DNA of 49,103 bases from Oscillospiraceae bacterium (GTDB lineage Bacteria; Bacillota; Clostridia; Oscillospirales; Ruminococcaceae): assembly GCA_009786985.1 (NCBI GenBank), contig WRGW01000108.1, positions 1 through 49,103 of the forward strand. The letters are read 5' to 3'. The stretch's first letter is position 1; the number at the start of each line of letters is the position of its first letter. The notes beneath the pieces are model-generated. The model was given only the letters and a program-made list of their open reading frames with translations. It ran no database searches and was not told the origin of the DNA. Below, in pieces: positions 1 to 49,103 of the stretch. Position numbers and translations under genes: made by a program.

Positions 1-1
1 C

Positions 2-1150
2 GAACCAGTCGAGCCAGATTGGAACGAGGCGGGTCTTAATCTGTTAGACTTGATGGAGGAATACAGCCATTGCGATGAAATTACTGCAATGCTGGAATCA
101 TATAAAACATGGGTAATAAACGAGGTTTGGGGAAATAAAATGTGGTTGGAAGCTCAAGCCACGGTCACGCCTGAATTAGTTGAAGAAATAACCCAAATTC
201 AACATGAATTAGATGATTTTTTCTCTAATATTTCTGTTGAAACAATTCACAATGACCTTATGAGTAATCATCCAGAGTTGTGTGAATATGAATTGTTGTT
301 AGAAGCCAAAGAAGCGTTTGTGCTATATGAAACATACTTCAAGTTTATTGGTATGTCAGAACATGAAATCATTTTCAATCTCTCGCCCGAAATGATTTAT
401 GAGGCTTTTAAAAAAATATATCCCGACAAAAATGTAGATGACTTATCGCAAAAATCAAAAGAATTAGAAACTTCGATTGAAAATATTAGACTCAAGGCAA
501 ACCCCAAAATAATCAGCTTTGAAGATATAGGTTTTGAACCTTTGGGTTCTCCAGCCACACCTAGTAATCTAACTCGTATTTTTAGTAGACATGATGGTTC
601 AAGCAACACAAACATCCTTTTAATGGAGGTTTTTGGTGCCGAGGCGGGTGCATTAGCCGCTGTAGTTGCCACTGCACGAAGATGGGGTAGTCAGAGACAA
701 GATGCGTATAGGCATTATCTTTGGAATTTTATTGGAGTAAGGGATGGTTTTCCGAACGCTATGCGTACGTATGCCACAAACCACGAGTGGTCGGCAATGA
801 TTAGAAGGCGTTATGGAATAAGTAATAATCCTAGTGCACAGCAAGAAATTATGGCACTTGCACTTCGTGACAAATATCTTGTTCGTCGCTCTTTTGCTGA
901 TTGGGACAGAATATTTTGGCGTCCAACTGGAACAGCAAATGCTGAACCTATGGGGCGAGATGACCTTATGGATTTTTATAACAATGCACGTGGTAGAGCC
1001 GATGGTTCGGTGAGAGGAGCGAATGCCCTCGATTCATTTAACAATCGTTACAGTGCAAACACTGTAATAAGGGATAGCTCTATAGGACAAGTCACACAAA
1101 GCCGACGTAATCGAATACACTCAAACAGATGGTACAGACCACGAGGATAA
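2..1150 (+). CDS. DUF6973-like protein, 5'-truncated by window edge
   Basis: The reading frame is open from the first bases of the window, so the true start lies upstream; the ATG at 50 is internal or optional. The first ~170 visible residues are acidic and helical, with no motif I recognise. The C-terminal ~190 residues contain QDAYRHYLWN followed by a second conserved stretch (NAMRTYATNHEW). This resembles the DUF6973 domain, which often sits at the C-terminus of secreted or polymorphic-toxin-like proteins; that resemblance is from memory of the family. The last ~50 residues are rich in Arg and Asn. The stop is 3 bases before a lipoprotein gene that uses a GAGG site inside this gene's end, so the two are probably co-transcribed. 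Function is not known. Confidence 0.6.
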   Translation, partial: EPVEPDWNEAGLNLLDLMEEYSHCDEITAMLESYKTWVINEVWGNKMWLEAQATVTPELVEEITQIQHELDDFFSNISVETIHNDLMSNHPELCEYELLLEAKEAFVLYETYFKFIGMSEHEIIFNLSPEMIYEAFKKIYPDKNVDDLSQKSKELETSIENIRLKANPKIISFEDIGFEPLGSPATPSNLTRIFSRHDGSSNTNILLMEVFGAEAGALAAVVATARRWGSQRQDAYRHYLWNFIGVRDGFPNAMRTYATNHEWSAMIRRRYGISNNPSAQQEIMALALRDKYLVRRSFADWDRIFWRPTGTANAEPMGRDDLMDFYNNARGRADGSVRGANALDSFNNRYSANTVIRDSSIGQVTQSRRNRIHSNRWYRPRG

Positions 1151-1153
1151 TGT

Positions 1154-1828
1154 ATGTTAAATAGGACAATTTTAATAAAAATTCTGGCGTTTTTTGTAAT
1201 GTTGGTGTTTAGTGGCTGTTCAGATGTTGGAACTACTTTTACAGATAACACTGGTATTGAATGGAGAATTTTAACCATTGACAAAAACGGCAACAAATTA
1301 ATTATAACCGAGTCCGCTTTTGGTCCAGTACAGTATAATAGTACAAATGTTTACACTCGTTTAGGTGATAGTGATGTATTAAGACCTGCTCTTAATGAAT
1401 GGTTTGTGTATGAATTAGCATCTGAATTGAAAGAACGTGCTTTACCAGCCATGAATTTGGATAATGACGTTCGTTTATCACCATCGTCAAACGTAGATGA
1501 AAGATTAAGAGAAAATAGCTCTGAAGGTCTTACCTATGCTGGTGAAGGTGAGGCAACTGCCGAAAATTCACTTTTTGTTTTGTCTTTGTCAGAAGTAAAC
1601 CAATATAACCGTGCTGGTGAATTTTTAGGTGGTATGATGGGTTTTTTTGGACGTAATGAGCGTTTGGGAGTTGGATGGTTACGTTCGCCAGGTGTCAGTT
1701 ACAAATCACCAAATTTACAAACTTTAGTGGGTGAGCATCACGACACAGACGGACCACTCATCACTCCCGCTACCGCAGATTATTATGGATATTTTCGCCC
1801 TGCTTTATGGGTTTCACCTGATTCATAG
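1154..1828 (+). CDS. DUF6273-like lipoprotein
   Basis: This 224-residue protein has a short lysine-poor leader, a hydrophobic segment and a lipobox FSGC near residue 21, so it should be a lipid-anchored surface protein. The mature part follows the DUF6273 pattern: WRILTI near the start, ALNEWF in the middle, FVLSLSEVNQY, WLRSPG, and a closing YFRPALWV. That fold is common in surface proteins of gut Clostridia and its biochemical role is unknown. The start is supported by GAGG seven bases upstream. The gene follows the truncated DUF6973-like gene by 3 bases. A second, larger DUF6273-like lipoprotein lies at 3036-4628. Confidence 0.75.
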   Translation: MLNRTILIKILAFFVMLVFSGCSDVGTTFTDNTGIEWRILTIDKNGNKLIITESAFGPVQYNSTNVYTRLGDSDVLRPALNEWFVYELASELKERALPAMNLDNDVRLSPSSNVDERLRENSSEGLTYAGEGEATAENSLFVLSLSEVNQYNRAGEFLGGMMGFFGRNERLGVGWLRSPGVSYKSPNLQTLVGEHHDTDGPLITPATADYYGYFRPALWVSPDS

Positions 1829-1938
1829 AATGATTTTTCGTAGTGGTCGCCTGCGCCAAGCCGACGCAGACCGCATTTTAGACTTCTTGGTTGGTAGAGA
1901 CAGCCGAATTATAGGTTAAGCTTAGAAAGGAGCTTATT

Positions 1939-2631
1939 ATGAAAAAAAGACTTTTAGCGATGTTAACTGCAATTGTAATGACGTTTTCATTTGCGGTAAC
2001 AACTTCGGCGAATATAACTAGTGACAATTGGCGTTCTAAAAATGTAAATCCAGTACTTTTGGAAAATCCTCAAGCTAATTTTGTTTTTTCAATGTTTTGG
2101 GTAATACGTATACTGAACAACGAAGTCGAACTACGCACCGACGAACGGAACGCACTTTTAGCAATGGCACCTAATTCAAGTTTAAGTGTTCACGAAAGAC
2201 TTTTGGAAGTTTCGCAAAAACTTTTGGGTATCGCCATTGGAAGAAACGAATTTTTAAATTGTATTTCTGTTTTAGAAGATTGTGATTGCGTATACTGTGA
2301 TGATTGCGGAAAAACAACAATGATAGCCTCTGAAAAAGAAACAAAAAGTTTTGTTTGTACCTGCAATATTGTCTGTACGTTTTGTTGGGAAGAAGACTGT
2401 AACTATGCTAAAGGTCATGTTACGGGAGGCGATTCCATCTCTATTGATGACGCACTGCAAATCCTGCGATATATAGTAGGTTTGTACACGAACAATAGTC
2501 TTGCTTGGGCAGTTGAGACAGAAAATTGTGCACGTAACGCCGCACTCATCGTAAGCGAAGAAACTCCTGGAATAGCAGACGCACTGCAAATCCTGCGACA
2601 CCTCGTAGATTTACCAAGTGCTTTGGATTAA
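1939..2631 (+). CDS. Secreted protein with dockerin-like C-terminal repeats
   Basis: This 230-residue protein has a classic signal peptide (KKR, hydrophobic core, TTSAN near residues 20-26). A Cys-rich patch at residues ~115-155 (CDCVYCDDCG, CTCN, CTFCWEEDC) could hold disulfides or a metal. The C-terminus carries two dockerin-type half repeats, DALQILRYIVGL and ADALQILRHLVDL, each preceded by a short Ser/Gly/Asp-rich loop. In this group of Clostridia such repeats are often fused to secreted proteins; whether they bind a cohesin here is unproven because several calcium-ligand Asp/Asn positions are missing. AAAGGAG sits 8 bases before the start. No catalytic domain is visible. Confidence 0.7.
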   Translation: MKKRLLAMLTAIVMTFSFAVTTSANITSDNWRSKNVNPVLLENPQANFVFSMFWVIRILNNEVELRTDERNALLAMAPNSSLSVHERLLEVSQKLLGIAIGRNEFLNCISVLEDCDCVYCDDCGKTTMIASEKETKSFVCTCNIVCTFCWEEDCNYAKGHVTGGDSISIDDALQILRYIVGLYTNNSLAWAVETENCARNAALIVSEETPGIADALQILRHLVDLPSALD

Positions 2632-2653
2632 GATTTACTTTGCATAAAACTAT

Positions 2654-2705
2654 CCCCCATTTCAGACTTAAATCTGGAATGGGGGGTGTTTGCTTGTCTT
2701 ATTTT
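2654..2705 (+). terminator. Hairpin terminator after the dockerin-like gene
   Basis: A 13-bp stem (2654-2666 with 2673-2685, one wobble) with a 6-base loop is followed by a T-rich stretch. It lies 22 bases after the stop of the 1939-2631 gene. Confidence 0.6.
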
Positions 2706-2728
2706 TCGAAATCTTTCGATTATAAATT

Positions 2729-2769
2729 TGTGTTGCAATCAAGAAAGAGACGACTGTTATTGCAACACA
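2729..2769. repeat. Intergenic inverted repeat
   Basis: TGTGTTGCAAT at 2729-2739 is the exact reverse complement of 2759-2769, with a 19-base spacer. It is one of three hairpins in the 404-base gap between 2631 and 3036. No T-run follows, so it is not an obvious terminator. I see no gene in the gap. Confidence 0.6.
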
Positions 2770-2820
2770 CCACCTCAGTCTCTACCAGTTTTAGGCTAAC
2801 AACAAACCTCCCCAATTCAA

Positions 2821-2862
2821 CTATCACCTTTTCTATTGACAGAAAAGGTGATAGTTTTGTTA
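2821..2862 (+). terminator. Strong hairpin, probable terminator
   Basis: A perfect 14-bp stem (2821-2834 with 2841-2854) with a 6-base loop is followed by TTTTGTTAT. It isolates the upstream genes from the promoter at 2925. Confidence 0.65.
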
Positions 2863-2924
2863 TAAAAACATCATACCGCATAAAACATCGAACACAAAAG
2901 TCTATAATCCGTTTGCGAAAACGC

Positions 2925-2953
2925 TTGACAAATTCCTGATTTTGCGGTATAAT
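2925..2953 (+). promoter_or_regulatory. Consensus sigma-A promoter for the 3036 lipoprotein gene
   Basis: TTGACA at 2925-2930 and TATAAT at 2948-2953 are separated by exactly 17 bases. The predicted start of transcription near 2960 leaves a leader of about 75 bases before the ATG at 3036. Confidence 0.85.
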
Positions 2954-3035
2954 AAAAATAATTGGAGATATTATACTCACTCATTCTCCAAATATCCTCT
3001 AACGGAAGATACTCGAAAGGAATTTTCATTGTGAT

Positions 3036-4628
3036 ATGAACAGACTAAAAAAAATTACAGCAATTTTTATTATAACAGCGATTGCTACAACTTCAGCACT
3101 TACTGGATGTAGTAGAATTGATGTTTTTGACCCCCCACCAGTATGGAACGAAAGTGAAATTGACTCTGCTTTGATGCACTATGAATATTATCAACTAATG
3201 CCAGTATCCGAACGCCCGCTATTTGCAAGCGACGGGAGTGTTAATCAAGATGTTTTAGAAAATCTTCACGCAATCTTAAACAGTGAGGAATTAAATCCAT
3301 ACCTGCGTCAACCGAAGACTGCGTGGTATTCTGGTTTGGCGTTCGAGTTTGAGGGCGATTCTAATTTTACTTCAGTCAACGCACGGGATTTTTCGCACTA
3401 CGTTCTCGGCGGAGATTATGATGCAGACCCTACTACAAATGATGTTACCAGCCGTTCTGGGGCGATTGTCATTCGGCTTTTTGAAAGTATTCCAGACAGT
3501 TATGGTGTGGAAAATCAGCATTTAAGCGAACTTACCGACCAATGGTGGCAGGTTGTTTACCGCTCAGTCGAAGATGCGAACGGCGAAGTAAACGATGTGT
3601 TGACGTTGTGGATGCTCCAACCTTATCGTATCACTCACCACAGTGGTGACCAGTATGAAAACATCACTGCACGTTCAAACGAACGTCATTATGACCGACG
3701 TATAGGCGACGGTGTTTGGGTGCCTATGAGGCTTAATCAAACTAACAGTATTCTGACAGATGAAGACATTGCAAATGGTGGCGCGAGAGCGTCAAACGGA
3801 TTTTTTCTTGAAGCCAATTATAGCAACAGTATCGCTAGGGCGAATCTGCAAAGAGATTTATCAGGGCTTTTGGAGAATTTCAACGGGGTGGAAAATTATA
3901 TAGTAGCTCCAAGAAATCTACCAGGTGCATGGCAAAGTTCAGAATTCCAGACTGGGTCTAACATGGTGGGCAGATTCTTTGTAAGCGGGCAGTTTTATAC
4001 AACGCCTGATACTAATGAAGAAAGACAGCATTTCATACAAGAACGTTTTCCAGGTAGCGAAAATCGCATTGACGGATTAGGTGCAACTGGTCTAATTTGG
4101 GGTACTCATCTACACTTCTCGATAGGGAACGGTAAAGACGGTTTATCGGTAGGACCAGTAGATGGTCAATGGGCAAACACCGAATTCAAGCCCACCCACG
4201 ATGATTTGTTATGGCTTCCTTCTGATTTTGAAATTCGTACTGTGGGGCATAATCAAGAACCTGCAACTTTTCAGACTTTTATCGCAGAAGCTGGCAACTC
4301 AGAAAGCTCTCTGCGTTTCAACTGGAACGCTAACAGTACACGCGAACAAGATTCGCGTACAGATTTAAGCGGTGGACGTAGCGGACTCTGGCAATTAAAT
4401 GGTTTCGATAGAGCGCACAATTCAGCATCAGTGCGTTCTGAAATAGAAGTCGAAAACGATTGGGAGGCTATGTTAAATTGGCTTAGAACAGGTGACGGAA
4501 TTGCAATTGGCAGTGCAAATACAGTATGCCATGCTGGCAATCGATATAGTTACGGCGTAACACAACGTGGTGGAATGCGACCAGGGATTCATCTCTCGCT
4601 TACCGCTTTGTTTGATGGGTTAGAATAA
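3036..4628 (+). CDS. Large DUF6273-like lipoprotein
   Basis: This 530-residue protein starts with a lysine-containing leader and lipobox LTGC (Cys ~25), so it should be lipid-anchored outside the cell. The C-terminal third has the order seen in DUF6273 proteins: DLLWLPSDFE, a GLW segment, WLRTG, and RPGIHLSLTAL at the end. The N-terminal two thirds (residues ~40-330) are of unknown type, rich in Asn, Asp and aromatic residues. The ATG at 3036 is the only good start: AAAGGAA lies 13 bases upstream and a GTG at 3031 is closed by a stop. It has its own consensus promoter and a hairpin barrier upstream. Ligand and role are unknown. Confidence 0.6.
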   Translation: MNRLKKITAIFIITAIATTSALTGCSRIDVFDPPPVWNESEIDSALMHYEYYQLMPVSERPLFASDGSVNQDVLENLHAILNSEELNPYLRQPKTAWYSGLAFEFEGDSNFTSVNARDFSHYVLGGDYDADPTTNDVTSRSGAIVIRLFESIPDSYGVENQHLSELTDQWWQVVYRSVEDANGEVNDVLTLWMLQPYRITHHSGDQYENITARSNERHYDRRIGDGVWVPMRLNQTNSILTDEDIANGGARASNGFFLEANYSNSIARANLQRDLSGLLENFNGVENYIVAPRNLPGAWQSSEFQTGSNMVGRFFVSGQFYTTPDTNEERQHFIQERFPGSENRIDGLGATGLIWGTHLHFSIGNGKDGLSVGPVDGQWANTEFKPTHDDLLWLPSDFEIRTVGHNQEPATFQTFIAEAGNSESSLRFNWNANSTREQDSRTDLSGGRSGLWQLNGFDRAHNSASVRSEIEVENDWEAMLNWLRTGDGIAIGSANTVCHAGNRYSYGVTQRGGMRPGIHLSLTALFDGLE

Positions 4629-4649
4629 AAATAGAACTGGAGAAATTTA

Positions 4650-4856
4650 ATGGATTTTGTATTTAACTTTTTTAGAGGAATTTTGGGGATTATTTGGAGT
4701 ATAATCGCTGTAGTCAGTGTTATTTGTGCGATTATAAGCATTGTTCAAAACGAAAAGCTCGATTCGTCTAAAAAAATGATTTGGGCGTTGGTTTCGATTT
4801 TTGTTTTCCCACCAATCGGACCACTTGCTTATTTTTTGGTTGGTAGAGATGGGTGA
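4650..4856 (+). CDS. PLDc_N-domain small membrane protein
   Basis: This 68-residue protein has two membrane segments (residues ~8-30 and ~44-63) separated by a short charged loop. The C-terminal motif FPPIGPLAYFLVGR matches the PLDc_N (phospholipase D nuclease N-terminal) mini-domain found as stand-alone membrane proteins in Firmicutes. TGGAGA lies 7 bases before the ATG, and the gene follows the DUF6273-like lipoprotein by 21 bases. The function of stand-alone PLDc_N proteins is not established. Confidence 0.75.
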   Translation: MDFVFNFFRGILGIIWSIIAVVSVICAIISIVQNEKLDSSKKMIWALVSIFVFPPIGPLAYFLVGRDG

Positions 4857-4862
4857 AATATT

Positions 4863-4906
4863 AAGATACTGAACAGGCTCTAAGCCGCCGACAAAGTCGT
4901 GGCTTA
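4863..4906. repeat. Solo arm of foldback element A plus a hairpin
   Basis: The 21 bases from AAGATACTGAACAGGCTCTAA match, with one change, the right arm of the foldback element at 14869-15035. A hairpin follows: TAAGCC/GGCTTA outside and CGAC/GTCG inside, with loop AAA (4881-4906). It lies between the PLDc_N gene and ilvB and may act as a terminator, although no T-run follows. Confidence 0.55.
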
Positions 4907-4945
4907 ATTGCCTAACCTCTGTTGCAGGAAGGAATAATTATAAAT

Positions 4946-6622
4946 ATGCAAACTATAAACGGCGCTCAAATGATTATAGAGGGACTTGTTCGACATGGTG
5001 CTACTACCGTATTCGGATACCCAGGAGGGGCTGTTCTTCCGATTTATGATGCTTTGTATCAGAACTCGGACAGAATTGACCATATTATCACGGCACATGA
5101 ACAAGGGGCCGCTCATGCGGCTGATGGTTACGCACGAGTTACTGGCAAAACTGGCGTAGTCATCGCAACAAGCGGTCCCGGTGCTACTAACTTGGTGACT
5201 GGAATCGCTAACGCTTACCTCGACAGTGTCCCACTGCTTGCAATTACTGGGAACGCACCAGTCCCGCTGCTTGGGAAAGATGCTTTTCAGGAGGTTGATA
5301 TAGTCGGGATTACGCAGCCGATTGTCAAGCATAACTTTGTGGTGCGTGATGTAACAGAACTCGAAAGCACAATTGCAGAAGCGTTTATAATCGCCAATAC
5401 TGGGCGAAAAGGACCGGTGCTAATCGATGTTCCTAAGAATGTTCAAGAATCCGAAGTTGAGCTTAAAGGCATTACTGCCACTAAACCAGAAGTAGTACCA
5501 ATTTCAGTGCTTTCTGAAATCGTACAAGCATTAAAATCAGCGAAACGCCCGTTCATTTATGCAGGCGGTGGGGTAGTTGCGTCTGATGCAGGTGAAGAGC
5601 TTAGAGAACTCTCTGAAAAGCTATCAGCCCCGGTAGGCTTTAGTTTGATGGGGATGACTGCACTTTCGACGGACAACCCATTAGCACTCGGAATGTGTGG
5701 TATGCACGGAAAATATGCAGCGACTGTCGCAAAGTCAGAATGTGATGTGCTATTAGCCCTCGGTGTAAGGTTCTCTGACCGTGCAACTGGAAATATCTCG
5801 GTGTACGAGAAGGATAAAACGATTATTCATGTAGACATTGATGTTTCGGAGCATGGCAAAAACGTAAAACCGAATATTAGCGTAAAAGGTGATATAAAAG
5901 CGGTTTTAGCAAAATTATTGCCACAACTTAGTGATATCAAACCTTCTAACTCTGACTGGCTGGCACGTGTTGATGAGTTGAAACTTGGTAATGCTCGTCA
6001 AGAGGGTGATTTTACGCCACAAATAGCAATCGAAACAGTCGGGGAGTTTATGGCTGATGACACTGTAATCGCAACTGACGTAGGTCAACACCAGATGTGG
6101 ACTATGCAGTATTACCCGTTCAAGATGTCACGCACTTTCCTCACGTCTGGAGGGCTTGGAACGATGGGGTATGGAATGGGGGCAGCAATCGGTGGATGCG
6201 TAGCGAATCAAAAGAAAAGAACTGTGTTGTTCACGGGTGATGGCAGTTTCGGAATGAACTTAAACGAACTTGCAACTGCGGTTAGCCAAAATTTACCGCT
6301 TGTAATTGTGATTCTTAACAACGGTGTTCTTGGAATGGTTCGACAATGGCAAAAACGATTCTATGGCGAGCGGTTCTCACAGACGACACTTGGTCGAAAG
6401 ACCGATTTCGTCAAACTCGCAGAAGCGTTTGGAGCTAATGGGTTTAGAGTCACTAATGTGGACGAGCTTAAAAGTGTTCTCGCAAAGCTCCCTAAATCGC
6501 CAGTAGTGATTGATTGTCGCATTGATATGGACGAAGAAGTACTCCCAATGATTCCACCTGGAAAAGCCGTCGATGATATGATTATTACAAAATTCAATGC
6601 AAGTGCGGGAGGTGATTCGTGA
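4946..6622 (+). CDS. ilvB: Acetolactate synthase large subunit
   Basis: This thiamine-diphosphate enzyme joins two pyruvates (or pyruvate and 2-oxobutyrate) in valine/leucine and isoleucine synthesis. The 558-residue length is normal. The N-terminal domain has GYPGGAVLPIYDAL and the catalytic Glu in HEQGAAHAADG (E52). The C-terminal ThDP motif is GDGSFGMNLNELATA followed by VILNNG. I prefer the ATG at 4946, which aligns with family starts; the frame is open to a TTG at 4922, but the AGGAAGG site lies inside that extension. The stop overlaps the ilvN start by one base (TGATG), so translation is probably coupled. I saw no T-box leader in the short upstream gap. Confidence 0.95.
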   Translation: MQTINGAQMIIEGLVRHGATTVFGYPGGAVLPIYDALYQNSDRIDHIITAHEQGAAHAADGYARVTGKTGVVIATSGPGATNLVTGIANAYLDSVPLLAITGNAPVPLLGKDAFQEVDIVGITQPIVKHNFVVRDVTELESTIAEAFIIANTGRKGPVLIDVPKNVQESEVELKGITATKPEVVPISVLSEIVQALKSAKRPFIYAGGGVVASDAGEELRELSEKLSAPVGFSLMGMTALSTDNPLALGMCGMHGKYAATVAKSECDVLLALGVRFSDRATGNISVYEKDKTIIHVDIDVSEHGKNVKPNISVKGDIKAVLAKLLPQLSDIKPSNSDWLARVDELKLGNARQEGDFTPQIAIETVGEFMADDTVIATDVGQHQMWTMQYYPFKMSRTFLTSGGLGTMGYGMGAAIGGCVANQKKRTVLFTGDGSFGMNLNELATAVSQNLPLVIVILNNGVLGMVRQWQKRFYGERFSQTTLGRKTDFVKLAEAFGANGFRVTNVDELKSVLAKLPKSPVVIDCRIDMDEEVLPMIPPGKAVDDMIITKFNASAGGDS

Positions 6623-6858
6623 TGGAATTTACAGTAGAGCTATTGGTAGCAAATCGCTACGGTGCGTTAAATCGAATCACCAGTATTTACGCTCGCCGTG
6701 GATATAATATCGATGAACTTGAAGCGGTCGTAGCGGATAAAACCAATAGCGATATTTATCGAATCACAGTTCGTTCAAAAGGCGATGAATATGCAAAAAT
6801 ACAGGTAATGCGTCAGCTAGAAAAGCTGTATGATGTTAAGGAAGTGAAGTTGACATGA
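6622..6858 (+). CDS. ilvN: Acetolactate synthase small subunit, ACT-only form
   Basis: This is the regulatory subunit of acetolactate synthase. The 78 residues make a single ACT domain (NRYGALNRITSIYARRGYNID, then the second half ending EVKLT), which in this family binds valine and activates and inhibits the large subunit. Full-length IlvH proteins are about 160 residues, so the C-terminal domain is absent; short one-ACT forms exist in other bacteria. GGAGGTG lies 7 bases before the ATG at 6622; a GTG at 6619 is possible but badly spaced. It overlaps ilvB by one base and ilvA by four. Confidence 0.88.
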   Translation: MEFTVELLVANRYGALNRITSIYARRGYNIDELEAVVADKTNSDIYRITVRSKGDEYAKIQVMRQLEKLYDVKEVKLT

Positions 6859-8126
6859 GCTTTTCAAAACTTCCGTCTTTACAAGCAATCAATCAAAGAG
6901 TAGAAAAAGCATCTGACTTTTTTGCGAAAAGTGAAATCGTAAAAAATACTGGATTTATTGAGACGGCAAATCTAGTCAAAAGCGATTATTGTAATCTGTG
7001 GCTCAAGACCGAAAACTTGCAGACTACTGGTTCTTTCAAAGTTAGAGGGGCGTATTATAAAATGTCGCTTATGTCTGATGATGAAAAAAAACGTGGAGTT
7101 GTTGCGTGTTCGGCTGGTAATCACGCTCAAGGCGTTGCGTTGGCCGCACGTGAGGCTGAAATTAAAGCGACTATATTTTTACCAACAATCGCACCGCTTT
7201 ACAAAATTGAAGCTACCGAACGTATGGGGGCAATAGTCAAAAAATACGGAACTGTATATGATGATACCTATCACGCTGCATGGGAATATTGTCAGCAAAT
7301 CGGCGGAATGTTTGTTCACCCTTTCGATGACATTGATGTGATTGCAGGGCAAGGAACAGTCGGGCGTGAAATCATAGAACAGTCAAACCAAAAGGGTGTT
7401 AAAATCGATGCGGTAATAGTCCCAGTCGGGGGTGGTGGGTTGATTTCTGGAGTGGTAGCGGCAGTTAAGTCTGCTAATCCTGATTGTAAAGTTTATGGTG
7501 TTCAAGCGTCTGGTGCGAACAGTATGGGGCGTTCATTTAAGGCGGGAAAGCGGTTGGATTCGAAACACATCAACACTTTTGCAGATGGAATTGCTGTCAA
7601 AACCCCCGGTGAACTCACTTTCGAGATTTGCAGAAACTATGTCGATGACATAGTCACTGTTAAAGAAGATGAAATCGCAACAGCACTCTTAAAAATGTTA
7701 GAGCATCATAAACGTGTTGCAGAAGGTGCGGGTGCTGTCGCAGTCGCATCGGCAATGCACGGAAAACTCCCTCTCAAAGGTAAAAATGTATGTGCGATTG
7801 TATCTGGCGGAAATATTGATATTAACATTCTTTCAAGGGTGATTAATCGTGGAATGCTTACGATTGGGCGATTCACCGAGCTGATTATAGAAATGCTTGA
7901 CAAACCAGGTTCGTTGGCGGAAGTTTCGGCGATTATCGCAAAAGAGGGAGCAAATGTCGTTAAACTTTCTCACGACCAAGGTGGCAAAGGAACTAAAATC
8001 ACTGGCTGTTTTCTGCACGTTTCACTTGAAACAAGAAATCATAAACATTTTGACCAAGTAATTGGTGCATTAAAATCTAAAGGGTATAGAGTTATATATA
8101 AAGCTCAGAATCAAGGTTGGGAATAA
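6855..8126 (+). CDS. ilvA: Threonine ammonia-lyase with C-terminal ACT-like domain
   Basis: This PLP enzyme converts threonine to 2-oxobutyrate and ammonia, feeding isoleucine synthesis. The PLP lysine is in TTGSFKVRGAYYKM (residue ~57). SAGNHAQGVA and the phosphate-binding glycine loop VGGGGLISG follow. An ACT-like domain occupies residues ~335-420 (LDKPGSLAEVSAIIAKEGAN). The 423-residue length fits the short, TIGR01127-type enzymes. The ATG overlaps the ilvN stop (ATGA), so ilvBNA is one operon. The gene order indicates a biosynthetic role, although this subfamily also includes catabolic enzymes. Confidence 0.93.
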   Translation: MSFSKLPSLQAINQRVEKASDFFAKSEIVKNTGFIETANLVKSDYCNLWLKTENLQTTGSFKVRGAYYKMSLMSDDEKKRGVVACSAGNHAQGVALAAREAEIKATIFLPTIAPLYKIEATERMGAIVKKYGTVYDDTYHAAWEYCQQIGGMFVHPFDDIDVIAGQGTVGREIIEQSNQKGVKIDAVIVPVGGGGLISGVVAAVKSANPDCKVYGVQASGANSMGRSFKAGKRLDSKHINTFADGIAVKTPGELTFEICRNYVDDIVTVKEDEIATALLKMLEHHKRVAEGAGAVAVASAMHGKLPLKGKNVCAIVSGGNIDINILSRVINRGMLTIGRFTELIIEMLDKPGSLAEVSAIIAKEGANVVKLSHDQGGKGTKITGCFLHVSLETRNHKHFDQVIGALKSKGYRVIYKAQNQGWE

Positions 8127-8203
8127 GAACAGGTTTTAAATTTTAGAAAGGAACGTGGTAAACTGTTGAATTGGGGTTCTTAGATTGAGAACAGCTTCTG
8201 ATA

Positions 8204-8611
8204 ATGTTCAGCAAACCACACATTGATATTGTGAAAAAAATCATCTTCACTGAAGACGCACCATTCCCGGTAGGTCCATATTCGCAGGCGATGCTTGTTA
8301 AGCCTGAATCTGGAGAAACTTTATACGCATCGGGTCAAATCGCCATGAAATGTATCGAAGCAGGTGAAAATAATGTTACTAAACAGACTGAAGAAGTTTG
8401 CGGTAATGTAAAATCAGTCTTAAAAGCAGCGGGAATGCAGATTGAAGACGTTGTTAAAACAACCTGTTTCTTGGCAGATATGTCTGACTTCGCTGAATTT
8501 AACGCCGTATACGAAAAACACTTTGCTCATAAACCAGCACGCTCATGCGTGGCGGCAAAACAACTTCCAAAAAACGCTATGGTGGAAGTTGAAATTATTG
8601 CGATTATATAG
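8204..8611 (+). CDS. ridA: RidA family enamine/imine deaminase
   Basis: RidA hydrolyses the 2-aminoacrylate and 2-aminocrotonate intermediates that IlvA releases, so its place just after ilvBNA makes biochemical sense. The family signature runs from APFPVGPYSQAM through YASGQIA to the C-terminal RSCVAAKQLPKNAMVEVE, which contains the conserved Arg and Glu. Starting at ATG 8204 gives 135 residues; the family usually starts nearer the GTG at 8231, giving 126. Neither has a good ribosome site: AAAGGAA at 8145-8151 lies ~55 bases away, before a small inverted repeat (GTTCTTAGATTGAGAAC). The start is therefore uncertain; the product is not. Confidence 0.92.
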   Translation: MFSKPHIDIVKKIIFTEDAPFPVGPYSQAMLVKPESGETLYASGQIAMKCIEAGENNVTKQTEEVCGNVKSVLKAAGMQIEDVVKTTCFLADMSDFAEFNAVYEKHFAHKPARSCVAAKQLPKNAMVEVEIIAII

Positions 8612-8616
8612 TCGGT

Positions 8617-8770
8617 CAGTTTTGAAATGCAAAGCATTTCAATCGACAAGCGTTGCTTGTCGACGTGCTTACAGCACGCAAAAATCGACTATGCAACAAG
8701 TTCTTCATCCGCCTTAGGCGGTTGTGTGGCATTTGCCACACTTGAAAATGCTAAAGCATTTTCAAACTGA
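8617..8770. repeat. Cluster of six tight hairpins with inverted ends
   Basis: Between ridA and punA are six consecutive palindromes with 3-4-base loops: 8622-8642, 8644-8662, 8664-8678, 8709-8721, 8724-8741 and 8742-8765. Stems are 5-10 bp and perfect. The outer ends, from TCAGTTTTGAAATGC to GCATTTTCAAACTGA, are themselves inverted repeats, so the whole 154 bp is one symmetrical unit. No gene is visible. It resembles a mobile palindromic repeat or a structured intercistronic RNA. Confidence 0.75.
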
Positions 8771-8794
8771 ACAGTTATATAGGGGGAAATAATT

Positions 8795-9622
8795 GTGAAT
8801 GTAAATCAAAAATTAAATAGCTGTTACGACAGCGTTAAATCAAAAATCGGGGATTTTGTCCCAAAAGTCGCACTCGTGTTAGGCTCTGGGCTTGGTGAGT
8901 TTGCTGATGAAATCGAGGTTGTTAAAACAGTCAGTTATTCGGATATTGACGGGTTTCCACAATCTACTGTTGAAGGTCATAAAGGCAGATTTGTGTTCGG
9001 AAAAGTTGGAGATGTTCCAGTAGTAATTATGCAGGGGCGTGTGCATTATTATGAGGGGTATTCAATGCACGATACAGTGCTACCTATTCGCCTTATGAAA
9101 AAGCTGGGGTCTGAAATTTTGTTTTTGACTAATGCGTCTGGCGGAATCAGCTTTGGTGCTGGGGAGTTTATGCTCATTATCGACCAAATTAGTAGTTTTG
9201 TGCCAAGCCCGTTAATCGGGTCTAACTTAGACGAATTTGGTGTACGTTTCCCTGATATGAGCGAGATTTACGACAAGGCTTTACGTGAAAAGATTAAGGA
9301 AAGTGCCATTAAAGTTGGTGTTCCTTTACAACAAGGAGTATACGTTCAAGCGAGTGGTCCTAACTTTGAGTCGCCAGCGGAAATCAAAATGTACAAGACA
9401 CTTGGAGCAGATGCAGTTGGAATGAGTACTGCGTGTGAAGCGATTGTAGCGAATCATGCTGGAATGCGGATTTGTGGAATTTCGTGTGTAGCGAACCTTG
9501 CTTGCGGTTTGTCTGATAACCCACTCACCCATGATGAGGTTATGGAGGCTGCTAACGCTTGTGCACCTATGTTCAAAAAATTGATTAGAAGCTCGATTGA
9601 ATCGTTTTCAGGTGAATTATGA
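8795..9622 (+). CDS. punA: Purine nucleoside phosphorylase
   Basis: This enzyme phosphorolyses inosine and guanosine to free base and ribose-1-phosphate in purine salvage. The 275-residue, trimeric-type sequence has VLGSGLGEFAD, VEGHKGRFVFGKVGD, MQGRVHYYEGYS, LTNASGGI and GADAVGMSTACEAIVANHAGM. The purine-contacting Glu (GPNFES) and the Asn of SCVAN correspond to those of 6-oxopurine enzymes, so I favour PNP over methylthioadenosine phosphorylase, although mtnA lies three genes later. The GTG start at 8795 has AGGGGGAAA 6 bases upstream. The stop overlaps the next ATG by four bases. Confidence 0.92.
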   Translation: MNVNQKLNSCYDSVKSKIGDFVPKVALVLGSGLGEFADEIEVVKTVSYSDIDGFPQSTVEGHKGRFVFGKVGDVPVVIMQGRVHYYEGYSMHDTVLPIRLMKKLGSEILFLTNASGGISFGAGEFMLIIDQISSFVPSPLIGSNLDEFGVRFPDMSEIYDKALREKIKESAIKVGVPLQQGVYVQASGPNFESPAEIKMYKTLGADAVGMSTACEAIVANHAGMRICGISCVANLACGLSDNPLTHDEVMEAANACAPMFKKLIRSSIESFSGEL

Positions 9623-9912
9623 ACACAAGTATAAGTTCTCCAGACGAAGTGATTAAATTAGTTACAACTCTTTGCAAAAATCACGGAGTATCTTCTGTGA
9701 CTTTGTTCGGTTCGCGTGCAACTGGTAAAGCAGTCGAACGAAGTGACATTGACATTGCTGTTACAGGTGATAGTGTGGATTTAATTTCTCTCGAAAATAA
9801 AATTGAAGAACTTCCCACTTTGTTTGCGGTTAATATTGTGGATTTTGACAAGTGTTCAGAGAGTTTACGAAAGGATATAGAACTATATGGCAAATTACTC
9901 CACAAGGCTTAA
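9619..9912 (+). CDS. MntA-like minimal nucleotidyltransferase
   Basis: This 97-residue protein is a stand-alone Pol-beta-type nucleotidyltransferase. The active-site motif is GSRATGKAVERSDID (residues ~33-47), i.e. GS, ten residues, then D-x-D, with the third acid expected in VNIVDFD. In type VII toxin-antitoxin pairs, MntA transfers AMP groups onto a tyrosine of the HEPN toxin HepT and silences it. It overlaps the end of punA by four bases and the HEPN gene by 26 bases, so the three are translated together. Pair arrangement and motifs support the antitoxin reading; activity is inferred. Confidence 0.82.
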   Translation: MNTSISSPDEVIKLVTTLCKNHGVSSVTLFGSRATGKAVERSDIDIAVTGDSVDLISLENKIEELPTLFAVNIVDFDKCSESLRKDIELYGKLLHKA

Positions 9913-10333
9913 GGCTTTTAGAGATTCGCTCGAATCGTTATCTGAAATCGAAAAAATTACAATTACCGAATTAGGTGAAGATTTTATAGGTCTAAAAGGT
10001 TTTATTTGGTGTGGAATAATTGCTAAGTTTTCAATCACTCTCGATTTAAGCTGGAAATTGATGAAAGATTTGCTTATAGAAGAACATAAGGTTTTTAATT
10101 TCGCCAAAGGTTCTCCTAAAGAAGTTTTGCAAAAAAGTTATGAGGCGAATATTATAAGTGAACACACTTGGGCGGAAATGCTACAAGTTAGAAACGAGAT
10201 TTCTCACCAATATAAAAACTTAGAAATCGTAGATGAATGGTGTGAAAAGATTATTACTACGTATATTCCATTATTTTACGGCTTATTAAAATACGCTGAG
10301 GGTTTAGCTAATGAACACAAACAAAAACAATAG
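9887..10333 (+). CDS. HepT/HI0074-like HEPN protein
   Basis: This 148-residue helical protein matches the nucleotidyltransferase substrate-binding (HI0074/HepT) family. Residues ~105-112 read RNEISHQY, the R-x4-H-x-Y signature: Arg and His form the HEPN RNase site, and the Tyr is what the partner MntA modifies. An intact signature means it could be a working tRNA-cutting toxin. It overlaps its nucleotidyltransferase partner by 26 bases and mtnA by 23 bases. Many chromosomal pairs of this family have no demonstrated toxicity, so a metabolic or housekeeping role is also possible. Confidence 0.82.
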   Translation: MANYSTRLKAFRDSLESLSEIEKITITELGEDFIGLKGFIWCGIIAKFSITLDLSWKLMKDLLIEEHKVFNFAKGSPKEVLQKSYEANIISEHTWAEMLQVRNEISHQYKNLEIVDEWCEKIITTYIPLFYGLLKYAEGLANEHKQKQ

Positions 10334-11348
10334 GATTCCACAAAAACCTCTAATCAATATCCGCCTTTCGGACAAAAAAGATGCTGTAATTATCTTAGAC
10401 CAGCGGTTATTGCCTAACACAATTAAATATTTAGAACTTCGTACAATTGATGAAATGTATGATGCGATTTATACCCTCAAAGTTAGGGGGGCACCCGCAA
10501 TCGGGGTTTTTGCGGCGTATGCTTTCTACATTTGCTGTCAACACATCGAGGTAGAAGATAAAAAATATAAATCAGACGAATGCAATCAAATAGCAGAAAA
10601 GCTAAAATCCGCTCGCCCTACTGCGGTTAATCTTGCGTGGGCGGTTGACCGAATGCTCGCCGCTCACAAAAGCGGCAAAGACCTGCTCTGTGAGTGTCAA
10701 GCAATACACAATGAAGATATAGCTATGTGCAAAGCAATTTCTGAACATGGGCTTACTCTTCTAAAGGATGGTGATTGTGTAATAACTCACTGTAATGCAG
10801 GAGCACTCGCAACTTCGCAATACGGAACTGGGCTTGGTGCGTTAATCTTAGGAGCAGAGCGTGGAATGAAGTTAAGAGCATACGTCGATGAAACAAGACC
10901 ACTATTACAAGGTGCAAGAATCACGGCGTTAGAGCTTATGAATGCGGGGGTTGACACTACCCTCATATGTGATAACATGGTTAGTGCTGTTATGCAACAA
11001 AAAACGCTACGCCAAATTTCTGCCGCTTTTGTCGGTTGTGACAGAGTGGCAGCTAATGGCGATGTTGCGAATAAAATAGGAACTTCGGGGTTAGCGGTTC
11101 TCGCTAAACATTATGGAGTGCCTTTTTATGTTTTTTGTCCAGCTTCAACCTTTGATAAAAGCTGTAAAACTGGTGCGGATATAGTTATAGAAGAAAGAAA
11201 TGCTACTGAAATCACCGAGCTTTATTTCAAAGAACGAATTGCTCCTAAAGACATAAAATGCTTTAATCCATCTTTTGATGTAACACCAGCCGAATTGATT
11301 ACTGCGATTGTCACCGAAAAAGGTATTTTTGCTCCTAATGAGGTCTAA
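10311..11348 (+). CDS. mtnA: S-methyl-5-thioribose-1-phosphate isomerase
   Basis: MtnA converts methylthioribose-1-phosphate to the ribulose form in methionine salvage; related enzymes act on ribose-1-phosphate or deoxyribose-linked substrates. The 345-residue sequence has VRGAPAIGVFAAY, the catalytic Cys in ITHCNAGALAT, DETRPLLQGARITA and the catalytic Asp in GCDRVAANGDVANKIGT. The start lies 23 bases inside the HEPN gene. Sharing an operon with punA suggests that sugar phosphates released by phosphorolysis may be its substrate. No other mtn gene is in the window, so substrate choice is inferred. Confidence 0.93.
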   Translation: MNTNKNNRIPQKPLINIRLSDKKDAVIILDQRLLPNTIKYLELRTIDEMYDAIYTLKVRGAPAIGVFAAYAFYICCQHIEVEDKKYKSDECNQIAEKLKSARPTAVNLAWAVDRMLAAHKSGKDLLCECQAIHNEDIAMCKAISEHGLTLLKDGDCVITHCNAGALATSQYGTGLGALILGAERGMKLRAYVDETRPLLQGARITALELMNAGVDTTLICDNMVSAVMQQKTLRQISAAFVGCDRVAANGDVANKIGTSGLAVLAKHYGVPFYVFCPASTFDKSCKTGADIVIEERNATEITELYFKERIAPKDIKCFNPSFDVTPAELITAIVTEKGIFAPNEV

Positions 11349-11349
11349 T

Positions 11350-12441
11350 ATGAAAAATTCTGCGACAAACATTACAATCATAGGTGGAGGTGCGTCTGGT
11401 TTGGCGGTGGCAGCATTACTTTCGAGGGCTGGTGTCAAGAACACAGTCATCGAAAAGAACGTGCGTGTGGGCAAAAAGCTCCTCACCACTGGGAATGGTC
11501 GGTGCAATCTCGGAAATGTTAGTAATCGTATTTCCGAAAAAGAAAGAACGTTCACCGCTTACAACAATCCTGATTTTGTAAAAAAAATCTTACAAAACTG
11601 GCAGGGGGCAGAACACTTTTTTAAAGAATTTGGGTTGGTGACATGCGCCGATACTGAGGGGCGATTGTATCCTTATTCTAACACTGCAAACTCTGTCCTT
11701 GACACGCTTAGGCGTGCTTGCGTTCACACCGATTTTAGGTGCGAAACTGAGTGTTCTAAAAAAGAGTTTCATCGGTTGTTTAACACTGGAATCGTAATTT
11801 GGGCCACTGGAAATGCACCGCTTGTTTTCTTACAAGAGTTAGGGCATACTATAATCGAACCGCTCCCGTCTTTATGCCCAGTGATGACCTACGAACGACT
11901 TACACGCCCACTCAAAGGTCTTAGAATCCGTGCAGATGCTTCTGCTATTGCGGGTGAGGAGATTTTAAAAAGCGAATATGGTGAAGTACAGTTTGGTGAC
12001 GGTTTCCTGTCTGGGATTTGTATTATGAATATTTCAAGGAAGTTGGCACAATTATTTAGAGATTATGCGAAATCACAATCCCCGCTAAATTTAACCATCT
12101 CACTTGATATTGCACCAGAATTTAATGAAGACGAAATCAAACAAATCGGTTATGAGGGGTTGTTTCATTCACGAATAGTTCAGGTGCTGAACAAAAACCA
12201 GATTCCCCCGAAAGACTGGCGATTTCCGGTCACCGGGAAAGCTCCGTGGCAGAAATCACAAGTCATGTCTGGGGGGGTTGATGTTAGTGAGTTAAATGAC
12301 GATTTGTCTTCTAAGATTTGTAGCACTCTCTACATAATTGGTGAATCGCTTGACATTGACGGTGATTGTGGAGGGTATAATCTTGAATGGGCATGGGCTT
12401 GTGCAAAAAGAGTGGCGGATTCGATTTTACGGCAATTCTAA
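11350..12441 (+). CDS. BaiN/HI0933-like NAD(P)/FAD-dependent oxidoreductase
   Basis: This 363-residue flavoprotein has the FAD-binding GGGASGLAVA near the N-terminus, then the family signature LLTTGNGRCNL and the C-terminal IGESLDIDGDCGGYNLEWAWA, typical of HI0933/BaiN proteins. Members are about 400 residues and their substrates are mostly unknown; BaiN itself acts in bile-acid reduction, which I do not infer here. I start at ATG 11350, with GAGG eight bases upstream and one base after the mtnA stop; an upstream ATG at 11308 would overlap mtnA. It converges with feoA across only five bases with no visible terminator. Confidence 0.85.
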   Translation: MKNSATNITIIGGGASGLAVAALLSRAGVKNTVIEKNVRVGKKLLTTGNGRCNLGNVSNRISEKERTFTAYNNPDFVKKILQNWQGAEHFFKEFGLVTCADTEGRLYPYSNTANSVLDTLRRACVHTDFRCETECSKKEFHRLFNTGIVIWATGNAPLVFLQELGHTIIEPLPSLCPVMTYERLTRPLKGLRIRADASAIAGEEILKSEYGEVQFGDGFLSGICIMNISRKLAQLFRDYAKSQSPLNLTISLDIAPEFNEDEIKQIGYEGLFHSRIVQVLNKNQIPPKDWRFPVTGKAPWQKSQVMSGGVDVSELNDDLSSKICSTLYIIGESLDIDGDCGGYNLEWAWACAKRVADSILRQF

Positions 12442-12446
12442 AAAAT

Positions 12447-12664
12447 TCACACAGTTACTACTTGAACTTTTTCGGCAACATCTTTGCCAACTGCGATTGA
12501 ATATGCGTTCTCGACATTTAGAAGTACTGGTCCACCGAGAGCGTATCGAATTTTGATTTCAACCCGACTCCCTGCATGGATGCCGAGATTTTCTAACAAC
12601 CCTTTAGGAGAGTCCACGACTTGATAAGCGATACCACAGTCCGCTTGGTATAGATTAGTGACGT

Positions 12665-12668
<4 letters not shown>
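12447..12668 (-). CDS. feoA: FeoA domain protein
   Basis: This 73-residue protein is a single FeoA (SH3-like) domain: LENLGIHAGSRVEIK in the middle and PVLLNVENAYSIAVGKDVAEKVQV at the end. FeoA proteins bind and modulate the ferrous iron transporter FeoB, but no feoB is in the window. It is the last gene of obg-mrnC-feoA, its start overlapping the mrnC stop by four bases. An iron-transport role is therefore inferred from the family only. Confidence 0.78.
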
Positions 12669-14400
<1,732 letters not shown>

Positions 14401-14450
14401 CTATAAGCAGATTGCTTGAAAATAGTTTTTTGAGGTTGTCTAAAACCATA

Positions 14451-14480
14451 AAACGAGCGAGGTTTTACCCTCGCTCGTTT
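14451..14480 (-). terminator. Hairpin downstream of rpmA
   Basis: A perfect 12-bp GC-containing stem (14451-14462 with 14469-14480, 6-base loop) is followed on the minus strand by TTTATGGTTTT. It could end or attenuate rplU-rpmA transcription before obg. Confidence 0.6.
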
Positions 14481-14498
14481 AGCTAAGCAACGTCAGTC

Positions 14499-14534
14499 CA
14501 TAAAGCGAGGAAAACTAATAACCTCAATTTTATG
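14499..14534. repeat. Hairpin with a related copy at 39524
   Basis: CATAAAGCGAGG at 14499-14510 pairs imperfectly with CCTC and ATTTTATG at 14522-14534. The same left arm and the same right end recur in the hairpin at 39524-39558, so this is a small dispersed palindrome placed after a minus-strand gene in one case and before one in the other. Confidence 0.5.
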
Positions 14535-14549
14535 CTCTTTGTTTTGGCT

Positions 14550-14807
14550 TTACACAACCTCTTGAATGCTAACTTTTTTGCGTGTTTTGTCGAGCCTTTC
14601 AAACTTAACTTTACCGTCTTTTAATGCGAACAAAGTATGGTCACGCCCTATCCCTACATTAACTCCAGGGTGAATTTTAGTTCCTCTTTGTCTGACTAAA
14701 ATATTCCCCGCAATAACCATTTGTCCATCTGCTCTTTTCGCGCCAAGCCGTTTGGATTCACTATCTCTACCATTTCGAGTGGAACCCACACCTTTCTTAT
14801 GTGCCAT
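14550..14807 (-). CDS. rpmA: 50S ribosomal protein L27
   Basis: L27 (85 residues) reaches into the peptidyl transferase centre with its N-terminus. The sequence begins [19 protein letters not shown] and so lacks the ~9-residue extension (ending at a Phe-Ala cut) that the protease Prp removes in many Firmicutes. In agreement, no prp gene lies between rplU and rpmA; that place holds a foldback repeat. AAAGGAG lies 8 bases before the ATG. Confidence 0.97.
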
Positions 14808-14868
14808 ATCAAAATACTCCTTTTACTTATTAACAATCTAAAAAACCAATAATTCTTACTTTTACTTG

Positions 14869-15035
14869 TTAAGAGTCTGTTCAATATCTCGCTCATGGTG
14901 ATTTTATAACTAATTTTCCATCGTACTTCGTTAAAATTTTCCGCAAGGCACAAAGCATTACGCAAAATTTTGCCTTGTCTGACGAAAAATTCGTTTCATA
15001 AAATCACTCATTCGGAGATACCGAACAGGCTCTAA
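14869..15035. repeat. Foldback element A (between rplU and rpmA)
   Basis: A ~167-bp imperfect palindrome. The outer arms TTAAGAGTCTGTTC and GAACAGGCTCTAA are complementary and the match continues inward for ~38 bp with a few mismatches. The interior (CGTTAAAATTTTC, then AAAATTTTGCCTTGT and GACGAAAAATTC) is related to the cores of elements B, C and D, but the outer arms are not. Its right end overlaps the rplU stop codon. I see no reading frame in it. Confidence 0.75.
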
Positions 15036-15337
15036 GCGTTAATCGCTTCAATTTTTACCTTACTATATGGTTGACGATGTCCCATTTTGCGTTTTACGCC
15101 TTTTTTCGGTTTATAGGTGAATACCGTGATTTTTTTGCCTTTACCGTTTTTGACTAATGAAGAAGTTACCGTTGCACCATCAACATAAGGTGAGCCTACT
15201 TTTAGCGTATCTCCACCTACCATGACAACTTTGTCAAAAACAACTTCACCAGACTCAACGCCGAGTTTTTCAACAAAAATCTCGTCGCCAACTTTGACTT
15301 GATACTGTTTTCCGCCAGTTTCGATTACTGCGTACAT
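15032..15337 (-). CDS. rplU: 50S ribosomal protein L21
   Basis: L21 (101 residues) is a 23S rRNA-binding protein. The sequence has the family start [14 protein letters not shown] and the C-terminal [26 protein letters not shown] lies 8 bases before the ATG. A consensus promoter and a probable L21 leader hairpin lie upstream. The TAG stop is provided at the edge of foldback element A, which separates it from rpmA. Confidence 0.97.
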
Positions 15338-15365
15338 TTGTTTATACCTCTTTTAAATTAAGTCT

Positions 15366-15429
15366 CGCTGTGTTTTGGTAGCACTATTGCTAATAAACAA
15401 AATTGGCATTTCAAGACCAAACACACGCG
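15366..15429 (-). promoter_or_regulatory. Probable L21 leader (autoregulatory 5' UTR structure)
   Basis: On the minus strand, CGCGTGTGTTTGG (15429-15417) pairs with CCAAAACACAGCG (15378-15366) with one bulge on each side, enclosing a smaller hairpin. It lies between the rplU promoter and start. Firmicutes rplU genes commonly carry an L21 leader to which the ribosomal protein binds. A covariance-model search (Rfam L21_leader) would settle it. Confidence 0.6.
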
Positions 15430-15438
15430 GTACATACT

Positions 15439-15467
15439 ATTTTAGCATATAAATCTTGACTTGTCAA
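15439..15467 (-). promoter_or_regulatory. Promoter of rplU-rpmA
   Basis: Minus-strand TTGACA (15467-15462) and TAAAAT (15444-15439) with a 17-base spacer. The leader to the rplU start is ~95 bases. Confidence 0.8.
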
Positions 15468-15539
15468 GCATTTTTTGCGTGTTTTTTTAATAATTACGGA
15501 ATTTAAGTAATAATTATTTTTTTAACTTTTAAAAAAGGC

Positions 15540-15567
15540 TTGACAATTACATTTTGTGTGATATAAT
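15540..15567 (+). promoter_or_regulatory. Promoter of the DUF4358-like/MBOAT/DHHW cassette
   Basis: TTGACA at 15540-15545 and TATAAT at 15562-15567, 16-base spacer. The leader of ~110 bases contains a TAGTGTG/CACACTA dyad close to the transcription start and a TGCGT/ACGCA dyad ending ~23 bases before the ATG, both possible regulatory folds. Confidence 0.75.
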
Positions 15568-15681
15568 TTGAAATGTAGTGTGCATAAAAGCAAAAAATCA
15601 TATCACACTATAAATTATATTGCGTTAGAATTATTGAAGATAGGTTCTTAGGACGCATAATGTAAGGAAGGTAAAAACTAA

Positions 15682-16446
15682 ATGAGAAACATGAAAAAAA
15701 TAATCGCTATTTCAAGCTGTGCAGCACTAATGCTTGCATTTGCGGCTTGTAATGAAACACCTGACGATTCAGGCACTGAAGACTCTAACGTAGGTGTCGG
15801 TGCTAATGACGATAATGGTGCTAACGGTCCTACCAATGGAGGTAACGGAACTGACGGTGGTGGAATTGCTCACGAAAGTGATTCAACTGAAGAAATTTTG
15901 CAGACTGTAATGGACACTGCGCGCGAAGAACTCGGCGACGAAGGTATTCCGATGAGTTGGGTTGAAGAAGTTACCGATAATTTTGAAAACGCTGTAGGTT
16001 TAACTGCGCAACAAGTAGTAACTTACACAGAATCTGTCTACAACGCCCAGGCGTTAATTGGTGCATTTGCGTTTCAAGTGGCGTTAATCCAAGCTAATGA
16101 TGTTGAGGCTGCAGAAGCTGTTCAATCAGCAATCGCTGACGGATATAACCCTGCTAAATGGATTTGCGTAATCCCTCATAAAGCTGTAGTAATCCAAAAC
16201 GAAAACTACGTGCTTTTGATTGCGGCTCAAACGGTTGAGCAATCAGACGTTATTACTAATATTTTCGGTGAAATCATGGACGGCGAAAATAATGTAAACG
16301 TGTTCTTTGAATTTGACCCTGATAACCCTCCTGAAGGCTATGACCCTGATGCAGAAGGTGATGGTATGGGCATGGGCTTCGGTGGCGGAATGGACATCGG
16401 TGGCGGATTAGATATAGGCAACGGTGAAATTGAAAATATAGATTAA
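15682..16446 (+). CDS. DUF4358-like lipoprotein
   Basis: This 254-residue protein has a lipobox FAAC (Cys ~23) followed by a 40-residue Gly/Asn/Asp linker, a helical domain (residues ~75-215), and a Gly/Met/Asp-rich tail (GMGMGFGGGMD). Small lipoproteins of the DUF4358 type are commonly encoded beside MBOAT and DHHW genes in Clostridia, and the context here is the same; the sequence match itself is only moderate. It may act with them in modifying a surface polymer. AAGGAAGG lies 11 bases before the ATG, and a good promoter is at 15540. Confidence 0.6.
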   Translation: MRNMKKIIAISSCAALMLAFAACNETPDDSGTEDSNVGVGANDDNGANGPTNGGNGTDGGGIAHESDSTEEILQTVMDTAREELGDEGIPMSWVEEVTDNFENAVGLTAQQVVTYTESVYNAQALIGAFAFQVALIQANDVEAAEAVQSAIADGYNPAKWICVIPHKAVVIQNENYVLLIAAQTVEQSDVITNIFGEIMDGENNVNVFFEFDPDNPPEGYDPDAEGDGMGMGFGGGMDIGGGLDIGNGEIENID

Positions 16447-16469
16447 ATGGCTTGACGTTGCGATTTAAC

Positions 16470-16529
16470 AATAAAGGAAAGGTATGCGTGAACTGATTAT
16501 GATGTTTTCAAGTATACCTTTCCTTTATT
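16470..16529 (+). promoter_or_regulatory. Inverted repeat covering the MBOAT ribosome binding site and start
   Basis: AATAAAGGAAAGGTAT (16470-16485) is the exact reverse complement of 16514-16529; the loop is 28 bases. The left arm contains the AAAGGAAAGG site and the first two bases of the ATG at 16484, while the right arm is inside the coding sequence (codons ~11-16). In mRNA this would hide the start site. A TTATTTTCT run after it leaves an attenuator reading open. Confidence 0.75.
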
Positions 16530-17902
16530 ATTTTCTACCAGCGGTTCTGTTTGCGTATTTTGCGATTCCATGGATAGTTAGAAAAATTACAGGAGCTGAG
16601 TCATCACCTGCAAATCTAATCTCGCTTAGAAATGCAATTTTGTTGACTGCAAGTGTGATTTTCTACGCATGGGGAGGGGCTATATTTTTGCTCCTCATTT
16701 TCGGATTGACTGTAAACAGCTGGCTCTGGGGGCTTTTGATTGACTGGTTTCATAACAAAGACAATCCTAAATCAGCAAAAGTGGCACTTATAATTAGTAT
16801 TGTTACAGGATTGTCTGGATTAGCATACTTCAAGTACACTGATTTTTTCTTGACTCAAATAAACTGGCTAACTCCGTTGGATATTCCGCTGACTGGAGTA
16901 ATCGTACCAATTGGAATTAGTTTTTACACTTTCCAGATTCTTAGCTACAATATTGACTTGTATCGCAGAGATGTAGCTGTTCAAAAAAGCGTGTTTAGAT
17001 TGGCGACATATATCACCCTATTCCCACAATTAGTCGCAGGACCGATTGTGCGATATTCGGATATAGAACCTGCTTTGCATGAGCGTAAAGTGACGTTTGA
17101 AAACTTTTCATCTGGTCTTAGTAGGTTTACTGTAGGGCTTGGCAAAAAAGTCATAATCGGGAATACGCTTGGTGAAATGCTTCACGTCGTCGAAAGTAGT
17201 GGCGAAAAGAGTGTGCTATCATTTCTGCTTTTGACCGCAGGGTTCGCACTCCAAATTTATTTTGACTTTTCAGGTTATAGCGATATGGCAATCGGGTTAG
17301 GGCGTGTATTTGGATTTAAGATTATCGAAAACTTCAACTATCCGTATATATCAAAAAGTGTAACAGAGTTCTGGCGAAGATGGCATATCTCGCTTGGGCT
17401 ATGGCTTAGGGATTATGTCTATATCCCGCTTGGCGGGAACAGAAAACGCCAATGGCTGAATATCTTAGTGGTCTGGACTTTAATCGGATTTCTACAAGGT
17501 GCAGCGTGGAATTTTATTCTATGGGGGCTGTATTTTGTAGTGGTTTTGTTAATAGAAAAAAACATTCTCCGCAAATATTTGCGCTTTGATGATTGGCACA
17601 AAATAGCTCGTCATATATATACGCTTACGCTTATTCTGTGTAGTTTTATGCTGTTTAGGTCTAACAATATCTTTGAATCAGAAAGCCTTTATGGACAATT
17701 CTCGCTCTATTACCTGCAAAGCTATGCAGTGTTACTCTTGATTTGTGTAATCGGTGCGACCAAACTCCCAAAACGGGCGTTTAATCGATTTCTGAAACCT
17801 TTCCCACTTGCTGAGCCAATGTTAGTAGCACTATGCTTGATTATTTCAACAGCATTTTTGGTTGACGGAACATTTAATCCGTTTATTTATTTTAGATTTT
17901 AA
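16484..17902 (+). CDS. MBOAT family O-acyltransferase (AlgI/DltB-like)
   Basis: This 472-residue polytopic membrane protein moves acyl groups to extracellular polymers. It has ~10 hydrophobic segments, the core motif PIGISFYTFQILSYNID, DFSGYSDMAIGLG, and the catalytic region EFWRRWHISLGLWLRDYVYIPLGG (His ~301). Similarity to family N-termini begins at SSIPFLYYFLP. The ATG at 16484 has the site AAAGG at proper distance; ATGs at 16499 and 16502 lack one. It lies between a DUF4358-like lipoprotein and a DHHW/AlgX-like protein, the usual neighbours for polysaccharide or teichoic acid O-acetylation. Confidence 0.93.
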   Translation: MRELIMMFSSIPFLYYFLPAVLFAYFAIPWIVRKITGAESSPANLISLRNAILLTASVIFYAWGGAIFLLLIFGLTVNSWLWGLLIDWFHNKDNPKSAKVALIISIVTGLSGLAYFKYTDFFLTQINWLTPLDIPLTGVIVPIGISFYTFQILSYNIDLYRRDVAVQKSVFRLATYITLFPQLVAGPIVRYSDIEPALHERKVTFENFSSGLSRFTVGLGKKVIIGNTLGEMLHVVESSGEKSVLSFLLLTAGFALQIYFDFSGYSDMAIGLGRVFGFKIIENFNYPYISKSVTEFWRRWHISLGLWLRDYVYIPLGGNRKRQWLNILVVWTLIGFLQGAAWNFILWGLYFVVVLLIEKNILRKYLRFDDWHKIARHIYTLTLILCSFMLFRSNNIFESESLYGQFSLYYLQSYAVLLLICVIGATKLPKRAFNRFLKPFPLAEPMLVALCLIISTAFLVDGTFNPFIYFRF

Positions 17903-18194
17903 GCAAAACAAGAGCTGGAGGGGCGGCTTTGCCGACCCCGAAGCTCGACGAAGCACAAAGCTCTTCAAGCGGACTGCTCAGTGGCAGAGCCACTGACACC
18001 TCCGCTCTCGCTTTGCAAAACAAGAGCTGGAGGGGCGGCTTTGCCGACCCCGAAGCTCGACGAAGCACAAAGCTCTTCAAGCGGACTGCTCAGCGGCAGA
18101 GCCACTGACACCTCCGCTCTCGCTTTGCAAAACAAGAGCTGGAGGGGCGGCTTTGCCGTCCCCGAAGCTCGACGAAGCACAAAGCTCTTCAAAA
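17903..18194. repeat. 112-bp tandem repeat, 2.6 copies
   Basis: Units begin at 17903, 18015 and 18127, each with GCAAAACAAGAGCTGGAGGG; period is exactly 112. Copies 1 and 2 are nearly identical and copy 3 stops at ~18194. Each full unit holds two strong palindromes, GGGGCGGCTTTGCCGACCCC and CAGTGGCAGAGCCACTG. The second is shared with the tandem repeat at 48946. It fills the 327-base gap between the MBOAT and DHHW genes. Short open frames run through it but are by-products of repetition. Confidence 0.9.
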
Positions 18195-18229
18195 AGACAG
18201 GCTTTGCTCGTCTGGAATAGGAGATGTCG

Positions 18230-19417
18230 ATGAAAGACAAACAAGATGTTCTGCAAGGTCAGCAATCCAAAAGCCTAAAAATTTCACAAACCTTGAGCGT
18301 TGTAGTATTTCTTGGAATAATCGCTGCTGGGCTGTTGCTCAATCTTTTTTTAGAATCGCCAGATTTTATTCAAAGCGAACGTCGTCGCCCCGCTTCACGC
18401 CCTGAATTTGATTTGATTACGTTTGCTTCTGGTGATTTTGCGAGTGAATTTTTAGACTATTCTTCTGATAATTTTGTTTTTAGAGAACGGCTCAGAAACA
18501 TTCGTGCTTTGACTACTTTTTATATTCTGCGACAATCTGACCGAAACGGATTGTATTTTAATCGGCGTTCGGGCATAGGGCGATTTGAGCTGATGGATGA
18601 AGAACAATATCGTCAGAGTGGTGAAAACCTCCGAAATTTACTGCCGATTCTCACCTCTTCGGGTCAGGATTTGGAATTGTATTTTGCGATAATACCAGAT
18701 AAGAGCTTTTATACAAATCGCCGTAATATGACGATTTGCCCATTCCGTGGAAGTGAAATTTTGTCAGAATTGTTGCCAGAGGTTAATTTTATTGATATTA
18801 CCGATTCACTTACAATTGATGATTTCTATAGAACAGACTTACACTGGAATCAAGTTAAGCTAGACAATGTTGTAAAGACGCTTGGTGGCGAAATGGGGTT
18901 TGTATCACCAGTTCAGACTGATAATATTACTGTAGGCGAATTTTTCGGAGTATATTACGGGCAGTTGGCTCTTCCTATGCAACCAGACATTATGGAGGTT
19001 CGGCAACTTCCCAATGAGTCTTTCGAATCTCAAAGAACTACAATTGCCGCTCGATATATGAACGACAGCCTGAGTGCTGCTCAAATGAGTGCGGTTTACG
19101 AAACGGGAGCGATATACGATTATTCAGCGTTTCAGGGAGTTGACCCGTATAGCATTTTTCTCAGAGGTCCACAGTCAGTCGTTTGGCTTGATACTGGGAA
19201 TACAACAGGGCGTAATCTTTATGTTTTTAGGGATTCTTTTGCGTCAAGCATTGCACCGATTTTGGCGATGTCGGAAAGTTATGAACAAATTGTCTTAATA
19301 GATATGCGATATATTGATAGCAGAGTTTTGCACCATTTTGTTGAGTTTACCGATGGCTCGGATGTTCTGTTTTTGTATAATACGCATATTCTTAATAATT
19401 CTACTATGTTCCGCTAA
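18230..19417 (+). CDS. DHHW family protein (AlgX/AlgJ-like)
   Basis: This 395-residue protein has one N-terminal membrane anchor (residues ~17-38) and an extracytoplasmic SGNH-like domain. The motif DLHW (residues ~203-206) is the D-x-H-W signature of DHHW and AlgX/AlgJ proteins, and LYVFRDSFASS supplies the conserved Asp/Ser region. Such proteins accept acyl groups passed by the MBOAT partner and place them on polysaccharide. I start at ATG 18230, six bases after AGGAG; the ATG at 18224 touches that site. The tandem repeat separates it from MBOAT. Confidence 0.85.
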   Translation: MKDKQDVLQGQQSKSLKISQTLSVVVFLGIIAAGLLLNLFLESPDFIQSERRRPASRPEFDLITFASGDFASEFLDYSSDNFVFRERLRNIRALTTFYILRQSDRNGLYFNRRSGIGRFELMDEEQYRQSGENLRNLLPILTSSGQDLELYFAIIPDKSFYTNRRNMTICPFRGSEILSELLPEVNFIDITDSLTIDDFYRTDLHWNQVKLDNVVKTLGGEMGFVSPVQTDNITVGEFFGVYYGQLALPMQPDIMEVRQLPNESFESQRTTIAARYMNDSLSAAQMSAVYETGAIYDYSAFQGVDPYSIFLRGPQSVVWLDTGNTTGRNLYVFRDSFASSIAPILAMSESYEQIVLIDMRYIDSRVLHHFVEFTDGSDVLFLYNTHILNNSTMFR

Positions 19418-19432
19418 GGTATGTGGGCTGTG

Positions 19433-19495
19433 TGCCAGACTTTCGATATGGAGTAATACTTGACGAGGGCATACAACCTTCAGTACGAAAGGGCA
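19433..19495 (+). promoter_or_regulatory. Long-range hairpin over the ruvX ribosome binding site
   Basis: TGCC and CTTTCG at 19433-19445 pair with CGAAAG and GGCA at 19486-19495. The right arm holds GAAAGGG, the ruvX ribosome site five bases before the ATG. The segment 19437-19460 also resembles the 3' end of the leader element at 22364 (GACTTTCG, then GGAGTAATA). Confidence 0.4.
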
Positions 19496-19499
19496 AATC

Positions 19500-19928
19500 A
19501 TGGGGAAAATTCTTGCAGTTGATTTAGGCGAAGTCAGAACTGGAATTGCACTTAGTGACTCTTCGCAAACAATCGCTATGCCGCTAAAAGTGATTAGTGG
19601 CAAAAATCTTGAAAAGCTACTTGAAGCCATTGTTGAAATTGTTTGCGAAGAACAGGTGGTTGAAGTAATAGTCGGTAATCCGATTAATATGAACGGCACT
19701 AAAGGCAAAAAAAGCCAAAAATGCGTGAGAATTGCTGATTTGCTTTCGGAAAAACTGGAGTTGAAATATCTTGAAGTACCAGTCAAACTATGGGATGAAA
19801 GGCTCACTACAGCTGGAGCGAACGTATTTATGAATATGGACGACCGTCGTGGCAAAAAACGCAAAGAAAGTATCGATGCGGTAGCAGCCTCTCTGATTTT
19901 AGAGGCGTATTTAGGAAGTCTTGAATAA
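19500..19928 (+). CDS. ruvX: YqgF/RuvX Holliday junction resolvase-like nuclease
   Basis: This 142-residue RNase H-fold protein is the putative resolvase that also processes the 5' end of pre-16S rRNA. Motifs: AVDLGEVRTGIALSD with the first catalytic Asp, IVGNPINMNG, LWDERLTT with the conserved Glu and Arg, and SIDAVAA with the last Asp. All catalytic positions are present. The site AAAGGG lies five bases before the ATG inside a possible hairpin. Confidence 0.95.
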   Translation: MGKILAVDLGEVRTGIALSDSSQTIAMPLKVISGKNLEKLLEAIVEIVCEEQVVEVIVGNPINMNGTKGKKSQKCVRIADLLSEKLELKYLEVPVKLWDERLTTAGANVFMNMDDRRGKKRKESIDAVAASLILEAYLGSLE

Positions 19929-19954
19929 CAATCGTGAAAGAGGGCTGTTGAATA

Positions 19955-20545
19955 ATGAAAAAAATTGTTAGACTAATCATGATTTTAGTAGTTTTGTCTG
20001 CTACAGTAATAGCGTGTTCAGATTCTATAGAGTCTAGTCAAAGTGGAACACCTGGGCGTTCAGAAAGTACAGGTGGGGCGGGCGAAAATAGCGAAGAACT
20101 AAATTTCCCGCTATTTGCTTTCCCGTATGAATTTGAGGCTGTTGACATATTTGGTAACACAGTCACTAATGAGAGCCTTGGTGAAAAACGAGCGTTTTTT
20201 GTCTACCACTGGGCGACTTGGTGTAATCCATGCGTACAATCGATGCCGACATTATCACAAATGCTTGAAGATTATGGCGACATCGTAGGTTTTATTGGGC
20301 TACTCGGTGATTTCGATAATGTAGGCGGTGCTGTAAATATTGTAGAATCTGCTGGAATTACAGAGGATTTTATTATTATTGACGCTAGTGAGGCTTCTGA
20401 TTTAGTCAGTGACATTGCAACTGGTTTTTTTCCGACAACTGCGTTACTCACGGCTAACGACATCTTTCCAGACTCGCTCACTGGTAGAGTGGGAGAAGCT
20501 CAATCAGAGATGCTTGGTCTGGTTCGTGTAGGGAGCGTGGACTAA
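19955..20545 (+). CDS. TlpA-like thioredoxin-fold lipoprotein
   Basis: This 196-residue protein has a lipobox VIAC (Cys 21), a Ser/Gly linker, and a thioredoxin fold whose active site is WATWCNPC (Cys 90 and 93). It should be an extracytoplasmic thiol-disulfide oxidoreductase. The stop overlaps the next gene's ATG by one base. With the CXXC mini-protein and the 4Fe-4S membrane protein downstream, it likely forms a redox module that carries electrons across the membrane to surface thiols; the family is known to co-occur with CD1871A-type proteins, the direction of flow is inferred. Confidence 0.88.
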   Translation: MKKIVRLIMILVVLSATVIACSDSIESSQSGTPGRSESTGGAGENSEELNFPLFAFPYEFEAVDIFGNTVTNESLGEKRAFFVYHWATWCNPCVQSMPTLSQMLEDYGDIVGFIGLLGDFDNVGGAVNIVESAGITEDFIIIDASEASDLVSDIATGFFPTTALLTANDIFPDSLTGRVGEAQSEMLGLVRVGSVD

Positions 20546-20688
20546 TGATGACAAGAATACGAATAATTCAGCTTATTGTGATTATAATTGGAATAGCCCT
20601 CATGATTTGGGGGCTTTTTATGGCTGAATTGGAAGCGGTTAGACAAAAGGGTTCAGTCGTCTGCCTTGAGTGTATCGGGGTAGGGTAG
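20545..20688 (+). CDS. CD1871A-type CXXC mini-protein
   Basis: This 47-residue protein has one membrane helix (residues ~7-26) followed by a short charged stretch and the C-terminal motif CLECIGVG, where the two Cys form C-x-x-C. This closely matches the CD1871A family of Clostridia. GGGAG lies 9 bases before the ATG at 20545 (a second ATG follows at 20548). It overlaps the stop of the TlpA-like gene and precedes the NapH-like 4Fe-4S protein, so it is a plausible membrane-bound thiol relay between them. No biochemical role is established. Confidence 0.85.
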   Translation: MMTRIRIIQLIVIIIGIALMIWGLFMAELEAVRQKGSVVCLECIGVG

Positions 20689-20700
20689 TGCCAAACAAGA

Positions 20701-20733
20701 GCTAAATGAAGGAATTTATTTCATTCATTTAGC
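20701..20733. repeat. Intercistronic hairpin
   Basis: GCTAAATGAA (20701-20710) pairs perfectly with 20724-20733. It is preceded by CAAACAAGAG, resembling the start of the 112-bp repeat unit, and has no T-run. It fills part of the 118-base gap before the 4Fe-4S gene. Confidence 0.5.
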
Positions 20734-20806
20734 CTGACGAATCAGTGGTTTAGAGCAAACTGCCTATCAAATAATTTAGGTGTAGTGGAATAGTAGGTTA
20801 TAAAAA

Positions 20807-21664
20807 ATGAAACGTCTATTGTTACAGTTTATAGCTTTTTTGGCACAGAATCCTCTAATCGGCAATTTTTTTACTGGGAGAATTTATGACGGTTCTCTAA
20901 AACATCTCTGCACACCTGGGTTAAACTGCTATTCATGCCCAGCGGCAGTGACTTCTTGCCCAGTCGGTTCTATGCAGATGTTTTTGGCTGGCGTTCGACA
21001 TAATATCAGCCTTTACGTTACTGGATTTCTTTTGATTACTGGAGTGGTTTTTGGAAAATATATCTGTGGATATGTCTGCCCTATGGGGTTAGTTCAAGAC
21101 CTTTTGTATAAAATTCGTTCGCCGAAAATTCGGACTAAATTGAAATACTTGAGTTACTGCAAATATGTCATATTGGTATTATTTGTGTTTGTTTTACCGC
21201 TTGTTATTAGACACGAACTTTCGGGGCTTGGTTCATCGTGGTTTTGCCAATATATCTGTCCATCTGGAACGATTTTTGCGGCAGTTCCGCTGTTGGCGGT
21301 TCACGAAAATTTACGAAACGAACTTGGTTGGTTTTTTGTCATAAAAGCAAGCATTGCCACCGCTGTGATTTTTACTTCAATCTTCGTGTACAGACCTTTT
21401 TGTCGAATCCTCTGTCCTCTCGGTGCGTTTTACGGCTTTTTTAATAGAATCGCCGTTTTTAGGCTACACTGTGATTCCAATAAGTGCTGTAGTAGCTCGG
21501 GTTGCAAAGCGTGCGAAAATGCTTGTGATTCAGTCATAAATCCAGCTCAAACTCCGAACTCACCAGAGTGTATACGCTGTGGTGATTGCATCAAAGCCTG
21601 TAAGAGCAGTGCGCTGAAGAGGAGTCCAGAAATTCGTATCAAAAAGTCTAAATTTGAAATCTAA
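20807..21664 (+). CDS. NapH/YccM-like membrane 4Fe-4S protein
   Basis: This 285-residue protein has about five membrane helices and Cys motifs typical of NapH/NosR-type electron carriers: CYSCP, CGYVCPMGLVQD, CPSGTI and CRILCPLGAFYG. The C-terminus carries a ferredoxin-like pair of cluster motifs (CKACENACDSVI and CIRCGDCIKACKS). It would pass electrons across or along the membrane. Its position after the TlpA-like and CXXC genes suggests it supplies them with electrons. ATG start; the ribosome site is weak (TAGGTTATAAAAA). Confidence 0.88.
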   Translation: MKRLLLQFIAFLAQNPLIGNFFTGRIYDGSLKHLCTPGLNCYSCPAAVTSCPVGSMQMFLAGVRHNISLYVTGFLLITGVVFGKYICGYVCPMGLVQDLLYKIRSPKIRTKLKYLSYCKYVILVLFVFVLPLVIRHELSGLGSSWFCQYICPSGTIFAAVPLLAVHENLRNELGWFFVIKASIATAVIFTSIFVYRPFCRILCPLGAFYGFFNRIAVFRLHCDSNKCCSSSGCKACENACDSVINPAQTPNSPECIRCGDCIKACKSSALKRSPEIRIKKSKFEI

Positions 21665-21677
21665 AGGAGACTTATCA

Positions 21678-22199
21678 ATGAATTTTTTTGAAATAATCGA
21701 AAAACGCTATTCTCACAAAGGTCGATTTTTATCTACTCCAGTGCCACGCGAAAAACTCGTGCAAATCGCAAGTGCAGGGTTATCAGCACCTACTGGAATG
21801 AACCTGCAATGCGTCAAGCTGGTGATTTTGCCAGACAGACAGGCTGTTCAACCACTTTGCGACATTGCACCTACTGAAGGGACTCTCACAGCACCCGCAG
21901 CAATCGTTGTTTTTACCGATAAGACAACACAGAATTGGAAGATGGATTTCCAGATTGAGGACTATTCTGCCGCAACCGAAAATATGCTGTTAGCAGCGAC
22001 TGCTTTGGGGTACGTCGCGCTCTGGTTAGATAGTCCGTATTTCCCAGCGGACAAACAAAAGGCACTCTGTGATTTGCTGAACGCACCAGCAAATTATCAG
22101 CTTAGAACAGTGATTCCTATAGGATTACCAGATGGCGAATGTCTTAAACGCGAAAAAATGCCGTTTGATGAACGTGTCTGGTTTGGTGAGTTTTCATAA
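21678..22199 (+). CDS. Nitroreductase family protein
   Basis: This 173-residue flavoprotein matches the nitroreductase fold: a SHKGRFLSTPVPREKL start, GLSAPTGMNLQ for FMN contact, and the C-terminal IPIGLPDGE. Substrates of this family range from nitro compounds to quinones and cannot be told here. AAAGGAG lies 8 bases before the ATG at 21678. It directly follows the NapH-like gene and may belong to the same redox operon. Confidence 0.87.
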   Translation: MNFFEIIEKRYSHKGRFLSTPVPREKLVQIASAGLSAPTGMNLQCVKLVILPDRQAVQPLCDIAPTEGTLTAPAAIVVFTDKTTQNWKMDFQIEDYSAATENMLLAATALGYVALWLDSPYFPADKQKALCDLLNAPANYQLRTVIPIGLPDGECLKREKMPFDERVWFGEFS

Positions 22200-22209
22200 A
22201 CGTTCGTAA

Positions 22210-22236
22210 GTTTTTTGTGCAACTTGCACAAAAAAC
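22210..22236. terminator. Symmetric hairpin after the nitroreductase gene
   Basis: GTTTTTTGTGC (22210-22220) pairs perfectly with 22226-22236 around a 5-base loop; the A- and T-rich arms make it a candidate terminator in either direction. Confidence 0.5.
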
Positions 22237-22263
22237 TATGTTTAATTTTGTATGTTTTTTATA

Positions 22264-22292
22264 TTGTAATTGTTGTTTTTTCATGATATAAT
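22264..22292 (+). promoter_or_regulatory. Promoter of the type IV pilus operon
   Basis: TTGTAA at 22264-22269 and TATAAT at 22287-22292 with a 17-base spacer. The resulting leader of ~320 bases contains the three-hairpin element at 22364. Confidence 0.6.
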
Positions 22293-22363
22293 GGTAGTGT
22301 GGACTTATAGCATAAATTTGTAGAAATCTGTATTCGTAGCAAAAGTTTTGCTTGCTTACTTAT

Positions 22364-22525
22364 TATATTAATTCGCAACAAATGTCTTGACATTTTTGTG
22401 AATTAATATCTGCCCAGCTGTTTCGGTTGTTTGCCGTAGGCAAACGAGAAACATGGGCATTTTGAGCAATGAATAGTCACGTGTGGCTTTGCCGTGAGTG
22501 TTAAGACTTTCGTTGCGGAGTAATA
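22364..22525 (+). ncRNA. Three-hairpin leader element, copy 1 (before pilC)
   Basis: This 162-bp block has a near-identical copy, on the other strand, at 42436-42598. In order: hairpin 1, ATTAATTCGC to GTGAATTAAT; hairpin 2, with GTTTGCC-GTA-GGCAAAC at its tip; hairpin 3, containing GGCTTTGCCG and ending GACTTTCGTTGC; then GGAGTAATA. Both copies lie between a promoter and a gene in the same relative orientation. It may be a structured leader RNA or a dispersed palindromic repeat; sequence alone does not decide. Confidence 0.5.
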
Positions 22526-22616
22526 TAATGTCTGTTATGAATACAAGTTCTAAGTAAATTTGATAATGGTTTGATAGTGATTTAGGGCAAAATTGTAGAG
22601 AATGGAGCGTGCATTT

Positions 22617-23810
22617 ATGGCATTATACTCGTATGTAGCAACCGATGTAAACGGTAACATTTCTCGTGGTAAAGAGTCGGCCGATAGCCATCAGGAGCTT
22701 GTTGAAAAGCTGAAATCTCGTCAACTTTTCTGCACTTCTTACAAAGATTTAGGGGAAAAGACACCTCGAGTAGCATATCGTTACAAGACTAAGGGGTTGT
22801 CGTTTTTGTGCCGTCAGCTTAGCTCGATGTTGGTCGCAGGAATTAGTATTGTTCGGGCTTTGCACATAATGGTTACGCAAGAACAAAACAAAAAAGCCAA
22901 GGAATTACTTACTGAAATCTATGAACAAGTTCAGATGGGGCGTTCTCTGTCAGAGGCACTTGCCTCCAAGCCTGGTTGTTTCCCGAACTTGTTTGTCAGC
23001 ATGGTCGCTGCGGGTGAAGCCAGCGGTAACTTAGATATGATTATGGTCAGAGTTTCGGATCATTATGCTAAAGAGAACAAGACGCAAAATAAAATCAAAA
23101 GTGCGATGGTGTATCCGATTATTCTTGCAACTTTGATGATTCTTGTTGTTGTGGGTTTGTTTACGTTGATTTTCCCGATGTTTATGGATATGTTTGAAAA
23201 CGCAGATGACATTCCAGCACTTTCGTTAGTTCTTATGAACATTAGTAATTTTATGACGGGGTATTGGTACATTCTTTTAGGCTTAGTTGGTGCTTTGATT
23301 GTTGGCGCACGTGTGGCGATTAAAACACCGAATATTCGATTTAAGTTAGATAAGATGATGCTTGTTACACCTAAAGCAGGTCCTTTGATTTCTACGATTT
23401 ATACCGCACGTTTTGCACGTACTATGTCAAACTTGTTCTCGTCTGGTTTGCAGATGGTTGAGTGTATTGAAAAATCAGTACAGACGCTCGGTAACTCTTA
23501 CATCACCGAACGCTTTGTAGAAGTTGTCGAAGATGTCAAACGTGGTGAGCCGCTATCCAAAGCATTGATAAAAATCGGTGTGTTTAATCCGATTTTTACA
23601 GCAATGGTTCTTGTTGGTGAGGAATCAGGTAGTTTGGATTCGATTTTAGCAAAAACGGCAGATTATTACGACGAAGAATCGGATACAGCGATTACACAGC
23701 TTGTCAGTATGATGGAGCCTATGCTAATCATTTTCTTAGGAAGTGCTGTTGCGGTTGTTTTAGCGGGAATTTTCCCACTAATCTACGGTTCTATGGGGCA
23801 AATGGGATAA
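22617..23810 (+). CDS. pilC: Type IV pilus inner membrane platform protein PilC
   Basis: PilC/GspF anchors the assembly ATPase. The 397-residue protein has two similar halves, each with a GspF domain: RQLSSMLVAGISIVRAL near residue 65 and ARTMSNLFSSGLQMVECI near residue 265. Three membrane helices lie near residues 165-190, 215-240 and at the end. I start at ATG 22617 because the family begins MALYSY; an ATG at 22602 lies 15 bases upstream without a site. First gene of the pilus operon. Confidence 0.93.
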   Translation: MALYSYVATDVNGNISRGKESADSHQELVEKLKSRQLFCTSYKDLGEKTPRVAYRYKTKGLSFLCRQLSSMLVAGISIVRALHIMVTQEQNKKAKELLTEIYEQVQMGRSLSEALASKPGCFPNLFVSMVAAGEASGNLDMIMVRVSDHYAKENKTQNKIKSAMVYPIILATLMILVVVGLFTLIFPMFMDMFENADDIPALSLVLMNISNFMTGYWYILLGLVGALIVGARVAIKTPNIRFKLDKMMLVTPKAGPLISTIYTARFARTMSNLFSSGLQMVECIEKSVQTLGNSYITERFVEVVEDVKRGEPLSKALIKIGVFNPIFTAMVLVGEESGSLDSILAKTADYYDEESDTAITQLVSMMEPMLIIFLGSAVAVVLAGIFPLIYGSMGQMG

Positions 23811-23863
23811 ATCGGCAATCACTCGTATACTCGTAATGAATAAACGAAAGGCGGATAATACTT

Positions 23864-25480
23864 ATGGTATCAATAGATATTACTGATAGGCAGATTAAAC
23901 TTGCGCGAGGTTCGCTTGCGGGGAGTAAAATTAAAATCAATGATGCTGGTGTACGTGATATTTCTGAAGGTAATATTGTAAACGGTTACGTGACTAATAT
24001 TCCGATTGTTGCGGGCGAAGTCAGCGAACTCCTCAAATCGATGAAAATTTCTGATAAAGAAGTAGTAGTTTGCATTAACTCAAGCTCGATTCTTTATAAG
24101 GAACTTGAGGTTCTGAAACCTAAAACGCTAAAAAACACCACTGCGATTGAGGCTATGATTATCGCTGAAATGGGAATAGGTAATGATTACAATGTGTCGT
24201 ATTCAATCGTTGGTGAAGGCAAAAACGGTGAAGGCAAAGCTACAATCAAAGTAATGGCGACTGCTTGTCCGCAACGTTTAGTTGACAGCTATCAAACGCT
24301 GTTCACACAGTTAGGGCTCAAGCTCAAACAAATCAATATCAGTAACAACTGTATTACTCGCTTGATTTTGAACACACCTAAACTTAAAGATGCAATGCCG
24401 TTTTTATGTATTCAGGTTGATAATGACTTTGTAAACATTAACTTATACGAAAATGGACAGGTTTCGCTGTCACGTTACATTAAAATCGACCCATCGGATT
24501 ATGAAAACAACCCTGATTATGTCAACATAGCGGTTTTTGATAACCTGTTTCGCATGATTCAGTTTATCGGGCAAAGACCAAATTCACAGCCTTTGAGACA
24601 AATCATGTTTTATGGAGCTATTAAAGACTTTGTTGCGCTTTCAAACTCGATTGCGTCGTTTAACATTCCAGCACTTGTTCTTAGTATGCCAGATAATATC
24701 GTTAAATATTGTGACCTTGACTTTGCTTTATACGCTAACGCAGTGGGTGCATTCTACAAGGTTGACCCACTTTTAGAACAAATCAACCTTTTGCAATCAA
24801 AGGCTGTTGTTTCTAAACAGAGTGCGAATATGTTCCCGTTACAAATTCTTGGAGCTCTTGGAGTTAGTGCGGCGGCAGTTTTTGCGGCTGTGATGATTGT
24901 TAATGGAATCAATAACAGTTATATCCAAAATAGAGAGGCAGTTCAGGCACAAATTCAACAGCGGGATTTTGATACTCGTCGTGCTGAAATGGCATTGGCT
25001 GAAGCTGTTTTAGATAACTTTGGGACGTATAGAAGTTCGGTTGAAATTGCACAAATCTTGTTTGATTTTTTGCCACGAGGAAGCATCCCTCAAATTGCAC
25101 AAAATTTAGTGGCTGCGAATGAATATGTCAATGCTAATGATGATATGGCATCTACATTTTTTGCTTTTCACGATGTCAGTTGGAGCTTTTATAACATCAC
25201 CTTGACTGTTATTACTGGCGACGAAGACGGACCTGCTGATTTTGTTGAAGCACTCCATAGACAAGGTTTTTTTGAAAATATCGTCTATGCTGGGTTTGAA
25301 ACCTCTACTCGAGATGGTCTTGATATCGAACCGCAACTGCTTGCGGCACTTGATATTCCAACTGGAGCTAATGAACTTTTTGTGTTCGATTTGTCTCTTG
25401 GCATTAAAGGTGGTCACATCTTCGTTGAAGAGGGTGGTGTTGAAAGAGAAGATGGACTTAGAGTATTCGCTATGGATTAA
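23864..25480 (+). CDS. PilM-PilN fusion protein
   Basis: Residues 1 to ~310 follow PilM, the cytoplasmic actin-like ATPase of the pilus alignment complex (MVSIDITDRQIKLARG at the start, then the CINSSS segment). A single membrane helix spans residues ~325-347. The rest, ~190 residues, matches PilN: coiled segment after the helix, then a ferredoxin-like periplasmic domain. In most bacteria PilM and PilN are separate and PilM binds the PilN tail, so this fusion makes the interaction permanent. The ribosome site is AAAGG 12 bases upstream. The pilO gene follows. Confidence 0.8.
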   Translation: MVSIDITDRQIKLARGSLAGSKIKINDAGVRDISEGNIVNGYVTNIPIVAGEVSELLKSMKISDKEVVVCINSSSILYKELEVLKPKTLKNTTAIEAMIIAEMGIGNDYNVSYSIVGEGKNGEGKATIKVMATACPQRLVDSYQTLFTQLGLKLKQINISNNCITRLILNTPKLKDAMPFLCIQVDNDFVNINLYENGQVSLSRYIKIDPSDYENNPDYVNIAVFDNLFRMIQFIGQRPNSQPLRQIMFYGAIKDFVALSNSIASFNIPALVLSMPDNIVKYCDLDFALYANAVGAFYKVDPLLEQINLLQSKAVVSKQSANMFPLQILGALGVSAAAVFAAVMIVNGINNSYIQNREAVQAQIQQRDFDTRRAEMALAEAVLDNFGTYRSSVEIAQILFDFLPRGSIPQIAQNLVAANEYVNANDDMASTFFAFHDVSWSFYNITLTVITGDEDGPADFVEALHRQGFFENIVYAGFETSTRDGLDIEPQLLAALDIPTGANELFVFDLSLGIKGGHIFVEEGGVEREDGLRVFAMD

Positions 25481-25555
25481 TCGAGCTAATATTTTTAATT
25501 TATAGCAAATTTTTGCGTTTTATGTCACGATTGTGATAGAAAGGTAGTGATTAAA

Positions 25556-26587
25556 ATGGTACTGAGTAAGAATGAGCAAATTGCACTTATGATTGTTGCG
25601 GTCTTAGTGGTTGCGGTTGCAGGATTGTTTGTATTTGTGTTGCCTGCATATAATCGAATTGCACCTAATAGGGCTTCTTATAACGAAATCCGAAATCAGT
25701 ATAATACGTTTGAAGAAAATTATGGAGATTCAGCGTTTCAACGAATAGGGCAAGACATTGTTGTGGCTTATGAGTACGGTGTTGGAGCGTCCGAGGGTTT
25801 TTATGAAAATGAAATGTATGATTTTGAAGCCGATAGACGGGTACGTGAAATCTTAGATTCACTTAACTTGTCAACTGGTGACTTGGCAATCCAGAGATTA
25901 CAGACTCAAGCTTTAACTTTGACACAATTTATGCCGTTCAACATATCATATCCTATAAAAGACTTAGCAACAATCGGTGAAGTAGGCGATGTTGCTCCTG
26001 CTGGTGAAGCTGAAGAAAATGATGGTGAATCAGAAGGTGCAATCGAAGGCGAGAATGTATCTTTGCCACCGCCACCAGCCGAAGCTGGAACTTCTGTTGA
26101 AGGTATGAGAAGAGTAATGCAAGGTGCAATTGGGAATCGTGCGTTTGCACTTAGAACTTTCCGTGAATGGCTCGCAAGTGATGAGCATGATAATGCTGAT
26201 GTTATTGAAGCTATGCGAAGTTTTCTTGCTAATGACGCTGAAGTAGTAGTCGCACAACGTGTGGTATTTGAAATTCCGTTGAATGTGGCACAGAAAGATG
26301 CACTTTCTATGTATATCTACAATCTCCCGAATGCGACTTATATTCGTTCAATTCGGCGTGGCGATGTAGTTGCAGTGGTTGCTGGTGCTGTAGAAGTCGA
26401 AGGAGAACTAGACACTGGGGAAGTTGTAGATGCGGATGGTCAAGGCGAAGACGGTGGCGATGCAGTCTTGCCAGTACCTGCTGGAGGGCTGACATTTATG
26501 TATACCGTAGAACTCGATTTCTACATTGTTGAACCTATGAACGAACCAAGCGACGAAGGATTCCAGTTTTTGACTTTCGAGCGATAA
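25556..26587 (+). CDS. PilO-like pilus alignment protein with acidic linkers
   Basis: This 343-residue protein has one membrane helix (residues ~5-29) and then mostly extracytoplasmic sequence, as in PilO, which pairs with PilN. It is longer than usual PilO (~200 residues) because of acidic Gly/Glu/Asp-rich linkers near residues 140-180 and 280-305. The PilO assignment rests on topology and position directly after PilM-PilN. ATG 25556 is 11 bases after GAAAGG; a GTG at 25547 is too close. Confidence 0.65.
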   Translation: MVLSKNEQIALMIVAVLVVAVAGLFVFVLPAYNRIAPNRASYNEIRNQYNTFEENYGDSAFQRIGQDIVVAYEYGVGASEGFYENEMYDFEADRRVREILDSLNLSTGDLAIQRLQTQALTLTQFMPFNISYPIKDLATIGEVGDVAPAGEAEENDGESEGAIEGENVSLPPPPAEAGTSVEGMRRVMQGAIGNRAFALRTFREWLASDEHDNADVIEAMRSFLANDAEVVVAQRVVFEIPLNVAQKDALSMYIYNLPNATYIRSIRRGDVVAVVAGAVEVEGELDTGEVVDADGQGEDGGDAVLPVPAGGLTFMYTVELDFYIVEPMNEPSDEGFQFLTFER

Positions 26588-26653
26588 GTCTAAAATCAAA
26601 TGTTATATTGAAATATGAAACGCTGTAGGTGAGAAGTAAAGGAGATGGTGATT

Positions 26654-29600
26654 ATGATGAAACTTGAAGAAAGATTAGCACGCCTAAAATCAAAACGAGG
26701 GAGTATTTTGTTCATTGTTTTGGTAATCATGTCGTTTATGGTGATTCTTTCAACGGCTATGTATTACACTGTTATGAGCAATCGTCAAGCTGTTGTGATG
26801 TCATATCGTGATACACAGGCGTTCCAGACTGCAAACGATGTTTTGAGCGTGGTTCAATCGTTTTTATTCACTCCGGGAACCGACCATCAAGAATTGTCTG
26901 ACGCTGTCTTCAATAGTGGTGAGGATGTAGTTTCACTTGCCGAAAATATCGATGAAGGAATTGCGCTTTGGAATGTTGAGCCTCTTGTATTAAATGAATT
27001 TGGGCTTCCAACTGAATTTATTGTAGGCAGACATTTCTTGCGTTCTGATTCACGTGTGTTCAGTGGTGGCGGAACTGCTACAATTTTCATTTTTATAAAC
27101 CGTCATGGTGATATTGTTGTTGAAGTTACTGTAGATTATTCTGGGCGACGTGTGACATCATCGAGAATGTATGATAGAAATGAAATACGCAATTTCCAAT
27201 TTCAAATCGCTGAGGTAACGCCAGGTCAACACTGGGGTTGGGAATGGCGTGACGATACTGCACGCCCTAACGGTAGAGGCTGGGAACTAGTGGAATCAGG
27301 ACATTTCTTATATGGGAACTGTACTGTTCAAGGCGAAACTAGGGCGTGGGATAGAACTGATGGAAGAACTGTCTGGGCGCGAAGAATGCCTGGTGCGACT
27401 GAAGGAACTTTTGTTCATGGACCTAATAATTATATCAATAATGTGTTGGAAAATGGTTGGTTAGTTTGGGTTGGTTCAGCTGATTCTGTTAGCGGAAATT
27501 CTATACCTAGTGCTATACCAGAGGTTAATGCTCTTGAAGGCGTTGGTTGGGTAAGATGTTCAGAACCTGATTACGGTTGCGGTAACACTAATTGTTCGTG
27601 GTGGTTAGGGCATACGACTCTATTTCCGGGTGGTGAACATTACATTTGTGACCGTTGCGGTGGAACTGGTACGAGTGCAGATTCAATCAATCATCTAAAT
27701 GCTGAGCAAATTGCCGCTTTGGTGGGCGATAGTGTGGCTCACCCAGCACCAAGCCCTGAAAATGGTGGTGTACGTCAACCATGCCCTGAAGTTATGCACT
27801 CGTGTAACCTTAATTGTATGCCTCCATCTACTAATATAGATGATTTTCATAGAGAATGTACGCCTTGGGCTGGTGTGCCAGGAAACCTTTCGCCTTGTTG
27901 CACAAATCCCGATTGTGAGTATTATGAATACGATGAAGATGAAGTAAGAGTTTACTGTGGTGAAGACCCGCTCTATACAGCGACTGCAACTATTCCGGCT
28001 TGCGGACCTTGTGGAGCACCTGCTTCTTCGGGTACAGGAACTGGAACTACTGAAGCTGAAGCACGTGTTGCTGCTGAGGCTGATGCACTTTCTAACTGGG
28101 GAGGGCATATCGGACCTCCTTGTATTCCAGATGATTCAAGCGATGGTACAATTGCAGATGAATATGGTCATATCAGATTCCAAGGACCTGGGCACACCTG
28201 GACACAAGGTGCGGCGGTTCAGACTGGTTCAAACGCTCCACGCCCACTCTTCTCACAACTGATGTCACGTGGTTTGACAGCTTCGACGTTTCATAACGCT
28301 TATTGGGCTATTTTGGGTTCTAGTCCAACTCGTAATTTTGATGTAGCCTCCGATATAACTGCCGTACATGATGCTATTATCGGTAATATCAGGCTTAGAA
28401 ATGATAGTTCGCCTTTGGTTGTCACAGTCGGGCGTAATGTGTATGCGGGCGGATGGCCTGCAAGCGGTCGTCCTGCGGGTGTTCCGAATTTGGATAACTG
28501 GGGTGCTGTTAATTTCGGAAGTGAAACGATTATCTTTGTTGGCGGTGACTTGCACGTCCGTAATTATCAAGGTAGTTGGGGAACAGGCACTACAGGGGCT
28601 TTTGGGTCGAATGTAAGATGGTACATCATCGGCGATGTTCACGCTATTAACTCCTCAGCACAAAACAACGTCAATACAGCGACTAACGCTGGGCGTTTAC
28701 ACACAGGTGCTGCTGACATGAATGTTACGATTAACGGTGTTACACGCACAGTTCAAGAGTGGGTAAATAGACGGACTAACCCTCCTGGTGCCAATTTGCC
28801 TAACTGGAATATGCCTTCTCCATCACCATGGGCTGGTGTTACTGCACAGACACTCGCTTGGGGAAGTGCGCCTGCACTTAGCGATACTGCGATTGATAAC
28901 CTTATAGACCGTTACGGAGTTGATATGTCATCGATTCCTGCAGGGCGTGTATTCTACCACGACGGTAGTATTGATGGCAACGCACGCAATCTAAACTTGA
29001 ATCCACCTACTGGTCCTGGTGGCGGTGGTTCAATGAATGTGTTGTTAATTGACACAGGTCTTGACCCTGATAACGTTGTATATGTTCGTTTGAATGGAAA
29101 TGCAGGCAGTGGCGATAGCGGAACTTTCCGTTGGAAAACAAACGCTGAAGCCGTTGCACGTGTTGCGGTGTTGACTTTAGGGAATGGTTCGGTTGTTTTC
29201 TATATTCCTACCGGGGTTCAGTATGGACACGTGGGTGGCGTTTTTGTAGGACCGTACAACTTTGCGATTCGCCCTAATGCCCCAGCAAACTGGCTAAATT
29301 GCACACGCTTGAATAACTTCACTTATGCAATTAATCGTCAAACCGAAGCCGCTTGGATTGCAGGTTTGATGACACCAGGTACTGGTGCACTTAGACCGAA
29401 TATTCCAGCAACTGGCGATAACGGTATAGCACCACGTGGACACGCGAATCCGCTGAACATGAATTTGTTTTTCGTGCATAACGGAAATAATGGTATAACA
29501 CTACAGAACCGCTCGTTCTTAGTAGGAAGTATATACACGCCAAACGCTCGTTTTACAGCGATAGATGGCGGTGGCGATAACTTGTTACACTTCGGAAGTA

Positions 29601-29875
29601 TTGCGGCTGGTTCTGTTGAAATCAATGTTATGGATCACGTTATATCGGCGTTACCAGGTGGCGGAATAGCCCAACCTGCACCGCCTCCACCAGCAAATTC
29701 TATTGCAACTCCACCTAACAACAATACAACTGGAGATGTTAGTAGTAATCCACAAAACGGAACTGGACAACGTCCAGACCCACCAGAGCGTGGTGATGCT
29801 CCGCAAGCAGACGGTAGTAATAGAAACGACCGTGACCCAGTCGGAGGTCCACAAACGGGCTGGGGTCAGAGATAA
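26654..29875 (+). CDS. Large PilX-like, Cys-rich pilus-associated protein
   Basis: This 1073-residue protein begins with KSKRGSILFIVLVIMSFMVIL, a PilX-type membrane helix rather than a classical prepilin cut site. Residues ~200-500 are Trp- and Cys-rich with CxxC pairs (CDRCGG, CGPCG, CCTNPDCE), fit for disulfides or metal. The C-terminal part has beta-rich repeats ending NRSFLVGSIYTPNARFTA, like the DUF7305-type domain of other PilX-like proteins, then a Pro/Asn/Gly tail. It may sit at the pilus tip as an adhesin. AAAGGAG is 9 bases before ATG 26654; ATG 26645 touches it. Confidence 0.6.
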   Translation: MMKLEERLARLKSKRGSILFIVLVIMSFMVILSTAMYYTVMSNRQAVVMSYRDTQAFQTANDVLSVVQSFLFTPGTDHQELSDAVFNSGEDVVSLAENIDEGIALWNVEPLVLNEFGLPTEFIVGRHFLRSDSRVFSGGGTATIFIFINRHGDIVVEVTVDYSGRRVTSSRMYDRNEIRNFQFQIAEVTPGQHWGWEWRDDTARPNGRGWELVESGHFLYGNCTVQGETRAWDRTDGRTVWARRMPGATEGTFVHGPNNYINNVLENGWLVWVGSADSVSGNSIPSAIPEVNALEGVGWVRCSEPDYGCGNTNCSWWLGHTTLFPGGEHYICDRCGGTGTSADSINHLNAEQIAALVGDSVAHPAPSPENGGVRQPCPEVMHSCNLNCMPPSTNIDDFHRECTPWAGVPGNLSPCCTNPDCEYYEYDEDEVRVYCGEDPLYTATATIPACGPCGAPASSGTGTGTTEAEARVAAEADALSNWGGHIGPPCIPDDSSDGTIADEYGHIRFQGPGHTWTQGAAVQTGSNAPRPLFSQLMSRGLTASTFHNAYWAILGSSPTRNFDVASDITAVHDAIIGNIRLRNDSSPLVVTVGRNVYAGGWPASGRPAGVPNLDNWGAVNFGSETIIFVGGDLHVRNYQGSWGTGTTGAFGSNVRWYIIGDVHAINSSAQNNVNTATNAGRLHTGAADMNVTINGVTRTVQEWVNRRTNPPGANLPNWNMPSPSPWAGVTAQTLAWGSAPALSDTAIDNLIDRYGVDMSSIPAGRVFYHDGSIDGNARNLNLNPPTGPGGGGSMNVLLIDTGLDPDNVVYVRLNGNAGSGDSGTFRWKTNAEAVARVAVLTLGNGSVVFYIPTGVQYGHVGGVFVGPYNFAIRPNAPANWLNCTRLNNFTYAINRQTEAAWIAGLMTPGTGALRPNIPATGDNGIAPRGHANPLNMNLFFVHNGNNGITLQNRSFLVGSIYTPNARFTAIDGGGDNLLHFGSIAAGSVEINVMDHVISALPGGGIAQPAPPPPANSIATPPNNNTTGDVSSNPQNGTGQRPDPPERGDAPQADGSNRNDRDPVGGPQTGWGQR

Positions 29876-29978
29876 GGTTGTGTAATTCAGTCATATGTAA
29901 AAATTCAGTTTCAGAGCTTGATAAACTCTGAGATAAAGTTCTGAATCTGAATTTTGGCAAAACTAAGGAGGGTGGTTT

Positions 29979-30938
29979 ATGAAATATTTGCAAAAGCTGA
30001 AAAGTAAAAAAGGTTTTACTTTGGTTGAGTGTGTGATTGCGATTGCTGTATTTTCGATTATGGCAGCACTGATTACAATGCTGTTGCAAGCTGCACTTTC
30101 GACACATAGAGATAATATGAGCGAGACACGTAGTCTCCGTCAACAACGTCGTGCACTTAATAGTGGTATAATTGTTGAAGATGGAGAAAATCCTGCTGAA
30201 ATCGTTGCACGTAGTGGGTCTGAAAGCGTCGTATTTAATTTTAATGGTGTTGATAATACTCCTTTTAACGCCACTTATAGCTTAACTCCTTATATTCTTG
30301 AACGTGATTTTGATATTGAAGGTGTTCATCGTCGTGGACTTGAAGTTACAGGATTTCGTGGAGTAGGTGCTGGTACTGGCGGTGCACGAATTGAATATTC
30401 GGATATGATTCTTGATAGTGGTTTTGCTAATGAAGTTCGGATTCTGTTTTCTTCACCTGATGCTGGTAATTTATTTGCGGCTGGTTCTGGTGACTGGTTA
30501 GCTGTTCAACAACAGTGGAGAAGTATTTATGATTGTCCGAATGAATTCACACGTGCGTACACAACTGGTGCATTGCATGGCGAACGCCGTGTAATGACTA
30601 TGCGTGCAAGAATAACTTTCCCGACTGGATACTGGGATGCTGTGAGCGGTGTTGGTGGTGATGCTACTGCTACTTATGTTGATATATTAGCTCCGAATAA
30701 TATGCTCCCTGGTGAAGCTGGCATTGTGCATGGTAGCGGATTCAATTTAGTAGCACCTGAACAGGCTGGAAGTGTAACACCACGCCCTCCATATAATGAA
30801 GAAGTGATTCGGCTTAATGTCCCGAATGGTTCTTACGAAACAGTTTTTGTTTTCGCAATTGCGGTGGATAGTGGTTCAATTCCTGGTGGTTCAGCGAGCG
30901 ATGATGGTTGGAATATACGCGACTGGATAGGTGTGTAA
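29979..30938 (+). CDS. Type IV pilin-like protein
   Basis: This 319-residue prepilin has a short positive leader and the type III signal KKGFTLVECVIAIAVFS: the prepilin peptidase should cut after Gly and methylate Phe, and Glu at +5 is present. A long N-terminal helix follows, then a beta-rich domain rich in Gly, Asn and Asp. Length suggests a minor pilin. AAGGAGGGTGG lies 4 bases before the ATG. It follows the PilX-like gene by 103 bases. Confidence 0.88.
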   Translation: MKYLQKLKSKKGFTLVECVIAIAVFSIMAALITMLLQAALSTHRDNMSETRSLRQQRRALNSGIIVEDGENPAEIVARSGSESVVFNFNGVDNTPFNATYSLTPYILERDFDIEGVHRRGLEVTGFRGVGAGTGGARIEYSDMILDSGFANEVRILFSSPDAGNLFAAGSGDWLAVQQQWRSIYDCPNEFTRAYTTGALHGERRVMTMRARITFPTGYWDAVSGVGGDATATYVDILAPNNMLPGEAGIVHGSGFNLVAPEQAGSVTPRPPYNEEVIRLNVPNGSYETVFVFAIAVDSGSIPGGSASDDGWNIRDWIGV

Positions 30939-30961
30939 TGTTTGGTAACAGCACTAGGCAA

Positions 30962-31077
30962 AGCTATTGAAGAGCAGACTTTGCCTGCTTGATAGGAGTT
31001 GCTCCTGCACCTCTCTCGATTCGCTCGAGAGAACGCCCCTCGAGGGGTGGGGTATTACACCCGAATTTTCAATAAAA
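30962..31077 (+). repeat. Mosaic palindromic repeat with shared 3' motif (copy 1)
   Basis: Contains GGAGTTGCTCC, CTCTCGA/TCGAGAG and CCCCTCGAGGGG palindromes, ending with the motif GGGGTATTACACCCGAA and TTTTCAATA (31048-31074). The motif recurs at 44297-44322 (+) and 41397-41422 (-). It ends 13 bases before the ATG of the next pilin. Confidence 0.6.
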
Positions 31078-31089
31078 GGTGGTGTTTAT

Positions 31090-31926
31090 ATGCGGTTTTT
31101 CTTGAAGCGACTTGGGCGAAAAAAAGGGTTGACACTCGTTGAAGTGGTAATTGCTACTGCGATTTTTGCAATACTCTTGCTTGCAGTTTTTACTATGTAT
31201 CAACCGATTGTTCGGGTAGTCGACATGATAAGCGATGACGTAATTGCACAAAGGGTAGTTACCTCTACAGAAGAATTTATAGCACAACAACTCCGAAATG
31301 CCACTGAAATAGAAATCCATTGGGGGACAAACTGGGATACAGTCAGAATTGCGGCAGTTAATGCTTTTAGTGATTTGAATCCCACCCCTGGTGAACCTGG
31401 AGGATTCGGTGCAATTCCTGCGATTGATGCTGATAATGGTTCGGCTAATCTAACACAAGCGATTGTTATTCATGGGGGAAGGCTGTATAATATTAGAATG
31501 ACAGGTTTGTCATCTGAAGCATTAAATGCGGCATTTGGTAGCTTAGAACATCATCGCGTGTTTAATGAGGCGTTTTATGATGGTGTAGACATTGATGTTC
31601 AAGTTGGACTATCAGAGGAAAGTGTTACCCAACAAATTAGAGGCGAAACTTGGTTTCAAATGCAAATTGATGCTTTACGTGATGGCGATATAGCGTTAGA
31701 TACACGCCAAATTAGTGATACACAGCTAACATGGATAGGAAACCCAGTTCGTAACAACTTGACACCACAAAACCATTTCCGTGCGAGAATCACACCACAG
31801 CCTTCTGATGGAGTTGCAGGAAATAATGATAACACATTCTTTATTATTTTCTACAATAATAATGTACACGCTAATCGAGTGATTGACAGTCCTGACGGCA
31901 GTAATGGTAGTGATGCCCCAACTTAA
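31090..31926 (+). CDS. Type IV pilin-like protein
   Basis: This 278-residue prepilin has leader MRFFLKRLGRKKG and then LTLVEVVIATAIFAILLLAVF, with Leu instead of Phe at +1 and Glu at +5, both accepted by prepilin peptidases. The rest is beta-rich and Asn/Asp-rich. I start at ATG 31090, behind GGTGGTG; the open frame goes further upstream only through the repeat at 30962-31077. Probably a minor pilin of the same operon. Confidence 0.85.
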   Translation: MRFFLKRLGRKKGLTLVEVVIATAIFAILLLAVFTMYQPIVRVVDMISDDVIAQRVVTSTEEFIAQQLRNATEIEIHWGTNWDTVRIAAVNAFSDLNPTPGEPGGFGAIPAIDADNGSANLTQAIVIHGGRLYNIRMTGLSSEALNAAFGSLEHHRVFNEAFYDGVDIDVQVGLSEESVTQQIRGETWFQMQIDALRDGDIALDTRQISDTQLTWIGNPVRNNLTPQNHFRARITPQPSDGVAGNNDNTFFIIFYNNNVHANRVIDSPDGSNGSDAPT

Positions 31927-31944
31927 GACTTCAGCGAAAATTAA

Positions 31945-31982
31945 CGCCGTCGGCTTCAAAAAAGGCGACGGCGATTTTGTGA
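31945..31982. terminator. Convergent terminator between pilin and prepilin peptidase genes
   Basis: CGCCGTCG (31945-31952) pairs with CGACGGCG (31966-31973), extended inward by CTT/AAG after one mismatch; T-rich on both strands. It ends the pilus operon and the pilD transcript. Confidence 0.75.
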
Positions 31983-32000
31983 TTATATAAGGTCGGGGAG

Positions 32001-32810
32001 TTAGTGGACACTCATCAAGCTAAAATACCAGTTGATGAGCTGGTCGCCGTATAAAAAACCAACCGCAATTCCGATTGCAAGGCACGGTCCGAATCGCAGA
32101 ACAGTCCCTTTTAGAGCGGGTGCATCGTCATCTGGAATGCGTTCGTTGGAATCAGCACTGCTACGCAGTTTGATGATTATACCAACAATCGCTCCAAGAA
32201 AAATTCCTGTAAATGCTGCTGGGACTATGTTCCAGCCGAGTAGAAGCCCTGCTGCTGCCATGAGCTGGACATCAGCGCCACCCATCGCTCCAAAAAACGC
32301 AAGGATTGCGAATGGTACAGAGACCACAACCGCTCCGAGCAGATGTGAGTGCCAGCTTGATTCGAGAGTTCCTGCAAGTGATAATACGAGGGCAACTAAT
32401 CCAAGCCCTGCGATTGTGAGAGGACACCAGTATTCGATTTCACCAGTATCAAGGTCGAGAAAAGCTAAACAAATCAAAACGGGGAATAAAACAACTGCGA
32501 ATAAAAGTGAGAGTGTAAATCCAAGCACTAAAAATGCGATGATATATGAAATTCCGCAAAGTAGTTCAACAAAAGCGTATCGCCCCGAAATTTTGACTTT
32601 GCAATAACGACATTTTCCACCGAGAAACACCCAGCTGAAAATCGGGAAAAGGTCATACCAAGCGAGGGTGTGTTCGCACGACATACAGTGTGAACGCCCT
32701 TTGACAACCTGCTCTTTTTGTGGTGTGCGATAGATGACAACGTTCAAAAAACTCCCGATTATTGAGCCGTAAATCAGTAGGATAATCGAAACCAAAACTT
32801 CAAATTGCAT
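32001..32810 (-). CDS. pilD: Prepilin peptidase / N-methyltransferase
   Basis: PilD cuts and methylates prepilins. The 269-residue membrane protein has the zinc-binding loop CMSCEHTLAWYDLFPIFSW with a second CRYC pair (N-terminal A24 domain), then the two aspartates of the protease: LAFLDLDTGEI and GAMGGADVQLM, the GxGD-type motif here reading GGAD. Eight or so membrane helices. AGGTGAGGTG lies before the ATG. It is convergent to the pilus operon and divergent from pilB, with foldback element B between. Confidence 0.93.
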   Translation of the reverse strand: MQFEVLVSIILLIYGSIIGSFLNVVIYRTPQKEQVVKGRSHCMSCEHTLAWYDLFPIFSWVFLGGKCRYCKVKISGRYAFVELLCGISYIIAFLVLGFTLSLLFAVVLFPVLICLAFLDLDTGEIEYWCPLTIAGLGLVALVLSLAGTLESSWHSHLLGAVVVSVPFAILAFFGAMGGADVQLMAAAGLLLGWNIVPAAFTGIFLGAIVGIIIKLRSSADSNERIPDDDAPALKGTVLRFGPCLAIGIAVGFLYGDQLINWYFSLMSVH

Positions 32811-32823
32811 AATTCACCTCACC

Positions 32824-32988
32824 TAAGGCAACACCGCACAATTCACAACGTACATTTCACTTGCACGTTTTTATCCAAATTTCGTTAATTTTTCGTTGAA
32901 TAACTGGGTTATTCGCCTCAAAATTGCCTTATTGGGCTAAAAAATTGACTGCGTGTTCTGCACGCTTGAATTGTGCGGTATTGCCTTA
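32824..32988. repeat. Foldback element B (between pilD and pilB)
   Basis: A ~165-bp palindrome whose ends are TAAGGCAACACCGCACAATTC and the complement of TAAGGCAATACCGCACAATTC (one change over 21 bases). The interior has CGTTAATTTTTCGTTGAATA, a GAATAAC/GTTATTC apex hairpin, ATTCGCCTCAAAATTGCCTT and CTAAAAAATTG, shared with D and, less well, with A and C. It takes most of the 263-base divergent gap. Confidence 0.8.
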
Positions 32989-33073
32989 ATTTTTTATACT
33001 ACTATATTATAATATCACATATTTATATTTTTTGCAAGAGTAAATATTAAACCGCTGAAAGGAAATTTTAAGA

Positions 33074-34768
33074 ATGAAAAACATACCGATTGGGCAATTA
33101 CTTATAGAAAGCGGTTTCATCACCGCCGCACAACTCGATACAGCACTCGCTAAACAGAAAGAATCTGGCGGAACCATGAAACTCGGCGATACCCTTTTAG
33201 ACTTAGGGTTTGTTTCGGAAACGCAGTTAGTTCATGCACTTTCGAGTAGACTTAAAGTTGCGTTTGTTGATTTAGTTACAACACAAATCGACCCTGATGC
33301 TGTTAAGCGAATTTCAGAAGAACTCGCACGTAAGCATACTCTTATTGCGTACAAAATCGCAAACGGACGGCTGTATATCGCCACAAATGACCCTGTAAAC
33401 TTTTATGTTTTTGAAGACCTGAAGCTCAAAACTGGTATGGAAATCCATCCTATGCTCTCGACTAAAACGGCGATTTTAGATGCGATTAACAACGCATATT
33501 CTCAAAGCGAACAGCAAGAGGTTATGAGCGATATCGATAAGGAGTTCGAGAATGCAAATGCTTTAGCAGAAGCTCAAGAAAGTGCTTCTGATGAACGTGT
33601 CGATAACGCTCCGATTGTAAAGCTCGTAAATACCCTCATTGAAACTGCGTTCAGAACTAACGCTTCGGATATTCATATTGAGCCTTTCAAAGACAGAACA
33701 CGTATTCGCTACCGTATTGATGGTGAATGTATTGAAAAAATGGTAGTTAAACCAACAATTCATAGCTCACTCGTTACAAGGCTAAAAATTCTTGCGGGAA
33801 TGAATATCGCCGAAAAACGTATCCCGCTCGACGGGCGTTTTGGAATGCGAGTTGACGGCATAAATCTTGACCTTCGTGTGTCTTCTGTACCAACCGTATT
33901 CGGCGAGAAGGTGGTTATCCGTCTACTCTCGACTGCTGATGAAAAAACTCGTAAAGTTACTGACCTTGGTATGAGCGATTATAACTATCAGATGTTCAAG
34001 CAGATTATCCGTTGTCCACACGGCGTAATGCTCGTTACTGGACCGACTGGTTCAGGTAAATCGACAACATTGTACGCAACTTTGGGTGAGCTTTCTAAGC
34101 CAAATATCAACGTTGTGACTTGTGAAGACCCAGTCGAGAAAAAAATCGATGGTGTAAACCAGTGTCAAATGAATGTAAAAGCTGGATATACTTTCGCACT
34201 CGCATTGAGAGCTATTCTCCGTCAAGACCCGGATATAGTAATGGTGGGTGAGATTCGTGACGGCGAAACTGCTGACATCGCAATTCGTGCGGCGATTACT
34301 GGTCACTTGGTTCTATCAACCCTTCATACTAATGACGCTGCGAGTACGATTCTGCGTCTTGTTGACATGGGGGTAGCTCCGTATATGGTTGCATCATCAA
34401 TTGTCGGTGTAATCGCACAGAGGCTTGTAAAAGTTCTCTGCCAAGACTGTGCCGAAGAAGTCGAACTAACTGACCCTGCTGATTTAAGACTTGTAGATAA
34501 AACAGAACCTGTGAGAATCAAAGCGGCGAAAGCTGGAGGTTGTAAATCTTGTCGTAACACTGGATATACTGGGCGTTCTGCAATCCATGAAATTATTATT
34601 CCATCGAACGCAATTAAAGAATGTATTTCTAAAAACGGAACGGCGGAAGAAATTGGAAATTTATCGAAAGAAAATGGGACAAAACTACTCCGTGATAACG
34701 TAACTGATATGGTTCTTGCTGGAACTACTACTATGGATGAGCTTGTTAAGGCTACTTATACTGTGTAA
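33074..34768 (+). CDS. pilB: Type IV pilus assembly ATPase PilB
   Basis: PilB is the hexameric ATPase that drives pilus extension. The 564-residue protein has an N-terminal MshEN-like domain (residues ~1-150, which in some relatives binds cyclic di-GMP), Walker A GPTGSGKST (~323-331), the Asp box region, Walker B ILRQDPDIVMVGEIRD, the His box, and a tetra-Cys zinc motif (CQDC and CKSC). GAAAGGA lies 10 bases before the ATG. No pilT is in the window, so retraction, if any, is encoded elsewhere. Confidence 0.95.
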   Translation: MKNIPIGQLLIESGFITAAQLDTALAKQKESGGTMKLGDTLLDLGFVSETQLVHALSSRLKVAFVDLVTTQIDPDAVKRISEELARKHTLIAYKIANGRLYIATNDPVNFYVFEDLKLKTGMEIHPMLSTKTAILDAINNAYSQSEQQEVMSDIDKEFENANALAEAQESASDERVDNAPIVKLVNTLIETAFRTNASDIHIEPFKDRTRIRYRIDGECIEKMVVKPTIHSSLVTRLKILAGMNIAEKRIPLDGRFGMRVDGINLDLRVSSVPTVFGEKVVIRLLSTADEKTRKVTDLGMSDYNYQMFKQIIRCPHGVMLVTGPTGSGKSTTLYATLGELSKPNINVVTCEDPVEKKIDGVNQCQMNVKAGYTFALALRAILRQDPDIVMVGEIRDGETADIAIRAAITGHLVLSTLHTNDAASTILRLVDMGVAPYMVASSIVGVIAQRLVKVLCQDCAEEVELTDPADLRLVDKTEPVRIKAAKAGGCKSCRNTGYTGRSAIHEIIIPSNAIKECISKNGTAEEIGNLSKENGTKLLRDNVTDMVLAGTTTMDELVKATYTV

Positions 34769-34792
34769 AGACCGAATCATAAGAAATTATTA

Positions 34793-34842
34793 AATACCGC
34801 ACATTTCAACTGTACGCTGAAATTGTGCGGTATTGATTTTTA
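34793..34842 (+). terminator. Hairpin terminator after pilB, with arms like element B
   Basis: AATACCGCACATTTCA (34793-34808) pairs with 34818-34834, one bulge, then GATTTTTAA. The arm is the same sequence as the outer arms of foldback element B upstream of pilB, without the core. Confidence 0.7.
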
Positions 34843-34858
34843 AAAAAGAGCCGTCTGT

Positions 34859-35908
34859 TTAACTAATCCCCATAGTAGCATAAGCGTTTAGAGAATTAGA
34901 ATTTTCGCCAGAGTTATACCCACCGTATAAATTTTCATAATAAGCCTGACAACCGACCATCGCTGCATTATCTCCACAATATTCGAGCGGTGGAAAATAT
35001 AGCTTATAACCACCTTCATTACAAGCACACAATAACTTTTCTCTTAACCCAGAATTAGCAGCAACTCCTCCACAAAGGCAGATTACTGGTGCAGAATCAG
35101 CAAAAATACCGTTATTCGCCTGTTCGTGAGCAAAACGAATAGTCTTGTCAGTCAAAATATTACACGCGGTGTTTTGAAAGCTGGCACATAGGTCTGAAAT
35201 CTGGTTTTGGGTTAGAGTATTCCCAGCTTGTTTGGTATTATGGATTAGATTAACAATCGCAGTCTTCAACCCTGAAAAACTAAAATCATACGGTGATTCA
35301 GTTTTAGGGTTCGGAAGTTTATATGCCTCAGCGTCACCGAGCTTTGATTGTTTGTCAATATAAATTCCACCAGGGTAAGAAAACCCCATAGCACGTGCTG
35401 CTTTGTCGAAAGCCTCACCAGCTGCATCGTCAAGGGTAGAACCTACAACCTCAAACTCGATGTAATTCTTGACACGGACAATCGACGTGTGTCCTCCAGA
35501 AACCACCAGAGCTACAAAAGGTGGCTTTAATTCGGGATGAGCGATATAGTTAGAAGCGATGTGGGCTTTTATATGATGCACAGGAATCAAAGGTTTTGAA
35601 TGTGCAAGTGCAATCCCTTTAGCAAAATTTACGCCGACAAGTAAAGCTCCGATTAGACCTGGTGCATATGTTACAGCAATAGCGTCTATGCTTTCAAGAG
35701 TTGTGTTTGCTGCTTGGAGCAGTGCCTGCTCACAGACACCTACAATGCCCTCACAATGTCGCCGTGAAGCGATTTCGGGGACTACACCTCCATAAAGTTT
35801 ATGCTCTTCAATCTGAGTAGCGGTGACGTTTGAGAGAACAGACCTGCCGTTTTCGACAACTGCACACGAAGTTTCATCACACGAAGTTTCGATTGCTAAT
35901 ATTTTCAT
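34859..35908 (-). CDS. tsaD: tRNA N6-adenosine threonylcarbamoyltransferase
   Basis: TsaD transfers the threonylcarbamoyl group to A37 of ANN-decoding tRNAs. The 349-residue protein has the ASKHA fold, LAIETSCDETSCAVV at the start, the metal-binding HIKAHIASN (two His near residues 110-115), VSGGHTSIV, and CGDNAAMVG near the end. GAAGG lies ~11 bases before the ATG. Last gene of the minus-strand run from darA, 15 bases after rsmA. Confidence 0.97.
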   Translation of the reverse strand: MKILAIETSCDETSCAVVENGRSVLSNVTATQIEEHKLYGGVVPEIASRRHCEGIVGVCEQALLQAANTTLESIDAIAVTYAPGLIGALLVGVNFAKGIALAHSKPLIPVHHIKAHIASNYIAHPELKPPFVALVVSGGHTSIVRVKNYIEFEVVGSTLDDAAGEAFDKAARAMGFSYPGGIYIDKQSKLGDAEAYKLPNPKTESPYDFSFSGLKTAIVNLIHNTKQAGNTLTQNQISDLCASFQNTACNILTDKTIRFAHEQANNGIFADSAPVICLCGGVAANSGLREKLLCACNEGGYKLYFPPLEYCGDNAAMVGCQAYYENLYGGYNSGENSNSLNAYATMGIS

Positions 35909-35923
35909 ATGACTTTTTACCTT

Positions 35924-36775
35924 CTATTCCCTTGAATTTAGCTTTGAGTGCAAATCTAGAAATTCATCTAAGCTCAAATCTTCCGCACGTGCGTTTGGAT
36001 TTTTTAAAATGGATTTGACCCAGTCTTTATTCACAGCAAACTCTTTTGATACTGGGTTGCAAAGTTGTTTTCGCCGCTCAGAAAAAGCTGATTTCACTAA
36101 TCGGAAAAATTGTTTTTGGCACACCTGAGGCAGTGAATTTTTGTCTTTCAAATCAAACCGAATCACCGCACTATCAACGTTTGGTGCTGGCATAAAGCTC
36201 CCTCTCGATACCTTAAACAGCATTTTGGGTTTGCTATAAAAGTTTGCGGCGATGCTTATGATTCCGTATTGTTTGCTCCCTTTAGTTGCGATAAATCGCT
36301 GTGCGACTTCTTCTTGAACCATCGCAGTGATTGATGTGAGTGGAAGCCCACTCTCAAACAATTGCATTATTATATGGGTAGCGATATAATACGGTAGATT
36401 AGCTACAACTGCAATTGGAGCGTCATTAGTTGCACTAAAATCACCGTTATGAATGATTTTGAGTGCATCTCCCCAGATGATGTTGATATTATCGCAATCA
36501 CCAAGTGTTTCGCAGAGAATAGGCTTCAGTTTTTCGTCAATCTCAATTAAAATCACCTTTTCGCAGACTTTTGAAAGTTCACACGTGAGGACACCCACTC
36601 CACCGCCTATTTCGAGAACAGTTCCGTTTTTTTCAAGTTCGTTAAGGCTATTTGCCATACGAGGGCATATGCTCGGATTAATGAGGAAATTTTGCCCCAA
36701 TGATTTTGTGAACGAAAATCCATGACGTGAAAATAAATCTTTGATTACACTAATGTTAGTGAGCGATTGATTCAT
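35924..36775 (-). CDS. rsmA: 16S rRNA dimethyladenosine transferase RsmA (KsgA)
   Basis: KsgA dimethylates two adjacent adenosines near the 3' end of 16S rRNA. The 283-residue protein shows KSLGQNFLINPSIC, the SAM loop LEIGGGVGVLT and the catalytic NLPYYIATHI. The start overlaps the ricT stop by four bases. Placement in the darA-holB-ricT cluster is usual for Firmicutes. Confidence 0.96.
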   Translation of the reverse strand: MNQSLTNISVIKDLFSRHGFSFTKSLGQNFLINPSICPRMANSLNELEKNGTVLEIGGGVGVLTCELSKVCEKVILIEIDEKLKPILCETLGDCDNINIIWGDALKIIHNGDFSATNDAPIAVVANLPYYIATHIIMQLFESGLPLTSITAMVQEEVAQRFIATKGSKQYGIISIAANFYSKPKMLFKVSRGSFMPAPNVDSAVIRFDLKDKNSLPQVCQKQFFRLVKSAFSERRKQLCNPVSKEFAVNKDWVKSILKNPNARAEDLSLDEFLDLHSKLNSRE

Positions 36776-38103
36776 GATTTTTGCGTTGGCGGTAAATTTG
36801 GCTTATTTGATTGCAATGGCGGAGTACTCGGTTTTGAAGTTCTCACAACTCTTTTACTTTTGCCAACGTTGTTCGGAGGAGGGAGAGAAGATTTGTTTTG
36901 ATTATTCATTCCATTTTGATTAGCTTTTGAATGATGTGGCTTCGGTGATTGTTTAGTACGTGGAGGTTGTAATTTTTGATGTTGTTGTGAAGCCTGCCTT
37001 CCAGTTTGCCCAGTTTGCTTTGCTTGAAGAGCATCAGATTTAACTGGACTAACTTGGTTGTTATAATTGTTAGAGTTGTTAGGATTATTCGATTTTATGC
37101 GTGGTGGTTTCTGTGTTTTCGAGGGTTTGCCAGACTTAGCAGGGGCTTTGGGTGATGGCTTTGCTGGTTTCGCTGAACGATTAGTTCCACGCTCAACCAC
37201 TTTCACTTCAGATTTGTTGATTGAAATCGGCGGAGTGTTATCGGTTTCACGCGTTTCTTTTGATTCGTGCGTGTTTTTAGCAGAAGAATCATTCTGATTT
37301 TCTCTCTGAGTTTCCTTGTCTTTATTAAACAGTTTAACTCTAAGCATACCAGTCAAAAGATTTGCGTCTTGAACTACACCTCTACCTTCGGGGGTGTCAA
37401 CTAATGCACCAACCCTCGGCGTTTCTTTGATTAGTTCTTCGTAACAATCCTGCTCGTATTTTAAACAGCACATAAGTCGCCCACAAGTTCCTGAAATTTT
37501 AGTAGGGTTTAGAGACAATGATTGTTCTTTTGCCATTTTGATTGAAACAGGGTGGAAATCGTTCAAAAAACTTGCACAGCAGAAATTACGTCCACAGATT
37601 CCGAGACCACCGAGTAATTTAGCTTCATCCCTTACCCCAATTTGTCTAAGTTCTATTCTTGCACGGAAAATCCCCGCTAAGTCTTTTACAAGCTCACGGA
37701 AGTCTATACGAGTTTCGGCGGTGAAATAAAACATAATTTTGCTACCATCAAATGCAATATCACAACTTGTGGCTCTCATATCGAGCTTGTATTCTACAAT
37801 CTTTTTTGAAAAAATCTCCATCATTTCTCTTTCGCGATTGAGATTTTTGTTGTATATTTCTTCATCGTTAGCAGTGGCAATACGAACAATATTTTTCATC
37901 GGGCGTGATGAATAATTGAAGTTTTGTTCACCCATGCTCACAACATTTCCAAACTCTAACCCGTGAGAGGTTTCAACGATTACATTATCGCCTCTTTTAA
38001 TTTTTAATTCTCTTGGTAGAAAATGATATATTTTCCCCGCTCCTTTGAATTTGACACCTACAAACTTTGTTGGAGTATTGGTGTTATTACTTCTTTCAAT
38101 CAC
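36772..38103 (-). CDS. ricT: PSP1/RicT (YaaT) protein with long basic disordered tail
   Basis: RicT belongs to the Ric (YaaT-YlbF-YmcA) complex that controls RNase Y cutting in Bacillus. The PSP1 domain fills residues ~10-260 (GVKFKGAGKIYHF, RGDNVIVET, LGGLGICGRNFCCASF, SGTCGRLMCCLKYEQ) with the conserved Cys residues that can hold an iron-sulfur cluster in relatives. After ~residue 265 comes a 180-residue Lys/Pro/Asn/Gln-rich tail, much longer than usual. I choose the GTG at 38103, with AAGGAAGAGG 9 bases upstream; the frame's TTG at 38157 lies in foldback element C. Confidence 0.9.
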   Translation of the reverse strand: MIERSNNTNTPTKFVGVKFKGAGKIYHFLPRELKIKRGDNVIVETSHGLEFGNVVSMGEQNFNYSSRPMKNIVRIATANDEEIYNKNLNREREMMEIFSKKIVEYKLDMRATSCDIAFDGSKIMFYFTAETRIDFRELVKDLAGIFRARIELRQIGVRDEAKLLGGLGICGRNFCCASFLNDFHPVSIKMAKEQSLSLNPTKISGTCGRLMCCLKYEQDCYEELIKETPRVGALVDTPEGRGVVQDANLLTGMLRVKLFNKDKETQRENQNDSSAKNTHESKETRETDNTPPISINKSEVKVVERGTNRSAKPAKPSPKAPAKSGKPSKTQKPPRIKSNNPNNSNNYNNQVSPVKSDALQAKQTGQTGRQASQQHQKLQPPRTKQSPKPHHSKANQNGMNNQNKSSLPPPNNVGKSKRVVRTSKPSTPPLQSNKPNLPPTQKS

Positions 38104-38140
38104 AGATTTAGACCTCTTCCTTCTAACTTGCAACGTCAAC

Positions 38141-38308
38141 TTAGAACCGACCTTCAATAACGCAAAATACCTGTATTTCGGCTAATTTTACGCCATTTAT
38201 CGTTAAATTTTTCTTAAATATGCACGGATATTCGCAAAAAAATTGCCTCAACTGGCATAAAATTCGCTCAAAATTCAAATATTCCGTTTAGTGAAGGTCG
38301 GTTCTTAA
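38141..38308. repeat. Foldback element C (between holB and ricT)
   Basis: A ~168-bp palindrome with ends TTAGAACCGACCTTCA and the complement TTAAGAACCGACCTTCA. The interior has CGGCTAATTTTACG, CGTTAAATTTTTCTTAAATA, an AATAT/ATATT apex, AAATTGCCT and GGCATAAAATTCGC, related to D. Its right end carries the TAA stop codon of holB and its left end lies 38 bases before ricT. Confidence 0.8.
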
Positions 38309-39108
38309 TTACGAATCGCCATATATAGTTGTGCCGCACATGCAGCGGTTGTTAATGAAACATTCGGGTTAATTTCAATACGACTTATATAATTTTGAAC
38401 CACATCAGTCGCTTTTATGATTTTTTCGGGCTTTTTTGCACTTGTCATGAGTGATGATAAATCATTCAAAAGCAGTTCTAAGACTATAGCGAGAATTTGG
38501 CGATTTTTGACTCGTGCAAACGCTACCGCCGTTTCATATTCGCAGGTGTATTTGTCGCGTGATTTAAGCCCAGTCATGATTGCCGTTGTGATTTCACGTG
38601 CCTCTTGCATTTGTTCGCTTTTAGAGTCTATGGTTGGATTGCCAAACACGCTCGAATTGTTTTTGTAAAGATTAACGACAACAACTCTTGACAAAATCGT
38701 AGTAAGGATTTCTTTTTTACTCTTAGCAGTTAAAATAAAACGATTGTATTCAGCGGGTTCTTCAATAAATTTTAGTAATGTGTTTTGGCATTCAGTGGTC
38801 ATTGTATCAAACTCATTAAACACAAAAACACGTGTATCGCCAAATTGCGGTCTCATATTTCCGCTACCAATTATATCTCTAATCGACGGTGAATATTTTT
38901 TTTTATCGAGTTTGTAGGAGTAAGGTGGTATTTTCTTGTTTCGTTTTTCGGTATCGCTTGGTGGCATTAACTCTTTGACATAGATTAAATCAGATTCTTC
39001 ACAATCGTGAATTTGTATGATTTTGTTTACATCATCAGTACCCCCGCCTAAAAGCAAAACAGCATGAGGGAATCGCCCTGAGTTTTGTAGCGTTTCTATA
39101 GTTAGCAT
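38305..39108 (-). CDS. holB: DNA polymerase III delta prime-like subunit
   Basis: This 267-residue protein belongs to the clamp-loader family: GRFPHAVLLLGG at the start, FGDTRVFVFNEFDTMTTECQNTLLKFIEEP in the middle (sensor and acidic region), then an RFILTAKSKKEILTTILSR segment. It lacks a clear Walker A (the loop is LLLGGGTDD), as in non-hydrolysing delta prime. I start at ATG 39108, before LTIETLQN; an upstream start at 39180 would overlap darA by ~55 bases. Gene order darA-holB-ricT supports the call. Confidence 0.87.
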   Translation of the reverse strand: MLTIETLQNSGRFPHAVLLLGGGTDDVNKIIQIHDCEESDLIYVKELMPPSDTEKRNKKIPPYSYKLDKKKYSPSIRDIIGSGNMRPQFGDTRVFVFNEFDTMTTECQNTLLKFIEEPAEYNRFILTAKSKKEILTTILSRVVVVNLYKNNSSVFGNPTIDSKSEQMQEAREITTAIMTGLKSRDKYTCEYETAVAFARVKNRQILAIVLELLLNDLSSLMTSAKKPEKIIKATDVVQNYISRIEINPNVSLTTAACAAQLYMAIRN

Positions 39109-39124
39109 TAGATTTTTATACCTT

Positions 39125-39466
39125 CTACACTTTATCGAATCGTTCGATATTAGTAACAAAAATTGTAGCACCGCCAACACTCACTTCAACTGGGAAGCTG
39201 TTGTAGCTACTTCCGCCACCTTCACCGCCACCACCTAAAGAAGCAGCGTTAGGAACAAATTGTTTTCGCTTGTTAGAATATTCTTTGATTACTTTGATAA
39301 TATCGTCAACACGTGATTCATCAGCACATAACAAAAATGTGGTATTGCCAGACATCAAAAATCCTCCAGTAGATGCGAGTTTGGTCGCCTGAAATCCGTT
39401 TTGCGTTAATGCAGTGGATACAGAGTGTGAATCATCGTTATTTACAATAGCAAATATTAGTTTCAT
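39125..39466 (-). CDS. darA: Cyclic di-AMP receptor DarA (YaaQ)
   Basis: DarA is a PII-like trimeric protein that binds cyclic di-AMP. The 113-residue sequence has KLIFAIVNNDDS, the conserved ATKLASTGGFLMSGNTT segment and the C-terminal VGGATIFVTNIERF; a Gly/Ser-rich loop (GGGGEGGGSS) stands where the B-loop of the family is. Its output is not known for any relative. Consensus promoter at 39494-39522, AAAGGAG before the ATG. Confidence 0.93.
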   Translation of the reverse strand: MKLIFAIVNNDDSHSVSTALTQNGFQATKLASTGGFLMSGNTTFLLCADESRVDDIIKVIKEYSNKRKQFVPNAASLGGGGEGGGSSYNSFPVEVSVGGATIFVTNIERFDKV

Positions 39467-39493
39467 AAAATCTGAACTCCTTTCAACAGACTA

Positions 39494-39522
39494 ATTATAA
39501 CATAAAAATCCGAATACGTCAA
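39494..39522 (-). promoter_or_regulatory. Promoter of the darA-holB-ricT-rsmA-tsaD run
   Basis: Minus-strand TTGACG (39522-39517) and TATAAT (39499-39494), 17-base spacer. The segment AATCCGAATACGTCAAG is duplicated at ~39574-39590 (AATCTGAATACGTCAAG), beyond the hairpin at 39524, so the hairpin is flanked by direct repeats. Confidence 0.75.
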
Positions 39523-39523
39523 G

Positions 39524-39558
39524 CATAAAGCGAGGCAAATGAATTGCCTCATTTTATG
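39524..39558. repeat. Hairpin flanked by direct repeats, after comF
   Basis: CATAAA-GC-GAGGCAA (39524-39537) pairs with TTGCCTC-AT-TTTATG (39544-39558). It serves as a plausible terminator of comF and is related to the hairpin at 14499-14534. Flanking 17-base direct repeats suggest insertion or slippage duplication. Confidence 0.6.
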
Positions 39559-39624
39559 CCCTTGTTTTGCAAAAATCTGAATACGTCAAGGGCATATCTA
39601 AAAAACCAATAGACCTAAAGCACC

Positions 39625-40320
39625 CTATAGCGGAGTAGTAGCAACCACCGCCGCATAAACTTTTTCTGCTCCAGATACTAGCAATACTTTTGCAGCTTCA
39701 TCTAAAGTTGCACCAGTTGTGCATACATCGTCAATAAGCAGGACACGCTTTGGCGAATTGATTCCAATCGTTCGACAAAAAGCCCCTTCGAGGTTTTGCA
39801 ATCGCTCTACCCTCGAAAGGCTTTTCTGGATTTCGGTATGGCGAGTTTTTTGGAGCAAATTAGGTTCAAAAGGAATACCATAAATCGCCGACATTTCTTT
39901 GGCGATGAGGGCAGGTGGATTATAGCCACGTTCCCGCAATCGTGCTTTTGTGGTTGGAATACAGGTGATTAAATCGAATTCTAAATCCAGCCCCGTGTCG
40001 GTGATTTTTTTGCGGAACAGTTCACACAACATTTGTGCAACCGCAGAAATTGCATAACCGTTACCACTATCTTTGAGAGAATAAATCAAAGGCGAAATTT
40101 TATCATCGTATTGGAAAATCGCAAAAAGTTTAGATATATAACTAAACTCCTGAACGTTTGAGGTTGGCGCTAAGCTGAATGCCGTCAAACATTCAGAGTG
40201 GTAGTAAGCGTTATAGGGAATAATGTCCTCACAAAACGGACATTTGTTGGGATATATAATATCAAGTAAAAGCCGCTTGATATTATATGGCGAAAGTGTG
40301 GTTAAGCTATTGTTCATCAA
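39625..40320 (-). CDS. comF: ComF family phosphoribosyltransferase-like protein
   Basis: This 231-residue protein has an N-terminal zinc finger (CPFCEDIIPYNAYYHSEC) and a C-terminal phosphoribosyltransferase fold with the PRPP loop RVLLIDDVCTTGATLDEA. ComF proteins help bring single-stranded DNA into recombination during natural transformation and co-occur with pilus genes in competent bacteria. No other dedicated com gene is in the window. The start overlaps the metallophosphoesterase stop by four bases. Confidence 0.93.
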   Translation of the reverse strand: MMNNSLTTLSPYNIKRLLLDIIYPNKCPFCEDIIPYNAYYHSECLTAFSLAPTSNVQEFSYISKLFAIFQYDDKISPLIYSLKDSGNGYAISAVAQMLCELFRKKITDTGLDLEFDLITCIPTTKARLRERGYNPPALIAKEMSAIYGIPFEPNLLQKTRHTEIQKSLSRVERLQNLEGAFCRTIGINSPKRVLLIDDVCTTGATLDEAAKVLLVSGAEKVYAAVVATTPL

Positions 40321-41204
40321 ACCACCCCATCTGGAACAATGTCTATAAACATAAGCTCAGGGCGGTTGAATGCACGTAGTCGTGCTGAACGCCGTCTTGA
40401 AAGCCCTCTGCTGACTATGAGTGAGCTTCCATCGTCTAATTCATTTATACCGCCCGTATATCGCGGGAACAGCCCTTGCCCAGGTGCAAAAAGCCCATTC
40501 GAGGCAATTAGAGGTAAACGGACTTGTCCACCGTGAGCGTGACCAGCCATTAACACATCAAAGTGAGAATCTTCATAATGTGCAACACGTTCAGGGAAGT
40601 GTGTTAGCATAATTTTGAACGTGCCAGCTTCTATGAACCTAAGTTCATACGTATAGTCTATGTCGATGTCTTGTCCCGCTAAGATTATATTATTGCCGTT
40701 TATTTCGAGTTGGTGAGGTGTTTCGTTTAAGATGATTGCACCGAGTTCTATAATCTCCCTGCGAATATTCCAATATTGTGGATTTGCCTGTTCGTGATTG
40801 CCAGATACAAAATAAGTTGGAGCGATTTCTACTGCCCCTGAAATCATCATATGAGATTCCACCCTAAGCTCTGGTGTTTTATCGACGTGGCAAAAAATGT
40901 CTCCAGCTAACAGAATCAAATCTGGTTGATTCTGTTGCAGCTCTTGTAACAACTCTTCTTGATTTTCGCCAAAAACCGTCCCATGATGGTCAGCGACTAA
41001 AGCTATTCTGAATTCACTTTCGATTTTATCGGAAGTTAGCTCAAAAAACGTAACCTCCAACAAAGTCGAAAACCAGAGTATTTCAAGTATCAAAAATATT
41101 AAAATTACGAGCATAGCTAACAGCAACGCTCTAATAACAAAGCGTCTTCTTTTTATGCTTTTAGGTGATTTGAATAAATTGTGTTTACTGTAATTACTAC
41201 GCAT
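40317..41204 (-). CDS. Membrane-anchored metallophosphoesterase (YkuE/YaeI-like)
   Basis: This 295-residue protein has an N-terminal positive patch and one membrane helix (residues ~22-48), then a calcineurin-like domain outside: ALVADHHGTVF, LLAGDIF, VSGNHEQ and AGHAHGGQVRLP, giving the two-metal site. A third family relative, the lipid A-pyrophosphate type enzymes, has a similar look, so the substrate is unknown. GTGAGGT precedes the ATG. Foldback element D ends 32 bases upstream. Confidence 0.9.
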   Translation of the reverse strand: MRSNYSKHNLFKSPKSIKRRRFVIRALLLAMLVILIFLILEILWFSTLLEVTFFELTSDKIESEFRIALVADHHGTVFGENQEELLQELQQNQPDLILLAGDIFCHVDKTPELRVESHMMISGAVEIAPTYFVSGNHEQANPQYWNIRREIIELGAIILNETPHQLEINGNNIILAGQDIDIDYTYELRFIEAGTFKIMLTHFPERVAHYEDSHFDVLMAGHAHGGQVRLPLIASNGLFAPGQGLFPRYTGGINELDDGSSLIVSRGLSRRRSARLRAFNRPELMFIDIVPDGVV

Positions 41205-41235
41205 TAGACCTCACTTTAAATATTCTGTCATTTAT

Positions 41236-41398
41236 TAGACCACCTAGAAAACTAACGCACGGCGAATTTTCGGCTAATTTTCCCGCCTTACTACGTTAAT
41301 TTTTCGTTAAATATCCGCAAAGATTCGCCTCAAAATTGCCTTGTATGGCAAAAAATTAGCTTTCAAGTCCACTCGCAGTTAGTTTCCGAGGTGGTCTA
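41236..41398. repeat. Foldback element D (before the metallophosphoesterase)
   Basis: A ~163-bp palindrome; ends TTAGACCACCTAGAAAACTA and the complement TAGACCACCTCGGAAACTAA. The interior holds the clearest core: GGCTAATTTTCCCGCC pairing with GGCAAAAAATTAGC, and CGTTAATTTTTCGTTAAATA, ATTCGCCTCAAAATTGCCTT. It abuts the motif repeat at 41397-41422. Confidence 0.8.
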
Positions 41399-41500
41399 TT
41401 GAAAGTTCGGTTGTTATACCCCGACGCTCTGCATCGGTTTGCGCGTGCGAAGCGATGAGGGGCAGGGCTTGCCCAGTGGTGTTACCGAACATTTTTTACT
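41397..41500 (-). repeat. Mosaic palindromic repeat with shared motif (copy on minus strand)
   Basis: Reading on the minus strand, it begins ATGTTCGGTAACACC, holds GGGCA/TGCCC and GCGCG palindromes, and ends GGGGTATAACAACCGAACTT TCAATA, the motif found at 31048 and 44297. GTTCGG at one end and CCGAAC at the other can pair. It follows the 41513 gene and may be its terminator. Confidence 0.5.
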
Positions 41501-41512
41501 ATCAGTAATGAT

Positions 41513-42385
41513 TTATACTTCAGATGTTTCAGATGTTTCAGATGTTTCAGGCGTTTCAGATGTTTCAGGCGTTTCAGATGTTTCAGGCGTTTCAGGTGTT
41601 TCAGAGGCTTCTATAGCCTCGGGAGTTTCAAGTGTTTCTGAAACTTCTGGAGTTTTAGGGGATTCTTCTATTTTAGTTTTATTCGTAAAGTCAAGATTAT
41701 TAGATTTAGAAGGTTTTCCAGAGGCAAACACAGATTCAGACACTGGTGCATCATCAATATTAGCTACTAAACTTTGTACATCGATTTTTCCAGAACCTAA
41801 AATGCTCCCAACGTCGTTCATGCTACTGTATTCGTTAGACTTTTGTTCGAGAATGCTATCAAGGCTACGGATTGCATCGCAGTTATCGCCAATGTTATTG
41901 CTATCATTTGAAGAAGAATTGGATTCAGAAGGAACATGGAGTTCTGGTATTTCTCTCTCTGAATCTGGTTTGAAATATTCGTTAAACCAGTCAAGAGATT
42001 TTTTATAGTTTAAGCCCTCACCAGCGAACCGAATCCAGTAGCGGTCATCAGCTTTGATGCCATGAGTTCTTCTGATAATTTCGTAAGGATTATATTCATC
42101 GACACCAAATCTTTCAAGCTCCGCCTGAGTGAAAGGTGTTTTGTCAGGGAATACTCTGCTAGAGAGCAGGAAGTAAATGTCGTTAATGTCAAGCGGGCGT
42201 GCAGTGCTTGTAAGAATCACCTCACCCGTTTTTGTATTGAATTGATAATCAACCTGTTCGTTTTCATGTACTTTGTAAGAAGCAAGCAATGAGTTTCCGC
42301 ACATAAGTTCAAATTCAAGTGGTAACGGGATTTCAAAAGGCTCGTTATTAACCACGTTGTAAGTATAAGACTTGATAATTTTCAT
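41513..42385 (-). CDS. Unrecognised protein with a Glu/Thr/Ser-Pro repeat tail
   Basis: This 290-residue protein has no signal peptide or membrane segment. Residues ~1-145 look like a compact domain (FELMCGNSLLASYKVHEN, DYQFNTKTGEVILT, DINDIYFLLSSRVFPD, NPYEIIRRTHGIK, YWIRF). Residues ~146-255 are Ser/Asn/Asp-rich. The last ~35 are 9-base-type repeats coding for SETPET units, prone to slippage. I do not recognise the family. AGGGAG lies 11 bases before the ATG. Its leader carries the second copy of the three-hairpin element, which may tie its control to the pilus operon. Confidence 0.65.
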   Translation of the reverse strand: MKIIKSYTYNVVNNEPFEIPLPLEFELMCGNSLLASYKVHENEQVDYQFNTKTGEVILTSTARPLDINDIYFLLSSRVFPDKTPFTQAELERFGVDEYNPYEIIRRTHGIKADDRYWIRFAGEGLNYKKSLDWFNEYFKPDSEREIPELHVPSESNSSSNDSNNIGDNCDAIRSLDSILEQKSNEYSSMNDVGSILGSGKIDVQSLVANIDDAPVSESVFASGKPSKSNNLDFTNKTKIEESPKTPEVSETLETPEAIEASETPETPETSETPETSETPETSETSETSEV

Positions 42386-42435
42386 ATTGACTATTTACTC
42401 CCTCTAATTTAGCATTACGATAATCGCCTTAGTAG

Positions 42436-42598
42436 TATTACTCCGCAACGAAAGTCTTAACACTCACGGCAAAGCCGCTCGTGACTTTCGTTGCTCAAAA
42501 TGCCCCTGTTTCGGTTGTTTGCCGTAGGCAAACAACCGAAACAGCTGGGCAGATATTAATTCACAAAAATGTCAAGACATTTGTTGCGAATTAATATT
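42436..42598 (-). ncRNA. Three-hairpin leader element, copy 2
   Basis: Reverse complement of 22364-22525 with few changes. Here hairpin 2 is a perfect 18-bp stem around GTA (CTGTTTCGGTTGTTTGCC and its complement) and hairpin 3 has a perfect 12-bp base (GCAACGAAAGTC with GACTTTCGTTGC) around CGGC-TTT-GCCG. It lies between a minus-strand promoter at 42623 and the gene at 42385, the same layout as copy 1. Confidence 0.5.
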
Positions 42599-42622
42599 AT
42601 GTCTCAAATTTATATACAGAAT

Positions 42623-42651
42623 AGTATACCACACTTCATTGAAAATTTCAA
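42623..42651 (-). promoter_or_regulatory. Promoter for the 41513-42385 gene
   Basis: Minus-strand TTGAAA (42651-42646) and TATACT (42628-42623), 17-base spacer. The sequence after it (GTGTGG, then TATAAATTTG) resembles the stretch after the pilus promoter, which suggests the whole promoter-leader block was duplicated. Confidence 0.6.
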
Positions 42652-42734
42652 CATAAAAATCACAATATTTATGGTTATGTCAAATTCGACGGAAAACCGA
42701 CAATAATTTTGTGCAATTTGACGAAAAAAAAGAC

Positions 42735-42763
42735 TTGATTTTTTTTCGTTTATGTGATATAAT
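42735..42763 (+). promoter_or_regulatory. Promoter of the citrate synthase gene
   Basis: TTGATT at 42735-42740 and TATAAT at 42758-42763, 17-base spacer, ~95-base leader to the ATG at 42864. Nothing else is seen in this part of the 478-base divergent gap. Confidence 0.7.
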
Positions 42764-42863
42764 TAACGCTGATTACTCTAAAAAAGGATATGATTAAAGA
42801 GACTATTATACATCATACGTAGCTCTATATGACGTTTAATTCAGAAAGGATACTTATATTTTT

Positions 42864-44222
42864 ATGTCAAATACGACGGAAATTACTTCAAAAATTAGTG
42901 AATATTCAGAGATTTGTAAAAAAAATCTTTTAATCGAGCCTTCCCTTTATGGGAAATATGATGTTAAACGTGGACTTCGTGATGTTAGCGGAAAGGGCGT
43001 TCTTGCAGGGTTGACTAAAATTGCTGAAATTAAATCATACATCATTGATGATGGTGAAATGGTTCCGTGTGAGGGTAAACTTTATTATCACGGATATGAT
43101 ATTCAACAGATTGTAAAAGGATTCTCTGACGAAGAGCGAATGGGGTTTGAAGAATGTATTTATCTTCTCCTATTCGGTGCATTGCCGACTAAAGAACAGC
43201 TATCTGTGTTCAACAAACAGCTCGCAGCTTATCGTGATTTGCCTGCAAGTTTTACTCGTGATGTAATCCTAAAAGCACCAAGTAAAGATGTAATGAACTC
43301 GCTTGCACGGAGCGTTCTTACTCTGTATTCGTATGACGAAAAAGCTGATGATGTTTCAATCGAGAACGTGATGCGTCAATCATTACAGATGATTGCACGT
43401 TTTCCACGGCTTGCGATTTATGGCTATCAAGCACTACGTCACTATCATGAAGACGAGAGCCTGTTTATTCATGCACCACAGGAAGGCTATTCTACAGCGG
43501 AAAATATCCTGCATATGCTCCGACCAGACAGCCAATTCACGCCTATGGAAGCGAAAATTCTTGACATCGCACTTGCTCTTCACGCTGACCATGGTGGCGG
43601 AAATAATTCGACTTTTACTACACGTGTAGTGACTTCGTCTGGCTCTGATACCTATTCGACTATTGCCGCTGCACTCGGTTCGCTTAAAGGCCCTAAGCAT
43701 GGTGGAGCAAATATAAAAGTTTCGATGATGTTTGATGATTTGAAAACCAAAGTCAAAAATTGGAACGACGAGAAAGCGATTGAACAATATCTTGTTGATT
43801 GCCTTGATAAAAAAGGTTTTGATAAGTCTGGTTTGATTTATGGAATGGGTCACGCCGTGTACTCGTTGTCTGACCCTCGTGCAACTTTATTTAGGCAATA
43901 TGTCGAACGCCTTTCTAAAGATAAAGGTATGGAAGAGGAGTTCGCTTTATATTCAACTGTAGAACGGCTTGCACCACAAATCATCGGCGAAAAAAAGCAG
44001 ATGTACAAAGGTGTTAGTGCAAATGTTGATTTTTATAGTGGATTAGTCTACAAAATGTTAGGTTTGCCAGATGAGTTGTTTACACCGATTTTTGCGATTG
44101 CAAGAATTTCGGGTTGGTGTTCTCACCGCATTGAAGAGCTAATCGGTGGTGGTAAAATTATGCGCCCCGCTTACAAGAATGTTACTAAACATCGTGATTA
44201 TGTGGCAATTGACGAGAGATGA
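42864..44222 (+). CDS. gltA: Citrate synthase
   Basis: This enzyme condenses acetyl-CoA with oxaloacetate; in Clostridia it usually feeds 2-oxoglutarate and glutamate synthesis. The 452-residue protein has the family core HADHGGGNNSTFTTR, LGSLKGPKHGGAN, GMGHAVYSLSDPRA with catalytic His and Asp, and a late SGWCSHRIEEL motif. N-terminal ~45 residues are an extension common in this clostridial clade. GAAAGGA lies ~14 bases before the ATG. Confidence 0.95.
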   Translation: MSNTTEITSKISEYSEICKKNLLIEPSLYGKYDVKRGLRDVSGKGVLAGLTKIAEIKSYIIDDGEMVPCEGKLYYHGYDIQQIVKGFSDEERMGFEECIYLLLFGALPTKEQLSVFNKQLAAYRDLPASFTRDVILKAPSKDVMNSLARSVLTLYSYDEKADDVSIENVMRQSLQMIARFPRLAIYGYQALRHYHEDESLFIHAPQEGYSTAENILHMLRPDSQFTPMEAKILDIALALHADHGGGNNSTFTTRVVTSSGSDTYSTIAAALGSLKGPKHGGANIKVSMMFDDLKTKVKNWNDEKAIEQYLVDCLDKKGFDKSGLIYGMGHAVYSLSDPRATLFRQYVERLSKDKGMEEEFALYSTVERLAPQIIGEKKQMYKGVSANVDFYSGLVYKMLGLPDELFTPIFAIARISGWCSHRIEELIGGGKIMRPAYKNVTKHRDYVAIDER

Positions 44223-44291
44223 GCGAAACTTGTTGTGATGCTCGAAATTCTTCTACACCCTCTCCCACTTTGTGCGTGAGAAACACCCCAA

Positions 44292-44324
44292 GAGGTGGGG
44301 TATTACACCCGAACTTTCAATAAA
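44292..44324 (+). repeat. Shared motif repeat (third copy)
   Basis: GAGGTGGGGTATTACACCC then GAACTTTCAATAAA. Preceded by CACCCC (44284-44289), which pairs with GGTGGGG. It ends ~17 bases before the radical SAM start and is nearly identical to the motif before the pilin at 31090. An open frame through it would extend the radical SAM protein, as it does for that pilin. Confidence 0.6.
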
Positions 44325-44340
44325 TTTTCTGAGAGGTAAC

Positions 44341-44943
44341 ATGACAATTTTTTATCGTATCGGAAACCAAATGTATATAAATCTCACCAATCGCTGTTCG
44401 TGTGATTGTGTGTTCTGTATTCGTGCTAACGGTGACTCGGTCGGCGATGCTGATACGCTGTGGCTATCGCGTGAGCCTACTCTTGACGAGATTAAAGCAG
44501 ATTTCGTCAAAGAAGATTTGTCAGATGTCATCGAAATTATATTTTGTGGTTATGGTGAGCCTCTTGAGCGTGCCGAACTTGTGGTGCAAGTGTGTGAATT
44601 TATTAAGTCTGAAACCGACATTCTTGTAAGGCTGAACACTAACGGAATTGTTGGGTTAATCGCACCAGATTTTGATGTGCAAAAGCTATCAGTCTTAGAT
44701 GCGATTTCGATTAGCCTTAATTCTGATAACGCAATTGATTATCATAAAGCGACTCGTAGTATTTTCGGCGAAACAGCGTTTAATGAATTGTTGAGCTTTG
44801 CACAAAAAGTAAATGTGTTTACGAAAGTTTACTTCACAGTAGTAAAATTTCCAGGGTGTGAAAAGTTTTGGAATGAGCAGAAGTGTAAAAAACTCTCAGA
44901 AAAGATGGGAATTTCACTAAGAATCCGAGAATATTCGGGGTGA
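44341..44943 (+). CDS. Radical SAM protein, TatD-associated type
   Basis: This 200-residue protein carries the cluster motif C-x3-C-x2-C in NRCSCDCVFCIRANGDSVG (residues ~20-28) near its N-terminus, after YRIGNQMYINLT. Next come IIFCGYGEPLER and LNTNGIVG, typical of radical SAM barrels. The pattern matches the small TatD-associated radical SAM family (TIGR04038-type), whose reaction is unknown; no tatD is in the window. GAGAGGT lies 4 bases before ATG 44341; an upstream start at 44272 would be within the motif repeat. Confidence 0.8.
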   Translation: MTIFYRIGNQMYINLTNRCSCDCVFCIRANGDSVGDADTLWLSREPTLDEIKADFVKEDLSDVIEIIFCGYGEPLERAELVVQVCEFIKSETDILVRLNTNGIVGLIAPDFDVQKLSVLDAISISLNSDNAIDYHKATRSIFGETAFNELLSFAQKVNVFTKVYFTVVKFPGCEKFWNEQKCKKLSEKMGISLRIREYSG

Positions 44944-44978
44944 TTTTTCGTTATTTTGCACAAATCTACAAAAAACAC

Positions 44979-45007
44979 TTGAAATTTTTGTGAATTTGTG
45001 TTATCAT
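44979..45007 (+). promoter_or_regulatory. Promoter of the 45112 gene
   Basis: TTGAAA at 44979-44984 and TATCAT at 45002-45007, 17-base spacer. A perfect dyad follows at 45056-45074. Confidence 0.6.
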
Positions 45008-45055
45008 ACAATATAATGTTTCTGAAAAAGATTTTTTAGGAATATCTATTAGGTG

Positions 45056-45074
45056 CTGTTGAATTATTCAACAG
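45056..45074 (+). promoter_or_regulatory. Dyad in the leader of the 45112 gene
   Basis: CTGTTGAAT-T-ATTCAACAG, a perfect 9-bp inverted repeat with one central base, in the transcribed leader 37 bases before the ATG. Such tight symmetry suits a dimeric regulator; a hairpin would need to open several pairs for its loop. Confidence 0.4.
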
Positions 45075-45111
45075 ACCCATTATTGAGTTCAAGAAAGGAA
45101 ATTCACTAACC

Positions 45112-45738
45112 ATGTCTAATAAAAAAATTTCGACTGTAAAACCCTCTACGTCAGCACCTGTTGCGACTACTCCAGCTAAGCCTGCTGTAACCGCACCCGT
45201 TGCAACTACTCCAGCTAAGCCTGCTGTAACCGCACCTGTAGCGACTACTCCAGCTAAGTCTGCTACTACTACATCTTTAACTAAAACTCCTGCAAAAGCT
45301 CCAGACAAGAAAGCTACTGGAACTAAAGCTCCAACGACTAAGGCTAAATCTAAGGCTACTGTAGCTAAGCCTAAAACAACCGTAGCTAAACCTAAAGCTA
45401 AAAAAGTTGTGCTTGACCAAACTGATAAAGTAAAATCAGCTTTATGGAAATCAGCGAACAAAAAGAAAGCTAAAAAGATTACGGATACAATTGCAATTCA
45501 AGTGTTCGCTGAAGGTCTTGACAGCTTCTACATTGCTGTAAAACCAGGGCAAGCTGAACCTGTAGAAATCGAGCGTTATTACTACCATGATAATAACGGA
45601 CAACTCCAGACTAATGAAGCTGAACTCCTCAAAATCGCTAGCGGTAAATGCGATTTGCTTTCAGCTGTAAAATCTGGTAGCATCAAGTATGATGGCAACC
45701 TTTGGGTGCTTACTACTTTGATTGATATGTTCGTGTGA
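45112..45738 (+). CDS. Lys/Ala/Pro-rich protein with small C-terminal domain
   Basis: Residues ~1-105 are a low-complexity, very basic stretch with three 13-residue repeats (VATTPAKPAVTAP) and then KPKTTVAKPKAKK, similar in composition to histone H1-like tails. The C-terminal ~85 residues form a compact domain (IAIQVFAEGLDSFYIAVKPGQ, ERYYYHDNNGQL, WVLTTLIDMF). No signal peptide. I do not recognise the family; a nucleic-acid-binding tail is inferred from composition only. AAAGGAA lies 13 bases before the ATG; promoter and terminator bracket it as a single gene. Confidence 0.65.
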   Translation: MSNKKISTVKPSTSAPVATTPAKPAVTAPVATTPAKPAVTAPVATTPAKSATTTSLTKTPAKAPDKKATGTKAPTTKAKSKATVAKPKTTVAKPKAKKVVLDQTDKVKSALWKSANKKKAKKITDTIAIQVFAEGLDSFYIAVKPGQAEPVEIERYYYHDNNGQLQTNEAELLKIASGKCDLLSAVKSGSIKYDGNLWVLTTLIDMFV

Positions 45739-45768
45739 GTGTAGAATTAGCTTTTAACATAACCCAAA

Positions 45769-45801
45769 ATTGCTTGAACTAAAATGTTCAAGCAATTTTT
45801 A
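45769..45801 (+). terminator. Terminator of the 45112 gene
   Basis: ATTGCTTGAAC (45769-45779) pairs perfectly with 45786-45796 around TAAAAT, followed by TTTTATTG. Confidence 0.85.
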
Positions 45802-45859
45802 TTGCAAGTTGGGGTGTAATACTTTACATAATTTATACACAATTTATACACGTTCTTTA

Positions 45860-45888
45860 TTGACATATGTGATTGGCTATGTTATACT
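45860..45888 (+). promoter_or_regulatory. Promoter of the acidic protein gene
   Basis: TTGACA at 45860-45865 and TATACT at 45883-45888, 17-base spacer; leader only ~22 bases. Confidence 0.75.
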
Positions 45889-45916
45889 ATAATCAGGTTA
45901 AATTAAAGAAAGGAAC

Positions 45917-46246
45917 ATGATTATTATGAAAAGAATGTTAGCAACTAAACTGTTATCAGTTTTGATAACATCCGACACAATGGATGACATTATCAATTCT
46001 TACAAGCTGGAGGCACAGAACGAACTCAGTCAAACAAGCGTATTTGACTGCGACGAGGACGTTAGAGACGACATTGGCGATGATGACGATGATGAACACG
46101 AAGAATACGACGAATATGAGTATGAATACAGTGATGAGTTTGGTGACAACTATTATTCTCCAGACTGTAGCGAAACTCAAAGCCTTGAATATAGCAAATA
46201 CGATGACGACAGCGTTCTAGGGCTAAATGATAATGATTTTGAGTAA
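45917..46246 (+). CDS. Small very acidic protein of unknown function
   Basis: This 109-residue protein has a short N-terminal part (KRMLATKLLSVLITSDTMDD, perhaps one amphipathic helix) and then a run of Asp, Glu and Tyr (DDDDDEHEEYDEYEYEYSDE) with further acidic residues to the end. No family is recognised. It has its own promoter and a strong terminator, so it is likely expressed. AAAGGAA lies just before ATG 45917; ATG 45926 is better spaced and may be the real start. It neighbours the very basic 45112 protein. Confidence 0.6.
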   Translation: MIIMKRMLATKLLSVLITSDTMDDIINSYKLEAQNELSQTSVFDCDEDVRDDIGDDDDDEHEEYDEYEYEYSDEFGDNYYSPDCSETQSLEYSKYDDDSVLGLNDNDFE

Positions 46247-46273
46247 ATCTTAAAAATCGAATAATCGGATGTG

Positions 46274-46304
46274 GGTAGAATCTATAAGATTCTGCCGTTT
46301 TTTT
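46274..46304 (+). terminator. Terminator of the acidic protein gene
   Basis: GG-T-AGAATC (46274-46282) pairs with GATTCT-G-CC (46288-46296), followed by GTTTTTTTG. Confidence 0.85.
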
Positions 46305-46346
46305 GTTCTAAATTAAATCGTCGAAGAAATTTTATAGTCGATTAAC

Positions 46347-46383
46347 AAAAAAACAGACCACTTTGTGAATGGTCTGCTTTTTT
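46347..46383. terminator. Bidirectional terminator, serves the epimerase gene
   Basis: CAGACCA (46354-46360) pairs with TGGTCTG (46370-46376). A-run before and T-run after make it work on both strands; on the minus strand it ends the gene at 46403-47368. Confidence 0.8.
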
Positions 46384-46402
46384 GAACACAGGTTCTAAAT
46401 AC

Positions 46403-47368
46403 TTACTTCGATAAAAGTTGCCTCTTAGATTCTTCCAAGTTCCATTTAACGTGTTTGCGGATTTCGTCTTCTCCAGAGAACTCAAGCCCAAACTCTCGTT
46501 TGATTTTGCTTACATTGTAGAGCATAGGGTCAGGGTCATAATTTTTGTCATATAACTCAATAGTTGAGCGTGATTTAGGGTATTCTTCTAACGCAATTCG
46601 TGCGATACGTTCCCACGAAATATGGTCTTTACTTAGTGCTAAGAATGAATGTTCATTAAAATCGCTTTCGAGAACAGCCATATACACTTCTGCGATTTGT
46701 GATGAGGAGATAAACTGTGTGCCATCATTTTTGATTAGCTGAATTGGGTGGTCTTTCACAACAGCGTCAGTTATATCACGGAATCGTCTGTCAAGCTGTG
46801 ATGAACCACCTTTGAATGCAGGGTTCGAGAAAGTATACCCTGGTCTGATAATATTACGTTTCATTTCGACACAGTCGCCATCTGTTCCGTGTTCGGCGCA
46901 ATATTCAGTAAATCCGATTACATATGCTTCAGAAGCCGCCTTGGTTGCACCATAGAGGTTTAGTGGCATTAGCAAAGCACTTTCCTCCATATCGCGACGA
47001 TTGTGTCCCATAGCGGCGGTTGAGCTGGTATAGATAAACTTCTTGATTCCTGCACGTTCAGAAATCTCGAGCAGGTTTACAGTTGGCACAGTGTCTTCCA
47101 TGCACATAGAAATCGGCTCATTCCCCCAACCGAGTGCTATGTGGATTACCGCATCACATCCGCGAATATATTCAGAAATCTTGTCATAATCTCTGATAAA
47201 GCCTTGTTTTAGAACGATTTTGCCACCATTGTTCTTGCCCATAGACTCAAGCTCCGAATATTTTTCCGGCGTTCTTGAAAGCACGCTTACTTCGTGACCC
47301 TTGTTTGCGGCAGCTATTGCCACGTATTGACCGATGTTTCCAGTTCCACCAGTGATAAAAATTTTCAT
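46403..47368 (-). CDS. NAD-dependent epimerase/dehydratase family protein
   Basis: This 321-residue extended SDR protein has the NAD-binding loop FITGGTGNIGQYVA, a Ser/Thr-rich strand KFIYTSSTAAMG, and the catalytic Y-x3-K in NLYGATKAASE. Sugar-nucleotide substrates are usual for the family but cannot be read from the sequence. GAAAGGGTG lies 6 bases before the ATG. It sits alone between a terminator and the ECF component gene, 40 bases away. Confidence 0.85.
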   Translation of the reverse strand: MKIFITGGTGNIGQYVAIAAANKGHEVSVLSRTPEKYSELESMGKNNGGKIVLKQGFIRDYDKISEYIRGCDAVIHIALGWGNEPISMCMEDTVPTVNLLEISERAGIKKFIYTSSTAAMGHNRRDMEESALLMPLNLYGATKAASEAYVIGFTEYCAEHGTDGDCVEMKRNIIRPGYTFSNPAFKGGSSQLDRRFRDITDAVVKDHPIQLIKNDGTQFISSSQIAEVYMAVLESDFNEHSFLALSKDHISWERIARIALEEYPKSRSTIELYDKNYDPDPMLYNVSKIKREFGLEFSGEDEIRKHVKWNLEESKRQLLSK

Positions 47369-47408
47369 AAAAATTCACCCTTTCGTTTTGTTTGTTTCTA
47401 TAGCAGTT

Positions 47409-47993
47409 CTAAGTTTTATGTTTATAAATAACAGCGGTTGAATGAGGTATTAACCTCAGTTTTCGTAAAGCGGTTACGAGTGGCTTGTATAAAAGAATTA
47501 CAAGCACAGTGTTTAGAGAACCTTTAATCAAGTTAAACGGCAAGAACGTAGTGAACAACATAGGTTCAATCTCTTCACGAGGCATTCCGAGGTAAATCGG
47601 GACTACAAGCCAGTTCCAGAGTAACATAATCACAGTCATAAAAAAAATCCCGATTGAAAGCCCAGCAATCGCTCCGCTTATTGACCTGCGTCTGTTATAA
47701 ATCAAACTAGCAGGAACTGCGAACGAACAGGTAGAAAGTACGTTCCCGATTAGCCCCCAATGCCCAGTGTTAGAAATCGTAAACATCTCAATGGTTGAAA
47801 CAATTATTGACATAATCGGCACAACAAGAGGACCGTAAATGAACCCGCCAAAGAGAATAACAACATCCTTAGGTTCGTATCGCAAGAATGAAATCGCAGG
47901 TATTCTAAGTAATGATGTTGCATAAGCTAACGCACAAAGCATAGCAAGAGTAACCAGTATTTGTGTTTTTGGGTTTCTTGAAGCACCTCCCAC
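47409..47993 (-). CDS. ECF transporter S component, RibU-like
   Basis: The S component of an energy-coupling factor transporter binds the vitamin. This 194-residue protein has ~5-6 membrane helices and the segment FLRYEPKDVVILFGGFIYGP, close to the RibU (riboflavin) motif in which LKYDPSD is usual. The energizing module is not encoded here, as in group II systems. No FMN riboswitch is seen upstream. I take GTG 47993, eight bases after GGAGG; a TTG at 47996 and one at 48008 are alternatives. Substrate is a moderate inference. Confidence 0.75.
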   Translation of the reverse strand: MGGASRNPKTQILVTLAMLCALAYATSLLRIPAISFLRYEPKDVVILFGGFIYGPLVVPIMSIIVSTIEMFTISNTGHWGLIGNVLSTCSFAVPASLIYNRRRSISGAIAGLSIGIFFMTVIMLLWNWLVVPIYLGMPREEIEPMLFTTFLPFNLIKGSLNTVLVILLYKPLVTALRKLRLIPHSTAVIYKHKT

Positions 47994-48034
47994 CAAAGTA
48001 TCCTCCAATAATTCTATAAAAATAACTTTTTGCT

Positions 48035-48059
48035 ATTACCCATGCACTGTATGGGTAAT
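48035..48059 (-). terminator. Terminator of the 48067 pilin gene
   Basis: ATTACCCAT (48035-48043) pairs perfectly with ATGGGTAAT (48051-48059), 7-base loop; on the minus strand AGCAAAAAGTTATTTTT follows, so the T-run is weak. Confidence 0.6.
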
Positions 48060-48066
48060 ATAATCG

Positions 48067-48825
48067 TCAAGCTCCTGGTATTGTGGCGGCAGTTCCATCG
48101 CCCCACCAAGTAGAGCTATAACGATTAGAGCCATTAGTGCCGCCAGAGCTACCACTTCGTGGAGTAACGCTACCAGTCGTGAAAGCGTTGTAATGCGGGA
48201 ACGCTCCAAAAATGAGAGATGGATTATTATCAGTGATTCTATTGTCCTGCGTACTGCTAGCATTGCTAAAATTAGCAGCGGTGTCGGTATTGGTTCCAAA
48301 CCTCGAATAATAAGTTACAATCACCCTAAAATTGCTATCAACCATCGCCCAATAGCTACCTGTTGGTGTTCCGAGCGGCATAAATCCCCTAAGTTGGTTC
48401 ATTAAGAAATTGAACGAACTCACGTTATTGGCAGCTATAGTACCAGTAAAAGTCGGGGTGTTTCTCGCTGCAAATGCCATAACCGAAGCATTAACATCAA
48501 TTCCGTCGTCATTGACAACGACATAAAACCAAAAGTTATTATTACTACTAACAAGTGAGTTTGTTCCGCTCACACGTCCGTTATCACTCCACGTAAATTC
48601 GTGGGGAGTGTTGTCAAATTCGGTAACACTAATCAGCGTTTGTTGCAGGGCAAAATAAAACGAACGTGCGTGTTCGTTGTGGCGTTGTCCTTCTGCGCGG
48701 CGTTGTGAAGCAATTGCATTAGGGACTGCGACCGCACTCATAATCCCAACAATTGCGACTACTATTACAACCTCAATAAGTGTGAACCCTTTGTGATTCC
48801 TCAGTCTGTTTAAATATGTAAACAT
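48067..48825 (-). CDS. Type IV pilin-like protein
   Basis: This 252-residue prepilin has leader MFTYLNRLRNHKG and FTLIEVVIVVAIVGIMSAVAVPNA, with the standard Gly/Phe cut site and Glu at +5, a good match to major pilins. The C-terminal domain is Ser/Asn/Gly-rich, with a low-complexity end (SGSSGGTNGSNRYSS) and no clear Cys pair. It has its own promoter, lies ~15 kb from the pilus operon on the other strand, and may be the major subunit. GAGGGGTGG lies 5 bases before the ATG. Confidence 0.88.
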   Translation of the reverse strand: MFTYLNRLRNHKGFTLIEVVIVVAIVGIMSAVAVPNAIASQRRAEGQRHNEHARSFYFALQQTLISVTEFDNTPHEFTWSDNGRVSGTNSLVSSNNNFWFYVVVNDDGIDVNASVMAFAARNTPTFTGTIAANNVSSFNFLMNQLRGFMPLGTPTGSYWAMVDSNFRVIVTYYSRFGTNTDTAANFSNASSTQDNRITDNNPSLIFGAFPHYNAFTTGSVTPRSGSSGGTNGSNRYSSTWWGDGTAATIPGA

Positions 48826-48883
48826 ACAACCACCCCTCTCGTTATTTAGCCAGATTTAGTCTTCAAATTAAACCTATATAGCT

Positions 48884-48913
48884 ATTATAACACTTAAGGG
48901 GTGGTATTGTCAA
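48884..48913 (-). promoter_or_regulatory. Promoter of the 48067 pilin gene
   Basis: Minus-strand TTGACA (48913-48908) and TATAAT (48889-48884), 18-base spacer; ~50-base leader. Confidence 0.75.
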
Positions 48914-48945
48914 TACTTTATTTGAATTATTTAAAACTTTTTTGC

Positions 48946-49103
48946 AAGACAAGAGTTGCGGTGTCAGTGGCTCTGCCACTGAGCAGGCAACTTGACGAGT
49001 CTCGCCGTCGAGATACCCCACTCCAAACGGGCAAAGCCCGTTTTGCGGGGGATACTCTTGTTTTGCTAAGACGAGAGTTGCGGTGTCAGTGGCTCTGCCA
49101 CTG
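48946..49103. repeat. 122-bp tandem repeat, cut by the window edge
   Basis: AAGACAAGAGTTGCGG at 48946 recurs as AAGACGAGAGTTGCGG at 49068, period 122; the second copy is cut at 49103. The unit holds GTGTCAGTGGCTCTGCCACTG and CGGGC-AAA-GCCCG. Its reverse complement starts AGCAAAACAAGAG and contains CAGTGGCAGAGCCACTGACACC, so it is the same family as the 112-bp repeat at 17903, in the other orientation. No gene is seen. Confidence 0.8.

Follow-up and report, generated by a model that had tools for sequence, protein, structure and literature searches.

The window analysed here, the whole 49,103-nt stretch of DNA from an Oscillospiraceae bacterium, contains four short foldback elements (A to D) that share a core and differ in their outer arms, which raises the question of what moves such elements and what keeps their arms paired. 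A first-pass annotation had described them as ~165 bp long, with related cores in the same orientation and with arms private to each element. All four are real; their ends were refined to 159-161 bp, and a covariance model of the core (R1) matched every one of them on the minus strand (Table 1). The TTA(A)G with which all were said to begin is present, but it belongs in part to the target duplication rather than to the element. Our analyses make it quite probable that the elements are modular, non-autonomous hairpins (MITEs), mobilised by insertion sequences (ISs), which swap their ends and are selected as a single strand.

Table 1. Positions of the four elements and of their flanking target sequences in the window.
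Feature	Position	Strand	Length	Ends	Core	Flanks	Flank positions
Element A	14873-15032	-	160 bp	GAG(C/T)CTGTTC...	14911-14991	TAA, target duplication	14870-14872 / 15033-15035
Element B	32827-32985	-	159 bp	GGCAA(C/T)ACCGCACAATTC	32865-32945	CTAA/TTAA, imperfect	
Element C	38144-38304	-	161 bp	GAACCGACCTTC	38183-38264	TTA, target duplication	38141-38143 / 38305-38307
Element D	41237-41397	-	161 bp	AGACCACCT...	41276-41357	ATT, target duplication	41234-41236 / 41398-41400

Folded with its flanks, each element forms one long hairpin, and in all four the minus strand is the more stable (-72.8, -69.3, -70.5 and -59.6 kcal/mol for A, B, C and D, against -55.7, -59.4, -45.1 and -51.5 kcal/mol for the opposite strand); the strand of better folding, minus in the window, is hereafter called sense. 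The elements are short and non-coding, their terminal inverted repeats pair, and target-site duplications flank A, C and D and are imperfect at B. None encodes a transposase, ~160 bp being too short for any transposase frame. Five loci searched against Rfam gave no match at the gathering score and, at E <= 1, nothing but three sub-threshold eukaryotic families. B is absent from the orthologous intergenic region of all four relatives aligned, which were chosen because match spacing implied a shorter region and which are too diverged for the exact empty site to be visible. A stretch of a same-genus genome (G003:C26:13332-13498) is 87% identical to element C.

Other repeats lie close by. One (ATACCCCGACGCTCTG...GGTGTTACC(G/A)AACA) adjoins D from 41418 onward and also stands beside two broken elements of the genome (L244 and L259, at C111:27816 and C103:37170). 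The open frame beside D (41513-42385) contains GAAACATCTGAA repeated on the minus strand in 9- and 18-base steps (41519-41584), and the window has at 17903-18160 repeated words (CAGAGCCACTGACACC and neighbours) with a 112-bp spacing, which recur at 48960-49103.

A BLAST search of the element's own genome (1.81 Mb in 112 contigs) with D returned more copies with the arms of D, and also other arm types around the shared core. Model R1 found 71 distinct sense-strand core matches in this 1.81-Mb genome at E < 1e-4 (71 of 96 rows, the remaining 25 being antisense, partial or weak), so that the elements cannot be ascribed to chance. The 51 of these copies that were scored fall into 17 arm classes, of which nine have two or more members and some consist of single or broken copies; a single recognisable arm is left in C80:5127, C103:37170 and C111:27816. 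Counted within this genome, the class of A has 4 members, that of B 6, that of C 3 and that of D 10. Their arms thus differ mutually but are common to other copies and are not private, and ordinary MITE subfamilies with shared terminal repeats, the outcome against which the first-pass annotation had set its reading, are largely what the 17 classes represent. Clustering of a wider set sorted 144 elements into 52 arm classes. In a side-by-side print, the outermost 16-20 bp vary by class and the inner arms are often alike.

Several copies depart from this plan. Three ~50-bp palindromes (L059 at C111:36673, L060 at C46:2251 and L063 at C79:9947) consist of TATAGTCG arms alone, from which it follows that the core is dispensable for the presence of such elements. 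Conversely, a core that inserts itself into palindromes was considered and dropped, as, by eye, no whole core was clearly without arms among the printed copies. A hairpin of ~36 bp (GCCCTATYAAGCAGGC-AAA-GCCTGCT...) is nested at varying places inside elements of the genome (C73:10936, C69:36, C110:49557, C72:3760, C72:8300, C19:2501, C104:40197 and several of the AGACC class), and another small, GC-rich hairpin sits within L089, L136, L127, L090 and L165. In L066, L068 and L012 an ATG follows within a few bases of a AGGAGGTCT-type end, which could be a putative ribosome-binding site.

Judged by sequence, the arms behave as the terminal repeats of different IS5-family ISs, and the elements are on this basis classed as MITEs. 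Target duplications are class-specific. Among GA(A/G) elements, preselected for TWA on both sides, 26 of 27 pairs of flanks are equal (TAA/TAA or TTA/TTA). The AGACC class has equal flanks over 3 bp in 13 of 18 rows (one of them a misassigned TATAGC element, L152), all AAT or ATT, against a mean of 6.4 when mispaired (0/2000). Under a class assignment in which some elements are misassigned, flanks of the GGCAAC class are equal over 4 bp in 5 of 10 cases against 0.6 when mispaired (0/500), and the TATAG and TATAC classes show no duplication beyond TA.

Matching IS ends were found in relatives. A complete 842-bp IS (L294, genome G033) has perfect 15-bp ends, GAACCTGTACCAATA, around one 268-aa IS5 transposase (NF033580); these ends agree at 13 of 15 nt with those of C78 in the window's genome and of G033:C74 in the IS's own genome. 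The IS lies between TAA and TTA, which do not form a direct repeat. The other two partners are one-ended pieces at contig ends. L289 (G008) carries AGACCTCCTCGGAAACTAA, followed by two open frames, transposase fragments matching the IS5_4 model (NF033581), and its left end, AGACCTCCTCGGAAACT, shares an identical 17 nt with an element of the same genome (G008:C21). In L304 (G003), a weakly matching transposase C-terminus of 28 aa (E 4.4e-4) precedes the right end CTATGAATACAGCTTC and TTA; CTATGAATACAGCTTC is the class F end and the end of C109:34750 in the window's genome. Ends are therefore shared with an IS for the AGACC class (L289) and class F (L304), and are close for class N (L294); no IS partner was found for the GGCAAC, TATAG and TATAC classes. 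All partners found belong to the IS5 family, with two different IS5 transposase models; ISL2, IS427 and IS1031 are subgroup names, each with its usual duplications. R1 detected no core in L294, L289 or L304, and its single match in ten loci (L308) lies ~1.1 kb from that locus's transposase. Genomes G000, G003, G006 and G020 gave between 0 and 2 matches for each of the transposase families searched despite 61-106 R1 matches, the transposases being either lost or missing from the assembly; their near-absence where copies abound speaks against mobilisation by ISs.

Each MITE family is, to our knowledge, built on a single type of end. IS5-family MITEs are likewise short and gene-free, with IS5-type inverted ends and matching target duplications; the present core differs in having many end types, against one per ordinary MITE family. 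The combination of one core with many terminal-repeat types and differing duplications is unusual; the elements as such are MITEs.

Copies with unlike ends, recognised by eye, suggest exchange through the core. In the window's genome, C110:49557 has a TATAG left and an AGACC right end, C82:15237 a GAG left and a TATA right end, C60:6331 joins different arms through one core, and C70:28 does the same but is cut by a contig end; at L102:7098, a TATACCGC end lies outside a GAACC arm. These chimeras fit the landing of one element in another followed by core-core recombination, and single chimeric copies in metagenome-assembled genomes (MAGs) may be assembly errors. They bear on the alternative that ordinary MITE subfamilies arose from one IS5-derived ancestor, their ends diverging along with the ISs and their cores being alike by descent. 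The exclusively IS5-family partners, the subfamilies with fixed ends and the inner arms alike across many classes agree with such a history, but it accounts poorly for target duplications that vary between classes in sequence and length, for two different transposase models, for the chimeric copies, and for the survival of boxes and covarying helices in distant families as well as in other phyla; we consider it unlikely.

The core is a structured module of ~80-120 nt between the terminal repeats, in which the boxes AAGGCR and YAACGCAGTA, with variants, surround internal loops. We counted a 27-pair structure in an alignment of 34 diverse cores in sense orientation (A3). It is paired in 92.4% of 905 cells against 76.0% in shuffled alignments, and 21 of the 27 pairs have changes on both sides, against 12.4 when shuffled, a value reached in 0/500 shuffles; covariation is evident in the core helices. 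Structures slid along the alignment pair at 34-54%, a control that favours the counted structure because the latter was taken from the consensus of the same sequences. Of the invariant runs, the two longest (AGGC and AACG) lie inside internal loops, and the pair closing them is G-C in 19 of 34 rows, A-U in 15 and broken in none. Box variants occur as AAGGA and TGACG in several copies of G008 and G033, and in other forms in distant copies. The boxes seem to be kept largely by sequence, presumably through recognition by a widespread bacterial factor. Searches of phages and plasmids with the core consensus and of viral contigs with one strict pattern gave no matches. Integron attC sites, compared by their generally known features, were dropped as a candidate, the arms here being IS ends.

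Folding of whole elements is polar. The sense strand folds better in all 14 similarity clusters of 151 elements (137 of 162 tabulated plus 14 others, those cut by contig ends or with a core longer than 95 being left out), the preference being weakest in the Correia element of Neisseria (CREE, -1.0 kcal/mol) and in an element of Cupriavidus (-3.3 kcal/mol). After removal of the core, the arms still favour sense in 51 of 52 classes (144 of the 151 elements, boxes being unlocated in seven; sign test p 2e-14), classes that are not fully independent since inner arms are alike in many of them. Ten classes take their names from loci beyond the genus, namely eight in Bacillota (three within a single genome), a Flavobacterium locus and Cupriavidus; all ten favour sense. 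So do all 30 elements that were read, out of 32 matches, in G008 and G033. Substitutions were counted in the 15 classes that have at least four copies, the consensus being taken as ancestor, so that counts share ancestry. At Watson-Crick paired sites, C>T exceeds G>A (81 against 37, p 6e-5; larger in 13 of 15 classes, with two ties) and A>G exceeds T>C (58 against 32, p 0.008; larger in 11 of 15 classes and smaller in four). Both excesses preserve G.U on the sense strand, a pattern that speaks for single-strand selection and not for copying from arm to arm; the reversal of the A>G excess in four classes counts against reading the polarity as selection.

The polarity might instead be a mutational footprint of C deamination on an exposed strand, with no part for selection. 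C>T does exceed G>A in the 13 classes mentioned, but C deamination does not yield the accompanying excess at A-T pairs, where A>G outnumbers T>C, and we hold this explanation to be improbable. Pairing could also be kept without selection if one arm were copied onto the other by template switching at quasi-palindromes. Paired double changes occur in 13 of 15 classes, as between two intact class C copies (CCGACCTT/AAGGTCGG against CCTATCTT/AAGATAGG), and are what such copying would leave; C111:27816 was dropped as a third example, its second arm being another repeat. Arm-to-arm copying is strand-blind, yet nearly all arm classes favour the same strand and both substitution excesses are seen, and the mismatched boxes stay conserved, which makes it very improbable as the source of pairing. 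The annotation's view that pairing itself is kept is thus upheld beyond shared descent by core covariation, by the class C paired changes and by strand preference, and of the two causes it offered, arm-to-arm copying is disfavoured.

Selection on a single strand, the reading preferred here, probably acts on an RNA form. As G.T wobble favours single-stranded DNA too, polarity does not separate the two, and we lean towards RNA with modest confidence. Neighbouring genes bear on whom this would serve. In 60 of the 71 copies of the genome (11 lay at contig edges), scored against simple open frames of >= 70 aa rather than annotated genes, upstream frames share the copy's strand in 30 cases and oppose it in 30, and downstream frames do so in 34 and 26; between co-directional frames, 25 copies are sense and 21 antisense. 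Nearly all are intergenic, two of the 60 being flagged inside an open frame. A cis-acting RNA element that serves the host as terminator, 3'UTR stabiliser or antiterminator and spreads by selection at gene ends would suit the strong hairpins and the position between frames, but it is hardly probable given this lack of orientation bias. Because orientation to neighbouring genes is unbiased, any benefit would most likely fall to the element itself, in trans, and not to neighbouring mRNAs; we regard it as rather likely that the role is self-serving or exerted in trans, not in cis, and favour, from sequence evidence, a core that works as a self-serving RNA hairpin.

Among 40 same-genus genomes, R1 matched 22, the window's own among them, with as many as 106 matches. 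Across the phylum, with strict filters and a threshold of E <= 1e-5, it matched 7 of 398 genomes, again counting the window's own. The distant copies in the phylum retain the architecture as well as the boxes, the latter with variants, and in most of them helices and ends are unrelated; one from another family of the order (L322) has B-like ends (GGGTAACACCGCACAATTC), L323 and L325 have CTAG on both sides, and L328 has CTAG and CTAT. An exact-pattern scan of named genomes found at least 101 loci, and 57 of the 80 matches listed are titled Oscillospiraceae, the others listed being Eubacterium, Prolixibacteraceae, Chlorobiota, Flavobacterium rhamnosiphilum and unrelated chance hits. Some listed MAGs are same-genus genomes also used in the R1 search (e.g. 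G003, G006 and G027), and we take the listed MAGs, from their isolate names, to be of termite gut origin. Of the 98 loci (out of 101) searched with R1, the F. rhamnosiphilum isolate locus matched at 64.9 bits, as did, at scores of their own, Prolixibacteraceae and Chlorobiota loci, for both of which MAG contamination is possible. Dozens of end types flank the core across Bacillota, Bacteroidota and Chlorobiota.

Among known systems, the Correia element (CREE/NEMIS) is the closest. It is likewise a short intergenic hairpin MITE, described as 104-108 or 153-157 bp long (PMC9778887), as ending in one repeat of which there are four variants (PMC5039591), and as able to bind IHF and RNase III (PMC2649163). 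The Correia sequence used as query matches two gonococcal records at 99.1%. CREE has the common core boxes AAGGCR and YAACGCNGTA, as CAGGACAAGGCGA ... CAACGCTGTACT, with a spacing of 42 against 38-40 in the members scored alongside. Its box score, from a matrix trained without Correia, is 29.0 against 18.5 for the best of its own 300 shuffles (0/300 as good) and 24.1 for the best shuffle in any of eight sets. R1 matched the Correia locus weakly (E 0.043 in 3.8 kb) and, under strict filters, gave no match on whole gonococcal and Cupriavidus records. The 26-bp Correia ends, TATAGTGGATTAA..., are close to a TATAGTCG(A/T)TTAA class of the window's genome; A-D have no TATAGTGGATTAA-type 26-bp ends, the resemblance being confined to TATAGTCG classes elsewhere in the genome, and the inner helix and loop of Correia differ from those of the present elements. 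From these sequence likenesses, CREE is likely a member of the same superfamily. The element of Cupriavidus CH34 matches CREE at 85% over its inner 53 bp and R1 at E 0.0024 on a 3-kb locus, with a marginal box score (14/300 shuffles as good).

Other small repeats were weighed as relatives. ERIC/RU-1 of enterobacteria is likewise a stable stem loop with TA ends, of 127 bp (PMC2759123), but kinship is unsupported, its boxes being no better than shuffles (206 and 137 of 300 as good); RU-3, with a box score of 7.7 and 5/300 shuffles as good, is also unsupported. TIMEs, tied to a transposon (PMC4133298), and MITEAba12, with ends common to ISAba12 and 9-bp duplications (PMC6382973), are likewise non-autonomous and transposon- or IS-linked; MITEAba12 is linked to one IS, and the accessible portion of that paper describes no swapped ends around a structured core. 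The literature covered, which includes few subscription papers, yielded no account of swapped ends around a single MITE core, nor of relatives of Correia outside its own phylum.

Taken together, a module of ~80-120 nt would be framed by a pair of terminal inverted repeats of ~16-20 bp that belong to some IS. Copies bear the ends of different IS5-family ISs, as arm classes, class-specific duplications and IS ends in relatives indicate, so that different transposases would move the same module. Ends would probably be exchanged by nesting of elements and recombination through the shared core, and the helices, arms included, would be kept paired by selection on a single-stranded sense strand, most likely RNA, in which a conserved reader, some widespread bacterial factor, may recognise the boxes AAGGCR and YAACGCAGTA.

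A broader proposal, which we offer tentatively and with some doubt, is that of a cross-phylum superfamily of selfish hairpin modules including Correia, swapping terminal repeats between ISs and carrying an RNA read by a host factor that gives an advantage independent of transposases. The question raised is which host factor reads AAGGCR/YAACGCAGTA, and whether as RNA or as ssDNA. If the proposal is true, seemingly unrelated small repeats would be one lineage with a defined motif, the long-studied Correia element would be linked to repeats in other phyla, and a non-autonomous element would outlive any single transposase by exchanging its ends.
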